From Acetomicrobium hydrogeniformans (GTDB lineage: Bacteria > Synergistota > Synergistia > Synergistales > JAFGMB01): a stretch of DNA of 64,000 bases. The notes beneath the pieces were generated by a model. It was not told where the DNA came from, made no database searches, and was given only the letters and a program-made list of their open reading frames with translations. How positions within the stretch are numbered: position 1 is the stretch's first letter; every line of letters starts with the position of its first letter. Position numbers and translations under genes: made by a program. Below are positions 1 to 64,000 of this stretch, piece by piece. The stretch is taken from assembly GCA_016841745.1 (NCBI GenBank), contig JAENYO010000006.1, positions 117,008 through 181,007 on the forward strand, written 5' to 3'.

Positions 1-846
1 CCTGAAAGGTATATTGCAATCCCTGATAGCCTTTAGGTATGTATTCAGATCTCCCAGGGTTAGCTCCGGGAGGGCAGCAAACTCGAATCTTAGAAGTTCC
101 GGAACCCTGGAAAAAACCATATCCCTGGCCAGAAACTTAAAAAGCCTGTTCTTAGCCAGCTCTCTCAGGTATTCCTCCTGAGGAGGTATTTCTTTTCCTT
201 GAAAATAGTTTTCTCCATGGATCCTGTAATTCACAAGGGGTGTTGCTATATGACACTTGTAACCACCGATTATCGAAGCTCCCCAGATAAGACAATCATC
301 GGCTCTGGTGAGCCAGTCACCCTCATAGGGAATGGGAAGTATCTTCTCCAAAAGAGCTCTTCTCATGGATATGCAGGAAGTGGGAGCACCTATCCATAGT
401 TCCTCAATATAAGTTATTACTGAAGTGAAACCGTAATGTTCCTTGGGACGGGAACGATAGGTATGGCTCATTTGCTTTCCATGGTTATCAACAAAACACG
501 GTTTACAGAAGATAAAGTCACAGCTCGAATTCGCTATGTAATATTGAACCGTCTTTTCAATGTATTCTTTTTCATAGAAATCATCTGAATCCAGAAAGAA
601 TATCAATTCTCCTTCAATATATGATAGAGCGGTGTTGAAACATGAAAGCTGGCCACCATTTTCTTTGGTAACCAACACCACATTATCTGCAAGATATCTT
701 TCGGCAACAGCGACAGACCTGTCAGTGGAACCATCATCAACTATGACAAGTTGTATATCCATATAGGTCTGAGCCAATACAGATTCTATCGCTTCAGCGA
801 GGTATTGCTCGTAATTGTAATTATTGATAACAACAGTGCAAAGCAA
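1..846 (-). CDS. Family 2 glycosyltransferase, 3' end beyond the window
   Basis: This GT-A fold transferase probably adds sugars to a surface polysaccharide or glycoprotein, using a nucleotide-sugar donor. The frame is open from a TTG at 846-844 to position 1, so the C-terminus is missing. The N-terminus has the GT2 opening VVINNYNYEQYL, then SVLAQTY, then the nucleotide-binding VDDGSTD, then the metal-binding FFLDSDDFYE. ENGGQ between them is also typical. TTG was chosen because an in-frame stop lies at 868-870 and GGAAGG sits 10 bases upstream; this start is less certain than the family. Downstream neighbours are outside the window. Donor and acceptor cannot be read from the sequence. Confidence 0.85.
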   Translation of the reverse strand, partial: MLCTVVINNYNYEQYLAEAIESVLAQTYMDIQLVIVDDGSTDRSVAVAERYLADNVVLVTKENGGQLSCFNTALSYIEGELIFFLDSDDFYEKEYIEKTVQYYIANSSCDFIFCKPCFVDNHGKQMSHTYRSRPKEHYGFTSVITYIEELWIGAPTSCISMRRALLEKILPIPYEGDWLTRADDCLIWGASIIGGYKCHIATPLVNYRIHGENYFQGKEIPPQEEYLRELAKNRLFKFLARDMVFSRVPELLRFEFAALPELTLGDLNTYLKAIRDCNIPFR

Positions 847-929
847 ACTCTCACAGCCTTCCGGAAGTCAAGTTAAAGTGCCCTATCCTCTACAGAAGAT
901 TTTCTTTTTTCTTAGTGAATTCTGATGAA

Positions 930-1190
930 ATCGAATAATTCGATGAGCTATGCGAGTATCTTGTATTGCAAATCCATTACCATTCTACGAGATATCCCGG
1001 GGGTCTTTCTGGTTCAGAAATCAGCGTTGGTTTAGATGTTCATCCCGAGATTTTACCATTAAAGCTCTCAACATAAGCATTCTGTGAAGGTTTGCCAGAG
1101 TTTTTGAACCTCTGTGGTGTCCCCTTGTATAAACCTGGTATTCTTATCAATATCATTAAATTCAACTCCGTTGCCTGTATTGATATTGAT
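930..1190 (-). pseudogene. IS3-family transposase (OrfB) fossil
   Basis: Conserved pieces of the DDE catalytic core survive in different frames. TGNGVEFND (compare D-N-G-x-E-F) is read near 1150-1180. After a frameshift comes SGKPSQNAYVESFNGK, near 1050-1100. A second shift gives RDEHLNQ, a stop, then WF-like residues, matching the usual RDECLN-x-x-WF. At least two frameshifts and two stops make it inactive. No upstream OrfA, terminal inverted repeats or target duplication are visible. The fossil abuts the truncated first copy of the intergenic repeat, so the insertion probably removed that copy's missing half. Confidence 0.75.
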
Positions 1191-1199
1191 AAGAAAAGA

Positions 1200-1318
1200 A
1201 AACAGATCCAACTTAAACCACATCTTTGCAAAACCCAGACCTGGTAGATTGTAGTTTTCCCACCTCAAATACCAAAGGACTCCGAACACTTCAAAAATGT
1301 TGGGATCCTTTGGTATCG
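1200..1318. repeat. Intergenic repeat, copy 1 (truncated)
   Basis: This is the hairpin-proximal half of the dispersed intergenic repeat. The stretch AAAACCCAGACCTGG matches AAAACCCAGCTCCGG in other copies, and the hairpin lies at 1274-1311. The half farther from the hairpin is replaced by the IS3 fossil. The hairpin is just past the stop codon of gene A and can serve as its terminator. The outer stem is longer here, with ATACCAAAGGA facing TCCTTTGGTAT. Confidence 0.75.
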
Positions 1319-1350
1319 CTAATTTGGGAAAAAGTTTTTTCTATCAATAT

Positions 1351-2787
1351 TTACTTCATCTTTCTGGAAAGAAATATAAGCGGAATGAATAGAATAAGAT
1401 GGATGGTCGAAATTTCAGAAATACTACAGCCATCTCCACTTTCCCCCTCAGACCGAGGAAGAGTTATAACGTAAGAATCTCCTCCGGATTCATAAGCACC
1501 TATGTCAGGACTCTCTCCTTGTGGCCTGGGTACTCCACGCTGATCTGTGGAAGGTGCTCCAGTTTCTGTCCCTGCATCTATGGCTGGACTCCCTTTCGAG
1601 AGCGCACATGTTAAAGTTGGACCTCCATTATCTGCCAATGGTCCTAATAGAGGATCTGCAGTAAGAATATCTCCTGTAACATATGAATTCCTGCTTATCT
1701 TCCTGTTTTTGATGACACAATAACCTACTTGAGGGTAACTGAAAGAGGAACCATTGTACTCTATATAATTCAGGATCTCATAGTCACCATCATCCCAGAA
1801 TATGCAGTTCGTCACTATAGGACTGGAACTGAGGAAATTACAGATACCGCTACCATCACCTGCGTTGTTATCTTTGAAGGTACAGTTCATAACTATGGCG
1901 GGTGAATTAAAGTAATTACATATTCCAGCACCTTTATCCGAATAATTTTTTATAAAAGTACAATTGGTCACTATCGGATTGGAAGAATCGTTATTCATGC
2001 CTCCCCCAAATGATGAATAAGATTCTGAAAAGGTGCAATTCGTCACCTGAGGATTGGAGTTTTTGTTACATATTCCGCCACCAAATCTTCCCGCTTCATT
2101 CGAGGCAAAAGTACAACCCACGACAGTAGAATCAGAGTAATGATTGTATATTCCACCTCCATCACCTGCTATGTTCGAGGAGAAGTTACAGTTCGTAACT
2201 CTTAGGCTACAATTATCGTTATATATGCCGCCGCCATCAATAGCACTATTCGAGGAGAAGCTACAATCCGACAAGGTGGAATCAGAATAATAATTGTATA
2301 TTCCACCTCCAGAATCTGCGTTGTTTTCAATCAAAGCACAGTTGATAAGTGTTAAATTCGAAAAATAGTTATAGATTCCACCTCCATCTTCATCTTCAGT
2401 ATTTCCATTCGCAATGGCAATACCAGATATGTGCACAGAACCAGGCGCACGGATATAAAAGATCCTGCATGTTTCACTACCACTTATGATAAGTTGATCT
2501 GCTCCTGGCCCCTGGATGGTAATGCCCTTATAAATCCCCAGCTGACTCTCCAACGTTATGGTTGCAGGGTATTCAAGGTCAAAACTTATGACATCCCCAC
2601 TTACAGCATTTTCAATGGCGTAGCGTAGAGAATCAGGGTTCGAGACATCATCACTTACACTGGTGACCATAAGAGTATCAGCCTGAATTTGAGTTGCTAA
2701 AACACTAATGAATAAAGCTAAGAGAAATACAAAAGGTAGAAAGAAAATTAAGCGTCGAAAAGAAACCGTGCTGAAACTGATCTTCAT
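1351..2787 (-). CDS. Secreted beta-helix protein A, choice-of-anchor Q type, Synergist-CTERM
   Basis: A predicted surface or secreted protein of 478 residues. Residues 1-36 form a signal peptide. Residues 37-120 are the shared N-terminal domain (SLRYAIENA, TIQGPGA). Residues 130-350 contain about nine beta-helix repeats of roughly 24 residues built on GGGIYN and TNCTF. About 365-425 is a choice-of-anchor Q domain (LADNGGPTLT, SPAIDAG, TDQRG, DIGAYE). The last 28 residues, starting GDGCS, form the Synergist-CTERM tail with a membrane stretch and basic end. GGGAGGTCC precedes the ATG, as in the four paralogues. Of the five, this copy is the most divergent in its tail. The ligand or substrate is unknown; no catalytic residues are evident. 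Confidence 0.85.
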   Translation of the reverse strand: MKISFSTVSFRRLIFFLPFVFLLALFISVLATQIQADTLMVTSVSDDVSNPDSLRYAIENAVSGDVISFDLEYPATITLESQLGIYKGITIQGPGADQLIISGSETCRIFYIRAPGSVHISGIAIANGNTEDEDGGGIYNYFSNLTLINCALIENNADSGGGIYNYYSDSTLSDCSFSSNSAIDGGGIYNDNCSLRVTNCNFSSNIAGDGGGIYNHYSDSTVVGCTFASNEAGRFGGGICNKNSNPQVTNCTFSESYSSFGGGMNNDSSNPIVTNCTFIKNYSDKGAGICNYFNSPAIVMNCTFKDNNAGDGSGICNFLSSSPIVTNCIFWDDGDYEILNYIEYNGSSFSYPQVGYCVIKNRKISRNSYVTGDILTADPLLGPLADNGGPTLTCALSKGSPAIDAGTETGAPSTDQRGVPRPQGESPDIGAYESGGDSYVITLPRSEGESGDGCSISEISTIHLILFIPLIFLSRKMK

Positions 2788-2879
2788 ATAAAGGACCTCC
2801 CCAAATGGAAATCAGGATATGAAAAATAGGCTAATAAGGGACAAGCGATCTTGATGTGATGGCAAAATAAGAAAGAACG

Positions 2880-3176
2880 AAGAAATATGTAAGGTTAATG
2901 GTTAAGTATTTTTTCATGTTAACACCATGTATTTATGCGTCAAGTTAACCCATCGTGTGAAAAATAACAGTTCCTTCTTAATGCACCCTCGAACTGATAT
3001 GCTTTTTTCAGTCCAGTTCACCCGGCAGACTAAACGGACTCCCGCTCTCCATTTTGCACAATCCCCTACAATTACAGCATCTCTTCAAAACCCAGCTTCA
3101 GCAGATTTTAACATTTTTCGCCCAGAATAAAAAAGGACCCCGAACACACGGAACGTGTTGGGACCCTTTGGTGTTA
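2880..3176. repeat. Intergenic repeat, copy 2
   Basis: A full copy between the start of gene A and the stop of the permease. Recognisable blocks in order are GTTAACACCATG, GTCAAGTTAA, CACCCGGCAGACTAAACGGACT, AAAACCCAGCTTCAGC and the hairpin at 3132-3169. On the minus strand the hairpin lies after the permease stop and is followed by a T-rich run, so it can terminate permease transcription. The far half lies upstream of gene A and may contribute its promoter. Its presence next to an unrelated gene shows that the repeat is not just the 3' end of the beta-helix genes. Confidence 0.8.
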
Positions 3177-3342
3177 CACGATGGTTACGAACAGCTTCCT
3201 TTTTCCTTCCTGGCAAACAAAAACATTAACGATCGATGTTTCTGATGCCTTCGGGGAGTATATGCATATCCTCTTTAAGAAGCTGGTCAAAGTAATCCAC
3301 GGTTTTTTTTCAACCGAACTGTTGTTGGTATCCAGAGGATCC

Positions 3343-4707
3343 CTAGGATATGAACCAAGCGATATACCCTATCAAAGCCGAAGCCAATGTAACGGGAAGA
3401 GCCAGGAACATTATCTTTAGAGGATCTGCTTTCTTTGCCAGAATCCCACCTACAATACCTACAATTACGAAAGTAGTCAGACATGCCGGAGGCATTGACT
3501 GACCAGCCGCAGCCAAATGAGCTCCTCCAAGAGATGCAAAGGTTGGATTGACCGCGAAATTATCCGTAAGTATGGGTCCAAGGAACGTAAAGATAGTGTT
3601 TTGTGCCGTGCTCTGAGATCCAGTAAGCATACCGACAAGCATCATCATAGCTCCACCACCGATCTTCATCATCCCGGCAGAGAGGGTCTTAGTGAAAACC
3701 AGCACGGCATCAATCAGTCCGGCTTTATAGAAAGCTCCGATCATGATACCGGCAAAAACCTGGATCTGGACTGTTTTTGAAACCGCAACAATACCGTTCT
3801 TCACAACTTCTGCACCTTTGCTTCGGACAGATTTTGCACCAAAAGCAACAAGCGTCGCCACAATTATCGCCTGGAGAATACGGCTGACACCACCGAAAGA
3901 AACGATACCACGCACTATGGGAATAGCCTTAAACGGAGCAAGCACCGGATCCAGGATCGTGAGTAACTCTATGTGGAAACCACTGCGAAGAACAATTATG
4001 ACTACAAGGACGATAAGGGGGAAAAGGTTTCTCCATTCGTCTCCGAAGATCTTTCCCGCAGAACGATCTGGAATAAGTTCAGAAGGAAGAGATTTAATTT
4101 TAAGAAAGGTCCAGGACCATAAAACAGAGATCAAGACGAGTAGACCAGTAGTGAAATAACCGATATTTATAACCGGCCCTATATCTGTTCCTACTAGAGC
4201 TGATGAAAGAAATATTGCCTGGGTAATTGGAGGCATGAGGGCACCCATTGAAGAGCCCATGAGAATTATGCACCCCGTCTGTTCCGGAGAAAGACCCATG
4301 TCATCAAGAGCTTTGATAATGAGTATCCCTATAACAGTTGCAGCCGCGATACCATCACCCAAGAGGGACCCTGAAATGACCAGAGTAATAATGATCGATG
4401 CAACAAGCCCTTTGGGAGTTTTGCCGATCGTGGCACGAAACATTCCCAGAACCGTATCTATCGCACCCATTTTAACCTGGGTCTGCGCATATATACTACC
4501 AAAGATAGACAGCCCGATAACCCAGGACAACTTGTCTATACCAAATATTGCCGCCTGAAATCCTTCCCCAAAACCAAGACCCCCCATTGCCATCGCTGCA
4601 ATGGCTGATAAAAACAAACCAAGCCGGATATTGATATTACTGATCTGACGAATCGGGAGCAAGATCACCAGGAAAAGAAGAATAACTGGAACTATAACCA
4701 ACAGCAT
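3343..4707 (-). CDS. DctM-like large permease (TRAP / ion transporter superfamily)
   Basis: An integral membrane protein of 454 residues with about 11-12 hydrophobic segments along its whole length. GSLLGDGIAAATV (near residue 115) and SSMGALMPPITQAIFL (near 150) resemble the conserved loops of DctM-type secondary carriers, which take up organic anions with an ion gradient. No DctP binding protein or DctQ small subunit is adjacent, so it may be a stand-alone carrier of the wider superfamily. GGAGG lies before the ATG. It sits between beta-helix genes A and B, with an intergenic repeat copy on both sides. A consensus promoter covered by a Fur-type operator lies about 470 bases upstream, which suggests iron-regulated expression. 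The substrate is unknown. Confidence 0.7.
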   Translation of the reverse strand: MLLVIVPVILLFLVILLPIRQISNINIRLGLFLSAIAAMAMGGLGFGEGFQAAIFGIDKLSWVIGLSIFGSIYAQTQVKMGAIDTVLGMFRATIGKTPKGLVASIIITLVISGSLLGDGIAAATVIGILIIKALDDMGLSPEQTGCIILMGSSMGALMPPITQAIFLSSALVGTDIGPVINIGYFTTGLLVLISVLWSWTFLKIKSLPSELIPDRSAGKIFGDEWRNLFPLIVLVVIIVLRSGFHIELLTILDPVLAPFKAIPIVRGIVSFGGVSRILQAIIVATLVAFGAKSVRSKGAEVVKNGIVAVSKTVQIQVFAGIMIGAFYKAGLIDAVLVFTKTLSAGMMKIGGGAMMMLVGMLTGSQSTAQNTIFTFLGPILTDNFAVNPTFASLGGAHLAAAGQSMPPACLTTFVIVGIVGGILAKKADPLKIMFLALPVTLASALIGYIAWFIS

Positions 4708-5175
4708 TTTGAAACGCCTCCTTCAGATTGTAAGATTGATGTTGAAACCCCAATTAGAGAGCCATATCCTGAATGAGAAGTTTTGCGTCCTGAAAAAGCT
4801 CTTTCCCCCCTCCTTTTTCTATTGCAAAACCCACACTCCGGCTCTCACACGAAAAACCCTTTTACTGGTAAACACGCAAAAGGGTACAATCGACCAGATA
4901 TTTCCCATGATCGTGAGATTTCTTTTCCTCAAGATTGGTGCGATTATAAAAAGATCAAATTAGTCGTTTCCTGGAATCAAGCTGAAAAGATCCTTTACGA
5001 AATAACCCGAGGGGAAATACTCCACAAAGAGCAAACCCGTTAAATACCTACTGACCTGGAAATGGGTAATACCTTGGATCAGTAAACATCGAAGGTCAAG
5101 AAACACACAAGATCCAACATCCCCCCAGTTTATGTAGATGATGTAATTCCATCTCTCGAGATCTATGCGATTTAT
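4708..5175 (-). other. Long untranslated leader of the permease gene
   Basis: About 470 bases separate the predicted start of transcription near 5185 from the permease ATG. No convincing minus-strand reading frame is present; the longest starts stop within 20 codons. It could be a regulatory leader, but it matches no riboswitch class I can recognise. Confidence 0.4.
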
Positions 5176-5221
5176 TGATAACGATTACTATTATCATAAT
5201 TAATTAAAGTTTAAATGTCAA
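5176..5221 (-). promoter_or_regulatory. Sigma-70 promoter with overlapping Fur-type operator
   Basis: On the minus strand TTGACA (5221-5216) and TATGAT (5198-5193) are separated by exactly 17 bases. The palindrome at 5176-5196 has arms TGATAA and TTATCA and overlaps the -10 box, where a bound Fur-family repressor would block RNA polymerase. The next gene downstream is the permease. Confidence 0.7.
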
Positions 5222-5384
5222 TTGCATTAAAATATCTCCCCTAGTCAAGTCTCAAAACTGTTCTCCACATACTCCCCTGGAATTAGAATGTAGGCTGTAC
5301 AAAAGATCAGAACAATCATTATCCTCTTGCTTGATGAATTGAACATATGAAGAAGAATGCAAAGAAATTAGTTAGGTCAAAGAC

Positions 5385-5650
5385 AACTTCTTTATTAACA
5401 CTACAGCTTGCTAAGTTGAGTTAATTTACCAAATGAAAAAGTACGGTTTTTTTATAATAAATTCTGAAAATGTTATTCTTTTCGTCCTCACTCTCCCCGA
5501 CAGACTAAACGGACTCCCATTATCCAATTCGCGCAATCCATTCCAACCACTCCATCTCTTCAGAACTCAACTCCGGCGGACTCAGGCCTTTTCACTCCAA
5601 AATAAAAAGGACCCCGAACACATAAAAAGTGTTGGGATCCTTTGGTATTA
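5385..5650. repeat. Intergenic repeat, copy 3
   Basis: The copy runs from TTATTAACACTACAG through AAGTTGAGTTAATTTACC, CCCCGACAGACTAAACGGACTC and the CGGCGGACTCAGGCC block to the hairpin at 5606-5643. It lies after the stop of gene B and before the permease promoter region. Unlike copies 4-7, its far side is not joined to a beta-helix gene leader. Confidence 0.8.
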
Positions 5651-5683
5651 CTATATTTAATTCAAATATACTGTTTTATCTGC

Positions 5684-7183
5684 TTACTTCATCTTTCCTG
5701 ACAAGAACATCAGCGGTAACACAAGCAACAGTGCAATGCCTGGCAGTCCAGAGATGTTGCAACCATCTCCGTCATAGCCTGGCTTAAAATCCACATGAAT
5801 AGAATGATTCTCCGTTACATTTTCAAACGTAAGGGTATTGTTAATTATCTCACTGGAAGGGATAACTTCCTCATCCACATAGACTGCCTCGATGACGTAA
5901 CCTTCATCTGGCAGCAGATAAAATACCTCGTTCTCTATTCCGCCTAATGTGTGTGCTTCTTCTGGAGAAATACTACCTCCTTCTGAGGCTGTGGCAGTTA
6001 TTACATAGACTTCAATTCCGGATTCGTAGGCACCAATGTCGACACTACCGCTACTGTAAGGTCTGGGCGCTCCCCGCTGATCTGTAGATGGCGCTCCACT
6101 GTCCGTTCCAGCATCTATGGCTGAGCTGCCTTCTCCCAGAGCACATGTCCAGGTCGGACCACCGTTATCTGCCAAAGTTCCAAGTTCAGGATCTGCAGAA
6201 ATGATATCGCTGGAAATTGTCCCAATACCAACATCATAGCTCTGGACAACGCAGAAGCTTAGGGTAGGGAAGAAAGGTCCTACAATTTCAGTGTTGTATA
6301 TTTCACCACCATCATCCCAGAATATGCAGTTGGTCACTTCGGGGCTGGAATCGTCAACGTTGGACATTCCGCCACCTTCAGTAGTTGCACTGTTCGAGGA
6401 GAAGGTGCAGCTGGTCACAACGGGGCTGGATTCATTTTTGTTGTACATTCCGCCGCCTTCTCGAGCGCTGTTCGAGGTAAATGTACAGTTCGTCACGGTG
6501 AGACTGGCTTCATCCCAGTTGGACATTCCGCCGCCTTCTCGAGCACTGTTCGAGGTAAATGTACAGTTCGTCACGGTTGTGCCGGGAACCAGGGAGTTGC
6601 ACATCCCGCCGCCGTTAGAAGCGCTGTTCGAGTAGAAAATACAGTTTCTGACTGTGGAACTGGATCCCACGTTACGCATTCCTCCACCAGCATACGCATT
6701 GTTACCACTGAAACAACAGTTATCCACTGTGAGATTATCCGACAGGTTGCATATGCCTCCCCCACGGCTTACATCATATATATCGGCATCTCCGCTCACG
6801 ATGGAAATACCAGATATGTCCACGGACTCAGCCGTACTCTCAACATAAAAGACCCGGCATTCTCCTCCCCCGCTCACTGCAAGGTTCTCTGCTCCAGGTC
6901 CCTGAATGGTGAGTCCATGGTCGATGCTGAGCTGTTCTGAGAGTGTTATGATGGCCGGATATTCAAGGTCAAAGGTTATGACATCCTGGCTCGTCGCATT
7001 TTCGATAGCGTAACGTAAAGAATCGGGATTCGAAACATCATCGATAGTGGTGGTAACCGTGAAGGTATCTGCATAAACCGCTGTCGCCGTACCGGTAAAA
7101 GAAATAACTGCGACCAACACAAATACAAACAACATACAAACTGTAGAATGGCGAAAAGCTATCTTGCTGCAACTGATCTTCAT
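5684..7183 (-). CDS. Secreted beta-helix protein B, Synergist-CTERM
   Basis: A 499-residue paralogue of protein A. A signal peptide covers residues 1-39. The shared N-terminal domain runs to about 130 (DSLRYAIENATSQDVITF, TIQGPGAENL). About five to six beta-helix turns (GGGMxN, TNCTFTSNSA) follow to about 300. A choice-of-anchor Q domain ends at DIGAYE near 395. Next comes a domain of about 70 residues (YVITATASEGGSISPE to ENHSIHVDF) like the bacterial repeat modules that often precede anchors. The tail starts DGDGCNIS. Two beta-helix turns are nearly identical at the DNA level (around 6460-6570). The first 110 codons are almost identical to those of gene C. It probably acts at the cell surface; the binding partner is unknown. 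Confidence 0.87.
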   Translation of the reverse strand: MKISCSKIAFRHSTVCMLFVFVLVAVISFTGTATAVYADTFTVTTTIDDVSNPDSLRYAIENATSQDVITFDLEYPAIITLSEQLSIDHGLTIQGPGAENLAVSGGGECRVFYVESTAESVDISGISIVSGDADIYDVSRGGGICNLSDNLTVDNCCFSGNNAYAGGGMRNVGSSSTVRNCIFYSNSASNGGGMCNSLVPGTTVTNCTFTSNSAREGGGMSNWDEASLTVTNCTFTSNSAREGGGMYNKNESSPVVTSCTFSSNSATTEGGGMSNVDDSSPEVTNCIFWDDGGEIYNTEIVGPFFPTLSFCVVQSYDVGIGTISSDIISADPELGTLADNGGPTWTCALGEGSSAIDAGTDSGAPSTDQRGAPRPYSSGSVDIGAYESGIEVYVITATASEGGSISPEEAHTLGGIENEVFYLLPDEGYVIEAVYVDEEVIPSSEIINNTLTFENVTENHSIHVDFKPGYDGDGCNISGLPGIALLLVLPLMFLSGKMK

Positions 7184-7284
7184 ATAAAGGACCTCCCGAA
7201 ATAGAAATATAGTGATGAAAGAACACCGGCTAAAAGGAACAATTGATCTTGATGTTATAGCGAATAAAAATGGACGTAAAAATA

Positions 7285-7570
7285 TCTAAAGATGCTCGGA
7301 AAAGACTTTTACATATTAACATCATAAATCTATGGATCAAATTAATTCACCATATAAAAGAGTAACAGTTTTTCCCGTTACAGATTCTGGAAATATTACT
7401 CTTTTATTCCTCTCTCCCCAACAGACGGGATGGACTCCCATCATCCAATTCCTGCAAGCCATTCCAATCACAGCATCTCTTAAAAACCCAGCTCCGGCGG
7501 ATTGTTGTTTTTTCTCCCCAAAATAAAAAGGACCCCGGACACATAAAAAGTGTTGGGATCCTTTGGTATT
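7285..7570. repeat. Intergenic repeat, copy 4
   Basis: A full copy between genes B and C. It contains ATCAAATTAATTCACCATA, CCCCAACAGACGGGATGGACTCCC, AACCCAGCTCCGGCGGATTG and the hairpin at 7527-7564. The hairpin follows the stop of gene C by about 40 bases; the far half adjoins the leader of gene B. Confidence 0.8.
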
Positions 7571-7603
7571 ATTTGATATTTATAAAACTGTTCTTTGTTT
7601 TAT

Positions 7604-9286
7604 CTACTTCATCTTTCTAGACAGGAACATCATTGGTATTACCAGCAACAAAGCAATGCCTGGCAAAGCAGAGATGTTGCATCCATCTGAATTTCTATGA
7701 GCAGTTTCATCATCACTACTGGGTTGGAAATCTGCACTTATTACATGGTTATGTGATACATTCTCAAAAGTATAGGTAAAAATATTATCTATCGTCTCGA
7801 AGGAAATTAGTGTTCCATCGACGTAAACTCCTTCAATAAAGTAATGTATGTCCGGGCTAATCATAAATGAAACACTTTCATCAAAATTAACACTTACCGC
7901 GCCAGGAGCTATCGTTCCGCCACCAGTCCAGGATGCATTTATAAAAAAGCAACCAGATTCATAGGCACCGATATCGAAACTTACATCATCAGGTCTGGGT
8001 GCTCCACGCTGGTCGGTAGTCACTTCAGCAATTGTCATTCCTGCGTCTATGGCAGAACTGCCCTCTCCAAGGGCACATGTCCAGGTAGGGCCACCATTGT
8101 CTGCCAAAGATTCAAGTTCGGGATCTGCAGACGTAATATCGCTTGAGTTTGTACTAATACCAACATCATTGCTCTGGACGACGCAGAAACTTACGATGGG
8201 TTTGCTTTGTGAGAATTCATCATCTGCAGGAAAGTTGTATATTTCGCTGCCACTGATATCCCAGAATATGCAGTTTATAACTCTTGGGTTGCTATTATCT
8301 TTGTTGTACATCCCGCCGCCAAGATCTTGAGAAGCAAGGTTGGAGGAGAAGGTACAGTTCAACACTGTGGGGCTGGAAAAAGCATTGTACATTCCACCAC
8401 CGGAATCAATCGCAGTATTCTCACTGAAGGTACAGTTTGTTATATCGGGGCTGGATAACAAGTTAATCATTCCACCACCGTTAAATTTTGTAGTATTGTC
8501 GCTGAAGGTGCAGTTGCTAACAATAGGATTTGCCTGTTCGTTAAGCATCCCACCACCATAATCTGAATCGTTCCTGATAAATGTGCAGTTGGCCACTATA
8601 GGTTCAGATTTTGCATTACACATTCCGCCTCCAAAAAGTGTTCTGTTTTCACTGAAAATACTGTTGCTCAAATAGGGACTTGAATAGTAGTTACACATTC
8701 CGCCACCAAAAGCTAGTGCATAATTTTCTCTGAAAGCGCTGTTGGTAATCGTTGGGTTGGAATTGTGATTGTATATCCCGCCACCATAATCTGAATTATT
8801 ATCTCTGAAGATGCAATTGGTCAAGGTGAGACTGGAATTGAGATTGTACATTCCTCCCCCGTAATCTGAGGATAAAACCTCAGAAGAGGTATCCCCACTA
8901 ACAATGGAAATACCCGATATATCTACGGACTCAGCGGTGTCTTCGATATAAAAGACCCGGCATTCTCCTCCCCCGCTCACTGCAAGGTTCTCTGCTCCAG
9001 GTCCCTGAATGGTGAGTCCATGGTCGATGCTGAGCTGTTCTGAGAGTGTTATGATGGCCGGATATTCAAGGTCAAAGGTTATGACATCCTGGCTCGTCGC
9101 ATTTTCGATAGCGTAACGTAAAGAATCGGGATTCGAAACATCATCGATAGTGGTGGTAACCGTGAAGGTATCTGCATAAACTGCTGTCGCCGTACCGGTA
9201 AAAGAAATAACTGCGAGCAACACAAATACAAACAACATACAAACTGTAGAATGTCGAAAAGCTATCCTGCTGCAGGTGTTCTTCAT
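7604..9286 (-). CDS. Secreted beta-helix protein C, Synergist-CTERM
   Basis: A 560-residue paralogue with the same layout as B: signal peptide (1-39), shared N-terminal domain, about eight beta-helix turns (roughly 145-345), choice-of-anchor Q domain (ADPELESLADNGGP to DIGAYE), an added domain of about 75 residues (INASWTGGGTIAPG to HVISADF) and a DGCNIS tail ending SRKMK. Its turns differ from those of B (for example TNSAFRENYA, ANCTFIRNDSD), although the first 110 codons match almost perfectly. This mosaic pattern points to gene conversion between neighbours. GGGAGGTCTTTTATATG gives the start. Confidence 0.87.
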   Translation of the reverse strand: MKNTCSRIAFRHSTVCMLFVFVLLAVISFTGTATAVYADTFTVTTTIDDVSNPDSLRYAIENATSQDVITFDLEYPAIITLSEQLSIDHGLTIQGPGAENLAVSGGGECRVFYIEDTAESVDISGISIVSGDTSSEVLSSDYGGGMYNLNSSLTLTNCIFRDNNSDYGGGIYNHNSNPTITNSAFRENYALAFGGGMCNYYSSPYLSNSIFSENRTLFGGGMCNAKSEPIVANCTFIRNDSDYGGGMLNEQANPIVSNCTFSDNTTKFNGGGMINLLSSPDITNCTFSENTAIDSGGGMYNAFSSPTVLNCTFSSNLASQDLGGGMYNKDNSNPRVINCIFWDISGSEIYNFPADDEFSQSKPIVSFCVVQSNDVGISTNSSDITSADPELESLADNGGPTWTCALGEGSSAIDAGMTIAEVTTDQRGAPRPDDVSFDIGAYESGCFFINASWTGGGTIAPGAVSVNFDESVSFMISPDIHYFIEGVYVDGTLISFETIDNIFTYTFENVSHNHVISADFQPSSDDETAHRNSDGCNISALPGIALLLVIPMMFLSRKMK

Positions 9287-9384
9287 ATAAAAGACCTCCC
9301 ATGATATGAATAAAGATATTATGGAATCTTCTGAAAAGGAACAATTGATATTGATGTTATAACGAATAACAATGGACGGAAATT

Positions 9385-9672
9385 ATGTAACGTTAATGAA
9401 AAGATTTTTTCTTATGTTAGCACTATGGACCTATGGGTCAAGTTAATTCACCAAATGAAAAAGCAACAGTTTTTACGTACCACATCCTGAAAATATTACT
9501 CTTTCATCCTAAATTCACCCGACAGACGCAACGGACTACCAATACCCATTTCCCGCAATCCGTTCTAATTACTACATCTCTTAAAAACTCAGCTCCGGCG
9601 GATTGTTGTTTTTTCTCCCCAAAATAAAAAGGACCCCGGACACATCAACAGTGTTGGGATCCTTTGGTATTA
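9385..9672. repeat. Intergenic repeat, copy 5
   Basis: A full copy between genes C and D: GTTAGCACTATGGACCTATG, GTCAAGTTAATTCACC, CACCCGACAGACGCAACGG, CAGCTCCGGCGGATTG and the hairpin at 9628-9665. It is very close to copies 4 and 6, and it follows the stop of gene D by about 35 bases. Confidence 0.8.
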
Positions 9673-9704
9673 TTTAATATTTACAAAACTGTTCTTTGTG
9701 CTAT

Positions 9705-12428
9705 TTACTTCATCTTCCCTGACAGGAACATCAGCGGTAACATCAGCAAAAGTACAATGCCTGAAAGTACAGAGATGCTGCAGCCTCCACCTCCACCGCC
9801 GTCATTATCGTCAATAGGTTGAATAACAGCTACCAGGGGATCCTTGAAATGTCCATCTCGTTCTCCATCAAAGATGAAGAAGTACCGGTCTACTCCATCA
9901 GAAATGGCCTGTACTGCCATTTCTGGTGTATCCGCCGTGGCATCAGCAACGAGAAGATTCATTCCCACATAGTAGTTGTCCAGATCCGAATCCACATCGA
10001 AGAAGGCTTTGGCTTCTTCTTCCTCATATTTCCCCCACGCTTCTTCAAGGAGGTTATATACGTCGGAGCTGATGATCTTGAGTATTTCCACATGGTCCAG
10101 GAATGCGGATCTGAGTCCTTTATCTGCGGATTCCTCGTCTATCAAGGATGCGTACTCCAGTCCTATATCTTCCCTGGAGATATTCATCTCCACATGCAGG
10201 GGCAGGATCGCCCAGTCAGCTCCATCCTGGCTATAGGATATATCAAAGGATACTCCTTTGACGAATACTTCTCCTTGTTCCCTTCTTTCAATCAGGGGGG
10301 CTACAACACCCGCTGTTATTGCCTGCATATAGATATCTTCCAGGGAATCATCGGTAACACGGTCAAGGTCACCGGAGGTTATTCCTGAAGGCAGTAAAAG
10401 ATTTTCAAGCAGATTCCCACGCAGGTTAGGATCGCTAAGCGAGAAATCCTCGAGTCCGCTTTCGCTCACCATGCTCGGATTAAAGCAGAAGGATACCGAA
10501 ATGGTGTGGTTTGCATGGACTGGTTCAAGGGTAAGGCTGCTCACTGATCCTTTCGACACGCCATCAAGGCGAACATCATCAATAGCAAAGCCCGTACAGC
10601 AGTCTATATCATATGTGGGCGTAGCATCCCAGGTCACGGTATCGTCCCCTGAGATATCACCGTGACATCCACAGTCCTTGGTGATGCTAAAAGTCTTCAG
10701 TTTAAAGACCGCTTTCACGGACATGGGTCCTGTTATAGTTATGGTCTCCGGATTGATGCTTCCGGTAAGACCTTCCTCCCAATGCGAAAATCGTGAACTC
10801 ACGTGGGGAGTTGCGGTAAGATTCACCTCCGTACCGAGGGGATAAATGGAAAAGTCTGGAGAAGTTGTAACACTTCCACTTCCTGTAACAATTAAGGAAA
10901 GACTGTACTCTTCAAGGGCGAAATCGGCGCTTATAAGGTGATCTGCTGATACGTTCTCGAAGGGATAGGTAAAGGTACCGTCCCCTTCGGGCTCAAAGGT
11001 TATGGGTAACCCGTCAACATAGATCTCATTGATGTGATAATACGAATCCGGACTTACAGTGAAGGGAACATTGTCACCGAAGCCAATATCGGCAGAAGCG
11101 GGTGCGATAGATCCGCCATCGGACCAGAAGGCATCTATCAGATATGAGGTCCTCTCATATGCACCTATATCATAATCTGCACCCCAGGGTCTTGAAATCC
11201 CTCGCTGATCTGTGACTGGTGCTCCATCGTCCGTGCCTGCATCTAAGGCAGAACTTCCTACCCCCAAAGCACAGGTCCAGTTGGGTCCACCGTTGTCTGC
11301 TAATGTTTCAAGTTCAGGGTCAGCAGAGGTGATATCGTTTGAGTCTGTGCCAATACCAACATCATTACTCTGGACAACACAAAAACTTAGGATTGGAGGG
11401 GAAATTATATTCATGTTGTATATTCCACCACCATCACCCCAGAATATGCAGTTGGTCACGATGGGAAAGGAATAATTATTGAACATCCCGCCTCCATTAG
11501 TAGCGCTGTTTGAGGAGAAGGTACAGTACCTCACTCTGGGGATGGAAAAATCGTCGTTGTACATTCCGCCACCATACACTGAAATGTTTTCAGAAAAGGT
11601 ACAGTTGGTCAATGTGGGGCGGGATTGCCAGTTGTACATCCCGCCGCCCTCTCCTGCACTGTTTCCAGAGAAGGTGCAGTTGGTCATGGTGGGACCGCAA
11701 CGATAATTATACATTCCGCCGCCAGATTTACAGATGTTTGAGTCGAAGGTACAGTTGGTCACGGTGGGGCTGGAATTCATGGAATTGTACATCCCTCCGC
11801 CATCCCAATTTGAACGGTTTCCTGAGAAGGTGCAGTTGGTTAATGTGGGGTAGGATTCCCAGTTGTACATCCCGCCGCCCCGAGTAACTGCATTGTTCGA
11901 GGAGAAGGTACAGTTGGTCAATGTTGGGTCGGAATAATAATTATGCATCCCGCCGCCCTCTCCTGCACTGTTTCCAGAGAAAGTGCAGTTGGTCACGGTG
12001 GGACTGGAAGAATAGTTATACATCCCGCAGCATCCGTTAACTATGGAAATACCTGATATGTCAACAGACCCCGAGGCAGTAATATAAAAGACCCTGCATG
12101 CGTCATTACCGCTTACTGCAAGCAGTTCTGCTCCCGGTCCCTGGATGGTGAGTCCATGGTCGATGCTGAGCTGTTCATCCACTGTAATGATTGCCGGGTA
12201 TTCAAGCTCAAAGGTTATGATATCCTGGCTTGTGGCATTTTCGATAGCGTAACGCAAAGTACCTTCAACTGGATTACTTGTGTCATCACTTAAACTAGTA
12301 ACCGTAAAGGTATCTGCATAAACAGCTGTCGCTGTGCCCGTAAAAGAAATAAGTACAACCAAAATAAATACAAACAACATAGAAACTGTAGAATGTCGAA
12401 AAGAAACTGAGCTGCAACTGCTCTTCAT
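9705..12428 (-). CDS. Large secreted beta-helix protein D with extra C-terminal modules, Synergist-CTERM
   Basis: At 907 residues this is the largest paralogue. The signal peptide, shared N-terminal domain (here SNPVEGTLRYAIENA), about eight beta-helix turns (roughly 130-330) and a choice-of-anchor Q domain (to about 425) are as in the others. Then follow two to three bacterial-repeat modules of about 75 residues (AFWSDGGSIAPAS; LIVTGSGSVTTSP with FSHWEEG; FSITKDCGCHGDIS). A unique acidic region of about 220 residues comes next (SLSDPNLRGNLLENLL to YFFIFDGERDGHFKDP). The tail starts after a glycine run (GGGGGCSIS). The unique region has no family I recognise. It may be a functional head or spacer carried by the common surface scaffold. 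Confidence 0.87.
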   Translation of the reverse strand: MKSSCSSVSFRHSTVSMLFVFILVVLISFTGTATAVYADTFTVTSLSDDTSNPVEGTLRYAIENATSQDIITFELEYPAIITVDEQLSIDHGLTIQGPGAELLAVSGNDACRVFYITASGSVDISGISIVNGCCGMYNYSSSPTVTNCTFSGNSAGEGGGMHNYYSDPTLTNCTFSSNNAVTRGGGMYNWESYPTLTNCTFSGNRSNWDGGGMYNSMNSSPTVTNCTFDSNICKSGGGMYNYRCGPTMTNCTFSGNSAGEGGGMYNWQSRPTLTNCTFSENISVYGGGMYNDDFSIPRVRYCTFSSNSATNGGGMFNNYSFPIVTNCIFWGDGGGIYNMNIISPPILSFCVVQSNDVGIGTDSNDITSADPELETLADNGGPNWTCALGVGSSALDAGTDDGAPVTDQRGISRPWGADYDIGAYERTSYLIDAFWSDGGSIAPASADIGFGDNVPFTVSPDSYYHINEIYVDGLPITFEPEGDGTFTYPFENVSADHLISADFALEEYSLSLIVTGSGSVTTSPDFSIYPLGTEVNLTATPHVSSRFSHWEEGLTGSINPETITITGPMSVKAVFKLKTFSITKDCGCHGDISGDDTVTWDATPTYDIDCCTGFAIDDVRLDGVSKGSVSSLTLEPVHANHTISVSFCFNPSMVSESGLEDFSLSDPNLRGNLLENLLLPSGITSGDLDRVTDDSLEDIYMQAITAGVVAPLIERREQGEVFVKGVSFDISYSQDGADWAILPLHVEMNISREDIGLEYASLIDEESADKGLRSAFLDHVEILKIISSDVYNLLEEAWGKYEEEEAKAFFDVDSDLDNYYVGMNLLVADATADTPEMAVQAISDGVDRYFFIFDGERDGHFKDPLVAVIQPIDDNDGGGGGGCSISVLSGIVLLLMLPLMFLSGKMK

Positions 12429-12529
12429 ATAAAGGACCTCCCCAGATGGAAATTGAATTCAGAAAAAGATCGCATAAAAGCAATAAATGAACCAGGTGAC
12501 GTTATTGGATGTCGAATAAAAAGGGACGT

Positions 12530-12826
12530 AAAAGATATGTAAAGTTAATCGGGAAAGACTTTTTCATGTTAGCACAATGGATTAATGGGTCAAGTTAATT
12601 CACCATATGAAATAGTAACAGTTTTTACATAGCACATCCTGAAAAAAGCTGTTTGCTTCGCTCAATTAACCCGACAGACGCAACGGACTATCATCCTCCA
12701 TTTCCCGCAATCCATTCTAAACACCACATGATTTAAAAATCCAGACACGGCGGACTCATGTCTTTTCAAGCCAAAATAAAAAGGACCCCGAACACATCAA
12801 AAGTGTTGAGATCCTTTGGTATTACT
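12530..12826. repeat. Intergenic repeat, copy 6
   Basis: A full copy between genes D and E: GTTAGCACAATGGATTAATG, GTCAAGTTAATTCACCATA, AACCCGACAGACGCAACGG, ACACGGCGGACTCATG and the hairpin at 12780-12817, with one G-to-A change in the stem (GTTGAGATCC). The hairpin follows the stop of gene E. Confidence 0.8.
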
Positions 12827-12857
12827 TCATTGAGCCTAATGACAAGTTTCGCCGGGT

Positions 12858-14600
12858 TTACTTCATCTTTCCCGACAGGAACATCAATGGCAGCACCAGC
12901 AACAGGCCCGTAACTGACAATGCAGAGATGTTGCAACCATCTCCATTATCATGCGGTTCATATTCATAGGCACCGATGTCGTATCCAATTACTTGAGGTC
13001 GTGCTACTCCTCTCTGATCTGTACTTACAGTATCAACAAAGATTCCTGCATCTAGAGCCGAACTCGCTAATCCCAAAGCACAGGTCTGGGTGGGTCCGCC
13101 ATTATCTGCCAAGTTCTGCAACTTAGGATCTGCAGAGGTAACATATCCAGAAATTGTACTTAAATCATAGTCATCACTCTGGACGATACAGCAGTTAAGG
13201 GTAGGTATACTTGGCCCCAATGGGTCGTCATCTTCAGCAACGTTGTATATCTCGCCACTGCTTCCGTTCCAGAATATGCAGTTGGTCGAAGTTGGGCTTG
13301 ATCCATTAGAGTTGTACATTCCGCCGCCAACATCCGCGCTGTTAGCGGTAAAGGTACAGTTCGTCACGGTGGGGTCGGAATCGTAACAGTTGGACATTCC
13401 GCCTCCTTCATGAGTATTGTTCGATGAGAAGGTACAGTTCGTCACGGTGGGGTCGGACCACATGTTGTACATCCCCCCGCCAACATCCGCGCTGTTAGCG
13501 GTAAAGGTACAGTTCGTCACCTTGGGATCAGAGGATAAGTTGTTCATTCCACCGCCATGAGATGAATCTGAAATAAAAGGAACAATGTTTGAGGAGAAGG
13601 TACAGTCGGTAACAGTGGCTTCGGAATCGTAACGGTTGGACATTCCGCTGCCAATGTTAGAGGTAAATATACAGTTGGTCACTTGTGGATCAGAATCAAT
13701 GCGGTTATACATTCCACCACCTGTGTTGAAGGAGAAGATACAGTTAGTCACGGTGGGGCTGGAAAACAAGTTGCGTATTCCGCTACGATTGTTAAAGGTA
13801 AAGATACAGTTAGTCACTTGTGGATCAGAATCAGAATCGTTGTACATCCCACCACCATTATCTGCAGTATTTGAGGAGAAGGTGCAATCGGTTACAATGG
13901 GATTGGAATTGTCGTAGTTAAACATCCCCCCGCCGTTCTCATATGCACTGTTAGAGGAGAATGTACAGTTGGTAACTGTGGGACTGGATAAAGAGTAATT
14001 GGCCATCCCGCCGCCACAGTGGCTGGGGGGCTCTGTGGCACTCCAAGACTTGGGAGCACTGTTAGAGGAGAAGGTACAGTTGGTAAGTGTAGGACTGGAT
14101 TTATTATTGAACATTCCGCCGCCTAAATTAGTTGCAGTGTTCGAGGAAAATGTGCAGTTGGTCACGGTGAGGTTGGTGGATTCACTGTTGAGCATTCCGC
14201 CGCCATTATCAGAATACCCGCTCACAATAGAAATACCTGATATATCCACGGACGACGTGGCAGCAATAAAAAAAACCCTGCACTTTTTGTTTCCGCTGAT
14301 AAAAAGTTTATCTGCCCCGGGACCTTGTACGTTCAAGCCATGGTAAATGCCAAGCGTACTATCCAGGCTTATGACTTGGGGATAAGAAGTGAAACTAAAG
14401 TTTATAACATCTTCGTGAGACTGAGCACTGGCAATAGCCTGTCTCAAAGAACCTTCACCAGCATCGTTAGTGTTGGTAACTGTAAAACTCGCAGCATAAC
14501 CTGCCGTTCCCCAAAAACTGATAAATAAAGCTAACAGAAATACAAACAACATACAAACCGAAGAACGTCGAAAATAAACTGAGCTACTACTGCTCTTCAT
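12858..14600 (-). CDS. Secreted beta-helix protein E, Synergist-CTERM
   Basis: A 580-residue paralogue with the largest number of beta-helix turns: about twelve, residues 120-430. Several are near copies at the DNA level (around 13310-13540 and 13660-13860). The signal peptide ends near FWGTAGYA. The N-terminal domain reads SFTVTNTNDAGEGSLRQAIASA, close to the CSLREA-type start of many surface beta-helix proteins. The anchor Q domain runs from SADPKLQNLADNGG to DIGAYEYEP. The tail DGCNISALS follows directly, without the added repeat module of B-D. It lies nearest to the tRNA-Leu end and may be the ancestral form, which is only inference. Confidence 0.87.
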   Translation of the reverse strand: MKSSSSSVYFRRSSVCMLFVFLLALFISFWGTAGYAASFTVTNTNDAGEGSLRQAIASAQSHEDVINFSFTSYPQVISLDSTLGIYHGLNVQGPGADKLFISGNKKCRVFFIAATSSVDISGISIVSGYSDNGGGMLNSESTNLTVTNCTFSSNTATNLGGGMFNNKSSPTLTNCTFSSNSAPKSWSATEPPSHCGGGMANYSLSSPTVTNCTFSSNSAYENGGGMFNYDNSNPIVTDCTFSSNTADNGGGMYNDSDSDPQVTNCIFTFNNRSGIRNLFSSPTVTNCIFSFNTGGGMYNRIDSDPQVTNCIFTSNIGSGMSNRYDSEATVTDCTFSSNIVPFISDSSHGGGMNNLSSDPKVTNCTFTANSADVGGGMYNMWSDPTVTNCTFSSNNTHEGGGMSNCYDSDPTVTNCTFTANSADVGGGMYNSNGSSPTSTNCIFWNGSSGEIYNVAEDDDPLGPSIPTLNCCIVQSDDYDLSTISGYVTSADPKLQNLADNGGPTQTCALGLASSALDAGIFVDTVSTDQRGVARPQVIGYDIGAYEYEPHDNGDGCNISALSVTGLLLVLPLMFLSGKMK

Positions 14601-14694
14601 ATAAAGGACCTCCCAAAGTGAAAATTGAGTTCAGAAAGAATCGGATAAAAGCAATAAATGAACCAGGTGACGTTATTGGATGTCGAATAAAAGG

Positions 14695-14821
14695 GACGTA
14701 AAAGATATGTAAAGTTAATCGAAAACGTCTTTCTCATGTTAGCACTACGGACCTATGGGTCAAGTTAATTCACCATACGTAACCATCGCTACCAATTTCT
14801 CGCATCACCATCACAAATCCA
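14695..14821. repeat. Intergenic repeat, copy 7, far half (split by the element)
   Basis: It contains AAGATATGTAAAGTTAATCG, GTTAGCACTACGGACCTATG and GTCAAGTTAATTCACCATA, as in copies 5 and 6, then loses clear similarity near 14780. The rest of the unit resumes 4.1 kb away at 18920. Together the halves make one repeat unit between gene E and tRNA-Leu, with a slightly shorter middle. Confidence 0.75.
14810..14821 (+). repeat. Left 12-bp direct repeat, candidate att core
   Basis: ATCACAAATCCA, identical to 18920-18931. It overlaps the last codons of the 188-aa recombinase gene. Confidence 0.6.
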
Positions 14822-15377
14822 ACCTCATATATATCTCGTCCAGCTGTTCTTGGGTGATCCCGATATACCTCAATGTCACACCTGGCGATGAATGATTCAG
14901 CAGCTTCTGTATCTGCGAAAGATCATAGCCAGCCTTGTACGAATGGTAGCCAAAGGTCTTCCGCAAAGTGTGTGTCCCTATCTTTTCTTTGATACCCACA
15001 GTCCTGGCAGCTTCATTCAATATCCGGTAAGCCTGTACCCGAGTAATAGCACCGTTTCCTTTCTTGGACTGGAACAGTGGCAGATCATTTTTCGGTTCTA
15101 TTCCAGCCATATATTCCTGAATAGCCTTCCTGGCATTCTTACCAATCGGAAAGTCCTTTGACTTACCAGTTTTCTTTTCACGCATACTGATACGGTCCTT
15201 CACATTACCTTTATTATCCATCACATCAGATACCTTCAGTGCAAGCAGATCCGATACTCTCAAACCCGAGTTGATACCCAGCACGAATAACAGGTAATCT
15301 CTCACGTTCTGGCTCTTCAGTATCTTCTTGACACGTTCTATAACTTTTCTTTCTCTTATAGGCTGTACAAATTCCAT
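14811..15377 (-). CDS. Short tyrosine recombinase, catalytic domain only
   Basis: This 188-aa enzyme would cut and rejoin DNA through a covalent phosphotyrosine. All key residues are visible: Arg40 (SGLRVSDL), Lys near 69-72 (EKKTGKSK), His136-x-Leu-Arg139 (HTLRK), His162 (LLNHSS) and nucleophile Tyr171 (LRYIGI). The usual N-terminal SAM-like arm-binding domain is absent, as in FimB/FimE-type and other short recombinases. GGAGGTGCC precedes the ATG. Its stop codon lies inside the left 12-bp direct repeat. The gene lies downstream of a second, longer recombinase, with 234 bases rich in inverted repeats between them. It could promote integration, excision or inversion; its site is not proven. 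Confidence 0.88.
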   Translation of the reverse strand: MEFVQPIRERKVIERVKKILKSQNVRDYLLFVLGINSGLRVSDLLALKVSDVMDNKGNVKDRISMREKKTGKSKDFPIGKNARKAIQEYMAGIEPKNDLPLFQSKKGNGAITRVQAYRILNEAARTVGIKEKIGTHTLRKTFGYHSYKAGYDLSQIQKLLNHSSPGVTLRYIGITQEQLDEIYMRLDL

Positions 15378-15409
15378 TTATGGCACCTCCCTCAGTTATG
15401 TACTGCAAC

Positions 15410-15507
15410 CAGTAATTTTTTCCGGTTGTATTACTTTAAAAATCCTACGGTTGCTGCTATCAAGACATGAAACAGCCACAAGCCTTTGAAATTACTGGAC
15501 TTGTGGC
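15410..15507. promoter_or_regulatory. Cluster of inverted repeats between the two recombinase genes
   Basis: CAGTAATTT (15410-15418) faces AAATTACTG (15489-15497), and GCCACAAG (15475-15482) faces CTTGTGGC (15500-15507). The arms are perfect. They could be a recombinase or regulator binding region or a terminator for the upstream recombinase gene; no T-run follows on the minus strand. Confidence 0.4.
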
Positions 15508-15611
15508 AATTTATGCGATGTAACAAAAGTGCGTTGTGTTACCTGAACCTTCAACCTCTTCCTTGCATACTCGTTGTCTGTGACCTATTATTCTTGTGGA
15601 CTCCATGGACA

Positions 15612-16565
15612 TTACCTTCCACCCACTCGTCCCAGTCTTACCGACATCCCACACTCCAGCATATTCACCGGACTCGCCTTTGCATGCTGTTTCTGTATAT
15701 CTTCCTGGGTCAGTGCCAGGTATCTCTTGGTCATATCCAGTGTGCTGTGACCCATTAGCTTCTGCAATACAAATACGTTTCCACCGTTACGAAGAAAGTT
15801 GAGAGCAAAAGAGTGCCGCAAGTCGTAAGGCCGTACCTTGAAACCAATTTTCTTTGAGTACATGTTCATGCGCTGTGACCATGTTTCCGTCTTCATGCAC
15901 CCGGCTTCCCATGTACAGAATATGGGCACTTCTCCATTCCATTCTTCGGGCCTTACATTGAACACCTTTCTTATTGCCCTGGCAGTTACCTGTGTTATGG
16001 GTAAGGTACGAGATATTCTAGTCTTTGCATTAACAGCACGGACATATACTTCATAGGCTCCAAGGTTTATATCTGCAGGTAATAGAGAAAGACATTCCTT
16101 AGGCCTTATTCCAGTGTCGAGAGTAAGAAGAATAACTGCATGATCCCGTAGGCCTGAATAGGTTTGCGGATCAGGCTGCTTTAACAGGCCTTGCAATATG
16201 TGGATCGGTATATTGACTATGCGTGGTTCTTCTCTGCGCCTGGTTAGTCCGTCTGTGGGATTGGACTGCAGGAAGTCTTCCATGATGCACCAGTCGAAGA
16301 AGTGTCTCAGGTAGACAAGGCGAAGGTTATAGGTTCCGGGCATTACGGGTCTTGATAGATATGCCAATAGTGAAGGTTTTAGTTTCTGATTACTCCAGGC
16401 ATCCGGGTAGGCAGTAAAGAAGGCTGTGATGTGCCTGTCGTAATCGTAGATAGTTCTATCTGAACGGCCCTGGGCACGCTTGAATGACAGGAACTGGTTC
16501 ATTGCTTCGTTCCAGGTGGAAGATACCTGTTGTGGCTTGGATTTCAGTGACTTGAGACGCGGCAT
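15612..16565 (-). CDS. XerC/D-like tyrosine recombinase
   Basis: A 317-aa site-specific recombinase with an N-terminal SAM-like DNA-binding domain (about residues 15-105, including GRSDRTIYDYDRHI) and a C-terminal catalytic domain. Key residues are Arg154 (TGIRPKE), Lys181 (NAKTRISR), Arg250 in YDLRHSF, where Tyr replaces the first His of the usual HxLR box, His273 (LMGHS) and Tyr282 (TKRYLAL). AAGGAG lies ahead of the ATG. It begins about 50 bases from the divergent DUF6765 gene. With the 188-aa recombinase it makes a two-recombinase module. Such pairs occur on tandem-integrase elements, where both enzymes are often needed. Confidence 0.9.
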   Translation of the reverse strand: MPRLKSLKSKPQQVSSTWNEAMNQFLSFKRAQGRSDRTIYDYDRHITAFFTAYPDAWSNQKLKPSLLAYLSRPVMPGTYNLRLVYLRHFFDWCIMEDFLQSNPTDGLTRRREEPRIVNIPIHILQGLLKQPDPQTYSGLRDHAVILLTLDTGIRPKECLSLLPADINLGAYEVYVRAVNAKTRISRTLPITQVTARAIRKVFNVRPEEWNGEVPIFCTWEAGCMKTETWSQRMNMYSKKIGFKVRPYDLRHSFALNFLRNGGNVFVLQKLMGHSTLDMTKRYLALTQEDIQKQHAKASPVNMLECGMSVRLGRVGGR

Positions 16566-16619
16566 GAATTATAACTCCTTTCTTCGCACTTTTATTATCA
16601 ATTAAGGATGGTGATAGAT

Positions 16620-17825
16620 ATGCAAAAGGATTTTCACTTTTACACGACTTACGTTTTATGCAGATGCAATGGCTTACCTCATGAGAAAGCCAGGATCATT
16701 GCCTATTCTTCGCAACAGGTTGACGATGCAAAATACGGACATGAACTGGAATTCAAGGAAGGCGGACGTTTTCAGCAGCAGATGACAGCTCACGAATATG
16801 TGAGTCCCAAGATTCTCAATCTAAGAACCCAGTACGAGATTTACGGAACATACCATTTTATTCCTGGCAATAGACAGGATAAACGGAAAGAAGATGGAAG
16901 CATTCCGTTCAGACATAGAATGCTATGTGCAAAAAACAGCGAAGTATCGCAAAAGGTTTTTGAGCACGTGTACCGACAAAAGAAGGAACCAGATTTCTTT
17001 CACTCTCTTGGAATAGCTTTACACGCCTATTCTGATACATGGGCTCACCAGGACTTTTCAGCTTTATTCAAGTTTGAGAAAAACAATAAGATGAATGATG
17101 CAGATCATGTAATGGTTTCAAATAACAATGGTGATTATTACGAGCCTTATAAACCTGGAGAAAAGACGTTTGATAAGGTCCGAGGAAAAGCGGAAAGAAT
17201 TGGGAATTACATAATAAATCAATTCGAATTAATGAAGATGGGACATTGCCAGGTATATACCTTACCGGACGAGCCTTATCGAAAATGGAAATACTATCAT
17301 CGTTATTTGAATGAGCATATTGAACGGGATAACATTGAGATTTATCTTGATGCCAGTAAGACTATATATCAACAACTCCGAAATCTATTCTCGAAACCAG
17401 GACTAAAGCACCATATATCAGAACCTGTTATTGCCTGGGAGGATATCGAGGCAAATTTGGAAGAGTGCTTCTCATATGAAGATACACTGGAAGAACGCAA
17501 TAAAAATTGGCTAAAGGCTATTATTGCAGGAAACTTCGGATTTGCTATGTCTGATGGCTCACTGGACTCATTTAAATATGCCAGAAAAGAGTGGTTCAAT
17601 AAAGCCGTTGAAATTGAACCTAAGAAATCACGCCTTTTTGACAAGAAGAAATTGAATTGTTTCTTGATGTACGGAGAATTTAATCATCAAAGCTTAAAAG
17701 AAACATATTCAAGAAAAGATGGCTTTCTTACATCAGATTGGAAGTTATTCCATGATGCTGCCAGGAAATACAAAAACTTCTTCATTCATGACTTGTTACA
17801 AGAGTATGGGATGATCTGTGGGTAG
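16620..17825 (+). CDS. DUF6765 family protein, phospholipase C-like fold
   Basis: A 401-aa cytosolic protein without signal peptide or membrane segments. It has the family's features: opening MQKDFHFYTTYVLCR, RIIAYSSQQVDDAKYGHE, a TAHEY motif, YHFIPGN, and the helix HSLGIALHAYSDTWAHQDFSA with H-x3-D-x3-H spacing. The histidines and aspartates recall the metal site of zinc-dependent phospholipase C and nuclease P1 folds; that link is inference. The ATG at 16620 is chosen over 16608 because AAGGATGGTGA fits it and because the family begins at that point. It is divergent from the recombinase. Base composition is more AT-rich than nearby core genes, which fits acquired cargo. Substrate unknown. 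Confidence 0.75.
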   Translation: MQKDFHFYTTYVLCRCNGLPHEKARIIAYSSQQVDDAKYGHELEFKEGGRFQQQMTAHEYVSPKILNLRTQYEIYGTYHFIPGNRQDKRKEDGSIPFRHRMLCAKNSEVSQKVFEHVYRQKKEPDFFHSLGIALHAYSDTWAHQDFSALFKFEKNNKMNDADHVMVSNNNGDYYEPYKPGEKTFDKVRGKAERIGNYIINQFELMKMGHCQVYTLPDEPYRKWKYYHRYLNEHIERDNIEIYLDASKTIYQQLRNLFSKPGLKHHISEPVIAWEDIEANLEECFSYEDTLEERNKNWLKAIIAGNFGFAMSDGSLDSFKYARKEWFNKAVEIEPKKSRLFDKKKLNCFLMYGEFNHQSLKETYSRKDGFLTSDWKLFHDAARKYKNFFIHDLLQEYGMICG

Positions 17826-18021
17826 CAACATGTAGAATACCCACTCTTGGATCAATGTTGCATGTAGACACAAGTTTCGGTGGAGTATTCCCGATTGTTA
17901 CCTTTTTTCGAAAAGATAAACTAAACACAAATTTTACCAAAAGACAGTACATGACCCTTGTCTCTGCTGTTTCAGAAATGGCATATAAATGAATCTTGCT
18001 GAGAATACGCTTTCTTGAATC

Positions 18022-18777
18022 TCAGCTTTTCTGAGTTGCTGTTGGACAAATATCGTTCATGAAGCATTCATGACAATCAGGATCTCTTGGCTTGCAGCAA
18101 GTTCTCCCGATTTCCCAACATGGCCAATCCATTATTCCAGGAAATTCAGAGTAAAGTGCTCTTGCTTTATAGATTACCTGTTCCACAGTAGCATTCTCTT
18201 TGCAGAGGCCCAAGCGAGCAAATACTCTGCGAACATGAACATCTGCGGAAATATCAATATAAAAGTAATCACTAAATGGAATTTTGAAATCCCTGGCAAG
18301 AATATTAGCCGCCATACTACCTATCTTTGGTCCTACTCCATCAAACTCCAGAAAACGATAAACTACTTCGGCACTTGATGGTTTCCCATTCCATATTCGG
18401 GAAGCATCACTCCCATATTCCTGGACTATTCTTTGAACAGCCTTATGAAAATAACCACTCATTTGATCAATAAAGCGATGCAAAGGTTTAGGTTCCGACA
18501 TTAACCTATTTATCTCGGACTCAGTAAGTTTGTGGAGCCTTCCAACTGAAAATTCCCCGATTTTCTCCGAGATGAGGTATGGAATAAGCCATGCCTTTTC
18601 AGCCTTGAACTGACGGTCCATTACACATGCAAGAACAAAGGCATGAGGATGATTCATCAGATCATTTAGTAAGGAGTCAGCTTCTGTCACATTGGTAAAT
18701 GGGATAAACTGCTTAGGAGAATCAAACAAGTGCTGTCCTTTTCGGATTAATCTATCACGGATTTTTCTTTCACTCAT
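18022..18777 (-). CDS. HhH-GPD DNA glycosylase with [4Fe-4S] cluster
   Basis: A 251-aa base-excision repair type enzyme related to endonuclease III and MutY. A helix-hairpin-helix (FDGVGPKIGSMAA, about 145-157) holds Lys151 at the position of the lyase lysine. The catalytic aspartate is Asp179 in ISADVHVRR. Four cysteines at 228, 235, 238 and 244 have the spacing C-x6-C-x2-C-x5-C of the family's iron-sulfur cluster. The N-terminal 90 residues are not the usual endonuclease III sequence, so it is not a standard Nth. Being cargo of the element, it may serve recombination, base-modification repair or defence; none of these is shown. The damage specificity cannot be read from the sequence. Confidence 0.82.
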   Translation of the reverse strand: MSERKIRDRLIRKGQHLFDSPKQFIPFTNVTEADSLLNDLMNHPHAFVLACVMDRQFKAEKAWLIPYLISEKIGEFSVGRLHKLTESEINRLMSEPKPLHRFIDQMSGYFHKAVQRIVQEYGSDASRIWNGKPSSAEVVYRFLEFDGVGPKIGSMAANILARDFKIPFSDYFYIDISADVHVRRVFARLGLCKENATVEQVIYKARALYSEFPGIMDWPCWEIGRTCCKPRDPDCHECFMNDICPTATQKS

Positions 18778-18919
18778 TGATTCAACCTCAATGCATTCCC
18801 CGAATTTCTGTCATACCATTTCATAATGTAAACGCCTTCTTTCAGAAAGATGTCTACAAAGAAGAATTCAATGACGGTTTAATTTGATTGTATATCCTAA
18901 AGCAGATTCAAGCAAAATA

Positions 18920-18931
18920 ATCACAAATCCA
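18920..18931 (+). repeat. Right 12-bp direct repeat, candidate att core
   Basis: ATCACAAATCCA, identical to 14810-14821. It is followed by CCCGACAGACGCAACGG, the resumed intergenic repeat. Confidence 0.6.
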
Positions 18932-19086
18932 CCCGACAGACGCAACGGACTCCCATCCTCGATTTCCCACAATCAATTCCAATCACCACACCTCTTAAAA
19001 AACCAGCTCCGGCGGACTCAGGCCTTTTCAATACAAAATAAAAAGGACCCCGAACACATCAAAAGTGTTGGGATCCTTTGGTATTA
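18932..19086. repeat. Intergenic repeat, copy 7, hairpin half
   Basis: The copy has CCCGACAGACGCAACGGACTC, the CAGCTCCGGCGGACTCAGGCC block and the hairpin at 19042-19079. It sits directly 3' of tRNA-Leu on the same strand and probably terminates the tRNA transcript. Its other half is at 14695-14821. Confidence 0.8.
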
Positions 19087-19093
19087 CTATAAA

Positions 19094-19180
19094 TGGTGCC
19101 GAGAGGGAGACTCGAACTCCCACAGGGTCGCCCCCGGCGGATTTTGAATCCGCTGCGTCTACCGATTCCGCCATCCCGGC
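19094..19180 (-). tRNA. tRNA-Leu (anticodon CAA)
   Basis: An 87-base type II tRNA. The acceptor stem GCCGGGA/TCTCGGC closes it, the GGCGGAATCGGTAGACGC D-arm is typical of Leu, and the anticodon loop TTCAAAA (anticodon at 19144-19146) reads UUG codons. A long variable arm (CGGGGGCGACCCTG) and T-arm GTTCGAGTC follow. CCA is encoded at the 3' end. The intergenic repeat begins about 8 bases downstream. Confidence 0.95.
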
Positions 19181-19284
19181 ATGGTACCTGTTCTTCAAGC
19201 AAGAAATAGTCTACTGGTTATCTGCGAAAAAATCAACTGTTTTAATTACGAACAGGTAAGTGTTTTGATTATTGATTTTACGCC

Positions 19285-19722
19285 TCAGGAACCGGCTTTC
19301 AGAACCTTGAGCTTGACCTGAAAATATTCACCCCGTTCAAGTTCTCCTTCTCTAAGCAGATATTCTGAAAGATCCGCTCTTACTATAACCTTGAATCCAT
19401 TTTCACTGAGAGGAAGCAGGGATGCCTTTTTTATTGAACTGGTAAAAGCACCATACATCTTTACATAGTCCACGTCATTTGTCTTGAGGGTTTTTAAATC
19501 AAGGCTTATCTTGACTTGATCTCCTCCGACAAGACCATCCAGAATAGCTGTCCGGTGAATCACTTTATCTTCCTGGAGATAGGCAAGACTATCTGTCTCT
19601 ATGGGCCCCCTGTAGACAAGCAGAACGAAAAGAACTGCCCACATGGAAACAAGTCCCGCAAAATAGTATTTCTTTTTCTCCGAAATACGTAATATGTCAC
19701 AACATTCCCTGATGGTCTTCAT
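19285..19722 (-). CDS. Hypothetical membrane-anchored protein
   Basis: A 145-aa protein of no recognised family. One transmembrane helix (about residues 20-38, YYFAGLVSMWAVLFVLLVY) follows a short basic N-terminus. About 105 residues then probably lie outside the membrane, with alternating beta-like stretches (VKISLDLKTLKT, FKVIVRADLSEYLL) that resemble a small beta-sandwich accessory domain. GGAGG lies about 9 bases before the ATG. It is co-directional with, and about 100 bases upstream of, tRNA-Leu. Function unknown. Confidence 0.7.
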   Translation of the reverse strand: MKTIRECCDILRISEKKKYYFAGLVSMWAVLFVLLVYRGPIETDSLAYLQEDKVIHRTAILDGLVGGDQVKISLDLKTLKTNDVDYVKMYGAFTSSIKKASLLPLSENGFKVIVRADLSEYLLREGELERGEYFQVKLKVLKAGS

Positions 19723-20106
19723 CTTCTACGTCCTCCAGTTTGATTTTCGGATTGTTAACAGGATAATTATTTCCAGGTAAAGATTTTATCCTTGAATTTT
19801 TGTTCGCTAAACCATATTTTACTGTGAAATGCCTGTCAAGTCATAGTAACATATTTATTTTCTTTCAAAATGATGTGTTTTTAAAAGTGCTGAACATTTC
19901 ATTTATATTCGTATTTTTCTGTCTTAATATTATGTTGACTTCATAATAACAGGGACAAATAATATTTTAAGGGCAGGAACGGTTTTATGAGGAAAGCATT
20001 TAAAATTACATATTCATTTAAAATAATGATAAAGTCTTATGAACATTGACTTCTGAAAATGCAGTTGTAAACCATGTTAAATCATAAAGCAACGGAGGGA
20101 TCTATC
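19723..20106. other. AT-rich intergenic region with divergent promoters
   Basis: About 380 bases between the hypothetical gene (minus) and the thioesterase gene (plus). TTGACT near 19933 with AT-rich hexamers downstream is a possible plus-strand promoter. No conserved RNA or convincing reading frame is visible. Confidence 0.4.
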
Positions 20107-20520
20107 TTGGAAAGGATACCAGGTACAGATGGATGTTTTGTTTGTGGTAGACCTGAGGGCAAGAACAGCAGATCACTCGGATTAGATTTTTTCTGGGATG
20201 ATGAGAACTTCAACGTGGCCGCGCTATTTGAACCTGATAGCACATGGTGCGGTTATGAGGGTATAGTTCATGGTGGGATCATTTCAGCCATAGTGGATGA
20301 TGCTATGGGAAAGGCTGTATCCAGAAGGACCTGCAAGATGGGTTTTACCGCGATACTTTCCATGAAATATCGTAAAAACCTTACAATCGGCAGACAATAC
20401 ACTCTTAATGCCTTTACAACAGAATTGAAAGGAAAAAGAGTCAAGGCAAAGGCTACCATTAAAGATGAAAGAGGAAACCTTTATTCGGAAGCAGAAGGTT
20501 TGTTCATTCTGAAGTCATAA
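20107..20520 (+). CDS. PaaI-family (hotdog) thioesterase
   Basis: A 137-aa hotdog-fold protein that probably hydrolyses an acyl-CoA. DGCFVCG at the start and the motif GYEGIVHGGIISAIVDDAMG (about 45-65), whose HGG and downstream Asp form the PaaI/4HBT active-site region, identify it. MKYRKNLTIG and TIKDERGNLYSEAEGLFI are the later strands. The TTG at 20107 is preferred because GGAGGG lies 7 bases upstream; an ATG at 20074 lacks a ribosome site. It is followed by the cobalamin adenosyltransferase gene after 26 bases, so the two are probably cotranscribed. Acyl substrate unknown. Confidence 0.85.
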   Translation: MERIPGTDGCFVCGRPEGKNSRSLGLDFFWDDENFNVAALFEPDSTWCGYEGIVHGGIISAIVDDAMGKAVSRRTCKMGFTAILSMKYRKNLTIGRQYTLNAFTTELKGKRVKAKATIKDERGNLYSEAEGLFILKS

Positions 20521-20546
20521 TATTAACACCATGGGGAGGATAATTA

Positions 20547-21074
20547 ATGCCAGATAACTGGATCACCACAAAGGGAGGAGACAGAGGGAAAACCAGTCTT
20601 GGAGATGGGAGAAGGGTCCCAAAAGATTCTTCACGGGTTGAATTATACGGAACCTTTGATGAATGCCAGGCACATATAGGAATGGCAAGAGCCACCTGCC
20701 CCTATACTGAAATCTGCCAGGAAATATACTTCCTGGAACAGGTTCTTTCCCCTCTTATGGGTTATATAGCCCTGTTTCCGGGTCTGGATCTTCCAGACAT
20801 CGGAATGCTGGAACAAAAGATAGAGAAGGTCAGAGAAATTACGGGCAATACCTTCCGTTTTGTCAGACCTGGGGACTCAGTATCCGGAGCTGCTCTTCAT
20901 GCCGCCAGAACAGTTGGAAGAAGGGCGGAAAGAATAGCAACAGGTCTATATCGTGATGGTCAACTCGACGATAAATGCTATGCCTATATCAACAGGCTTT
21001 CCGATGCAATATATGCCATTTCTCTATGGATAGACTACGTTGATCGAAAAGGCGAAGAATCTTCACGCGAATAG
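20547..21074 (+). CDS. PduO-type cob(I)alamin adenosyltransferase
   Basis: A 175-aa enzyme that transfers the adenosyl group of ATP to cob(I)alamin, making coenzyme B12. The family signature is intact: TTKGGDRGKTSLGDGRR (ATP phosphate-binding, residues 7-23), VELYGTFDECQAHIGMAR, FRFVRPGD and RTVGRRAERIATGLY, which has the conserved R-x4-E. GGGGAGG precedes the ATG. It follows the thioesterase gene closely. Synergistota often have B12-dependent enzymes in amino-acid fermentation, which gives a plausible role. Confidence 0.9.
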   Translation: MPDNWITTKGGDRGKTSLGDGRRVPKDSSRVELYGTFDECQAHIGMARATCPYTEICQEIYFLEQVLSPLMGYIALFPGLDLPDIGMLEQKIEKVREITGNTFRFVRPGDSVSGAALHAARTVGRRAERIATGLYRDGQLDDKCYAYINRLSDAIYAISLWIDYVDRKGEESSRE

Positions 21075-21152
21075 GTATCAAAGGGATGGATAATTTTTTG
21101 TTATATTGTATAATGAGTACAGGTTGTTTTTTTGATTTAAGGAGGACTTACA

Positions 21153-21848
21153 TTGAAAAATAATCCTTTATCCCCTGCCAAGAACCCTGATCTTCGTCAG
21201 ATTGTTTATGAGAAGCTCAAGGAAGCTATCGTAGAGGGTATAATTAGGCCTGGTTCTAAGCTCTCGGAGATTGATCTGGCTGATAAACTTGCTGTATCAA
21301 GAACACCTGTACGTGAAGCAATAAGGCAACTGGCTCAAACAGGTCTCGTCACCCTTACCCCCAGAAGAGGCGCATATGTAACCCTTCCGACAACCAAGGA
21401 TGCAGAAGATCTCTATGAGCTCCGTAAGGAACTGGAAAAGCTCGCAGTTTCGTACATATGTCACCAGCCTCCCACAAAAGAACTCGAATATTACAAGAAC
21501 GTATTTATGGAAATGGGCAGCAGCACATCTCATGGCGAGTACATAAAGGAAGACCAGAAATTCCATGTATTTCTTTATGAGTCATGTAACAACAAATTCC
21601 TGAGTAAAATGCTCTTCAATATTATGGATCTTATCAACCTGTGCAGAACTTATTCGGTTGAAGGAAATGTCGATCTTTCAGTATTCACCCAGGGACATGT
21701 TAAGGTTATCGATGCTTTGCTAGAGGAAGATTGCGATAAAGCAATTAAAGAGATGGATGGTCATATCATTGATACAAAACAAAGTTTTCTTAAATTCCTT
21801 AAGGACCATCCCGAAGGTGTTCTTTACGAAAACTCCGGGGGGAAATAA
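21153..21848 (+). CDS. GntR/FadR-family (FCD) transcriptional regulator
   Basis: A 231-aa regulator. The winged helix (about 10-75: QIVYEKLKEAIVEGIIRPGSKLSE, VSRTPVREAIRQLAQTGLV) binds DNA, and the C-terminal all-helical FCD domain (about 85-225) senses a small ligand through conserved His and Asp residues. The start codon is TTG with AAGGAGG upstream. It lies 78 bases after the cobalamin adenosyltransferase and is followed by a bidirectional terminator. Its target genes are not evident; the ligand is probably a carboxylate, as in the family. Confidence 0.88.
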   Translation: MKNNPLSPAKNPDLRQIVYEKLKEAIVEGIIRPGSKLSEIDLADKLAVSRTPVREAIRQLAQTGLVTLTPRRGAYVTLPTTKDAEDLYELRKELEKLAVSYICHQPPTKELEYYKNVFMEMGSSTSHGEYIKEDQKFHVFLYESCNNKFLSKMLFNIMDLINLCRTYSVEGNVDLSVFTQGHVKVIDALLEEDCDKAIKEMDGHIIDTKQSFLKFLKDHPEGVLYENSGGK

Positions 21849-21879
21849 CCCCTTCTCAATCTCTTATCTGAGTTAAATA

Positions 21880-21922
21880 TAAAAATGCAGGATAACCCTC
21901 TGGGAAATCCTGCATTTTTTGA
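21880..21922. terminator. Bidirectional terminator
   Basis: AAAAATGCAGGAT and ATCCTGCATTTTTT pair around a 12-base loop, between the convergent GntR and rarA genes. T-runs follow on both strands. Confidence 0.85.
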
Positions 21923-21939
21923 AAACACTAAGATATATT

Positions 21940-23259
21940 CTACTCTTCCCTGAATCTTCGCCAGAAACTTTTAAGCCTTTCTTTTATTTGCCTCTCGTTT
22001 CCTTTTTCTCCAGGAAAATAAAACCTGACTGTTTCCTGAACATACTTCTGAGGCAGCCAGTGACGGGGATCATCATGAGGATACTGATAACCCTGTCCTC
22101 CCTGTTTAAGATGACCAGGAACTTCCTGAATCTCTCCTGAATTGATCGCTTTTTCTGCCTCTTTCACCGCCAGGTAGGAACTATTGCTCTTGAGAGCAGA
22201 TGCAAGATATATTACTGTTTCTGAAAGAATGATCTTGGCTTCAGGGTAACCTACCATGTCAACAGCATGTGCTGCTGACACTGCCATCGTCAGGGCATAC
22301 GGGTCTGCAAGCCCCACATCCTCGGAGGCAAAGATGATAAGCCTTCTGGTTATAAACCTCAGATTCTCTCCGCTGAGCATCAATCTGGCCAACCAGTATA
22401 AAGCTGCATCCGGGTCAGATCCTCTCATGCTTTTTATCAGCGCAGAGATAACATCGTAATGATCGTCAGAAGCCTTATCAAAACGAAGATTAGATATGGG
22501 GAGGATATCCCGGACATACTCAGCAGTAATTGTCCGCCCTCCTGAGAGGGCTACTGTATGAGCTACCATCTGAAGCCTGTTCAATGCCTGACGCGCATCT
22601 CCCCCAGACATTGCAGCCAGCATTAGAAGAGCATCATCCTCTGCATGGAGTTCCAGTTCGCCAAGCCCCCTCTCGGCCGTAACTGCCACTGTAAGAAGTT
22701 TAGCCAGATCTTCCTTTTGCAAAGGTTTCAGTTCAAATATCACAAGTCGGGAAAGGAGGGTTTTGTTTATCTCAAAATAAGGGTTCTCAGTAGTGGTACC
22801 CACAAGGATTATATCGCCCTTCTCTACAGAAGGAAGAAGGGCATTCTGCTGGCTTTTGTTAAAGTGATATATCTCGTCAACAAAGGCTATGACGGAGCGG
22901 CCACCGGTAATATTTTTCCGGGATGTAGCAATATGAACAAGTTCTCTCAATTGAGACACCTTAGCTGATACGGCATTTATCTCCATGATATGGCGTCCTG
23001 TAGTTGAGGCCATAAGCCTGACCAGGGTGGTTTTACCAACTCCCGGTGGACCGTAAAGGACACAACATGGAACTCGCCCTGATTCCAGAACTTTGCGAAG
23101 GGGAGCGTTTCTACCTATAAGATGTTCCTGGCCAACAAACTCTTTAAGGTTTTGGGGCCTCATTCTCTCAGCAAGGGGAATATCCCACTTATTAGGCTGT
23201 TGGTTAGGATCTAACTTTTTCCCCTCTTCATCGGCAAAAAGAAAGCCTTCTTCTTTCAA
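21940..23259 (-). CDS. rarA: Replication-associated recombination protein RarA (MgsA)
   Basis: A 439-aa AAA+ ATPase related to clamp loaders and acting at stalled replication forks. Walker A is GPPGVGKTTL (about 71-80), Walker B IAFVDEIYHFN, sensor 1 GTTTENP, and the C-terminal tetramerisation domain runs from about 270 (DHYDVISALIKSMRGSDPDAALYWLARL) to PHDDPRHWLPQKY. Its length matches the family. It overlaps the upstream HAD gene by 4 bases, so the two are translationally coupled. The first 25 residues are an extension that precedes the usual PLAERMRP start. Confidence 0.95.
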   Translation of the reverse strand: MKEEGFLFADEEGKKLDPNQQPNKWDIPLAERMRPQNLKEFVGQEHLIGRNAPLRKVLESGRVPCCVLYGPPGVGKTTLVRLMASTTGRHIMEINAVSAKVSQLRELVHIATSRKNITGGRSVIAFVDEIYHFNKSQQNALLPSVEKGDIILVGTTTENPYFEINKTLLSRLVIFELKPLQKEDLAKLLTVAVTAERGLGELELHAEDDALLMLAAMSGGDARQALNRLQMVAHTVALSGGRTITAEYVRDILPISNLRFDKASDDHYDVISALIKSMRGSDPDAALYWLARLMLSGENLRFITRRLIIFASEDVGLADPYALTMAVSAAHAVDMVGYPEAKIILSETVIYLASALKSNSSYLAVKEAEKAINSGEIQEVPGHLKQGGQGYQYPHDDPRHWLPQKYVQETVRFYFPGEKGNERQIKERLKSFWRRFREE

Positions 23260-24233
23260 TTGATAAGTCCCTCCATTATGGATTCGATTGAAGTTTCACC
23301 CTCAACGAGATGACCATCGACGGCATCTTCCACAACCTCAATCATTGGATAATGACCATCGAGAAAGTTCTTTAAAGCCCTTGAAAGCTCCATCCCAATA
23401 AATCCGGTTTTACCTCCTGGCCACCTCCTCCATTGTTCTATGCTCACAGTGCTTCCTGAAGGGACTGACAGTTTGCCAGAACCCATGGATGCAGCCCTAA
23501 ATGCTCTTAATGCTATTTCTCTATCATCGGGACAAAATGAGATTACCTTTTTCCACGATGCACGCAACCAGTCGACACTCTTTTCTTTTACCAGATCATG
23601 ATATTCCCAAGGCACAAGGGGCTCAGGGTTAATTAAAGAAGATACCATTTTTTCAAGAGTTTCAAAACAGGCATCAGCCCAGACATTCCAATCCTCTCCC
23701 GTTCTTTCCACGAGAACTCCTCTTATACCGGATCTTCTGGCTCCTATCATATCGTAAAGAAAATCGCCTATCATCACACATTCTTTGTAAGGGATTCCAA
23801 TTTTATCGGAGGCAAGCCATAGTGCCTCCGGAGCAGGTTTGACAGGCCCATTATCCCTGCTCAGAGTAACCTCAGGAAGGGGAAACCCTATCCTTAAAGC
23901 AGCAAGTTTGATAGATTCCATAGAATTCCGGGAAACAACACACCAGGGGATAGAGTTTTTCCCACACCACTCGATAAGTTCAAATGCTCCACTTACAGGA
24001 ACTGCGTTTTCGGCTCCTTCCATCTCAAGATCACCTATATCCTGCCATAACTCGATCTGATGAGCCTCTGAGAGCCATTCCCCCGCTTCAATAAGAGGGA
24101 CCCTTTTACCGTCAAAATACTTGTTTCTTATCCCCGAAAAATCAAGATCTGTATCGGCAATAACCCCATCCCAATCAAGGATGAAACCTTGTGCAAGGAC
24201 AGGGTGCCAGAATGGTAAAAAAATATTGTCCAT
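23256..24233 (-). CDS. HAD-superfamily hydrolase with extra C-terminal domain
   Basis: A 325-aa protein. Residues 15-205 form a HAD phosphatase: motif I DWDGVIADT (nucleophile Asp), motif II VVSRNS, motif III Lys in PVKPAPEAL, motif IV MIGDFLYDMIGAR. Residues 210-325 are a separate domain of no recognised family (WLRASWKKVISFCPDDREIA; GKTGFIGMELSRALKNFL), probably helical. It overlaps rarA by 4 bases. Coupling to RarA hints at a role in nucleotide or DNA metabolism, but the substrate is unknown. The extra domain is unusual for short HAD phosphatases. Confidence 0.8.
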   Translation of the reverse strand: MDNIFLPFWHPVLAQGFILDWDGVIADTDLDFSGIRNKYFDGKRVPLIEAGEWLSEAHQIELWQDIGDLEMEGAENAVPVSGAFELIEWCGKNSIPWCVVSRNSMESIKLAALRIGFPLPEVTLSRDNGPVKPAPEALWLASDKIGIPYKECVMIGDFLYDMIGARRSGIRGVLVERTGEDWNVWADACFETLEKMVSSLINPEPLVPWEYHDLVKEKSVDWLRASWKKVISFCPDDREIALRAFRAASMGSGKLSVPSGSTVSIEQWRRWPGGKTGFIGMELSRALKNFLDGHYPMIEVVEDAVDGHLVEGETSIESIMEGLIN

Positions 24234-24289
24234 AGTCTATCCTCCGGCAGATCTTTAGGATCTGAGATATGAATCATTACTAACAGAGA

Positions 24290-24316
24290 GGGGTGCAAAG
24301 AAAATCTTTGCACCCC
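24290..24316. terminator. Hairpin between the 6S RNA and HAD genes
   Basis: GGGGTGCAAAG faces CTTTGCACCCC with a 5-base loop. It is strong, but no T-run follows on the minus strand; it may act as a 3' processing or back-up terminator. Confidence 0.5.
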
Positions 24317-24321
24317 TTAAA

Positions 24322-24504
24322 AATTCTCCCCGCAATGCCGTGTCATGGGCGTCTTGACCCGATCCTAATATATTTAGACCTGTCAAACCTTAGCTTTGGT
24401 GATGTCCAGCATCTCCTCTACCGGCATGAACATCTGGTCTGTTTCTAATCGAGTGTTGGCTCAAGACAACTATCATGAACACGCACACCGCAGGGTTACT
24501 ATCT
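24322..24504 (-). ncRNA. ssrS: 6S RNA
   Basis: About 183 bases that fold as 6S RNA, which binds RNA polymerase by mimicking an open promoter. The closing stem pairs CCCTGCGGTGTGCGTG-TTCATG with CATGACACGGCATTGCGGGG. The next stem pairs GTCTTGAGCC with GGGTCAAGAC around a large central bubble; the CTTGAGCCAACACTCG segment is characteristic. The 3' end GCGGGGAG runs into TTTTT. An extended -10 box (TGGTATAAT, -10 at 24516-24511) lies at the right distance upstream. It is between the ATPase gene and the HAD gene on the same strand. Confidence 0.8.
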
Positions 24505-24693
24505 GCTAATATTATACCATACTGGAGGAAAAGGAGTACCTGAATACCCTTGGGAATAAAGGATTCAAGACCTGAACAATACTCCCTCACATCTAACGAA
24601 AAAACACTCTGTGAAATGAGAACTTGTATCAGAAATGGTCTGAATTGGATAGATTATTTCCATCCTGGGAGTATTATGTTTATTGCGGAACTC

Positions 24694-25248
24694 TCATGAT
24701 CTGTTGGTAAGTTCATCGAGGTTTTCCCTTATGTAATCCTTTATCCATAATGCAACCTGGGGTTCCTTGAGCTTTAGGGGATCTTCAAGTATCTCCAGGA
24801 TGGTTAAACTATCCATTTCAAAATCACTTTCTCCATGGGAATGAAGATATACCCACCGTATTTCAGGGTGAGACACAAGAAGGGACATTATGGTGGCAGG
24901 GATATCCCCTGCTGGAGGAAGATCGATCGAATTCATCCGGAAAGTTGCCTTGACTCTGGTTCCAATCCCCGGTTCTGATGAAATTGAAAAATCCCCTTCG
25001 CAGAGCTCTGCTAATTGTTTAAGGAAAGGTAAGCCCAATCCCACTCGTCTTGTTGTACGGGAAGTACAGAAGGGATCTGTCACCCTTAAAAGCATATCCT
25101 GATCCATACCCTTCCCGTTATCATCTATCTGAAAAACCATTAATCCCGGGGGCCTGTCCTCAGAGATAGAAATCCTTATCTCCGAAGCTCCTGCCTTTAT
25201 ACTATTTTCTGCAACATCCAGAATGTGCTGGGAAAAGTCCTCAAGCAT
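24694..25248 (-). CDS. Stand-alone HATPase (histidine-kinase-like ATP-binding) protein
   Basis: A 184-aa protein made of the GHKL ATPase fold without a phosphoacceptor domain. N-box AENSIKAGA (Asn near residue 15), G1 box DDNGKGMD, F-box TDPFCTS, G2 box VGLGLPFLKQ and GIGTRVKATF are present. The last 70 residues (IPATIMSLLVSHPEIRWVYLHS) are an extra part with no recognised domain. Similar short ATPases accompany hydrogenase or NADH-oxidising complexes in anaerobes, but no such genes are next to it. It could act on a distant response regulator or anti-sigma system; this is unknown. Confidence 0.8.
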   Translation of the reverse strand: MLEDFSQHILDVAENSIKAGASEIRISISEDRPPGLMVFQIDDNGKGMDQDMLLRVTDPFCTSRTTRRVGLGLPFLKQLAELCEGDFSISSEPGIGTRVKATFRMNSIDLPPAGDIPATIMSLLVSHPEIRWVYLHSHGESDFEMDSLTILEILEDPLKLKEPQVALWIKDYIRENLDELTNRS

Positions 25249-25353
25249 AAGGTTCTTCCTCCTGATAAGGTACAGCTAAAATACATCACTCATGTCCATC
25301 AAGTCAAAAGATGGATAAACTCTTCCCGAAATTATGACAGGGTATTGAACTGC

Positions 25354-26286
25354 CTAGAATAATCTATTTCTCGCAAGGATATTAATTAATGCCATATCTC
25401 TTTCGTAAAGGTCTTTATGCTGAACTTTTGATTCTACATTCTGTATCTGCTTTGCAATCTTGTTGAAGACTCCTCCAAGCTGGAGATTTTCAAGAAGAAT
25501 ATCAAGATTTTCCAGAGTGTTTGCATTAAGCCGATGAGTAAAATATCCAAAAAGCACTGTAGCCTTTGCAAGCCAATCCAACATATCTTCGCTTCTGGAC
25601 CAGGCTTCTTCAAAGAGAAGAGAGAAATTGAAATCTTCCTCCTCTCTTTCATCTTCCATTGCAGGCTCAGGCCAATAACCCAGAACATAAAAGGGTATAT
25701 CCGGTCCGACTCTAAATACATCCCAGAGGGCAAAATAGGATTCATCTGACTGACCATTGAGTGTTAAAAGGGCCAGGGCTTTTGCATGTTGTCTTGCGGG
25801 AGTTATATTGTCATCTTCAATACACTTTTCCAGAACATCTCTATATTTCTCCATCTCCAGAAGGCACCTGTAGTAAAGTGTCTTCCCCAGTGTTCGGTCC
25901 TCAGGATCATACTGCATAAGATCCTGTGCGATCGAAAGGATCCTTTCAAGATCACCATCCGGAAAAAGAGCAAAACCAAGTCTTTGCAATAGACCAATAT
26001 ATAGAAGCCATGGATCGGAATCGAGAAGATCCTCTTCAACTTGTTCAAGGGAATCTTCAAACGTTTTCTTTGCATTGGGCAGGGCTTTTTCGAGAAGTCG
26101 GATCTGTTGATCTATATCTTGCGTAGTATCTGCAAGTAAAAGAAGGCCTTCTGGATGATCCGGAATAATTTCAATAACCTTCATTGCCAGAGCTTTTATC
26201 TCATCATTGTCTTCACTTCCATAAGCCTGATCCAGCAGACTGTTTACTTCTTCTCTTTTTAAATCTTTCATCATTTTCTCTCCCAA
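25354..26286 (-). CDS. Hypothetical TPR-like helical protein
   Basis: A 310-aa acidic, cytosolic, mostly helical protein. Regularly spaced helix pairs (VEIIPDHPEGLLLLADTT, LGKTLYYRCLLEMEKY, ARQHAKALALLTLNGQ) look like degenerate tetratricopeptide repeats, which mediate protein contacts. A cluster of Glu/Asp (EDEREEEDFNF) sits near 215. No catalytic motif is seen. GGGAG is near the start, but a nearby second ATG (MMKDLKREE) could also be used. It is a single-gene unit between the ATPase and the SYLF gene (opposite strand). No function is proposed. Confidence 0.65.
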   Translation of the reverse strand: MGEKMMKDLKREEVNSLLDQAYGSEDNDEIKALAMKVIEIIPDHPEGLLLLADTTQDIDQQIRLLEKALPNAKKTFEDSLEQVEEDLLDSDPWLLYIGLLQRLGFALFPDGDLERILSIAQDLMQYDPEDRTLGKTLYYRCLLEMEKYRDVLEKCIEDDNITPARQHAKALALLTLNGQSDESYFALWDVFRVGPDIPFYVLGYWPEPAMEDEREEEDFNFSLLFEEAWSRSEDMLDWLAKATVLFGYFTHRLNANTLENLDILLENLQLGGVFNKIAKQIQNVESKVQHKDLYERDMALINILARNRLF

Positions 26287-26485
26287 AACAAATATTTTTC
26301 TAACCCTGGTTAAATTTCAAGATAATGGTACAGGAAAGTTTAGTTGATTGCGAACTTGGAGTCAAATATTTCGTAAAACCTTCAACATGGAAGAATGTAG
26401 TCTGGTCCTTGCGGCAGTTCTCTCATTGATGTATTCTGAATCATGCTCTCAGAAAAGTAATTAGTTTAACCTGGAGGTTGAAAAA

Positions 26486-27190
26486 ATGAAGAATAAGACC
26501 ATTGTAAATATATCCTTTTTCCTTGTAATTTGTGTCGTAACTGTTTTATCCCTGATCGGTGTGGGACAAGCGAAAACACCTGGAGAAAGAATATCCGGAT
26601 CTCTGAAGATCATAAAGGAAATGACTGAACAGGAGGATGCAGAATCCATGGCAAGCGTTCTGAAAGGAGCGAAAGGGGTAGCCATATTCCCTTCTGTAGT
26701 AAAGGCCGGATTTATCCTCGGAGGTAAATACGGAGAAGGTCTGGTACTCAGACGAAATTCCTCAACAGGGAAGTGGTACGGTCCCAGTTTCGTCAATATA
26801 GTGGGAGCTTCCTGGGGACTTCAGATAGGAGCACAATCAATAGCACTTGTCCTGGTAGTGAACAATGAACGTGGAATGGAAGCGTTCACAAGTGGCAGCG
26901 ACATTAAGCTGGGTGGAGATGTAGCTGTAGTAGCTGGACCTGTAGGTAGAAGGGGCGAAGCTGCAACTGACATTCATTTAAAAGCTTCGATGTACAGTTA
27001 TTCGATGAGCAAAGGCCTGTTTGCCGGTATGTCCCTGGAAGGAGCCGGACTTAATGTTGATGAAAATGCAAACCAGGTTTACTGGGGAGCAATCATGTCT
27101 CCCAAGGCCGCTTTGGATAAAAGTGCCACTGATAAAAGGATAAAATCCCTGATCCGGGGAATTAACAACTTGATAGCAAAAGCTGACTAA
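26486..27190 (+). CDS. SYLF (YSC84) lipid-binding domain protein, secreted
   Basis: A 234-aa protein with a signal peptide (1-29, ending VGQAKTP) and a SYLF domain over the rest. Recognised stretches are LKGAKGVAIFPSVVKAGFILGGKYGEG (about 60-85), WGLQIGAQSIALVLVVNN and AGPVGRRGEAATD. The domain binds lipids, so it probably works at the inner or outer membrane face in the periplasm. GGAGG lies before the ATG. It is monocistronic and is followed by a hairpin (TAAGAGC/GCTCTTA, 27187-27215). Physiological role in bacteria not established. Confidence 0.88.
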   Translation: MKNKTIVNISFFLVICVVTVLSLIGVGQAKTPGERISGSLKIIKEMTEQEDAESMASVLKGAKGVAIFPSVVKAGFILGGKYGEGLVLRRNSSTGKWYGPSFVNIVGASWGLQIGAQSIALVLVVNNERGMEAFTSGSDIKLGGDVAVVAGPVGRRGEAATDIHLKASMYSYSMSKGLFAGMSLEGAGLNVDENANQVYWGAIMSPKAALDKSATDKRIKSLIRGINNLIAKAD

Positions 27191-27249
27191 GAGCCGCCCT
27201 TAGGGCAGCTCTTAGTCAGTAGTAACGGATTTAATCTCTATGATGGGAG

Positions 27250-27693
27250 CTAGAGGATGATCTTTCCTCCGCCCTTCTGGGGATTAGCACCCATCCTGTT
27301 CAACTGTTCAAGGACTGCAGGAGATGCGACGTCTATTCTGGGCTTGTGAGCCTGCTGACGTTGCATTTCTCTTATTTTCTCCTCGTATTCTTTAAGGCTT
27401 TTCTTGATGGCATCAACGTCTCCCTTGATCCATTCGAGGATACTATCGGCGATAGACTGGAGGACATCTTCCGGGGGAAGATCCTCTATCATGCCAAGTT
27501 CCTTAAGAATCCTGTGCTCTTCCTTTATGGAATCCAGGATATCTTCATCATTTATTAGACCTTTCTTGTAAAGGACTCTACCCATGATGTTGAATTTGCT
27601 TTTCATGTTTTCCTGGTTGACTGCAACTCCATCAAGCCTTGCCATCACCATAGAAAGTAGTTCATCTAGACTTATCTGCGTAGGCATCGCCAT
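27250..27693 (-). CDS. Hypothetical coiled-coil protein
   Basis: A 147-aa cytosolic protein of no recognised family. Residues 1-60 are helical (ISLDELLSMVMARLDG, MKSKFNIMGRVLYKKGLI), and a charged coiled coil (about 85-120: IKGDVDAIKKSLKEYEEKIREMQRQQ) precedes a Gly/Pro-rich tail. It lies 86 bases downstream of ychF on the same strand and may share its transcript. Function unknown. Confidence 0.65.
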   Translation of the reverse strand: MAMPTQISLDELLSMVMARLDGVAVNQENMKSKFNIMGRVLYKKGLINDEDILDSIKEEHRILKELGMIEDLPPEDVLQSIADSILEWIKGDVDAIKKSLKEYEEKIREMQRQQAHKPRIDVASPAVLEQLNRMGANPQKGGGKIIL

Positions 27694-27779
27694 TATTTTA
27701 GCCCCTTTCTTATTTTGTGGAAAAACGCGGATATTTTATCACGTAGGTTCAAATAAAGATAATTTAAGAGATCCGGTTT

Positions 27780-28871
27780 TTACACATTAAACCGTATCTC
27801 TATCATATCTCCATCCTGAACAACGTAATCCTTCCCTTCCAGACGAAGGGTTCCTGACTCACGGCACTTTGCAAAAGAATTCTCATGTTCCAGGAAATCC
27901 CTGTAATGAACAACTTGGGCTCGGATGAAACCTCTCGCCAGGTCAGAATGGATAGTTCCAGCTGCATCCACTGCAGTATCGCCCTGACTCAGAGTCCATG
28001 CTTTCACCTCATCTTTTCCGGTAGTAAAGAATGAGATCAATCCAAGAAGACCGTAGGCCTGGGATATAAGCCTTTCCCTTCCCGCTTCATCGATTCCCAG
28101 ATCTGCCATGAATTCTTTCTGTTCTTCCAGATCAAGCTCTGCCATTTCCATTTCCATGCTTCCAAAGACCTTTATCATTTTAAGGTGTTTTTCTTCACTG
28201 AGCTTTATCATTCCATCCAGACCGAGAATATCATCCCCCGTCTGTGTCTCATCGAGGTTCAGGACAATTAATTCTGGTTTAAGAGTCACAAAGGCAAAAC
28301 CACTCAATATTCTCAATGCATCTTTAGACAACCCCATATCTCTTAAAGGAGATTCTTCCATCAAATAAGCCTGGCATTTTTCAAGGAGATCTTTTTCCTC
28401 TGATTCCTGGGGAAGGAGACGTTTTTTCTCTCCCAGCTTTGTAAGCCTGTTCTCTATGACTCCAAGGTCCCTGTATATCAATTCGAGTTCTACTATATTC
28501 CAGTCTCTAAGTGGGTCAAGGGTGTCTTCCGGATGAGGTACATCTGAATTATGAAAACATCTCACCACATGGATCAGGGCATCCGATTCGCTGACAAATG
28601 ATAGGAAAGAATTACCAAGCCCCGCTCCCTTACTTGCATCTCGGGAAATTCCGGCAAGATCAACAAATTCAACTGTTGCCGGTGTAACCTTTTTAGGCTG
28701 GAAAAACTCTACCAGCCTATCGAACCTACTATCTGGAACTGATACGATAGCCTTATTCGGGTCTGTCTTTCCACTAGCATAAGGCTTGACTTCTGCTCCC
28801 GCACGGGTGATTACATTAAAGATTGTGGACTTTCCACATAGGGGAAGTCCTATGATCCCACAGCTAAGCAA
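27780..28871 (-). CDS. ychF: YchF (Ola1) redox-regulated ATPase of the OBG family
   Basis: A 363-aa P-loop NTPase that binds ribosomes and prefers ATP to GTP. G1 is GLPLCGKST, where usual YchF proteins read G-x-P-N-V-G-K-S; G3 is DLAGISRDASKGAGLG, the switch region; the G4 position reads NLDET in place of NKxD, as expected for YchF. The C-terminal TGS domain spans about 280-363 (FFTTGKDEVKAWTLSQG, DYVVQDGDMIEIRF). The TTG at 28871 is preferred: AAGGAG lies just upstream and the protein then begins MLSCGIIGLP at family length. An ATG 63 bases earlier has no ribosome site. Confidence 0.92.
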   Translation of the reverse strand: MLSCGIIGLPLCGKSTIFNVITRAGAEVKPYASGKTDPNKAIVSVPDSRFDRLVEFFQPKKVTPATVEFVDLAGISRDASKGAGLGNSFLSFVSESDALIHVVRCFHNSDVPHPEDTLDPLRDWNIVELELIYRDLGVIENRLTKLGEKKRLLPQESEEKDLLEKCQAYLMEESPLRDMGLSKDALRILSGFAFVTLKPELIVLNLDETQTGDDILGLDGMIKLSEEKHLKMIKVFGSMEMEMAELDLEEQKEFMADLGIDEAGRERLISQAYGLLGLISFFTTGKDEVKAWTLSQGDTAVDAAGTIHSDLARGFIRAQVVHYRDFLEHENSFAKCRESGTLRLEGKDYVVQDGDMIEIRFNV

Positions 28872-29066
28872 ACTTATCACTCCTTGTAAAATGACCTTAT
28901 CAACCTGTCTGGTTTCCTCAAGAGATAATAGCATAACTGTCGTCAGGCTATTTATAGAACTTGTTTTTCCTTATTGTTGTATCATAAGTATAAGGGAGAT
29001 TCACAAGTTTTACACCCTGCAAAGAACACATTAAAAACATGGTCCTAACATAAAGGAGGAAGTTAA

Positions 29067-30566
29067 ATGAAAAAAATACTTTTCTCAGTTTTCAGCGCTA
29101 TCCTTTTCATTATCTCTCCTGCATTCTCAGCAGTTCACAACCCTGAAATACACGAAGTTGACATATACCCTTCCGGCGCAAAGATCTTTATGGATTTTCA
29201 GGTAGAAGAGGATTTTATCATAGAATTGCCAGGAACGCTGGACAGAGATTCCATATCCCTTATCAGGGACAAAAGTGTTCCCATTGAAGAATTTATGGTT
29301 ATCGAAGAAATCAGGACCGGATGGATTCCTCCTTCTCTTTCCGAAATGGATGCCCGCATCAAAAACCTTGAATCTCAGAAATCAACAAGAGAATCCGAAC
29401 TGGCTGGAATGATACAGACAAAGGCCTATCTGGAAAAACTAAACCTTGAATCTGTAGATAATGATAATTTCCTCGATTTTATACAGGAACTACAGAGCAA
29501 GAGGATGTCGATAGAAATTTCTATCAGGAAAACGGAACTTTCCCTTGAACACCTGAAGAGGGAAATAAAGCTGATGGTTGATGAATTCAACAGTAAAATG
29601 CCTAAAGATCAGAACAGGCTTATTGTCATAAAAGGACTCTCTAGGGGAAAAGGCATCATGAGGGTTTCGGGATGGACAAGCCAATCAGGATGGTTCCCCC
29701 TCCATGAGATGGATCTTGATACATCAGAAAAGATTGTCCATTACCTTCTTGAAGGACATGTCAGCCAAAAAAGCGGAATAGACTGGAGCGGCACTCTCAG
29801 ATTCCACACTGTTCAGCCCAGGAGATCTGTCTCGACTCCTGATGCAAGGCCTCTTATAGTGGATTACAGAAGCGATGCCAGGAAACTTGACATGGTTTTA
29901 TCTGAAAGCATGGAAAGAGCTGGTAAAGCAGTCACTGTTCCACAGGCCATTAATTTTGCAGAGACAATGACAGACCTTGTTATCACAACTGAAGGGAAAG
30001 TGTCAGGTACAGGTGAGATTGCTCAGGTCAGGATGGGCAGAACTGATATCCCCTCTAATGTTGAGATCGTAGCCCTCCCCTACCTGTCCGACGAAACATG
30101 GGTTATATCAAAGGTACCGGACCTTTCTTCTCCGATAATACCTGGCCGTGTTAAGCTGTTTCTTGATAGTGAATCTTCAGGAACAACAACAATTGGAGAA
30201 TTCGCCAGAGGAGAGGAGTTTATCATAGCCTTCGGGCGCTCACCAATGATAAAGGCTAAACGAGAGAGGATAGTTCCCAAAAAGGGGGCAAACTGGATAG
30301 GGAAAGGCACTCTTGAAGAGGGATATACCATCACTGTTGTTAATGGAATGAAAACAGATACCGAAGTTACAGTGATCGATCGTTTCCCCCTTTCTGTTCA
30401 GGAGAAGATCGAGGTTGTACTTACCGAGATCAAACCGGAAGCAACTGAACGTTCAGATGAAAATCTGCTGACGTGGAAAGTTTCTCTAGCCCCAGGAGAG
30501 ACAAAGGAGATGAGAGTACTCTATAGAATAAAATATCCATCAGATAAGGAAATCATCTTTCACTAG
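29067..30566 (+). CDS. Secreted DUF4139-domain protein with coiled coil
   Basis: A 499-aa protein. A signal peptide (1-21, ending PAFSA) is followed by a beta-rich N-terminal part (about 25-85), a long coiled coil (about 90-170, SEMDARIKNLESQKSTRESEL to REIKLMVDEFN) and a C-terminal DUF4139-like beta region (about 250-499, including WTSQSGW, VEIVALPYLSDETW, ELTEIKPEA). Proteins of this plan are usually periplasmic and of unknown function. GGAGG precedes the ATG. It is divergent from ychF and alone in its transcript. Ligand or partner unknown. Confidence 0.75.
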   Translation: MKKILFSVFSAILFIISPAFSAVHNPEIHEVDIYPSGAKIFMDFQVEEDFIIELPGTLDRDSISLIRDKSVPIEEFMVIEEIRTGWIPPSLSEMDARIKNLESQKSTRESELAGMIQTKAYLEKLNLESVDNDNFLDFIQELQSKRMSIEISIRKTELSLEHLKREIKLMVDEFNSKMPKDQNRLIVIKGLSRGKGIMRVSGWTSQSGWFPLHEMDLDTSEKIVHYLLEGHVSQKSGIDWSGTLRFHTVQPRRSVSTPDARPLIVDYRSDARKLDMVLSESMERAGKAVTVPQAINFAETMTDLVITTEGKVSGTGEIAQVRMGRTDIPSNVEIVALPYLSDETWVISKVPDLSSPIIPGRVKLFLDSESSGTTTIGEFARGEEFIIAFGRSPMIKAKRERIVPKKGANWIGKGTLEEGYTITVVNGMKTDTEVTVIDRFPLSVQEKIEVVLTEIKPEATERSDENLLTWKVSLAPGETKEMRVLYRIKYPSDKEIIFH

Positions 30567-31106
30567 AATGTGATATACCCTTTCGGATGCGGTTTGACTG
30601 GGATCTGGATTGATCTTTGATAAGATCATCAATGGTTTTATTAAAATGTAGACCGAAATTGAAGGAGCTTCCTGGGGAAAGATCCTTTTTTCTCAGATCT
30701 CTTCCCTCCTTCAGAACCGGGGCCAAACAAAATATAGGAAAAGATTATATTGGATATTCAACTCTGGAAGATATAATAGGCTGTAAAGAAGTTTTAATAA
30801 TTTACAGACAAGATGCTTGAACATTTATAAATCTAACTGTAACGTCAGGGAAGTTCAGCCAAAATATTTTCTGCCGTAAAGAGATGTTTCTTCAGGTATT
30901 TTGTGATTAATTACTGAAGAAATGTTTTTAAAGAGAAATATGGATTTCGTAAAAAGAAGTTAAGCGAATAATAGAAAATTACAATCTGTAATAACACAGC
31001 CTGTATCTATGGGCCAGATTGGGTATCGTAATAATTTTTCGACATCTGTTGCAGACCTGATTTCTGAATCCTCAGGTACATCTTAAGAACAACAGGAGAG
31101 AAAGAA
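30567..31106. other. Intergenic region upstream of fur
   Basis: No supported gene. A weak hairpin (CTGTAAA/TTTACAG, around 30780-30808) and AT-rich stretches are present; the fur promoter probably lies in its last 150 bases. A 67-codon frame at 30617-30820 has no ribosome site and looks random. Confidence 0.5.
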
Positions 31107-31676
31107 ATGGTAGAAAAAGAGAAAAAGGATCTGGTGGAAGAATATCTTAAAACCCTGAAGGAAAGGGGTTTCAGACTCACAAATCAGAGAAAGATCATAA
31201 TTGAAACTCTTCTTGGCAATATTGGCAGTCATCCGAATGCCCAGGAGCTCCTTAAGAAGGTTCAGGAGATCGATCCTTCCGTCGGAATAGCAACCGTTTA
31301 TAGGACTGTAGAGATACTTAGCCAGATGGGTTTGCTGAATCTCATGAATCTGGAAGAAGGCTTCAACAGGTTTGAGATCCCCGGAAAGACAATGCATTTC
31401 CATACTTTCTGCAAATATTGCGGAAAAATACTCCATCTTAACAATGAGAAAGAAAAGGAAGATATGGTTAAAAAATGGATAGAAGAAACCGGTTTTAAAA
31501 TCATTCCACAGACCTTCGAGATATCGGGTATTTGCAGTGAATGCGCGGAAGATATCGAAAAGGGAGACGAACTTATATGCCGTTGTCCATCTCCTAATCC
31601 GACCTGTCGCTACAGAAAGGGCTTTGGGCCCGGAAAAGGTAAATGCCGCATGAGATGGTGCAATAGTAATGATTAG
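31107..31676 (+). CDS. Fur-family metalloregulator with cysteine-rich tail
   Basis: A 189-aa regulator, longer than the usual 140-150. The winged helix (about 10-85) includes GFRLTNQRKIIIETLL and GIATVYRTVEILSQMGLL. The dimerisation and metal domain has HFHTFCKYCG (Cys102, Cys105) and GICSECAED (Cys143, Cys146), the structural zinc pair of pairs. A C-terminal extension from about 155 has five further cysteines (158, 160, 167, 180, 185) among basic residues. Fur-type operators before the neighbouring NifX-like gene and mrp, and before the permease at 4.7 kb, are likely targets. It could instead be a PerR; the sequence does not settle the metal. Confidence 0.88.
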   Translation: MVEKEKKDLVEEYLKTLKERGFRLTNQRKIIIETLLGNIGSHPNAQELLKKVQEIDPSVGIATVYRTVEILSQMGLLNLMNLEEGFNRFEIPGKTMHFHTFCKYCGKILHLNNEKEKEDMVKKWIEETGFKIIPQTFEISGICSECAEDIEKGDELICRCPSPNPTCRYRKGFGPGKGKCRMRWCNSND

Positions 31677-31700
31677 ATAAATACCTGACTTTCATGCTGG

Positions 31701-31750
31701 TTGACAAACTGAAATAAGAACATATAATGCTTATTGATACGTATTATCAT
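31701..31750 (+). promoter_or_regulatory. Promoter with Fur-type operator, NifX-like gene
   Basis: TTGACA (31701-31706) and TATAAT (31723-31728) are 16 bases apart. TGATA-CGTAT-TATCA (31735-31749) lies at the expected start of transcription. Confidence 0.65.
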
Positions 31751-31777
31751 TAGGCATAAATATCTGGAGGGATTTTC

Positions 31778-32110
31778 ATGATACTAAGCATTGCAACTGA
31801 AGGGAATATGGTTTGTCCTCACTTTGGGCATGCACCTTTTTTTACATTGGTTGATATAGTAGAAGGAAAAGTAGTAAGCAACAATAAACTTCAAAGCCCG
31901 GGGCATTCCCCCGGAGCCCTGCCAGCATGGATGAAAGGACATAATGTGGAACTTGTGATATGTGGAGGTATGGGCCCAAAGGCAAAAGATCTATTTACTC
32001 AATTCGGGATCGGCACAATAACAGTAGAACCTGCCGAGATAGACAAGATTATTCAGGATTATATTGATGGTAAACTTACGGAGGGTCCGAGCGCCTGTAA
32101 TCACGGCTAG
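31778..32110 (+). CDS. NifX/NifB-C-terminal-like (dinitrogenase Fe-Mo cofactor) domain protein
   Basis: A 110-aa protein with the RNase H-like NifX/NafY fold that carries iron-sulfur or Fe-Mo cofactors during assembly. Diagnostic stretches are IATEGNMVCPHFGHAPFF (residues 5-22), VVICGGMGPKAKDLF (near 50-68, here LVICGGMGPKA) and GIGTITVEP. There are no nitrogenase genes nearby; in non-fixing anaerobes such proteins commonly neighbour Mrp ATPases, as here. GGAGG precedes the ATG. The promoter carries a Fur-type operator, so it is probably induced by low iron. It ends with CNHG, a possible extra metal ligand. Confidence 0.88.
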   Translation: MILSIATEGNMVCPHFGHAPFFTLVDIVEGKVVSNNKLQSPGHSPGALPAWMKGHNVELVICGGMGPKAKDLFTQFGIGTITVEPAEIDKIIQDYIDGKLTEGPSACNHG

Positions 32111-32157
32111 AAGATCCATTCAGTAAGCTTGCGTTGTACCAATGCAATTTACAAAAA

Positions 32158-32196
32158 CGGGGCAGGTTGCCTTAGGGTAACCTGCCCCGTTTTTAT
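32158..32196. terminator. Bidirectional terminator
   Basis: CGGGGCAGGTT faces AACCTGCCCCG, followed by TTTTTATT. It separates the convergent NifX-like and mrp genes. Confidence 0.88.
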
Positions 32197-33020
32197 TAGA
32201 CTTCTGTATTTACTGCTGAAATATTTGCAATAACAGAGTCGGTTAAAGACTTGTAAAGTGCCTGGTTTTCATATTCTTCAAGCCTTCCTGCATCACCAAG
32301 TTCGGCTATTCTGGGATCAAGAGGGAGTTGCGCCAGCACCGGAACATTGAATTTATCATGAATTTCATTGACATGACTTGGACCAAAGATATTGAAACTC
32401 TTTCCGCAATGAGGACAAATGGCAAAACTCATGTTCTCGACAACACCGAGGAGAGGAACGTTGAGCATTTTTGTCATATTTGCTGCCTTCTCCACCACAA
32501 GAACAGAAAGTTCCTGGGGAGAAGTCACCAGAACAAAACCATCTAGGTCCAGCATCTGCATAACAGTAAGGGGAGCATCTGCTGTTCCAGGCGGAAGATC
32601 TACAACAAGGTAATCAAGTTTGCCCCAGTCAACATCTTCCCAGAACTGCTTAATCACATTACCAATAAGAGGACCTCTCCAGATTACAGGTTTGGTAGGA
32701 TCATCAAGCAAAAGGTTGATAGACATAACTTTAATACCCAACACTCTGGAACAGAATGGGATCATCCCATTCTCGTTTCCCATAGCCTGACCTTTTATAC
32801 CCAGGAGCTTGGGAATAGACGGACCAGTTATATCGGCATCAAGCACGCCAACAGAGTTACCATTTCTTGCAAGACCAACGGCCAGCAACGCAGAAAGAGA
32901 ACTTTTCCCTACTCCACCCTTACCACTACCAACAGCAATTATATGTTTGACGTTCTTTTTACTTTTTGCAGGCAGACCGCAGTTTCCTGCATTTCCGCAA
33001 CTGGAACAATTCTCAGACAT
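32196..33020 (-). CDS. mrp: Mrp/NBP35-type iron-sulfur carrier ATPase
   Basis: A 274-aa P-loop ATPase that carries and delivers [4Fe-4S] clusters as a dimer. The deviant Walker A GSGKGGVGKSS lies at about 32-42, VLDADITGPSIP and DYLVVDLPPGTAD follow, and the bridging-cluster motif is CPHC (in FAICPHCGKSF, about 200). The N-terminus has extra cysteines (MSENCSSCGNAGNC), as in NBP35-like proteins. GGAGG precedes the ATG. A Fur-type operator lies about 235 bases upstream, and the NifX-like protein is encoded convergently, so the block looks like iron-controlled cluster assembly. Confidence 0.92.
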   Translation of the reverse strand: MSENCSSCGNAGNCGLPAKSKKNVKHIIAVGSGKGGVGKSSLSALLAVGLARNGNSVGVLDADITGPSIPKLLGIKGQAMGNENGMIPFCSRVLGIKVMSINLLLDDPTKPVIWRGPLIGNVIKQFWEDVDWGKLDYLVVDLPPGTADAPLTVMQMLDLDGFVLVTSPQELSVLVVEKAANMTKMLNVPLLGVVENMSFAICPHCGKSFNIFGPSHVNEIHDKFNVPVLAQLPLDPRIAELGDAGRLEEYENQALYKSLTDSVIANISAVNTEV

Positions 33021-33252
33021 AAAGGTTCCTCCTTACATTCAACTCGAAAAGTTTTCTAACACCTTCATACGAAAAGTGAAAGGTAAGCACCCTGATCTCA
33101 GGACGTAAACCTAAAACGTATAAATCCCACCAGGACAAAACATTCCTTAACGTGTTCGATTTGTACCACAGGTGCAAATCTACCATGAAAATGAGATACC
33201 TACAACACAAAAGACAAGATGGATCATATAGAGAGATTCTTCTCAGCATGTT
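33021..33252 (-). other. Long leader of mrp
   Basis: About 230 bases between the operator and the mrp start. One 78-codon frame (33013-33249) overlaps the start of mrp, but its composition is unlike a protein and it lacks a ribosome site, so it is not called. Confidence 0.4.
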
Positions 33253-33281
33253 GATAACGATTATCGCGGAAGGTAATTATA
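33253..33281 (-). promoter_or_regulatory. -10 element and perfect Fur-type operator, mrp
   Basis: On the minus strand TATAAT (33281-33276) is followed by the palindrome GATAACGATTATC (33253-33265), whose arms GATAA and TTATC match fully. No good -35 box is seen. Confidence 0.65.
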
Positions 33282-33326
33282 ACACTTAATACAGTAAGGA
33301 TGGTTACAACTTTATGCAGCAATAAA

Positions 33327-33352
33327 GGGGACACCATTAAAATGGCGTCCCC
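33327..33352 (-). terminator. Terminator of the 63-aa gene
   Basis: GGGGACGCCATTTTAATGGTGTCCCC followed by TTTATT on the minus strand, 20 bases past the stop codon. Confidence 0.85.
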
Positions 33353-33372
33353 TTTATTGAATTACTATAACC

Positions 33373-33564
33373 TTAACAGGCCATACTCATTGCTTTGCCA
33401 GTCACAAGGGTAAAATTTTTGACTTTATCAAAACTGGTGGTTTCTTTTTTCAGGAACCAATCACCCTTCGAATCCTTATCCCACACATTTGAATTTTTAT
33501 GATTTTCGGATATTGCCTCTATGTTTGACATAAACCAGTTCCCGTTACTATCTTTAAGCCACAT
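33373..33564 (-). CDS. Small orphan protein with duplicated W-x-KDS-x-G-x-WF motif
   Basis: A 63-aa protein with no recognised family. Two similar 11-residue units, WLKDSNGNWFM (2-12) and WDKDSKGDWFL (28-38), look like an internal duplication. The C-terminus ends GKAMSMAC with the single cysteine last. There is no signal peptide. Evidence that it is a real gene: GGGAGG upstream of the ATG, TTGACC and TATACC boxes with a 17-base spacer at 33677-33649, and a strong terminator just after the stop. It stands alone. It could be a peptide precursor or a small structural protein; nothing nearby encodes a modification enzyme. Confidence 0.65.
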   Translation of the reverse strand: MWLKDSNGNWFMSNIEAISENHKNSNVWDKDSKGDWFLKKETTSFDKVKNFTLVTGKAMSMAC

Positions 33565-33648
33565 ACTACATTCCTCCCTCGATCAGATGGTCCTTTTCAC
33601 TGGTAGATCAGACGCTTCGCTTTTCGGGAAGGTCACCTTATTCGTTTG

Positions 33649-33677
33649 GTATAAAGATTCTTAAATAACATGGTCAA
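33649..33677 (-). promoter_or_regulatory. Promoter of the 63-aa gene
   Basis: TTGACC (33677-33672) and TATACC (33654-33649) on the minus strand with a 17-base spacer, about 85 bases before the ATG. Confidence 0.55.
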
Positions 33678-33826
33678 GCTCCTGAAATTTAGGATAGCTA
33701 ATTTATACCAGACATAGATGCGTTTGTCAACTATTATTTATTATTATATTTATAAGTGAACTCTGGTTTATTGTTTTAAGTAAAAAAATATCATACTCCT
33801 TTGTGTCTGAAAAGAACGAACCCTTT

Positions 33827-34642
33827 TTACCCCAGACAATTAACAAGATCTCCAGAGGTCGAGATAACAGATGGCACTATCATCACTCTTGATGGTCGTA
33901 CTCCCTTAGATTGGAGAGTATTAAGAATGAGCCTGCCTGAGATAGCGCCCATTTCAAACAAGGGTATGTCCAGACAATATGATCCTGTTGCTCTGGCAAG
34001 AACAGGATCTGTACAGATCACTGGATATTTGCTGGAAATGGCCTGCCTGAACTCTTCTTCAGAGATGACTTTCATGGGAGGTATGAGCCCGTCAAAGATA
34101 CCGGAATATAACTGAATATTTTCGCTGAAAAGAAGGATCTCTTTCTTTTCACTTATCATGGAGATCTTTTCCATTGTTTTTTCAACATCAAGCAATATGG
34201 AAAAAACTGATGGATTTTCAAAACCAATACTAACAACTGGAATATCTACACCTGGGTCAGGCAGTTTATCTCCGAACCAGACGATACCATCAACTTTCCT
34301 GGATCTCAGATTTCGCATGATATTTTCTTCATGCTGACCAGCAAGGGAAATGCTCTTTACCAATAACTCCAATTTATGACGAGAGAATACCCTTTCCAGC
34401 CCTGCAAGGAAAAAACCAGTCGAGGAGAGATTGAGATCTGGGAATACAACTCCAATTAGATCAGTTCGCTGGCTTGAGAGTCCCCTCGCTACAGCATCTG
34501 GCTCATAACCAAGAGATTTTGCTGCATTCCAGACCTTTTCCCTCGTTGAAGGGGAGATCCTGTGGTCACCCTTTAAAGCCCTGCTTACTGTTGCCTTGTT
34601 AACACCAGCAAGTCTGGCCACATCTGCCATGGTAACGCTCAT
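33827..34642 (-). CDS. LacI-family transcriptional regulator, short ligand domain
   Basis: A 271-aa repressor-like protein. The helix-turn-helix and hinge (MADVARLAGVNKATVSRALKGDHRIS, about 5-60) are typical. The ligand domain begins RTDLIGVVFPDLNLSSTGFF but is about 60 residues shorter than the usual LacI protein; the middle (about 150-190) is compressed. The end (SGRLILNTLQSKGVRPSRVMIVPSVISTSGD) is complete, so it is a shortened family member, not a 3' truncation. It follows the L,D-transpeptidase gene by 40 bases on the same strand. Ligand unknown; no sugar genes adjoin. Confidence 0.85.
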   Translation of the reverse strand: MSVTMADVARLAGVNKATVSRALKGDHRISPSTREKVWNAAKSLGYEPDAVARGLSSQRTDLIGVVFPDLNLSSTGFFLAGLERVFSRHKLELLVKSISLAGQHEENIMRNLRSRKVDGIVWFGDKLPDPGVDIPVVSIGFENPSVFSILLDVEKTMEKISMISEKKEILLFSENIQLYSGIFDGLIPPMKVISEEEFRQAISSKYPVICTDPVLARATGSYCLDIPLFEMGAISGRLILNTLQSKGVRPSRVMIVPSVISTSGDLVNCLG

Positions 34643-34682
34643 CTAGATCAACTCCATCTTTTAACTGGACAACTCAAGTATA

Positions 34683-35300
34683 TCAGGGAAGGATCACTAC
34701 TTCCTGGCCTACCATGGAATAGTCGACTACTCTGACAAGATCAATATTTTTCAACCTGATACATCCATGACTGGCATTTGTCCCTATCTCTGCTATATGT
34801 CCTTCATCAGTCCCATGTATTCCTATACCCTTCCACTTACCCGTGTCAAGCCTTATGAAAAAGGGACCGTATCCAATTCTTTCTCCAGTCTTCTTATCTT
34901 CATAGGGTTTCCACCATGAAGCATCCTGGATCATGGATACAGTGAACTTTCCTTCAGGAGTCCTCATATCTCCTACTTTCTGTTTTTGTCCAGTATTTCT
35001 CCCTACCGCAACACTCGAGATCAGGAACACTACTCCATTAGACCTGTCTATACCAAGGAAAAAATGATACTTTTTAGAACATACCCAGAGAATAGATGTA
35101 TTCGTTACAGGTTTCCATTCTGTGTCTATATCCGGATCGGTCAGAATAATTCCGGGATAAACAAAAGAAAGATCGTTCAATATATAAGCAGTCTTATCAA
35201 AGCCGGAACCACTTTCATCATAAGCCTCAAGTGAATCGACATGATTCGAAAGAAGAAGGGCTATACAAAATATGAAAAGTGAAATGTATCCTTTATTCAA
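34683..35300 (-). CDS. YkuD-type L,D-transpeptidase, secreted
   Basis: A 205-aa periplasmic enzyme that forms 3-3 peptidoglycan crosslinks or attaches proteins to the wall. A signal peptide (1-24) is followed by the YkuD domain (about 80-205) with the active-site motif IGIHGTDE and SHGCIRLKN, which holds the catalytic His, Cys and Arg. It overlaps the upstream nucleoside kinase gene by 8 bases and precedes the LacI gene, giving a three-gene unit of mixed function. Confidence 0.92.
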   Translation of the reverse strand: MNKGYISLFIFCIALLLSNHVDSLEAYDESGSGFDKTAYILNDLSFVYPGIILTDPDIDTEWKPVTNTSILWVCSKKYHFFLGIDRSNGVVFLISSVAVGRNTGQKQKVGDMRTPEGKFTVSMIQDASWWKPYEDKKTGERIGYGPFFIRLDTGKWKGIGIHGTDEGHIAEIGTNASHGCIRLKNIDLVRVVDYSMVGQEVVILP

Positions 35301-36939
35301 AACAACTTCCTCCGATAAACTCTCTCAGAATGGAATTATTTGGTACTGATTCTGACGGAATAACAGGGATAAATTTTAACATGGAAAGTATTCTTCTTGC
35401 TTCTCCATAGACTGAGGACCCCTCCGCAACTGTATGAAGAAGCGGCTCGGCATACCCCTTGAGGACGGCGAGCTCATAGGGAAGGGATGAATTAAAAAGG
35501 GCATCTGCTCCTTCTTCATAAGGAAAAATAAACTTCATTGAGCCTCTAATTACAGAGGGCCACTGCATAAGGGTAGATTCTGCGGTATGTCCCCGCCTTC
35601 GATTATCCCTTACGAGTCTTCTCAATAGTCGGTTATCAGTAGTACTAGTCCTGTTGTGATTATCAAGAGATATCCCTGTAAGAGGGGATACAAATATCTT
35701 GTATTTCTTTTCTGAAGGGACAACTGCTGCGACTTTCTCATTTAAACCGTGTATACCTTCAAGAATTAGAATATGGTCATCGTTTAGCTGAAGGACTCTA
35801 CCCGGACGCTTTTTTCCTTCAAGGAAATCGAATACCGGGAGAGTTACTTCCTTACCTGTAAGAAGTTGTTCAAAAGTCTGATCCAGAAGGTCCATATCAA
35901 GGGCTTCCAGTACTTCAAAATCATAATTTCCTTTTTCATCTATGGGAGTTCGTTCCCTGTCAACAAAAAAGTCATCGAGGGAAATAATTATTGGCTTTTT
36001 GCCGCAGACCTGAAGCTGGATGCCTAATCTCTTCGCAGTGGTAGTTTTTCCTGAACCTGAGGGGCCAGCAATGGATATGACCTTGACATGATCTTTACTG
36101 GAGATCTTTTCAGCAAGAAAACTCAGGTTCCTGGCATGGAAAGCTTCAGATATCAGGACCATTTCAAGTCCCTTTCCTACAGCTATCCGTTCATGAAAAC
36201 TGTTCATAGTAGAAAGCCCAAGTGTTTTAAGCCAATCGGCATAATCAAGAAATACTCCCGAAAGTTTGGCGGAAGCCTGAAAAGAAGGAACCTGCTCTGG
36301 CGAACTAACTGTTGGAAATTGAAGCACCATTCCAGGATTAAGCATCTTCAGATCAAAGTGTTTGAGGTATCCAGTTGATGAAGCAAGAGGTGCAAAAAAG
36401 AACCCGTAAAAGTCCTGACAGGAATAAAGTTCTATCGGATCAGCAGCACTCCATCGGAAAAGTTCAGCCTTTTCCCTTCCCCCCTGCTGTTTAAAGATCT
36501 TCTGGGCCCGGTCAATGGGAACAATTTCTCTATGTATAGGAATATTCCTTTCAATGATATCAGTAAGACTGGCCTTTATCTTCAAAAGCTGCTCCGGGGA
36601 AACCGAACCCTTTTCAAGTTCCCAGTAATATCCTTCACTGATGGAATGGCGTATACGCAGGTCCTGATCAAGGGCGTTTCTGCATGCTATGACAAGCAGA
36701 AAACTCAGGGAACGTCTATAGACTTCCATTCCTTCGAAAGAACTTGTATCTACAAAATCAACAACACAATCATCATCTATTACCCAGTCAAGAGACCTTA
36801 AATAGTTATTAACATGCCATGCCACAACATTGGGAGGCCTTTTGCTGCCGTTACATATCCGCAAAAGGATCTCTTCTCCCGAAAGAGGTTCTACGCTCTC
36901 TATTTCAGCTGTATTGGTAACCGTAATCTTATAGGACAT
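35293..36939 (-). CDS. Uridine kinase-like nucleoside kinase with N-terminal TGS/ThrRS-like region
   Basis: A 548-aa protein. The N-terminal 60 residues resemble a TGS-like domain and residues about 60-200 the ThrRS/AlaRS second additional domain (IRHSISEGYYWELEKGSVSPEQL). The kinase domain spans about 285-480: Walker A SIAGPSGSGKTTTAKRLG, SLDDFFVDRERTP, EGIHGLNE and a NRLLRRLVRDNRRRGHT segment that binds the substrate or closes the lid. This architecture is known for bacterial uridine kinase-like proteins. It probably phosphorylates a nucleoside, possibly uridine. It starts a unit with the L,D-transpeptidase and LacI genes. Confidence 0.87.
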   Translation of the reverse strand: MSYKITVTNTAEIESVEPLSGEEILLRICNGSKRPPNVVAWHVNNYLRSLDWVIDDDCVVDFVDTSSFEGMEVYRRSLSFLLVIACRNALDQDLRIRHSISEGYYWELEKGSVSPEQLLKIKASLTDIIERNIPIHREIVPIDRAQKIFKQQGGREKAELFRWSAADPIELYSCQDFYGFFFAPLASSTGYLKHFDLKMLNPGMVLQFPTVSSPEQVPSFQASAKLSGVFLDYADWLKTLGLSTMNSFHERIAVGKGLEMVLISEAFHARNLSFLAEKISSKDHVKVISIAGPSGSGKTTTAKRLGIQLQVCGKKPIIISLDDFFVDRERTPIDEKGNYDFEVLEALDMDLLDQTFEQLLTGKEVTLPVFDFLEGKKRPGRVLQLNDDHILILEGIHGLNEKVAAVVPSEKKYKIFVSPLTGISLDNHNRTSTTDNRLLRRLVRDNRRRGHTAESTLMQWPSVIRGSMKFIFPYEEGADALFNSSLPYELAVLKGYAEPLLHTVAEGSSVYGEARRILSMLKFIPVIPSESVPNNSILREFIGGSCFE

Positions 36940-37023
36940 CTTTTCACCTTCCAGACATTAATAACTCAAGTTTGTTTATCCACTTTATATCAGATTACTT
37001 ATACAATAAAGGCAATAAATAGA

Positions 37024-37056
37024 AAACCCCATCCGCCAGATAACGGATGGGGTAAT
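37024..37056 (-). terminator. Terminator of the glycine betaine operon
   Basis: CCCCATCCG faces CGGATGGGG, followed by TTTTCTATTT on the minus strand, 19 bases after the permease stop. Confidence 0.85.
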
Positions 37057-37074
37057 AAAATAAAAATGGATATC

Positions 37075-37926
37075 TTATCTTTTATTGGGCTCCCAACGTC
37101 GGGCAAAACCCTGTGTTATCCTGTCTATGACTATGGCCAGTATAACAATGCTGAAACCGGATTCAAAACCATGTCCCACATCGATCCTGTTGATCGAAAG
37201 CAGAACTTCCTGACCAAGACCACGTGCACCTATCATTGAACAGACAACTACCATTGCAAGAGCCATCATGGTAGTCTGGTTGATACCAGCCATAATATTT
37301 GGCATAGCCAGGGGTATCCTTACTTCTTTCAGGAGTTGCCACTTGGTCGCACCATATGCGAGAGCTGCCTCCTGAGTTGCCTTGGGAACCTGTCTTATAC
37401 CAAGATTCGTCAGTCTTATAACTGGAGGCATGGAGTAGATAAGAGTCGCAAATACAGCAGGTACCTTACCCAGACCAAAGAACATCATGGCAGGAATAAG
37501 ATATACAAAACTGGGCATGGTTTGCATACCATCCAGGATCGGTGTCATTATGGACCTTGCCCTATCAATCTGCGCCATAAGGATACCCGTTGGTATTCCC
37601 ATAAACAGAGACAGAAATACTGCTGTAATTATTACAGCAAGGGTATCGATGGCTAGATCCCATAAACCGAACATGCCTATGATCATGGGCATGAGAGCAA
37701 GGAATACAGCAGAAGAGATCTTTTTGTTCACTACCCATGCCAGAACACCTACAAAAAGAATATACCCCCACCATGGAATGGCGGATAAACCGGATCCTAT
37801 GGCCATAAGTACGTATGAAATAGATGCGGATATGCTGTCAAAACCTCCTGAAAAAGAATGGAGGAGCCAGTTTATAAAATCATTTACATACCCTGCTACA
37901 TGAAATTCCAGAACCTCAGGAAACAT
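37075..37926 (-). CDS. proW: Glycine betaine/proline ABC transporter permease
   Basis: A 283-aa inner-membrane permease with about seven membrane segments. The conserved coupling loop EAALAYGATKWQLLKEVRIPLAMPNIMAGINQTTMMALAMVV (about 185-225) is diagnostic for ProW/OpuAB. A short N-terminal amphipathic part (FVAGYVNDFINWLL) precedes the first segment. It overlaps the ATPase gene by 11 bases, and the operon order is binding protein, ATPase, permease. It imports glycine betaine or a related osmolyte. Confidence 0.92.
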   Translation of the reverse strand: MFPEVLEFHVAGYVNDFINWLLHSFSGGFDSISASISYVLMAIGSGLSAIPWWGYILFVGVLAWVVNKKISSAVFLALMPMIIGMFGLWDLAIDTLAVIITAVFLSLFMGIPTGILMAQIDRARSIMTPILDGMQTMPSFVYLIPAMMFFGLGKVPAVFATLIYSMPPVIRLTNLGIRQVPKATQEAALAYGATKWQLLKEVRIPLAMPNIMAGINQTTMMALAMVVVCSMIGARGLGQEVLLSINRIDVGHGFESGFSIVILAIVIDRITQGFARRWEPNKR

Positions 37927-38830
37927 TCCCGATCATTCCTTTCTTTTCAGAGCCAGTTTCTTTGCTTGAATTATCAGTGATCAGGGAAATTTTCTTACTA
38001 TTGTCACCATCTGCCATCTGAAGCTGTTTTCTCTTATCCTGAACGAAGCGAGCCACGTAATCATCTGCAGGATTGGCAAGGATCTCTCCAGGTGCACCCA
38101 TCTGAACTATCTTCCCGTTTTTCATTACTGCCATTCTGTCCCCCAGCCTCATTGCCTCATCGAGATCATGAGTAACAAAGAAAATCGTCTTGTGCATATC
38201 TTCCTGCAATCGGATAAGCTCGTCCTGCATCTCCCTCCTTATCAGAGGATCAAGTCCGCTGAAGGGCTCATCCATTAGCAGGATAGGGGAATTCATTACG
38301 ATAGCCCGGGCAATACCGACCCTCTGCCGCATTCCTCCACTGAGAGAACTAGGATAGTAGTTTTCCCATTTGGAAAGACCTACAAGTTCCAGGGCAACCT
38401 TGGAACGTTCAAGACGCTCCTTCAGCAACACTCCCTTCAGTTTCAGACCAAAGGAAACGTTTTCAAGAACCGTTCGATGAGGAAGAAGACCGTAATGCTG
38501 AAAAACCATGGCCGTTTTTTCTCTTCGGAACTCTGTAAGCCCCTTTTCATCAAGAGCTGTTACATCCTCCCCAAAAACATTGATACTGCCTGAAGTAGGT
38601 TCTATAAGCCGGAGGATACACCTGATAAGAGTGGACTTTCCACTCCCGGATAAACCCATTACAACAAATACTTCTCCCGGATTTACCGTAAGAGACACGC
38701 CTCTTACGGCAACAACGGCTTCTTCTGATTTATCCAGAGAAGTGACCAGGTCCTGATCTTCAACATCTATATCCTGGTCATTTTTGGTATAAACCTTCCA
38801 GAGGTCTCTTATTTCAATTGCTTCAACCAA
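37916..38830 (-). CDS. proV: Glycine betaine/proline ABC transporter ATP-binding protein
   Basis: A 304-aa ABC ATPase. Walker [11 protein letters not shown] (about 60), signature LSGGMRQRVGIARAI, Walker B ILLMDEPFSGLDPL and the H-loop FFVTHDLDEA are intact. The D/V-rich insert near residues 15-35 is like ProV (which has a leader before the core). CBS regulatory domains, present in many ProV/OpuAA proteins, are missing: only about 50 residues follow the core. It lies one base after the binding protein stop. Confidence 0.92.
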   Translation of the reverse strand: MVEAIEIRDLWKVYTKNDQDIDVEDQDLVTSLDKSEEAVVAVRGVSLTVNPGEVFVVMGLSGSGKSTLIRCILRLIEPTSGSINVFGEDVTALDEKGLTEFRREKTAMVFQHYGLLPHRTVLENVSFGLKLKGVLLKERLERSKVALELVGLSKWENYYPSSLSGGMRQRVGIARAIVMNSPILLMDEPFSGLDPLIRREMQDELIRLQEDMHKTIFFVTHDLDEAMRLGDRMAVMKNGKIVQMGAPGEILANPADDYVARFVQDKRKQLQMADGDNSKKISLITDNSSKETGSEKKGMIGNVS

Positions 38831-38831
38831 A

Positions 38832-39839
38832 TTATTTCAACTCCTCAAGGGCCTTTTCTATCTTTGTTATCCTGACATCATCGGTAATCCATGATTTCCA
38901 GTCCTGTTCATATTTTTTCAGGAACCAGACCGCTGCTTCCTCAGCTTTAACATTATTGTCTTTCATGTAGGCCAGACCTTCATTGGTCTGTGTAAGAGTT
39001 GTTTCATACCTTCTCAGCATTTCTGTTATTTCAGGATTTTCTTCTGCAAAATCTGCATTCAACAGGATAAGAACTTGAGCCGCTACAAAAGCACATCCTC
39101 GATCCTTCTTGAATATCTCTTCATCATAGGCAGGTTCTTCGAGCATGGTCATATCCAGCTTACCCATGATGGGAGTCGGTTCCCAGTAATAAGCAAGGAT
39201 CGGTTTTCCTTTTTCGTAAGAACCAACGATAGCTGCGGCAAGAGCGGATTGTGAACCAGGATCAAAAGCAAGATAACTGTCACCAAGACCATAAGCCTCT
39301 AACTTGGCAATATTATGACTATGAACTACCCAGCCACTGGGGCCGTTGTAAAGACGTCCTTTTGAAGGTTCTTCCGGGTCTTTGAAAAGCTCCCAGTATT
39401 TTTTTAGATCATCCACAGTTTTAAGATCCGGTGCCATGGGCTCAATACCCCTGGACTTATCTCCCTTGATCACATAGGTAGGCACATACCAACCCTGGGG
39501 TGCATCGGGAAAAACCTTTCCAACAGTAACAACTTTTTTGCCAGCTTTGGCCTTGTCAAACCATTCCCAGACATTATCGGCCCACAACTCCATGGTGACA
39601 TCGATGTCTCCACGTTCAATACCCATAAGTCCCGGCATTGATTCTGCAAATGTATATTCGACTTTTTTGTCAAAACCATTTTCAAAGATAAACCCGGCCA
39701 CTCTGTTATGGAACTGGACACTATCCCAGCTGAAATCGACAAAAACAACCGGCTTCTCGGCAGCAAGGGACATTGAACTCCCCATAGAAAAGACAATAAG
39801 CAATAGGGCAACCAATGAAAGAAAACGCATTTTTTTCAT
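38832..39839 (-). CDS. proX: Glycine betaine-binding protein
   Basis: A 335-aa periplasmic binding protein (OpuAC/ProX family). A signal peptide (1-26, ending MSLAA) is followed by VDFSWDSVQFHNRVAGFIFE, GDIDVTMELWADNVWEWFD (aromatic cage Trp residues) and PDAPQGWYVPTYV. A GGAGG-type site precedes the ATG. It heads the operon; the upstream 117 bases hold its promoter but no clear operator is seen. Confidence 0.92.
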   Translation of the reverse strand: MKKMRFLSLVALLLIVFSMGSSMSLAAEKPVVFVDFSWDSVQFHNRVAGFIFENGFDKKVEYTFAESMPGLMGIERGDIDVTMELWADNVWEWFDKAKAGKKVVTVGKVFPDAPQGWYVPTYVIKGDKSRGIEPMAPDLKTVDDLKKYWELFKDPEEPSKGRLYNGPSGWVVHSHNIAKLEAYGLGDSYLAFDPGSQSALAAAIVGSYEKGKPILAYYWEPTPIMGKLDMTMLEEPAYDEEIFKKDRGCAFVAAQVLILLNADFAEENPEITEMLRRYETTLTQTNEGLAYMKDNNVKAEEAAVWFLKKYEQDWKSWITDDVRITKIEKALEELK

Positions 39840-39956
39840 GTTTGTATCCTCCTTTTGAATTTGAAAAAAAGTTGAGTGATATTAGAATGTTATCTGCACC
39901 ATGCAAACAACTATAGACCTCAGCGGAATACTGATAAGGTTATAAGGGAAACATCT

Positions 39957-40304
39957 CTAATGGCTATCTAGAAGCGGGTCTGATGAACTTTCAAGAATTT
40001 TAAGCCTGGACTCCAGATCATATACTTTTTCCTGAAGCTCATATATTTGTGTCTGAAGAGTATCCAGTGTGTTCAAAGGAAGTTTATTTTTTTGACGTGC
40101 TGCAGAAATAGTTTCTCTGACTACCTGATTTCTATAGAGCGTGGAACGGGCAATTCCCATTTTTCTAGACACTGTCTGGAAGTCAATATGACTTCCCATA
40201 ACTTCCATTTCCTTTATCGCTTTTTCTACTGCTTCTACCAGTTGTTTTTTCTCCTTTTTTGTTATTTGTTTCTCCGTCAGGATCAATCTCTCCTCTTGCT
40301 TCAT
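39957..40304 (-). CDS. Small HTH plus coiled-coil protein, DUF6262/TnpC-like
   Basis: A 115-aa basic protein. A predicted helix-turn-helix (about 40-68: HIDFQTVSRKMGIARSTLYRNQVVRETI) resembles the DUF6262 domain of Tn554-type TnpC transposition regulators, and the end (about 78-110: LDTLQTQIYELQEKVYDLESRLKIL) is a coiled coil that should dimerise. No transposase or recombinase adjoins, so it is either a remnant or an independent regulator. It lies between the proX operon and a divergent FadR-type regulator gene. Confidence 0.6.
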   Translation of the reverse strand: MKQEERLILTEKQITKKEKKQLVEAVEKAIKEMEVMGSHIDFQTVSRKMGIARSTLYRNQVVRETISAARQKNKLPLNTLDTLQTQIYELQEKVYDLESRLKILESSSDPLLDSH

Positions 40305-40462
40305 TCTTGCTACACATATAGCGGATATACATTACCATAATGGTATTAAGTTGTCAAATTGCCACATTGGTAGGGTATCTTATGAATTGACGAATAAAGA
40401 CTGGCCTTTGTGAGTTTTTTCGAGTATAAATGTACATAAAGTTCAATTGCAGGAGGGACCTC

Positions 40463-41179
40463 ATGGTTGAACATATAAGAATACCCACAAAGATTTATGA
40501 AAAGGTAGTTGAAGAAATAAAGGACCTTATTTCAAAAGGAATTCTGGAGCAGGGAGACCCCCTACCCCCGGAAAGACATCTTATGGATCAGCTGGGCGTA
40601 AGCAGAAGTTCATTGAGAGAAGCATTCAGAGTCCTTGAATCTCTTGGGCTGATCGAAAGCCTTCCTGGAAAAGGTCGGTTTGTGCGAAGATGCAGAGGTG
40701 ATGGAATATTGAGCGGAAAAGTTCCGTTGGCTGACGAAGCTGTTCTGGAGCTTGTGGAAGCACGACGGGTACTGGAACCGGTGATCGCTTCCGAAGCGAC
40801 AAAACATGCTACCGCTCCCGACCTTACCCGAATGAGGCGTCTTCTTACGACAACTGGAGAGGATGTGGAATCCCTCACCCATCGTGCAGAATGTGACTAC
40901 GCATTCCATCTTCTTCTTGCAGAGACCACCCACAACTTTATATACGTCAATATAATTAAGATGACCTTTAACCTTATAATGGCTACCCATGAAAGGATAT
41001 ATGCACTGCTTGATGATAAAGAAATATTTCTTAAAGAACACGAGGAGTTGTATGATGCCATAATCGCCAGGGACCATGAGCTTGCTGCTTCCATAACCAG
41101 TAAACACATTGACAGGGTTTATAAAACACTTTTGAACGCTCTGGCCGAAGAAAATCTTTCTGGTGAGATAATGGAATAG
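40463..41179 (+). CDS. FadR/GntR-family (FCD) transcriptional regulator
   Basis: A 238-aa regulator. The winged helix (about 5-75: KIYEKVVEEIKDLISKG, LPPERHLMDQLGVSRSSLREAFRVLESLGLI) is followed by an all-helical FCD ligand domain (LVEARRVLEPVIASEATKHA; AECDYAFHLLLAETTHN with the metal-binding Asp/His). The ATG at 40463 is chosen because CAGGAGGG stands 8 bases upstream; an earlier ATG at 40430 lacks one. It is divergent from the HTH gene and convergent with the tungstate/molybdate binding protein. Targets unknown. Confidence 0.88.
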   Translation: MVEHIRIPTKIYEKVVEEIKDLISKGILEQGDPLPPERHLMDQLGVSRSSLREAFRVLESLGLIESLPGKGRFVRRCRGDGILSGKVPLADEAVLELVEARRVLEPVIASEATKHATAPDLTRMRRLLTTTGEDVESLTHRAECDYAFHLLLAETTHNFIYVNIIKMTFNLIMATHERIYALLDDKEIFLKEHEELYDAIIARDHELAASITSKHIDRVYKTLLNALAEENLSGEIME

Positions 41180-41201
41180 ATACTTCAGACTGAAATATAA
41201 A

Positions 41202-41232
41202 GAAGTGGGACTTTAGCAAATCAGTCCCACTT
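41202..41232. terminator. Bidirectional terminator
   Basis: AAGTGGGACT and AGTCCCACTT pair around a 10-base loop, between the convergent FadR-type and wtpA genes. Confidence 0.7.
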
Positions 41233-41242
41233 CGATGCACCT

Positions 41243-42205
41243 CTAAATTCCCATAAAGGGAAGCAAAACCTCAGGAATTTTATCATTTACAGTTACTGCT
41301 CTGGGACCGACTATTCCCTGTCCCATTTCCCTGAAGATCTTTAATCCACCGTCTTCATTCATAACAAACTTCGCGAATTCAAGAGCAAGTTCACGATTTG
41401 GAGCCTGCCTCATAACAGTAAAGCCATAAACTATGGGAGCACCTGTGAGAGTATTCTTTGAACCAGGTTCTTTGCCTGCCACATCTACTTTTGCTGTTGC
41501 ATACAGATCAGCGTATTCCACATCCCTCAAATTGATCTGTTGAGGAAGTTCCACAAAGCTGAAACCATGTTGAACTGCCACTGAACGATATTCGAAGGCA
41601 TAGTCCATTGCACCGCTCTCAACCTGAGCAACCAATTCTATGGCCTTGGGACGTGTATAGTGTCCTGAATCTTTCATGGCTTTTTCGTAGATACCCTCCT
41701 GAGCATAATGTTTCTCCGCAAGCTGAAGAACCATTACTGCCCTGTATCCGCATGGATCAAGATCAGGCTCTGAATTTCCCCAGGTTACATCTTTTCTCAA
41801 GATAATATCGAACCAGTTGTCCTGGTTTATTCCCTCAGCATACTTTGACTTGGGCCCATACATCAGAACTATTTCGTTTGAAGCAAACATTATGTTCCAA
41901 TCCGAATATTCAGGTCGCAGCATATTTTCTATAACCTGATAATCTGCAGAAAAATATATGTCACATTTCCCGCCAAGGTCAATTATCTTCCTTGCCAGTT
42001 GGCGACTTCCTCCAGCCTCTCTTTTCACATCAACATCAGGGTGCATTTTTTCAAATTGTGATTCAAGTTCTGCCATGGGTTTGCTTAGGCTCCCAGCATG
42101 AAAAAGGATAAGTTCGTTCCCTGCTGCAGCGAAGCCTGATGATGCAAATACACTGAGTATTACCGTTGCCAGCAATAAAACCATTATCTTACGGATTTTT
42201 TCCAA
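41243..42205 (-). CDS. wtpA: Tungstate/molybdate-binding protein WtpA-like
   Basis: A 320-aa periplasmic oxyanion-binding protein. A signal peptide (1-27, ending GFAAA) is followed by the WtpA-type stretch LILFHAGSLSKPMAELESQFE, REAGGSRQLARKIIDLGGKCDIYFSADY (binding Ser and backbone amides), NSEPDLDPCGYRAVMVLQLAE, and MDYAFEYRSVAVQHG. It is closer to WtpA than to ModA. It lies 27 bases after the ATPase gene. Tungstate use fits an anaerobe with tungsten or molybdenum aldehyde or formate oxidoreductases. Confidence 0.88.
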   Translation of the reverse strand: MEKIRKIMVLLLATVILSVFASSGFAAAGNELILFHAGSLSKPMAELESQFEKMHPDVDVKREAGGSRQLARKIIDLGGKCDIYFSADYQVIENMLRPEYSDWNIMFASNEIVLMYGPKSKYAEGINQDNWFDIILRKDVTWGNSEPDLDPCGYRAVMVLQLAEKHYAQEGIYEKAMKDSGHYTRPKAIELVAQVESGAMDYAFEYRSVAVQHGFSFVELPQQINLRDVEYADLYATAKVDVAGKEPGSKNTLTGAPIVYGFTVMRQAPNRELALEFAKFVMNEDGGLKIFREMGQGIVGPRAVTVNDKIPEVLLPFMGI

Positions 42206-42232
42206 AGCTTACACCTCCACTGTGAATATTGG

Positions 42233-43264
42233 TTAAAAAAGATGTACTCCCCGGGCCTTTATACCTAAAAAGACCCTGTCGCCTCTATTTATATGCATAT
42301 CCATCATGGCTGAAGCCAAAAGATGGGCGATCAATATGGTTTCTCCTACTTCTACGATTACTTCAAAAACAAGTCCCTTCGTGTGAACAGATCGTACTGC
42401 TCCTTTGAAAATATTTTCAAAACCATCCCCTGGATCTGATGGAAAGATCTGAATATCCTCAGGTCTGACACCAATAAAAGAATATTCATGACTATTTGAT
42501 GAATGATCTGTCCTGAATTGAAGTCCTTTGTCATTAAAAAAATATCCTTCACTGAAATAGCATTGAAGGATATTTTTCATGCCTACAAAACCGGCTACTG
42601 TCCGATCAAGAGGATGATAAAATACATCCTCCACTTTCCCAATCTGGTGAAGGCGTCCATCATTGATAACTGCAACTCTTTCACCCAGCGAAAGAACCTC
42701 ACCAAAATCATGGGTAACCATAATAATTGTGTTGCCCTCCTTGTGAAGGAGTTTCAGATAGTCTTGTATTTCTTCCCTGAAGACTGGATCCAGGGCGCTT
42801 AATGGCTCATCCAGCAGAAGCAGATCGGGATTCAGTATAAGAGAACGGGCAAGTGCAACTCTCTGCTGCTCCCCTCCTGATAATGTTTCAGGAAACCTTT
42901 GAAGAAGATTCCTTAGCTTCAGAAGATCCACCAGATGTGAAAAATAGGACTCATCACAGTGAGGATTAAACCTTAAACCATAACGAATATTTTCATTGAT
43001 CGTAAAATGGGGGAAAAGGGCATAATCCTGGTAAACAAGTGCAACTTTTCTCTTTTCAGGTGTAAGTTCAGTCACATCTCTACCGGATATATATATTCTT
43101 CCCCTGTTTATTCGCTGTAGACCGGCAATTGCCTCCAACATAAGTGTTTTGCCAGCACCACTTGGACCAACCACCATTACAAATTCGTTTTTTTTGATAT
43201 CCAGGTTCAAAGATTCAATACTGAATCCTCCAAGAAGAATGGAAACGTTATCAATCCTTATCAA
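42233..43264 (-). CDS. wtpC: Tungstate/molybdate ABC transporter ATP-binding protein
   Basis: A 343-aa ABC ATPase. Walker A GPSGAGKTLML (about 34), signature LSGGEQQRVALARSL, Walker B LLLDEPLSALDP and the H-loop TIIMVTHDFGE are intact. The C-terminal 110 residues form an oligomer-binding (TOBE/MOP-like) domain (about 240-340: FSEGYFFNDKG, SFIGVRPEDIQIF, GETILIAHLLASAMMDM) that may sense the anion. It overlaps the permease gene by 14 bases. Confidence 0.88.
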   Translation of the reverse strand: MIRIDNVSILLGGFSIESLNLDIKKNEFVMVVGPSGAGKTLMLEAIAGLQRINRGRIYISGRDVTELTPEKRKVALVYQDYALFPHFTINENIRYGLRFNPHCDESYFSHLVDLLKLRNLLQRFPETLSGGEQQRVALARSLILNPDLLLLDEPLSALDPVFREEIQDYLKLLHKEGNTIIMVTHDFGEVLSLGERVAVINDGRLHQIGKVEDVFYHPLDRTVAGFVGMKNILQCYFSEGYFFNDKGLQFRTDHSSNSHEYSFIGVRPEDIQIFPSDPGDGFENIFKGAVRSVHTKGLVFEVIVEVGETILIAHLLASAMMDMHINRGDRVFLGIKARGVHLF

Positions 43265-44069
43265 GTATGATTCCTCCCCTCGGAGCTTTCACCCGACCTG
43301 CAGCCAGAAGTCTGAGAAACATGAACATGACCAGACAGATAGTGATAAGTTGCACCGCTATGGGAGTGGAATATTTCAAACCAAAAGTGGCAAATCTGTC
43401 GTATATCAGCGTTGGAGCCACCATTGGATGATATGCAATAATAATAACTGCACCAAATTCACTTACCGCTCTTGCCCAGCTCATTATCAGACCTGAATAG
43501 ATACCCTTTCTCGCCAGTGGGAGTGAAACATGAAAAAAGGTATATAACATAGAAGCACCGAGCAGCCTGCTGGCCTTTTCTAATCGGGGAGAAACAGACG
43601 CAAATGAATCCCGTGCGGAATCGACATAAAAAGGAATGCTGACGAATATACATGCCATAACGATGCCAAGAGAACTGTTAACAGGTTCCAGGCCTATGGA
43701 AACAAGGAAAGATCCTATGGGGGATTTAGGAGAAATGGTCATCAGAACTGCTATTCCTGCTACTGTATGAGGAACCATTATGGGAATATCAATTATTGCT
43801 TCAAGGATAGATTTTCCCTTAAATTCATTTCTTGCCAGAAAATAAGCCAGAGGTGTACCGAAAATGGCTATGACACCTGTTGCAGCTGCTGCCGTCCAGA
43901 TACTTCTCCACAGTACAGAGATCACTTCCGGATCGGCTGCCGTTTTCAGTACGATATTCCAATCAGCCCGGAGGTACATTCCACCAAGAGGAATTACAAC
44001 ATAGGCGATAAGGAAGGATCCCATTAGAAGGCTGAACCATTTTTCACGAAAATAGACGTTTGACAACAA
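43251..44069 (-). CDS. wtpB: Tungstate/molybdate ABC transporter permease
   Basis: A 272-aa permease with six membrane segments. The ABC coupling loop is EKASRLLGASMLYTFFHVSLPLARKGIYSGLIMSWARAVSEFGAV (about 170-215), typical of ModB/WtpB. GTPLAYFLARNEFKGKSILEAIIDIPIMVPHTVAGIAVL is the other conserved region. First gene of the operon, about 60 bases after a strong hairpin and a structured leader. Together with WtpC and WtpA it imports tungstate or molybdate. Confidence 0.88.
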   Translation of the reverse strand: MLSNVYFREKWFSLLMGSFLIAYVVIPLGGMYLRADWNIVLKTAADPEVISVLWRSIWTAAAATGVIAIFGTPLAYFLARNEFKGKSILEAIIDIPIMVPHTVAGIAVLMTISPKSPIGSFLVSIGLEPVNSSLGIVMACIFVSIPFYVDSARDSFASVSPRLEKASRLLGASMLYTFFHVSLPLARKGIYSGLIMSWARAVSEFGAVIIIAYHPMVAPTLIYDRFATFGLKYSTPIAVQLITICLVMFMFLRLLAAGRVKAPRGGIILDKD

Positions 44070-44129
44070 TATGATCCTCCTTATTCAGAAGAAAGCACTG
44101 GCTTTTTTCTGTTCCCGACATGGGGGAGG

Positions 44130-44312
44130 GGGCTACTTTACGTAGCCCCCCGGCTGTATAACACAAATAGTGCAGGAGGTAAGCAAACATGAAAAAAGGG
44201 CCTCTCCCACGCAAAGGAAGACGACCCTCAAAAGCCCGATCGTATCCTCCTTTTCGAAAGCGGGAGGCTTACCCGTTTCCAGGTAAACCCTATCGGCTAT
44301 GGACCATTGATT
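44130..44312 (-). ncRNA. Structured leader RNA, candidate Mo/W-cofactor-type riboswitch
   Basis: Upstream of the transporter operon the minus strand can form TTACC-GGGTAA, then CCTCC facing GGAGG (GCCTCCCGCTTTCGAAAAGGAGG), then a weak GGGC...GGCCC hairpin followed by TTTTTT (around 44190-44250), and finally a strong GGGGGCTAC/GTAGCCCCC stem (44132-44154) before the first gene. The layout suits control by RNA folding. Location suggests the Moco/Tuco riboswitch family, but I cannot match its full core, so the class is tentative. Confidence 0.45.
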
Positions 44313-44410
44313 TTTCAATCTTTAGGCCTTCAAGCTCGGAGGTTTTATATTATTTACATGAATAATATCAAAAGCTTGAGCATAATTCAATGATAAGCTG
44401 TATCATAAAG

Positions 44411-45346
44411 TTAAAGTATATGCAAAAATCTTATCCAGATGGGTATAAAAAATACTGAAACGAGTGTGCTGACTGTAATAAGCTCACCCGTATACTCGCT
44501 ATCCATACCCATTCCCTGGGCTATGACATAATTGTTTACAGCAGTAGGCATAGCTGAAACAAGAACGATTGTTTGGACTATAAGGGTGCTGCAAGGCCAT
44601 ATCAGGAAAACAACCCAGACAATCAAGGGGTGAGCTACCAGTTTAAATAACACGTCCTTCCAGGTCCTTTTGAGGGATTTTAAGAGGTGCTCAGGCCGTA
44701 AAGAAGCACCAAGACAAAGTAGGGCCAGCCCACTGGCTGTTTTCCCCAGAATATTAAGGCTTTCATCCAACCATTCAGGTAAAGGGCTTAAACCGCAGAG
44801 CGAAACGATTATTCCGGCAACACATGAAAGGATAAGAGGGTTGCGGGATATCTTCTTACAGGTACTCCAGAAAGAAGATATTGAAAAAGAACCTGAGAGA
44901 GCCAATTGGCCAGCGCTTATGGATATGATCTGAAACCCGACCATTCCAACTGCGAGGAAGGCTGTCAGCACGGCAAGCCCTTCCTCTCCTGTTGTCATCG
45001 ATATTACCGGAATACCCATAAAAACGTTGTTTGCCCTAAGCGAAGCAAGTACAGATACAGCCATTCTTCTTTTCCCTGCAGCCCTGTCAAAAAACTTGAC
45101 CATAATCCAGGCTGTTAAAGGAACAATAAGAAAAGAAATATATATAGCCTTAATAAAGTTTGCATCGGAAATTAGTCCAAGGTCTGATGCCACTATTATA
45201 CGAAACATTAAAGCCGGGAGGGCTACCCAATAAATAAGAGAAGAGATCCTGTTTGCACCTAGATCATCAAGCAGGGAAATCTGTTTAACTACAAAACCCA
45301 CAGCCATTACGAGGAAAAGTGGAAGTATGACAAGTACACTCTGCAT
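44411..45346 (-). CDS. AEC-family transporter (auxin efflux carrier superfamily)
   Basis: A 311-aa membrane protein with about ten hydrophobic segments in two inverted halves. LRANNVFMGIPVISMTTGEEGLAV (about 105-128) and MPTAVNNYVIAQGMGMDSEYTGELITVSTL (about 265-295) are the conserved half-repeat cores, with Pro and Asn in the broken helices. Bacterial members export or import small organic acids such as malate. It is a single gene between the Mo/W leader region and manB (opposite strand). Substrate unknown. Confidence 0.85.
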   Translation of the reverse strand: MQSVLVILPLFLVMAVGFVVKQISLLDDLGANRISSLIYWVALPALMFRIIVASDLGLISDANFIKAIYISFLIVPLTAWIMVKFFDRAAGKRRMAVSVLASLRANNVFMGIPVISMTTGEEGLAVLTAFLAVGMVGFQIISISAGQLALSGSFSISSFWSTCKKISRNPLILSCVAGIIVSLCGLSPLPEWLDESLNILGKTASGLALLCLGASLRPEHLLKSLKRTWKDVLFKLVAHPLIVWVVFLIWPCSTLIVQTIVLVSAMPTAVNNYVIAQGMGMDSEYTGELITVSTLVSVFFIPIWIRFLHIL

Positions 45347-45581
45347 AATAATTTAACCTTCTCTTTCAACCTGGATCAAAAAACTTTTCATTGATTAAGA
45401 CAATTACTTATTGTAACAGTATTATAATATTCTTGAATAATAATGTTCATAGAAAAAACGAGAATCCGGAGATTAACAGACTGACTAAAGGCAAAACAGT
45501 TGTGACAGGACCTTTATTCTGTTAGCTTATGTCAGTATGATATTCAACTCCGATATATGATATGGAAAGGAAGGGATTATT

Positions 45582-46967
45582 ATGAGCATACTTCCAGTAA
45601 ACATATTCAGAGAATACGATATACGCGGAATAGCAGAGAAAGAACTTACAGATGAAGTTGTAGAACTTATCGGGGGCGCTTTCGGGACATACCTTGCGGA
45701 AAAGGATATACGTAAGGTCTCTATCGGCGGAGATGTCAGACATTCTACCGAACGGATAAAAAACGCAGCCATAAAAGGATTGACATCCGCTGGGATAGAC
45801 ATAATAGACATCGGGACAGTTACAACACCGATCCTTTACTGGAGCCTGTTTCACTTTGACCTGAACGGCGCTTTGATGATAACAGGAAGCCACAATCCCA
45901 AAGACATGAACGGACTTAAACTCGCCTGTGGAAAGACGACACTTTATGGAGAAGAGATACAGAGAATTCGCTCGATCATAGAGGAAAACCGTATAGTCAA
46001 GGCTCCCGTAAAAGGTATCACAAGCAAAGCCGATATTTCAGAGGAATATATACGAATGCTGGTTTCAAAGATCAATCTTGGCGAAAAGAAACTTAAAGTA
46101 GCCGTTGATTCAGGAAACGGTACCGCTGGAATATTTATAAGATCTTTCCTCGAGGGAATCGGCTGTGAGATCATTCCGTTATTTTGCGAGCCTGATGGGA
46201 ATTTCCCGAATCATCATCCTGACCCTCTTAAAAGGGAAAACCTTGCCTTTGTTATCGAACAGGTCCGCAAACATAATGCCGATGCAGGGGTCGCCTTTGA
46301 CGGTGACGCAGACAGGATAGGAGTCGTTGATAATAAAGGGGATGTAGTATGGGGTGATACACTTATGGCCCTTTACTGGAGAGAGATACTTCCTAAGAAT
46401 CCTGGCGCTGTTGCCATAATAGAAGTCAAATGCTCACAGGCACTTGAAGATGAGATCCTTCGTCTTGGCGGGAAACCCTATTACTGGAAGGCAGGACATT
46501 CTCTGATAAAGGCCAAAATGAAGGAGTTGAATGCACTCTTCTCAGGCGAACTTTCTGGCCACATGTTCTTTGCGGATGAATACTACGGTTTTGACGATTC
46601 TTTCTATGCAGCAGGCAGACTCCTTCGAATACTCTCAAACAGTGACAAGTCTCTTTCCGAACTTCTTATGAATATGCCGGTTTATCACAGCACTGCGGAA
46701 ATAAGAATCGACTGTCCTGATGAGAGAAAGTTCAATGTTATCGAAAAGATCAAGACAGAGGCCCTCAGAGATCATGAAGCAATTACAATTGATGGAGTTA
46801 GAATAATATACCCCGAGGGATGGGGTCTTGTAAGAGCATCCAACACACAACCTGTAATTGTAAGCAGATGCGAGGGAAAAACCAGAGAAGACCTCGATGG
46901 AATAACCCGCGACATGAAGAACAGGATGCTGAAAGCGGATCTTCCTGATTTTGAGTGGACCTATTAA
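45582..46967 (+). CDS. Phosphomannomutase/phosphoglucomutase
   Basis: A 461-aa alpha-D-phosphohexomutase of the ManB/AlgC group, interconverting hexose 1- and 6-phosphates for sugar nucleotides. FREYDIRGIAEKEL opens it, the phosphoserine loop is TGSHNPKDMNG (about 108-118), the metal loop DGDADRIGVVD (about 245), the sugar loop GELSGHMFF, and the phosphate-binding end VRASNTQP. A purine-rich ribosome site (GGAAAGGAAGGG) precedes the ATG. Monocistronic, ending at a bidirectional terminator. It probably supports the surface polysaccharide made by glycosyltransferases. Confidence 0.93.
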   Translation: MSILPVNIFREYDIRGIAEKELTDEVVELIGGAFGTYLAEKDIRKVSIGGDVRHSTERIKNAAIKGLTSAGIDIIDIGTVTTPILYWSLFHFDLNGALMITGSHNPKDMNGLKLACGKTTLYGEEIQRIRSIIEENRIVKAPVKGITSKADISEEYIRMLVSKINLGEKKLKVAVDSGNGTAGIFIRSFLEGIGCEIIPLFCEPDGNFPNHHPDPLKRENLAFVIEQVRKHNADAGVAFDGDADRIGVVDNKGDVVWGDTLMALYWREILPKNPGAVAIIEVKCSQALEDEILRLGGKPYYWKAGHSLIKAKMKELNALFSGELSGHMFFADEYYGFDDSFYAAGRLLRILSNSDKSLSELLMNMPVYHSTAEIRIDCPDERKFNVIEKIKTEALRDHEAITIDGVRIIYPEGWGLVRASNTQPVIVSRCEGKTREDLDGITRDMKNRMLKADLPDFEWTY

Positions 46968-46977
46968 CAAGAAGAAA

Positions 46978-47032
46978 TAAAACAAGCCCCGGTAGTTCTA
47001 TCCGGGGCTTGTTTTATTTCTTCTTCCATAAC
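46978..47032. terminator. Bidirectional terminator
   Basis: AAGAAATAAAACAAGCCCCGG faces CCGGGGCTTGTTTTATTTCTT around a short loop, between the convergent mutase and MBL genes; the stem is about 21 pairs and very strong. Confidence 0.9.
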
Positions 47033-47895
47033 ATTCGACCTTTCTCAAATATGTACTCAAGGCATCCCTCGTCATAAAGATATGCTAAATGAGCAGATAT
47101 TGTTGCAAGATTCAATACATACTGGGTTGGATTAAGTTGAAGTCCGTATCTGTTCATGAGAAGAGCAAGAATATCTTCCCGTGAAGAAGGAGTTTTACAT
47201 TTCTCCTCAATTTCTGTAGTAATAGATATGATATTGGCTCTGTTTTTTTTGACCAGGGGCATAATATTATCTGTGACACCAGCATGACAGGGAACGTACA
47301 TTGATGCTTCCGAGGTTTCCAGAAAAGCAATCGTCTCGAGAGCAGATTTGACATCAAGGGTCACGATAAGATGATATTTATCTATGACTTCCTCAGAAAA
47401 AAGGCTGTCTGCAATATAAAATACTCCATCCGGTGTTCTGATACCTATCATATCGAGAAAATGCCCAGGTAAAGGAACAGCTTCAAGTTCAGTTCCGGCT
47501 ATAGGTCCTGAATTATCGATCACATGGGTAATCCTTGAAGGCATTGCCTGGAGAAACTTGTTCTTAAGTGTACTGAAAGGAAAGGCTGACCACAGAATCA
47601 GCGGTTCCATGAAGGGATTTTCGGTAATAAAACCTTCGATTCTGGTACCAAAAACCTTGCATTGTGTTTTCTTCTGAAGGTACGCATTACCTCCGACATG
47701 ATCTGCATTGGAATGGGTATTAATTATGACAGAAAGCTCCAGACCTTCTTTTTCAAAAAGCCGAAAAAGATGCCTCCCGGAAGTCTCATCGCCTCCGGTA
47801 TCAATCAGGATAGATTCTGAGTTACTGACATAAAGGCCAATATTAACCCTTCCGGGGATATAAAAACTTTTACCTGCAATATGACATAACTCCAT
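47014..47895 (-). CDS. MBL-fold metallo-hydrolase
   Basis: A 293-aa hydrolase. The metal motif reads THSNADHVGG (first position His, then Asp-His), with GHFLDMIG and a later His (YHLIVTLD; CHAGVTDN) completing the site. The last 75 residues form a helical, possibly winged, domain (DILALLMNRYGLQLNPTQYVLNLATISAHLAYLYDEGCLEYIF). This plan is typical of MBL hydrolases of thioesters or lactones. It ends in the strong terminator shared with the mutase. Substrate unknown. Confidence 0.85.
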   Translation of the reverse strand: MELCHIAGKSFYIPGRVNIGLYVSNSESILIDTGGDETSGRHLFRLFEKEGLELSVIINTHSNADHVGGNAYLQKKTQCKVFGTRIEGFITENPFMEPLILWSAFPFSTLKNKFLQAMPSRITHVIDNSGPIAGTELEAVPLPGHFLDMIGIRTPDGVFYIADSLFSEEVIDKYHLIVTLDVKSALETIAFLETSEASMYVPCHAGVTDNIMPLVKKNRANIISITTEIEEKCKTPSSREDILALLMNRYGLQLNPTQYVLNLATISAHLAYLYDEGCLEYIFEKGRMLWKKK

Positions 47896-48036
47896 TACTG
47901 AACACTTCCTCTTTGAATACAGACTTATTTTTTATTATAAACATATTTATTGATGAATAGATGTTGCATACTATTCTGTATTATCTTTCTATTTAGACTT
48001 ATTCAGCCTCCCTTACTAAAAAACAACTTTATCGTT

Positions 48037-48071
48037 TATAATTAACGTAACGTACCACTGGTACGTACCAG
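48037..48071 (+). promoter_or_regulatory. Promoter with nested palindromic operator
   Basis: TATAAT (48037-48042) with a weak TTACTA upstream is followed at the transcription start by two overlapping palindromes: ACGTACCA-C-TGGTACGT (48050-48066) and the perfect CTGGTACGTACCAG (48058-48071). A repressor bound here would control the 40-aa gene. Confidence 0.6.
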
Positions 48072-48112
48072 TTTCAAACCAGAAACTCATATTCTGAAGG
48101 GGGTGTAGCTAA

Positions 48113-48235
48113 GTGGAAAACAAATATGATATTTCCGCAGCAAATATCTTTGTCAATAACCCAAATGATAGTGATGATTTTGTTGCTGTAATGAATGATC
48201 TCAACGACGATCTCCTTCGGACCAGGCTTGATTAG
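48113..48235 (+). CDS. Small acidic 40-aa protein
   Basis: A short gene starting at GTG with AGGGGG 9 bases upstream. The product (MENKYDISAANIF, then VNNPNDSDDFVAVMNDLN, ending LLRTRLD) is rich in Asp and Asn, with no signal peptide or cysteine. A TATAAT promoter with palindromic operator lies before it and an intrinsic terminator after it, so it has its own transcript. It lies upstream of, but is terminated before, the amino-acid ABC genes. No family recognised; it might be a leader peptide or small regulator. Confidence 0.5.
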   Translation: MENKYDISAANIFVNNPNDSDDFVAVMNDLNDDLLRTRLD

Positions 48236-48273
48236 ACCTTAAACCTGTGTTTTTAATATATTACAGTATGTTT

Positions 48274-48307
48274 AAATGAGGTTAGTTTTACTAACCTCAT
48301 TTTTTTG
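48274..48307 (+). terminator. Terminator of the 40-aa gene
   Basis: ATGAGGTTAG faces CTAACCTCAT with a 5-base loop, followed by seven T. Confidence 0.9.
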
Positions 48308-48351
48308 TTCCTGGGATACGCGTATTGCATACAAGAAAGACTTCCATTAAA

Positions 48352-48380
48352 TTGCCTGTAACCTTCAGTTGAGATATAAT
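48352..48380 (+). promoter_or_regulatory. Promoter of the amino-acid ABC genes
   Basis: TTGCCT (48352-48357) and TATAAT (48375-48380) with a 17-base spacer, about 29 bases before the GTG start. Confidence 0.7.
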
Positions 48381-48408
48381 TCCCCCCGTAAACGGGAGGT
48401 GACATTTC

Positions 48409-49200
48409 GTGAATAATGCTATTGAGATAATAAACCTTCATAAATCTTTTGGGGACTTGAATGTCCTTAAAGGAGTTTCTCTATCTGTAAAGGAGGGAGA
48501 AGTTGTTTCGGTGATTGGCCCAAGTGGCTCGGGCAAAAGCACTCTTGCCCGCTGTATATGCAGACTTGAAGAGATAAACAGTGGGGAAATAAGACTTTAT
48601 GGAACTCGGTTCGACAACAAACAACATTCCAATAAAGAGCTTTCCAGTATGGTGGGCATGATCTTCCAGCAATTCAACCTGTTCCCACACCTTTCTGTTC
48701 TGGATAATATAACCCTTACACCAGTTAAAGTAAGAAGTTTCACAAAAGAAAAAGCAGATAAGCTGGCTAAAGATCTACTGGACCGAGTCGGTCTTTCTGA
48801 CAAGATCCATGCCAGGCCGAGGCAGCTTTCAGGCGGGCAGATGCAACGAGTTGCCATTGCAAGGGCTCTGGCCATGGAACCTCAGATAATGCTTTTCGAT
48901 GAACCGACCAGTGCCCTGGATCCAGAACTGGTCGGAGAAGTACTGGATGTTATTGCCGGGCTCGCTAAAACGGGTATGACCATGATGATAATAACCCACG
49001 AAATGCTATTCGCGAAGGAAGTGTCAGACAGGGTTTTATTCATGGATGACGGCAGGATCATTGAAGACGGCACTCCCTCAGAAGTACTGACTCATCCAAC
49101 CCAGATAAGGACTCAGACTTTCCTTAAAAGAATGCTTGCTCATTTTGGAGAACAGTTAACAAAAGACACTTCCGGGAAGGATGATCAATATGGATCTTGA
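48409..49200 (+). CDS. Polar amino-acid ABC transporter ATP-binding protein
   Basis: A 263-aa ABC ATPase of the GlnQ/HisP group. Walker [14 protein letters not shown] (about 38), signature [19 protein letters not shown], Walker [17 protein letters not shown] and H-loop [14 protein letters not shown] are complete. GTG start with GGGAGG upstream. It overlaps the permease reading frame, so they are coupled. No binding protein gene is adjacent, so specificity must come from one encoded elsewhere. Confidence 0.93.
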
Positions 49201-49843
49201 TTTTGTGACTCTTATACCCTATCTTCATATGTTCTGGGCTGGAGTCCTAATAACGATCAGGGCATCGATCCTTGCAGTAATACTGGGTTCGATCCTGGGT
49301 GTAATTGTAGGAGCCATGAGAGTTCTCCCCTTCAAGACTCTTCGGTCTGTTGCGGCTGCATATATTTATATCATCAGGGGAACACCCCTTCTTATTCAGC
49401 TCTTCCTTATATATTTCGGTCTTCCTTCCCTGGGACTGAATTTACCAGCCTTTGCTGCCGGAATCGTTGGCTTGTCCATCAATTCCTCTGGATACGTGGG
49501 TGAGATAGTAAGAGGTGGCATAGAAGCCGTTCCCAAGGGACAATGGGAAGCGTCGCAGGTTCTCGGTCTATCCTACATTAAGTCCATGAAACATATCATC
49601 CTTCCACAGGCAATCAGAAATATGCTTCCTGCCTTTGGAAATGAGTTCATAACTCTGATCAAGGAATCATCTCTGCTTTCGACCCTTGCTATCACAGAAC
49701 TCACGATGGTAGGCCAGCAGGTGCGAAGTGTAACATACGCATCCTTCGAGACCTTTATTCTTGTAGGCCTTATTTATCTTTTCCTTACAAGCTGCATAGG
49801 ACTGGGACTAGGAATAGTAGAAAAACGCTGGCAGGTGAGTTAA
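49190..49843 (+). CDS. Polar amino-acid ABC transporter permease
   Basis: A 217-aa permease (HisM/GlnP type) with five membrane segments. [18 protein letters not shown] and [53 protein letters not shown] are the family core and coupling loop. The ATG at 49190 is preferred over 49181 because GGAAGG is then 9 bases upstream instead of touching the start codon. A bidirectional terminator follows. Only one permease is present, so it probably forms a homodimer. Confidence 0.92.
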
Positions 49844-49844
49844 A

Positions 49845-49880
49845 AAAGCAGCCAAGCTGGTAAAGCTTGGCTGCTTTTCA
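49845..49880. terminator. Bidirectional terminator
   Basis: AAAAAGCAGCCAAGC faces GCTTGGCTGCTTTT between convergent genes. Confidence 0.88.
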
Positions 49881-50807
49881 AGTTTTGATCCCTGCTATAT
49901 GGCCCTGATGATTCCCGTAACGGGTCATAATGATTTCTGCATCAGAAGCATCAAGAAAACCCCATCCTGCTGACACTACTTCCTTTATGGATAGTTTTCT
50001 TTTCCGCCTGAGTTCCTCCCACAGGTTCATGTTTATATACATCCAGACCCTTAGCTCATTATAATCATTTCCAGAATATTCAATAAGAAGAATAAGATAA
50101 CCCAGGGCATTTGATATAACTATTGGATTTGAAAACTTGGCATTCATATTCTTCAGGTTATCCCTTGTAAAACCAAGACTTTCAATATCAGCTAACTCAT
50201 CCTCCCCAGGAAGAGTAGCTAAAGAAAACCACATTCTGGGATAATTAAATGGATCCTGGAAAACATCTGAAGCATATGTGTACCAGGTTTTAATCCTCTC
50301 CAACATCTCGGGATTTCGCTCAAATAACGCCTTTCGTATCCCCCAATAGGCTTTTGACAATCTCTCATTTGCAGATATTCTTGAAAGAAAGGATTGTTCA
50401 TCACCCCACTCATGGTGATCACCAGGGATGTCAAAACCTCTACTTATACCCCGAAGCACCAACACAGTAGATATATGGTTTCCAGGAGGAGGAATCTGTT
50501 CAAAAAGTACAGCCTTGAGTTTTGCCACTGCCTCTTCATTCAGAGTTATATCTGAAATATTCTGTTCCTTTAATACAAGTGGAATATCATCGTACAGAAA
50601 GACTTCTTTCCATTCCCTGGTTCCAAGCTTTCCCCAGGTCCAACTGTCCATGCTATTTACAGAACTACCAATAAGGACACGATTAAAAGGCAAAAAGAGC
50701 GCTACAAGAACAGAAAGATGAGCTGGCAATCCCAGAACTTCCATCCCTTCAGGAAGTTTTACAATTTTGCCATCTGACATAAGTTCCAACACAATCACAA
50801 CGCTCAC
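49878..50807 (-). CDS. Hypothetical cytosolic protein
   Basis: A 309-aa protein of no recognised family, without signal peptide. The start (VVIVLELMSDGKIVKLPEGMEVLGLPAHLSVLVALFLPFNRVLIG) has a hydrophobic patch too polar for a clear membrane helix. A helical middle (ISANERLSKAYWGIRKALFERNPEMLERIKTW) and a GDHHEWGDEQSF His/Asp-rich segment near 135 are notable. It begins about 130 bases before the acyltransferase stop. Function unknown. Confidence 0.65.
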   Translation of the reverse strand: MSVVIVLELMSDGKIVKLPEGMEVLGLPAHLSVLVALFLPFNRVLIGSSVNSMDSWTWGKLGTREWKEVFLYDDIPLVLKEQNISDITLNEEAVAKLKAVLFEQIPPPGNHISTVLVLRGISRGFDIPGDHHEWGDEQSFLSRISANERLSKAYWGIRKALFERNPEMLERIKTWYTYASDVFQDPFNYPRMWFSLATLPGEDELADIESLGFTRDNLKNMNAKFSNPIVISNALGYLILLIEYSGNDYNELRVWMYINMNLWEELRRKRKLSIKEVVSAGWGFLDASDAEIIMTRYGNHQGHIAGIKT

Positions 50808-50934
50808 CTCCCTGATAACAGCCTATCACGCTGAATGAATAAAGGCAAGATGTTTCCTGTGCAAAAATGAAGATTTATTGTCATTTATCCAGGGAAGGGG
50901 AAAATATCTATATATGGAAAAAAGGAGATGGAAC

Positions 50935-51786
50935 TTATTTTTTCCATCTCCGGTGTAACCATAACCATTGTTCAGGGTATTTCTTTATCATGTCCTCAAG
51001 GACCTCATTCGCCTCTCTGGTCATAAACTCAAGTCTTCCTGCACGATCTTCTCCTTTTGGATCTGAAAGGGGTGGATAAATCCTTATCTCATGGTGGAAT
51101 GGTTTTTTTCGATACGAAACAAGCGGAATTATGGGAACCCCGGCAAGATGAGAAAGCGCAGCTGGTCCAACGGGAGCCGAACAGGCCTCACCCATGAAAG
51201 GAACATGGATTCCTTCCTTTCCGCCATCCTGGTCTGCCAGGATGGCTATGAAGGCTCCTTTTCTGGCCATTTTGGCAGCTCCAAGCATAATGTTAGATTT
51301 AGAGAATGTCTTAAGTCCTACAGTCTCCCTGAAGTCTGCCAGCATCGATGCAACACTCCTGTCATTTGGTGCCCTTACAACGGCATGGATAGGATATCCC
51401 CGACTCGCAAGCCATCCTGCAAGCAGTTCCCAGTTTCCTATATGCCCCGTAAGAATGATTGCACCCTTTCCATCCCGGGAAAGGGACTGTAGTATATCTT
51501 CACCCTTAACATCAACAAACCAGCTCTGAACCTGACCAGGAGCCTTTACAAGACACATATACTCCACAAGAGACCACGCCAGGTGATGGTAGCATTTTTT
51601 CAGAATATCCTTTTTCCAGGCCATATCCTTTTCAGGGAATGCTCTGCAAAGATTTTCAATCCCCACTTTTTTCCTGGGAGAAACTATGCACACCAGCTTC
51701 CCCAGGGATGCAGCCGCAAAGGAAGCTCTCCAACCAGGTGAAACAAATTTATAAAAAGTATTTAACGCAATGGATTGCAGAGTCAA
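50935..51786 (-). CDS. Lysophospholipid / lipid A acyltransferase (LpxL-HtrB family)
   Basis: A 283-aa inner-membrane acyltransferase. The active-site motif is TGHIGNWELLAGW (H-x4-E), followed by RAPNDRSVASMLADFRE, ILADQDGGKEGIHVPFMGE and LSHLAGVPIIPLVSYRKKPFHHEIRI, as in LpxL/HtrB, which add secondary acyl chains to lipid A. It indicates an outer membrane with LPS-like lipid. It lies 26 bases after the tyrS stop and should share its transcript. A hairpin (GGAGATGGAA/TTCCATCTCC) overlaps its 3' end. Confidence 0.9.
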   Translation of the reverse strand: MTLQSIALNTFYKFVSPGWRASFAAASLGKLVCIVSPRKKVGIENLCRAFPEKDMAWKKDILKKCYHHLAWSLVEYMCLVKAPGQVQSWFVDVKGEDILQSLSRDGKGAIILTGHIGNWELLAGWLASRGYPIHAVVRAPNDRSVASMLADFRETVGLKTFSKSNIMLGAAKMARKGAFIAILADQDGGKEGIHVPFMGEACSAPVGPAALSHLAGVPIIPLVSYRKKPFHHEIRIYPPLSDPKGEDRAGRLEFMTREANEVLEDMIKKYPEQWLWLHRRWKK

Positions 51787-51812
51787 AGATTACCTCCTCT
51801 GAACATGGAAGA

Positions 51813-53093
51813 TCATTTGCATTTCACCATGAAGAAACGTTTTTTACCGAGTCGTAAGAAAAGATATCCACCATGAAGAAGGCTCTCTTTCTGAATAGCA
51901 TGATCTTCTTCAGTTATCCTTCTGCCATTGAGATAGAGACCACCACCCTTGGCAAGACGTCTGGCTTCACTTTTGCTCCTGGTTGCTCCAGAAAGGACTA
52001 GCAGATCTGCTATCACCGATGGAAATATTGTCTCAATCTCTGAGAATGGCACCTCATTAATCAGAATTTTAACCATATTATCCTGTAATTCTGCAGGTTC
52101 AAAGGCCCCTCCGAACAGGATCTCACTTGCCCTTTTAGCCGTCTCTGCAGCATCGGCCCCATGAACAATACTCGTTATTTCAGATGCGAGGATCTTCTGG
52201 GCCTGACGTTTTTCGGGGGCTGTTTTATGACGTTCTACTATTTCCGCTATTTCTTCCAGGGAAAGGAATGTAAATAATCTGAGCAGCTTTTCTACGTCTG
52301 CATCCTCGGTGTTGATCCAGAACTGATAGAACTTGTAAGGAGAAGTCTTTTCAGGGTCAAGCCATACTGCCCCCTCTTCAGTCTTTCCAAACTTGGTTCC
52401 GGAAGAACTCAACAGCAGAGGATTTGTTCCCCCATAAACGTCTCCTCCACCCATTCTTCTTACAAGTTCAATTCCAGAAACGATGTTTCCCTGTTGGTCG
52501 TTTCCACCCATCTGAAGGCAGCAGTCGTATTCCCTGTAAAGGTGATAGAAGTCAAAAGCCTGCAGCAGCGAATAGGAAAATTCAGTAAAGGAAATGCTTT
52601 TATCAGGGTCGTTAAGTCTGGATCTTACATGTTCTTTGGCTATCATATAATTAATGGTGAAATGTTTACCCACATCCCTTAGAAACTCCAGGAATGTCAT
52701 CGCATTCAACCATGTATAGTTATTAACTATCAGGGCTGAATTTGTATCGGAATCAAAATTCATAAAGTGTTCAAACTGTTTCTTTACTCCTCCAATATTA
52801 TTTTCTATCTGCTCAAGAGTCAGAAGGACTCTCTCCTTACTCTTAAAGGAAGGGTCTCCGATCATCCCCGTTCCACCGCCAGCAAGACAGATAGGGCGAT
52901 GGCCGAGTCTCTGAAGCCAGGCAAGTCCCATAATGGGTATGAGATGCCCTACATGAAGGCTGTCGGCTGTCGGGTCAAAACCCACATAAGCAGTCACCAT
53001 TTCTCGTCCGAAAAGTTCTCTGAGTTCATCCGGATTGCTGCACCATTCAATATAACCACGCTGTTGAAGAATATCATAAGCATTCTGAACCAT
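51813..53093 (-). CDS. tyrS: Tyrosyl-tRNA synthetase
   Basis: A 426-aa class I synthetase charging tRNA-Tyr. GFDPTADSLHVGHLIPI has the HIGH-type HVGH; the substrate pocket motif QMGGNDQQGN is present; the KMSKS-type loop is SGTKFGKTEEGAVWL; the C-terminal S4-like RNA-binding domain covers about 355-420 (SKSEARRLAKGGGLYLNGRRI). Length and motif types match the bacterial TyrRS. No T-box is visible upstream; it follows the unknown membrane-anchored gene by 59 bases. Confidence 0.96.
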   Translation of the reverse strand: MVQNAYDILQQRGYIEWCSNPDELRELFGREMVTAYVGFDPTADSLHVGHLIPIMGLAWLQRLGHRPICLAGGGTGMIGDPSFKSKERVLLTLEQIENNIGGVKKQFEHFMNFDSDTNSALIVNNYTWLNAMTFLEFLRDVGKHFTINYMIAKEHVRSRLNDPDKSISFTEFSYSLLQAFDFYHLYREYDCCLQMGGNDQQGNIVSGIELVRRMGGGDVYGGTNPLLLSSSGTKFGKTEEGAVWLDPEKTSPYKFYQFWINTEDADVEKLLRLFTFLSLEEIAEIVERHKTAPEKRQAQKILASEITSIVHGADAAETAKRASEILFGGAFEPAELQDNMVKILINEVPFSEIETIFPSVIADLLVLSGATRSKSEARRLAKGGGLYLNGRRITEEDHAIQKESLLHGGYLFLRLGKKRFFMVKCK

Positions 53094-53152
53094 TGTAAAA
53101 AACCTCCCCAGGTTAAACGGTGTCTAGTGTGCAAGAAAAATCTTTTATCTTT

Positions 53153-54637
53153 TCAATCTCGACTTACAAGTTCAACATTTTCCCATCTTATACGGCCCTT
53201 TTCAAGTGATTTCATAACAAAAGATACTTTGCCCATCTTTTCCAACTTGCGAGAAGATTCCATGATAACCCTTGTCTTATCTGCCATGGGGCTCCCCATT
53301 TTTTCAGCAAGGGAAGAAGCAGTGATCAGGTTTTCAAGAGTTTTGGAAAGACCGGGTCCATCAAGGAAAAACCATACAACGGATTGATCATCCTTTTCCA
53401 TAATGGGGAGGGCAACCGAAGCTTTTTCTCTTTTTTCCAAGAGCTCCTTTTCCATAAAACCCATAACAGCAAGATCATTGTTTGCAGCAGCTACAAGAGA
53501 AAGAGGAAGAGAAGAAGAGCCTCCTCTTTCATACCCTTCCATAAGATCCATAGATGGTCTGAATGCTCCCCATTTTCTTGACCAGAAAAGGTCCACGAAG
53601 TCTAGACCTGACTGCCCCCTTCCGATCAACTGAAGGATCAGTCCTGGAAAAGAGAAAAGCAGGAATTTACTTTTCCCTGATACATTAAGAACCATAGGAC
53701 CAGAAATGATTTCCCTGAATTTGTCAGGAGAGATACCCAGATCTTCCTGCCATTTTTCAAGACCCAGGATCTTATAATCATCTTCATTGATATTGGGGAT
53801 GTTAATTCCTGCAGCGAAAAGGTTCGGAGAGGGGAAAAGGAGGTATTCTTTCCACTTTCTGGATTGTATCTTATGGAGGAACTGCCCCGGAATTATTTGA
53901 TTAAGCCCTGATATCTTCCACTCAAGCTCTCCAGATCCTTCAACATCCATCCAGTCAGCCCTCAGCAAGACCCTTCCCGGCTTTACCTGTATCCCGTAAA
54001 GAGCTCCTATCTGGCTCAGCAACCCTGCATCATTTATCTTTGCATGATTTGGATATTTGTCGTTCTTCTCGACCTTTATATTTTCCAGATCTCCAGCAAG
54101 TGTTCCAATCATCTCCTCAAGACCTGAAGTACTATCTGAAATCAGTATCATGCCACCATTTTTTTTCATTAAGAGAGGTTCGCTGCTCCCTGGAGAGAAT
54201 AACTGAAAGGAATCGTCCTCCCCCTTTTTCAGAACATATCCTTCAAGACCTACCCATTCCCTCGGTATCTCTCCACTGGAAAGCACCTGAAGATCATTGA
54301 AATTAAAACGGATGGAACCCAATAACTTGAGATCCTTATCTTCTAACCGGATCAGCAGAGCCCCAGAGTCACTTTTAGAAAAGAGGGGGAAAAAAGAGGC
54401 CAACTCATTCCTGTAGGGTATATCCTTACCCATTTTCTGAAAAAGAATGTCACCTGGATCAAGGCTGAAACTCTTACCCTCTCCAATAAGGAATATATAA
54501 GGTTCGTTTTCATCTGGTTGAGGAATGGCAGAATAAATATCCCTTTCTTCCGGGACATGCCCCAGAAAGAACATAACTGCAGCGGCAGAAAAAATTGCGA
54601 TCAGGATCGCTCCCCAGTACAACATAGTTTTTTTCAC
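53153..54637 (-). CDS. Hypothetical membrane-anchored extracytoplasmic protein
   Basis: A 494-aa protein. One N-terminal membrane helix or uncleaved signal (about 5-27) is followed by an all extracytoplasmic region rich in beta-like stretches (ALLIRLEDKDLKLLGSIRFNFNDLQVLSSGEIP, GSGELEWKISGLNQI). Repeated LLxL and Gly-Ser strands suggest a beta-sandwich or DUF3352-like substrate-binding shape, which I cannot confirm. It heads a unit with tyrS and the acyltransferase. Function unknown; envelope role inferred from the anchor and neighbours. Confidence 0.7.
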   Translation of the reverse strand: MKKTMLYWGAILIAIFSAAAVMFFLGHVPEERDIYSAIPQPDENEPYIFLIGEGKSFSLDPGDILFQKMGKDIPYRNELASFFPLFSKSDSGALLIRLEDKDLKLLGSIRFNFNDLQVLSSGEIPREWVGLEGYVLKKGEDDSFQLFSPGSSEPLLMKKNGGMILISDSTSGLEEMIGTLAGDLENIKVEKNDKYPNHAKINDAGLLSQIGALYGIQVKPGRVLLRADWMDVEGSGELEWKISGLNQIIPGQFLHKIQSRKWKEYLLFPSPNLFAAGINIPNINEDDYKILGLEKWQEDLGISPDKFREIISGPMVLNVSGKSKFLLFSFPGLILQLIGRGQSGLDFVDLFWSRKWGAFRPSMDLMEGYERGGSSSLPLSLVAAANNDLAVMGFMEKELLEKREKASVALPIMEKDDQSVVWFFLDGPGLSKTLENLITASSLAEKMGSPMADKTRVIMESSRKLEKMGKVSFVMKSLEKGRIRWENVELVSRD

Positions 54638-54717
54638 AGGATCACCCCCACTTCCTGAACTGAAAAATATTTAGGGCCAACATCAGTAAAGCCCTTTTTC
54701 TGAAAACCATAAAATCG

Positions 54718-54762
54718 GCACTGTGGATCCAGTCTAATCTTTATCGGATCCACAGTGCCGAA
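54718..54762 (-). terminator. Strong hairpin downstream of the beta-CASP gene
   Basis: GGCACTGTGGATCC faces GGATCCACAGTGCC around a 15-base loop; a T-rich run (GATTTTATGGTTTT) follows on the minus strand. Confidence 0.7.
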
Positions 54763-54790
54763 GGATTGCCTACGATTACATTAAAATGAA

Positions 54791-56398
54791 TTAGACAGCA
54801 GAGCCACAGCCTGTTCGTGAATTTGCTGTTTCAAGAAGAAGCTTGGTAGAGTTTAGAAGACTCCTGACATCCTCCAGATTATCAATGCTTTCAGCCTTGC
54901 ACTTGAGGTTTTCTGCAAGTTCTGCAATGTCGGTAAGAAGTACCAGCACTTCCGGGGGCTGGGGCGTCAGGCAAACACTCACTAGTTCTTTTTTAGTGAT
55001 CTTCTCCCTGGAAGAAGTCAATTCAAATTCCTGGTTAATGGATGGAGCTACAGCTTTAAACCCCTTCTGGTTCAACGTTTCAGTTAAAGCCCTGGATGAT
55101 TTCTCTTCACCATGGGTAACAAAGAAAACAGGATCGGTATTAAAGTTGGAAGCCCAAGTCAGCAGATCGTTTTTATCCGCATGGGCTGAAAAACCATTGA
55201 TAGTATGCAATTGAGCCTTAACGTTTACTTCCTCTCCTGCAATACGAACTGTCTTCTCCCCTTCCACAAGTCTTCGACCCAGGGTTCCAACAGCCTGATA
55301 ACCTACAAAGATAACATGATTCTTTTCATCCCATATACCATGTTTAAGATGGTGGACTATTCTCCCTCCAGAACACATTCCGCTGCCAGCCATTACAACT
55401 GCATGTTTAACCTGGTTAACAGCCCTTGACTCGTCAACCCCTGATACGTAATTCATCTGCTTGGGTTCAAAGGGATTATCTCCTTCATGGATATGGTCCT
55501 GAATTTCGGAGGAGAAAAGACCTGGATATTCCTTATATATATTTGTAGCGGTTACCCCCATGGGAGAATCAAAATAAATGGGTACATTATCCCGAAGAAG
55601 TCCATCCTTCTGCATAAGCATCAGCTCATACATTAATCTCTGTGCCCTGTCCACTACAAAGGTCGGGATCATGACCTTTGATCTGCTCCTTAGTGCATCT
55701 TCCATAACCTTTCGGAATTCAGCACGAGTATCGTCATTGTTTTTATGCACCCTGTCTCCATAGGTGGACTCTATTACCACATAATCAGCACCATCAATAA
55801 CAGCTGGGTTTCTTCCCATCACGGGTTTCTGCGGCCCTAGATCTCCACTGAATACTAATTTCACTTTTTCCTGTCCGTCATCAAGGAACAGTTCCAGAAT
55901 AGCACTGCCCAGGATATGGCCTGCATCCCGGAAACGAACCTTTATTCCGGGAACAACTTCTATAACGTCGTCATAGCTTGTGGGAACAAGGAATTCAATC
56001 GCCTTCTGGTAATCAGATTCGGAGTAGAGCGGTTCAACAGGAGGAAGTCCCCGCCTTGCATTTTTCCTGCTCTGCCATTCTGCTTCTTCTTTCATCAGGT
56101 GTGCAGAATCTTTCCAGAGAACTTCCGTAAGCTGTACAGTAGGTAATGTAGCAAAGATATTTCCGGAAAACCCCTGTTTGAAAAGAAGGGGTATCCTTCC
56201 CGAATGGTCTATGTGAGCATGGGTCAGAATAACCGCGTTTATACTTCCAGGAGTAAACTGAAAAGGTTCTCTGTTCTTACGGTCATCACCTCTACCCTGG
56301 TGCAGACCGCAGTCTATCAACACCCTGTTTGAACCTACTTCTATCATATAATTGGAACCAGTAACTTCTCCTGCTGCGCCCAGTACTTTTAGCTTCAT
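54791..56398 (-). CDS. MBL-fold beta-CASP hydrolase (RNA-processing exonuclease-like)
   Basis: A 535-aa metallo-beta-lactamase/beta-CASP protein like archaeal/bacterial CPSF homologues. Motif 2 HAHIDHSGRIP (about 59), motif 3 DAGHILGSA, motif 4 FSGDLG, beta-CASP motif A (VIESTYGDR), motif B (HADKND region ending INGFSAHADKND) and MAGSGMCSGGRIVHHLKH are present. It probably cleaves or trims RNA. A long C-terminal extension (about 460-535) has no recognised domain. It is monocistronic, about 65 bases after the histidine kinase stop. Confidence 0.9.
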   Translation of the reverse strand: MKLKVLGAAGEVTGSNYMIEVGSNRVLIDCGLHQGRGDDRKNREPFQFTPGSINAVILTHAHIDHSGRIPLLFKQGFSGNIFATLPTVQLTEVLWKDSAHLMKEEAEWQSRKNARRGLPPVEPLYSESDYQKAIEFLVPTSYDDVIEVVPGIKVRFRDAGHILGSAILELFLDDGQEKVKLVFSGDLGPQKPVMGRNPAVIDGADYVVIESTYGDRVHKNNDDTRAEFRKVMEDALRSRSKVMIPTFVVDRAQRLMYELMLMQKDGLLRDNVPIYFDSPMGVTATNIYKEYPGLFSSEIQDHIHEGDNPFEPKQMNYVSGVDESRAVNQVKHAVVMAGSGMCSGGRIVHHLKHGIWDEKNHVIFVGYQAVGTLGRRLVEGEKTVRIAGEEVNVKAQLHTINGFSAHADKNDLLTWASNFNTDPVFFVTHGEEKSSRALTETLNQKGFKAVAPSINQEFELTSSREKITKKELVSVCLTPQPPEVLVLLTDIAELAENLKCKAESIDNLEDVRSLLNSTKLLLETANSRTGCGSAV

Positions 56399-56462
56399 GA
56401 CTTTTCCCCTAAAGGGGAAACCCTCCCTTCCGCATCTCTAAGATCTGAATCTGTAAACTCGT

Positions 56463-57839
56463 TTATTTATTTTCTATATTAACAAATGGCAACCTGCAAG
56501 TTAATATGGCACCTTCTCCAGGAGATGATTCTATAGCTAGATCTCCATTTAGAAGACCAAGACGTTCCTTCATATTCGCCAGGCCTCGATGCCCTTCTAC
56601 TCTAAGTTTCTGAAAATCTGGGGAAGGTTCAAAACCCTTTCCGTTATCCTGAATCTGGAAGACTACATATTCTCCCTCACGGTAAACCTTACCTGAAACA
56701 CTGTCAGCCACTCCATGGCGGAAGGAATTATTCACAGCTTCCTGAAAAACCCGAAAAAAAGACAGTATGTATTCTTCAGGAAGTGCTATATCTTCGGGAA
56801 CATCAACGGTCACTCTTATTCCCAGGTGTCTTGAAAGTCTTTCCGAAACTTCAGTAAGAGCATTCGCCAAACCGAGTTCAAGCCATGGAGGAGAGAGATC
56901 ATCACATAGTTCTCTAAGTTCCCTCACTGTAGCATTGGCGGCTTCTTCTGCAAGATGAAGATGATCCCCGCTATTTGATTTACCTCTTGCAGAAGTAATT
57001 TTAAAAAGCCTTATCTGTTGGATAAAAGCGGTAACGGCTTGAAGGGGACCATCATGAATGTCCCTGGCGATCCTGGCCTTTTCCTCCTCCTGGATCTTTA
57101 CGATGTCGTTAACATAACTGTCTCTGAGCTGATCTCTTTCGATAGCCGCTCTAGAGAGGTCATAAAGAACACTTCTCAGGCTTCTGATCTCAGATACAGC
57201 CCTGGGATCATCTTTCTCTGGTTTATCCTTTCCCCACTTAAGATATCCTATTTCATTAACAAGGGATCTGAGGGGCACTATGACCCATTTGAAGAGAGGT
57301 ATCAAAGCTACTAAAGAAGAGAGTACCATTATTAAAACAAGGATAAACCAAAGATGGTTAAATCTCACCATGGGGCCAAGCAACTGTTCCCATTCTACCG
57401 CCGCAACAACAAAGTACTGATTTTCTGATGTTGGTATAACTGCAATAGTATATTTGGCTCCCTTTTCATCCCTTATTTCGATGGCTTTACCTATGGGAAT
57501 ATCAGGAGTCCATATAGAGGCCAGATTCTCCGCTCCAGAAGAAGCGTAGATCAACTGACCCTCCGAATTGACTATGGCCACCCAACCAGGAACAGAAGAT
57601 GCCAGTGAAGACATTCCCCAACCGTGGAGATTCATGGAATATGGAAACATCCGTCTCCAGGCTGGAGATTCCTGGTCAAGTTTGTAAGCCATATTCTGGG
57701 CCAGATCTTCAACATAAGACCTTGCTACCTTTTCCATGGCCCATTCATGTTGGAAAATACCAAAACCTGCCACAACAAGAACAGTCAAAGTAGGAAGTAG
57801 TACCCCCAGAGAAAGGACCAGAAGCAGGCGGCGCTTCAT
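56463..57839 (-). CDS. NarL-type sensor histidine kinase
   Basis: A 458-aa membrane kinase. Two membrane segments (about 5-25 and 165-190) flank a periplasmic sensor of about 130 residues (FVVAAVEWEQL, AIEIRDEKGAKYTIAVIP). HAMP-like linker, then a HisKA_3 dimerisation domain with the phosphoacceptor His in ARDIHDGPLQAV (about 265), and the ATPase with N-box AVNNSFRHG, G1 IQDNGKGFE and G2 GHRGLANMKERL. It overlaps the response regulator gene by 4 bases. Signal unknown. Confidence 0.92.
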   Translation of the reverse strand: MKRRLLLVLSLGVLLPTLTVLVVAGFGIFQHEWAMEKVARSYVEDLAQNMAYKLDQESPAWRRMFPYSMNLHGWGMSSLASSVPGWVAIVNSEGQLIYASSGAENLASIWTPDIPIGKAIEIRDEKGAKYTIAVIPTSENQYFVVAAVEWEQLLGPMVRFNHLWFILVLIMVLSSLVALIPLFKWVIVPLRSLVNEIGYLKWGKDKPEKDDPRAVSEIRSLRSVLYDLSRAAIERDQLRDSYVNDIVKIQEEEKARIARDIHDGPLQAVTAFIQQIRLFKITSARGKSNSGDHLHLAEEAANATVRELRELCDDLSPPWLELGLANALTEVSERLSRHLGIRVTVDVPEDIALPEEYILSFFRVFQEAVNNSFRHGVADSVSGKVYREGEYVVFQIQDNGKGFEPSPDFQKLRVEGHRGLANMKERLGLLNGDLAIESSPGEGAILTCRLPFVNIENK

Positions 57840-58471
57840 TCGATAAGTTCCTCCAGGGTCACTACACCATATTTCAGCCCTAAAAGAAGGGATTCCGTCT
57901 TGTTTCTGGCTCCAAGTTTGTCATATATAGAAGCAAGGTGGGTCTGGACGGTACGTTCACTGATATAGAGTTGCCCAGCCACTTCCTTGCTTGAAAATCC
58001 TCGAGCGGCAAGAAGAAGAACTTCCCGCTCCCTCACGGAGATGGCCTCAGGTAAGAATTCCTTTTCTCCAACAGCTTGAGCTACTTCAGAATCCAGATAC
58101 AATCCTCCCTTTGCTACGGTCAATATAGCTCTGGAGAGCTCTTCAGGCGTTGCTGTTTTCAGAATAAAGCCCCTGGCACCTGCCCTCAGGGAAGCAAGTA
58201 CATATTGCTGGGCATCATATGAAGTAAGCATGATAGCTGCAACTGGTAAGGTAGATTCCTTGATCATTCTGGCAACAGTTACTCCATCCTTTCCGGGCAT
58301 ACGGATATCAAGAAGGGCTACCTGTGGTTCCAGCTTCCTTATGAGGTCCCAGGCCATATCTCCATCCGAAGCTTCTCCAACAAGTTCAATTGTGTCCTCT
58401 GTTTCAAGGTATGCTTTAAGACCAGCCCGGGTTAAAGGATGATCATCAGCAAGCAGAACTGTTACTCCCAT
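57836..58471 (-). CDS. NarL/LuxR-type response regulator
   Basis: A 211-aa regulator. The receiver (1-120) has acidic DD at 10-11, phospho-acceptor Asp in LLDIRMPGKDG (about 54), Ser/Thr and Lys switch residues. The C-terminal LuxR helix-turn-helix (about 150-205: EVLLLAARGFSSKEVAGQLYISERTVQTHLASIYDKLGA) binds DNA. First gene of the pair with the kinase. A probable -10 is upstream, but targets are not visible. Confidence 0.93.
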   Translation of the reverse strand: MGVTVLLADDHPLTRAGLKAYLETEDTIELVGEASDGDMAWDLIRKLEPQVALLDIRMPGKDGVTVARMIKESTLPVAAIMLTSYDAQQYVLASLRAGARGFILKTATPEELSRAILTVAKGGLYLDSEVAQAVGEKEFLPEAISVREREVLLLAARGFSSKEVAGQLYISERTVQTHLASIYDKLGARNKTESLLLGLKYGVVTLEELIE

Positions 58472-58662
58472 TTAAGAACCTCCAGATATATAAAGATCTT
58501 AAAATTAATTGTTCCTTTGAAAATACATTAACACTACAGGAAAGACTGGCTTACAGTAAAAATACCTAAACTCTTCAAAAGCACATTATTGATAAGGAAG
58601 AAAAAGCTTCTATCTATTGGCTCTTTCGAAAAAAAGCCTTTTTGAACATATACAAACCCCTA

Positions 58663-59163
58663 TCATTCATTTCTGACAAGGTGCCCTATTGAAGGTTCCT
58701 TCATTTCCTCCACTATTTTCTCAACCAGTTCTCCCGTTTTTTCGAGATAAACAAGGCGTTTTATCATTGCATTTTTTATCATTCTTCTACAAAGAAGACA
58801 TGGAGCTCCGGATGCTATTGATCCATCTGCGTTGAAACCCGCTATGTAAATAGTTGCACCTTTCATCTTTGCCGGATCTCCATTAATTATGGCATTCTGC
58901 TCCGCATGGACTGCAACACAAAGCTCATACCTTTCGCCCTTGGGAATATTCAGTTCCTCCCTGATACATTTTCCAGTATCGGTACAATTGGCCTCACCTC
59001 TACAGGCACCATTATAGCCAGTGCTAACGATAACCCTGTCATTAACAATAACGGCACCATAATATCTCCTTAAACAAGTTGCTCTTTGGGATACCATCTT
59101 AGCTATACCAATAAAATATTCATCCCATGATGGTCTTAAACGAAAATTCTCCTTCAAATGCAT
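58663..59163 (-). CDS. dCMP/cytidine deaminase-like protein
   Basis: A 166-aa zinc enzyme that deaminates deoxycytidylate or a related substrate. Zinc motif HAEQNAI (about 93, catalytic Glu) and the second ligand pair PCLLCRRMI (about 121). SWDEYFIGIAKMVSQRATCLRRYYGAVIV opens it, as in ComE/dCMP deaminases; an additional cysteine set (CRGEANCTDTGKC) fits the second zinc site of this group. GGTGGGGAG lies before the ATG. Monocistronic. Confidence 0.92.
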   Translation of the reverse strand: MHLKENFRLRPSWDEYFIGIAKMVSQRATCLRRYYGAVIVNDRVIVSTGYNGACRGEANCTDTGKCIREELNIPKGERYELCVAVHAEQNAIINGDPAKMKGATIYIAGFNADGSIASGAPCLLCRRMIKNAMIKRLVYLEKTGELVEKIVEEMKEPSIGHLVRNE

Positions 59164-59404
59164 CTCCCCACCTCAAAAAAAATATTTACAGATTCACCTG
59201 CTGATGACATAAAAGACCCATCTCCGAGATCTATGAGGACAATCCGAAGAAATAAAATCTTTTCTCTATAATAAAGAATTATAACCAATAATGAAAATAT
59301 CTCCATTGACCCGGATACAGATATACTGCAAAGGTAAATCTATATGGTAATCTATACCTAATTAACTTGATGATGTCAGAAACGTGAGGAAGGAGAAAAT
59401 AAGA
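59164..59404. other. Divergent promoter region, deaminase and UMF1 genes
   Basis: About 240 AT-rich bases with no gene. Boxes on either strand are weak; no operator-like palindrome stands out. Confidence 0.4.
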
Positions 59405-60700
59405 TTGTCTGATATATTGTGGAGAACCCTATTCGACAAAAAAGACATGACCGTAACTTCATGGTGTCTTTATGATGTTGGAAATTCTGCTTTTGCTACA
59501 ACCATCATGGCCGCCATTCTTCCTGTATACTTCAGGGAAGTTGTCGCAACAGGACTTCCGGGAACTCTCCCAACAGCTTATTGGGGCTATGCCTCCGCCA
59601 TCGCCCTGCTTTTAAGTGCTATTCTGGCTCCATTCATAGGAACTGTCGCAGATATAAGGCAAAGTAAGAAAAGAATACTTGTAACCTTTACACTGATAGG
59701 AAGTATTGCCACTTCAGGATTGGCATTTATGGGACCTGGAGACTGGAAGTGTACCCTGTTCCTGATGATCATAGGCACAATAGGTTTCTCCGGATCCATA
59801 ATCTGTTACGATTCGCTTCTACCACACATAGTAACCGTTGACAAGATAAATTACACTTCTGCAAAAGGGTATGCCCTTGGTTACCTGGGAGGAGGAATCC
59901 TCCTTGGCTTCAATCTTATTCTTATCCGGTCACTTTCTGGAACCCTGGGTCCCCGTATATCATTTTTCTCTGTTTCCCTATGGTGGCTCATATTCACAAT
60001 TCCTCTCATTGTTTACATCAAAGAACCCGATGCTGGCAAACCTCAGGAAGAAGGTGTCTCCCTTCCTGTTTCGACATTAATACGATTGAAGGAAACATTC
60101 CTGGAGATAAGGCAATACAACGAACTTTTCAAGTTTCTTTTCGCTTTCTGGGTGTACAACGACGGTATCGGTACCGTGATAAGAATGGCTGCAATCTACG
60201 GTTCTCAACTCGGCATAAGCATGAATCACCTTGTGGGAGCTTTACTTCTTACCCAGTTTGTGGGAGTTCCCTTCTCAATGCTTTTCGGAAAGATAGCGCA
60301 TCGTGCAGGAGCAAAAAATGCCCTCTACATTGCCCTTTCCTGGTACACTCTTATCGCCCTCAGTGCAGTTTGTCTTAAATTTAACTGGCATTTCTGGTCT
60401 CTTGCCATTGCCGTAGGAATGGTACAGGGAGGGGCCCAGGCTATAAGTCGAAGTATGTATGCCAGCATGGTTCCAAAATCAAGAAGCGCTGAATTCTTCA
60501 GTTTTTATGACATATCAAGTAAATTCGCAGGCATAGCCGGTCCAGCTATTTTCGGGATTATAACCCAGACTACCGGCTCAAGCCGTTTTGCCATTGCCGC
60601 TCTCTCTACAAGTTTTGTTATCGGAATGATCATCCTTAGAAAGGTTGATCTTGAGAAGGGTATGGAGATGGCCCATATGATCAACAGACAGGAAAAATGA
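59405..60700 (+). CDS. UMF1-type MFS transporter (Atg22-like)
   Basis: A 431-aa permease with about 12 membrane segments. The family opening VTSWCLYDVGNSAFATTIMAAILPVYFREV, the loop APFIGTVADIRQSKKRIL and MVQGGAQAISRSMYASMVPKSRSAEFFSFYDI are typical of UMF1/Atg22-like proteins of unknown or amino-acid efflux function. TTG at 59405 is preferred: GGAAGGAG lies 9 bases upstream, and GTG at 59384 would put the site inside the gene. It overlaps the deacetylase gene by 4 bases. Confidence 0.87.
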   Translation: MSDILWRTLFDKKDMTVTSWCLYDVGNSAFATTIMAAILPVYFREVVATGLPGTLPTAYWGYASAIALLLSAILAPFIGTVADIRQSKKRILVTFTLIGSIATSGLAFMGPGDWKCTLFLMIIGTIGFSGSIICYDSLLPHIVTVDKINYTSAKGYALGYLGGGILLGFNLILIRSLSGTLGPRISFFSVSLWWLIFTIPLIVYIKEPDAGKPQEEGVSLPVSTLIRLKETFLEIRQYNELFKFLFAFWVYNDGIGTVIRMAAIYGSQLGISMNHLVGALLLTQFVGVPFSMLFGKIAHRAGAKNALYIALSWYTLIALSAVCLKFNWHFWSLAIAVGMVQGGAQAISRSMYASMVPKSRSAEFFSFYDISSKFAGIAGPAIFGIITQTTGSSRFAIAALSTSFVIGMIILRKVDLEKGMEMAHMINRQEK

Positions 60701-61407
60701 AAAAGATTATAAAAAATCATTTATACAGAGCTCTAGGGATATACATTCTAGCCCTGATGTATTTATGTTCTATAAATTCTTTGGCACTGGCAGGAAGAAG
60801 AGATAATTTCCCGGGTAGCTACTCCCATTCTCTTACATCAGATCCCTGGATAGCACTGACCTTCGACGATGGGCCCCATAGGTGGTACACCTCCCGAATA
60901 TTGGAAGTCCTGGAAAACAATAAAGCAAAAGCTACATTTTTCCTGGTAGGGAAATTATGCATCAAGTATCCGGAACTAGTTAAAGAAATTTTCGCTCAGG
61001 GACATTGCATAGGTAATCACACATTCAACCACTGGAATATGACCAGGCTGAGCGAGGATAGGGCTCTTTTCGAATGGCTAGCATGTAGTGAAGCAATAGA
61101 AAATGCCATTGGAGAAGAAACAAGATTCTGCAGACCACCGGGAGGAAAACTCAACGAAAGTGTTATAAGATCTGCAGATAGAGCAGGAATGATGGTAATA
61201 ACATGGACTATCAACAGCCTGGACTGCTCAGGGAAAAGCTCTGATCAGCTAAAAGGCATAATTCTTTCCAGACTGGAACCTGGAGCAATAATCCTTCTCC
61301 ATGACGGATTTGATACCACACTGCAGGCCCTGCCTGATCTTATAAGGGTCATTCGAAAAAAGGGGTATAAGCTCGTGACTCTGGATGAGATGTTCTATAA
61401 AAAATAA
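60697..61407 (+). CDS. Polysaccharide deacetylase (NodB homology), secreted
   Basis: A 236-aa extracytoplasmic hydrolase that removes N-acetyl groups from a glycan such as peptidoglycan. A signal peptide (about 1-30) precedes the NodB domain: LTFDDGPHRWYTSRIL (catalytic Asp and metal Asp), GNHTFNHW (metal His residues), CRPPGGKLNESV and ILLHDGFD (catalytic His). It is coupled to the UMF1 gene by a 4-base overlap, hinting that its product or glycan fragment is transported. Confidence 0.9.
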   Translation: MKKIIKNHLYRALGIYILALMYLCSINSLALAGRRDNFPGSYSHSLTSDPWIALTFDDGPHRWYTSRILEVLENNKAKATFFLVGKLCIKYPELVKEIFAQGHCIGNHTFNHWNMTRLSEDRALFEWLACSEAIENAIGEETRFCRPPGGKLNESVIRSADRAGMMVITWTINSLDCSGKSSDQLKGIILSRLEPGAIILLHDGFDTTLQALPDLIRVIRKKGYKLVTLDEMFYKK

Positions 61408-61457
61408 TAGGCAGGATAAATGTTCAGACATTAGCCTTCCTGTGACTTTCAGGTCTA

Positions 61458-62318
61458 TCACCAACCAGGAAGAGAACACCTTTGGAAAAGGTTTGATTTT
61501 TTCATTTCCGATCTTATTCCAAACCTGGTAAGAACAAAATCATACCTGGTAGGATCATTGGGAACGATCTTTTTAAAGGCATCCGTAATCTCAATTGCTG
61601 CCTTGAGATTCGCCTGTTTACGCTCAGTCATCCCAAATGAAGTTGCTATGCTGAAAATATGAGTATCTACAGGCATTACAAGTTGTTCCGGTCTGATCTT
61701 TGTCCACCCGCCAGGATCTACTTCATCCTTTCTTGTCATCCACTTCAGAAATAAAAAATGCCTTTTGCATGCACTTCCAAGAACCGGTCTTGAAAGAAGG
61801 CTGGAGCGATCCTGTCCGCTTTTATTTGCAATGCATGAAATTACCGAATCCAAAGAGGATATGATGTTTCCGGTTTCATCCATATTAGAAAATAGACAGT
61901 TTTCAATGCTTCCGTATTCCTCAAGAAGTCCCCTGATACCCATGAGAAGATGACATATTTCATCACCTGTGGTAAAACGATGTTTGAATCCACCATACAT
62001 GGATTTCAGATCTTCCATTTGCGCATCCATAACATAACTGAAGGGAGAAGCCCCCATGGGTTCAAGAACCCTTGAAACACTTTTAAGGATCTGCTGAACC
62101 CTTCCATATGCAAGAGCGGAAGCTATGAACCCTACTATCTCCCGGTCCAGGATAGATTCGTAACTATATAGGAACTCCAGAGGATCAGGATGTACAAATT
62201 CCCTCTTGTTATACTCGTCATATATTTTCTCAAATATGGGGTAAAATTCACCAAAGCAAAAATTGTGATCCAAATCTCCATACTCCTTTTGGCCATTTGA
62301 AAGTTGTTTCAAGATCAA
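61458..62318 (-). CDS. TIGR02757/DUF2400 family protein
   Basis: A 286-aa cytosolic protein of an uncharacterised, widely conserved family. Diagnostic stretches are DPLEFLYSYESILDREIVGFIASALAYGRVQQIL, FKHRFTTGDEICHLL, CKRHFLFLKWMTRKDEVDPGGW and MPVDTHIFSIATSFGMTERKQANLKAAIEITDAFKKIVPNDPTRYDFVLTRFGI. The PVDTH and helix pattern resemble HhH-GPD glycosylases, but the catalytic lysine loop is missing. It ends about 6 bases before the flavin reductase stop. Function unknown. Confidence 0.85.
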   Translation of the reverse strand: MILKQLSNGQKEYGDLDHNFCFGEFYPIFEKIYDEYNKREFVHPDPLEFLYSYESILDREIVGFIASALAYGRVQQILKSVSRVLEPMGASPFSYVMDAQMEDLKSMYGGFKHRFTTGDEICHLLMGIRGLLEEYGSIENCLFSNMDETGNIISSLDSVISCIANKSGQDRSSLLSRPVLGSACKRHFLFLKWMTRKDEVDPGGWTKIRPEQLVMPVDTHIFSIATSFGMTERKQANLKAAIEITDAFKKIVPNDPTRYDFVLTRFGIRSEMKKSNLFQRCSLPGW

Positions 62319-62324
62319 GTAAAA

Positions 62325-62849
62325 TCAATCATTAAAAATGCTTGTGGGAGCATTCATTGGGGATTTACCTTTCTTAAGTTCATGATAAGCTTTATATGTA
62401 AGGGGAACACCATCTTTAAGTTTCTCCGCATTGGTAACCCTTCCAATAAAGATCCTGTGGGTGTATGCCGGTACGATAGAGAACACTTCTGCACATACAA
62501 TGGAAAGTGTATGCTGAGTAACAATCGGCAGGCAGCCTCCATGAACCTTGAATTCACATTTCGCGAACTTGTCTATATCTCTGCCGCAATGAAACCCAAA
62601 AATACCGATGAAAGGAAGGGGAACGTTTTCATCAAGGATGGATATAGAAAAAGTTCTGCTCTTTTCGAGCAATTCTGTCGTGTAATTATCCTTATGTAGA
62701 GCGATGGCAATACTGATATCAGGATCGCCGGATACCTGCATGGCAGTATTAATCACCTGGCCATTGAATTTACTTTGATAACCTGTACTTACAATATAGA
62801 CCCCACTGGAAATAAAGTAGAGAGCCTGCCTGTCAATGGATACTGTCAT
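62325..62849 (-). CDS. Flavin reductase-like (FMN-binding split-barrel) protein
   Basis: A 174-aa protein with the FMN split-barrel fold. IDRQALYFISSGVYIVSTGYQSKFNGQVINTAMQVSG (residues 5-41), DISIAIALHKDNYTTELLEKSRTFSISIL and HRIFIGRVTNAEKL are the family strands. It may reduce FMN or act as a flavoprotein for oxygen scavenging, as expected next to ferritin and desulfoferrodoxin. ATG at 62849 is chosen because AAAGGAG lies upstream; an earlier ATG at 62867 lacks one. Confidence 0.87.
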   Translation of the reverse strand: MTVSIDRQALYFISSGVYIVSTGYQSKFNGQVINTAMQVSGDPDISIAIALHKDNYTTELLEKSRTFSISILDENVPLPFIGIFGFHCGRDIDKFAKCEFKVHGGCLPIVTQHTLSIVCAEVFSIVPAYTHRIFIGRVTNAEKLKDGVPLTYKAYHELKKGKSPMNAPTSIFND

Positions 62850-62907
62850 GGAATACACTCCTTTCAAAGGAAAAGGTTAAATCATTTTCTGATTGGCCAT
62901 TATAAAG

Positions 62908-62940
62908 GGAAGGGGCTTCACTCAACAGAGTAAGCCCCTA
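62908..62940 (-). terminator. Terminator of the ferritin/desulfoferrodoxin operon
   Basis: AGGGGCTTAC-TC faces GAGTGAAGCCCCT around AACA, between the ferritin stop and the flavin reductase start. Confidence 0.65.
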
Positions 62941-62978
62941 GTATTTTACTTTAAATCAGGGAAAGAGTCATAACCTTC

Positions 62979-63488
62979 TTATTCCTCTTCAGAAGAGACG
63001 GCACCTCGACCACCAAGCTCCTTGTCAAGCATGTAAATACCGTGTTTTGCATCCCCGATCATTTCCATCTTGCTTACGATCTCACTGACATTCGCCTCTT
63101 CCTCAACCTGCTCGGTAACAAACCACTGGAGCATTATCCCGGTGGCATGGTCCTTTTCCTTAATGGCAAGATCAGCCAGGTCATTTATCCTGCCGGTAAT
63201 GTACTGTTCATGCTCATAACTTGCCTTAAAAACCTCTATGGGTGAACTCCAATCAAAAGCCGGTTCTTCGATTGCCATAAGCCTTACCCTGCCGCCTCTT
63301 TCGATAATGTAATCATAGAATTTAAGGGCATGAGTCATCTCTTCCTGAGCCTGTACATTCATCCATGCGGCCATACCTGTAAGGTTAATATCTGAAAAAT
63401 ATGCACTCATAGACTTGTAAAGATAAGCTGAAAACATTTCTGCATTGATCTGGCTGTTTATTGCCTCTTCGATTTTTTTGTTGATCAT
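62979..63488 (-). CDS. Ferritin (non-heme iron storage)
   Basis: A 169-aa ferritin that oxidises and stores iron in a 24-mer shell. The ferroxidase ligands Glu17 (INAEMFSAYLY), Glu49-Glu50 and His53 (AQEEMTHALKFYDYI) and Glu94/Gln127-type residues in helices B and D are present. Lacks a heme-binding Met. It follows the desulfoferrodoxin gene by six bases, as in many anaerobe oxygen-stress operons, so it limits free iron during superoxide exposure. Confidence 0.94.
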   Translation of the reverse strand: MINKKIEEAINSQINAEMFSAYLYKSMSAYFSDINLTGMAAWMNVQAQEEMTHALKFYDYIIERGGRVRLMAIEEPAFDWSSPIEVFKASYEHEQYITGRINDLADLAIKEKDHATGIMLQWFVTEQVEEEANVSEIVSKMEMIGDAKHGIYMLDKELGGRGAVSSEEE

Positions 63489-63494
63489 TTACAT

Positions 63495-63854
63495 CTACCC
63501 CTTCCATAATCCGTGTACATTACAATACTCTCTTGCCATTTCGGGTTTAAACTCCTCAAATAATGCTTCTGGTTCCAGACCGGGTTTAAGAAATTTCCTG
63601 TAAATCCTGTCTCCTGAAATTATTTCAATCCATTCAATAAAATGGTTATCTGTCATAGGATGAGGCACGCTGCCGACCTTAACTTTGTTACCCTCTGCTA
63701 CAGGAACGTGTTTTTCAATAGCGGAATCAGCAGTCTGTTCCTCAAGAAGTTTCATAGGCTGTCCACAACATACAAGATCACCAGGACCCTTATGCAACAC
63801 TTCTACAACATTGCCGCAAAGCTCACATTTGTAAACTTCCAGACGCTCAGTCAT
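63495..63854 (-). CDS. dfx: Desulfoferrodoxin (superoxide reductase)
   Basis: A 119-aa two-centre iron protein that reduces superoxide to peroxide without making oxygen. Centre I (desulforedoxin-like) uses Cys10, Cys13, Cys29 and Cys30. Centre II uses His49 (EKHVP), His65 (SVPHPM), His71 (NHFIEW), Cys111 and His114 (CNVHGLW), with Glu47 and Lys48 flanking the active site. First gene of the operon with ferritin. AT-rich upstream sequence (63880-63960) holds its promoter; no clear PerR box is seen. Confidence 0.95.
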
Positions 63855-64000
63855 TTATTACCCTCCTTTTCAGCAATTCTTTTGGGTTAAGAATCTACCG
63901 ATCACATCTGATATTTTACCACGTTGCTGTATCTCCGTGTAGTGTTCATCTTTGTATATAAATTATATAGCCTCTGGGGGTATATCTGTCAAGCCTTATA

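Follow-up and report, generated by a model that had tools for sequence, protein, structure and literature searches.

A 4.1-kb stretch of DNA beside a tRNA-Leu(CAA) gene carries genes for two site-specific recombinases and is flanked by identical 12-bp direct repeats. Most likely, this foreign DNA is an ordinary small mobile element, and positions 14810–18919 of the window (the whole 64-kb stretch of DNA analyzed; Table 1) probably form a small, non-conjugative integrative element that entered the genome of a Synergistales bacterium by site-specific recombination. The preliminary description had proposed an integrative element carrying a DUF6765 gene and an Fe-S DNA glycosylase gene, and this proposal is well supported by sequence comparison, because the terminal repeat is unique, the intergenic repeat at the insertion site is broken, a relative in another family appears to have moved horizontally, and the cargo is sporadic.

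Table 1. Features of the element and of its surroundings, in window positions
Feature	Position	Strand	Basis
Left 12-bp direct repeat, with the rec188 stop codon inside; proposed attL core	14810..14821	+	Exact match, 2 genome copies
Right 12-bp direct repeat, proposed attR core	18920..18931	+	Exact match, 2 genome copies
Left part of paralogous intergenic repeat, outside the element; upstream region of beta-helix gene 12858-14600	14600..14778		89% to 12428-12606
Right part of intergenic repeat, including tRNA-Leu terminator-like stem ~19046-19085	18926..19088		Alignment to paralogous copies
rec188: 188-aa tyrosine recombinase, catalytic domain only, phrog_216-type	14811..15377	-	PF00589; R40, H136-R139, H162, Y171 conserved
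Intergenic region between the recombinases	15378..15611		82% to A. colombiense over a stretch including part of rec188
rec317: 317-aa tyrosine recombinase, tRNA-adjacent prophage/island integrase family	15612..16565	-	PF00589; R154, K181, Y247 (first His position), R250, H273, Y282 conserved
DUF6765 gene, conserved part of the module	16620..17825	+	PF20551 E 7.5e-84; 76% to A. colombiense
HhH-GPD/endonuclease III-like DNA glycosylase with Fe-S motif, variable cargo	18022..18777	-	Profile match; absent from the A. colombiense module
tRNA-Leu(CAA), intact	19094..19180	-	No copy of tRNA-Leu of at least 12 bases elsewhere in the window

The repeat sequence, ATCACAAATCCA, is exact and on the same strand at both ends, as had been described, and these are its sole copies in the 3.04-Mb genome, so that the 12-mer is not a commonplace one. 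When sequence of the lengths of the two break regions (62 and 40 bp) was Markov-resampled, an identity of at least 12 bases between the two arose in 9 of 20,000 trials. It was also confirmed that the left core overlaps the rec188 stop codon.

The direct repeats bound a split target, of which the right break is exact at the core and the left one is ambiguous by 31 bp. The right part of the interrupted intergenic repeat begins at the core and is 83–87% identical to four paralogous intergenic copies. The left part matches the paralog c12 (the intergenic copy at 12428–12860) at 89%, and its homology stops at 14778, leaving 14779–14809 unaligned. At this place the rejoined site would have 43 nt, compared with about 61 in c12. 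It had been claimed that the halves of the repeat lie outside the ends of the element and that excision would restore it; both halves do lie outside and the right one reaches the core, but the left one ends about 31 bp short of it, with the sequence between unaligned. The further claim that the element targets this repeat goes beyond what is seen, namely a single insertion, with the exact core in none of the other copies of the repeat. At the place of the right core, paralog c9 has ATCCTAAATTCA, matching at 9 of the 12 positions, which fits the right copy as the ancestral one; the element would have brought the left core copy, and the chromosome would have supplied the right one. A tandem array of paralogous beta-helix genes occupies 1351–14600 of the window, and the sequences between these genes, with their terminator-like stem, are similar to that downstream of the tRNA-Leu gene. 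When the tRNA-side repeat was aligned with the inverted repeats that lie between tRNA-Leu and rec317 in other genomes, the scores were no better than those of shuffled sequences.

Both of the tyrosine recombinases reported earlier were verified, as each matches PF00589 and has its catalytic residues conserved in family alignments. The family of rec188 is one of phages and plasmids. Its relatives were found in 2,944 plasmid records (best identity 64%) and in phage contigs that have terminase or portal-like genes close by, and they sit within phages, plasmids, and islands, away from the ends of the elements. In genomes of two other families, the gene closest to tRNA-SeC on its downstream side is a relative of rec188 (L063:8922-9500 and L064:9800-10408); no convincing tRNA-SeC duplication was seen beside the relatives in genomes G006 and G043.

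The relatives of rec317 comprised 80 named loci plus viral contigs, and a tree of 111 rows was built, which leaves the nearest group of rec317 unresolved. In 70 of the 111 rows the gene starts at most 450 bp from a tRNA, and in 28 of these 70 it lies downstream of a tRNA-Leu gene that has the same orientation. Among the viral contigs, it is frequently found at the end of the record; a single-protein query of viral contigs gave no close relatives of rec317 or of DUF6765. In Paenibacillus, where a second copy could be read in seven genomes, 58–113 bp at the tRNA-Leu end are repeated 8.8–66 kb away. No such duplication of the tRNA-Leu 3′ end, of at least 12 bases, is present in the 64-kb window, and rec317 is 2.5 kb from the tRNA, compared with the about 130–290 bp usual in its family. 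In another genome (G077, locus L120), tRNA-Leu(CAA) is directly followed by a tandem pair of rec317-like genes.

In the proposed mechanism, a circular form of the element would recombine the 12-bp core at the 3′ end of rec188 with the matching core downstream of tRNA-Leu(CAA), which would leave the core at both ends after insertion; excision would rejoin the cores, with rec188 staying intact. We infer circularization and present activity of the element, and also the formation of the junctions by one of the two recombinases: either rec188, by position, or rec317, acting at a non-tRNA site. The position favors rec188, whose stop codon is within the core; rec317 is favored by the habit of its family as integrases, but not by the site that the family normally uses. 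It is distinctly unlikely that, in a mini-element with two recombinases, rec188, which has a catalytic domain only and ends within the attachment core, took over the choice of site from a tRNA-type integrase and so shifted insertion from the tRNA gene to just beyond its terminator.

A relative was found in Aminobacterium colombiense (G042), in which rec188, rec317, and DUF6765 have the same order and orientation, downstream of another tRNA-Leu, tRNA-Leu(TAG). There, rec188 is without its 3′ part, rec317 is broken into pieces, and DUF6765 is intact; the glycosylase gene is absent from the module, the DNA homology stopping at the DUF6765 stop codon. Thus, the search of other genomes for the recombinase pair with its cargo, which had been suggested, recovered three of the genes, but with the recombinases broken and the glycosylase missing, and the earlier statement that no described element has this gene set needs amending, since three of the four genes are found together beside another tRNA-Leu. 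Because these three genes occur there without the glycosylase, DUF6765 belongs with the recombinase pair in the conserved module, and the glycosylase is the variable part, probably exchangeable cargo. Identity to A. colombiense is 87–90% for rec317 and 76% for DUF6765, compared with 65% for a RarA-like housekeeping protein, and this comparison with a single housekeeping protein points to horizontal movement of the module between families.

Around the A. colombiense copy, no duplication of the tRNA-Leu 3′ end was seen in 59 kb. An 11-bp repeat, GGATTTCCAAT, at about 5395 and 10973 of its locus (L059) was read by eye as the possible ends of the copy and is too short to claim. The copy contains two extra inserts of about 0.6–0.7 kb, with one to few open reading frames, each flanked by diverged direct repeats of 43–63 bp, which duplicate the border of the recombinase gene on its 3′ or 5′ side (L059:6146-6188/6796-6838 and 7666-7728/8385-8447). 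SIR2-domain and HerA-like genes, resembling a defense pair, adjoin the module (L059:714-3672). In G071, a sister genome of A. colombiense, the 3′ end of tRNA-Leu(TAG) is repeated at least 13.7 kb away (L140, reverse strand), marking a separate island at the same tRNA.

The A. colombiense copy is broken and lies in a variable region next to tRNA-Leu, close to SIR2 and HerA genes, and this bears on a somewhat unlikely alternative, namely that the 4.1-kb stretch is what remains, after rearrangement, of a larger rec317-driven tRNA-Leu island or prophage. It would have been left behind, or inserted again, through illegitimate recombination at a microhomology of 12 bp, with its junctions made by neither recombinase. 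The membership of rec317 in a family of tRNA-linked prophage and island integrases, its unusual distance from the tRNA, and the resemblance of rec188 to a phage or plasmid gene are all in line with such an origin. However, both recombinases are intact in the window, the 64 kb hold no trace of a duplicated tRNA-Leu 3′ end, and the right break of the intergenic repeat falls at the direct repeat. It is highly improbable that these are host genes or fixed laterally acquired genes of a tRNA-side variable region, with a coincidental 12-mer pair and repeat halves that reflect divergence in the paralog array, as the 31-bp left gap, the shortness of the direct repeat, and a GC content near that of the surroundings (41% versus 42–44%) might suggest, given the low chance estimate, the confinement of the 12-mer to the two ends, and the higher identity of the module than of the housekeeping protein to A. 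colombiense.

Both proposed cargo genes had been named correctly (PF20551 with an E value of 7.5e-84; PF10576). The DUF6765 open reading frame opens at 16608, and the homologues begin at MQ, that is, at 16620. The gene is present in 4 of 188 Synergistota genomes and accompanies the recombinase module in two; it gave no match in phages and three distant ones (26–30%) in plasmids. Many His and Asp residues are invariant across four relatives, and because of this a metal-dependent enzyme is suggested. The structure predicted from four sequences has a mean pLDDT of 54 and gave no significant fold match. The glycosylase retains the endonuclease III Fe-S motif, with Lys in GVGPKIGS and Asp in SADVHVRRV, read directly from the sequence, at the endonuclease III catalytic positions; glycosylases of 66% identity occur in two genomes and one of 37% in a third. 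None of the four proteins of the element matched the defense-gene library.

The same genome has two further small elements, of 6.7–6.9 kb, at tRNA-Ser genes (L060:6968-13931 and L061:7427-14107, G000:C7), with copies of the tRNA-Ser 3′ end, 17 and 20 bp long, as their boundaries. Like the element described here, they combine a long tyrosine recombinase and a relative of rec188 (69% and 64%) with variable cargo, in one case an AbiJ_NTD4 protein, and no transfer genes were recognized among the open reading frames scanned. Unlike it, their long recombinase is of a 567-aa DUF6538 type located beside the tRNA, and their ends are the tRNA 3′ end. With these two sister elements and the A. colombiense relative, an apparent group of small tRNA-side elements emerges in Synergistales, of which a limited literature search found no description in this phylum. 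The clear junctions of the present element allow one to ask whether a short recombinase of the phage/plasmid type, such as rec188, can act as an integrase.

Among known systems, the tRNA-linked islands and prophages of Paenibacillus and Clostridia have a homologous integrase (43–54%), many of them downstream of tRNA-Leu in the same orientation, and those of Paenibacillus, like this element, have terminal direct repeats. They, however, duplicate 58–113 bp at the tRNA and span about 9–66 kb, whereas here the repeat is of 12 bp and is separated from the tRNA by 163 bp, and the integrase gene is internal. No relaxase or conjugation gene is present among the four protein genes, as an ICE or IME would have, so spread would need a helper. 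Strand-biased circularizing elements (SEs) are also small, with two tyrosine-recombinase genes and cargo, and have four shared core coding sequences, the two recombinases among them (PMC9345347), while two recombinases are recognized here, a comparison made by description. GInts have a recombinase cluster and cargo between imperfect direct repeats and need ginABCD, that is, three integrases and a small HLH protein (PMC5385486), whereas two recombinase genes lie between the repeats in our case. The element is neither a GInt, nor an ICE, nor a standard tRNA-Leu integrant; it operates as other small tyrosine-recombinase islets do, at an unusual insertion point.
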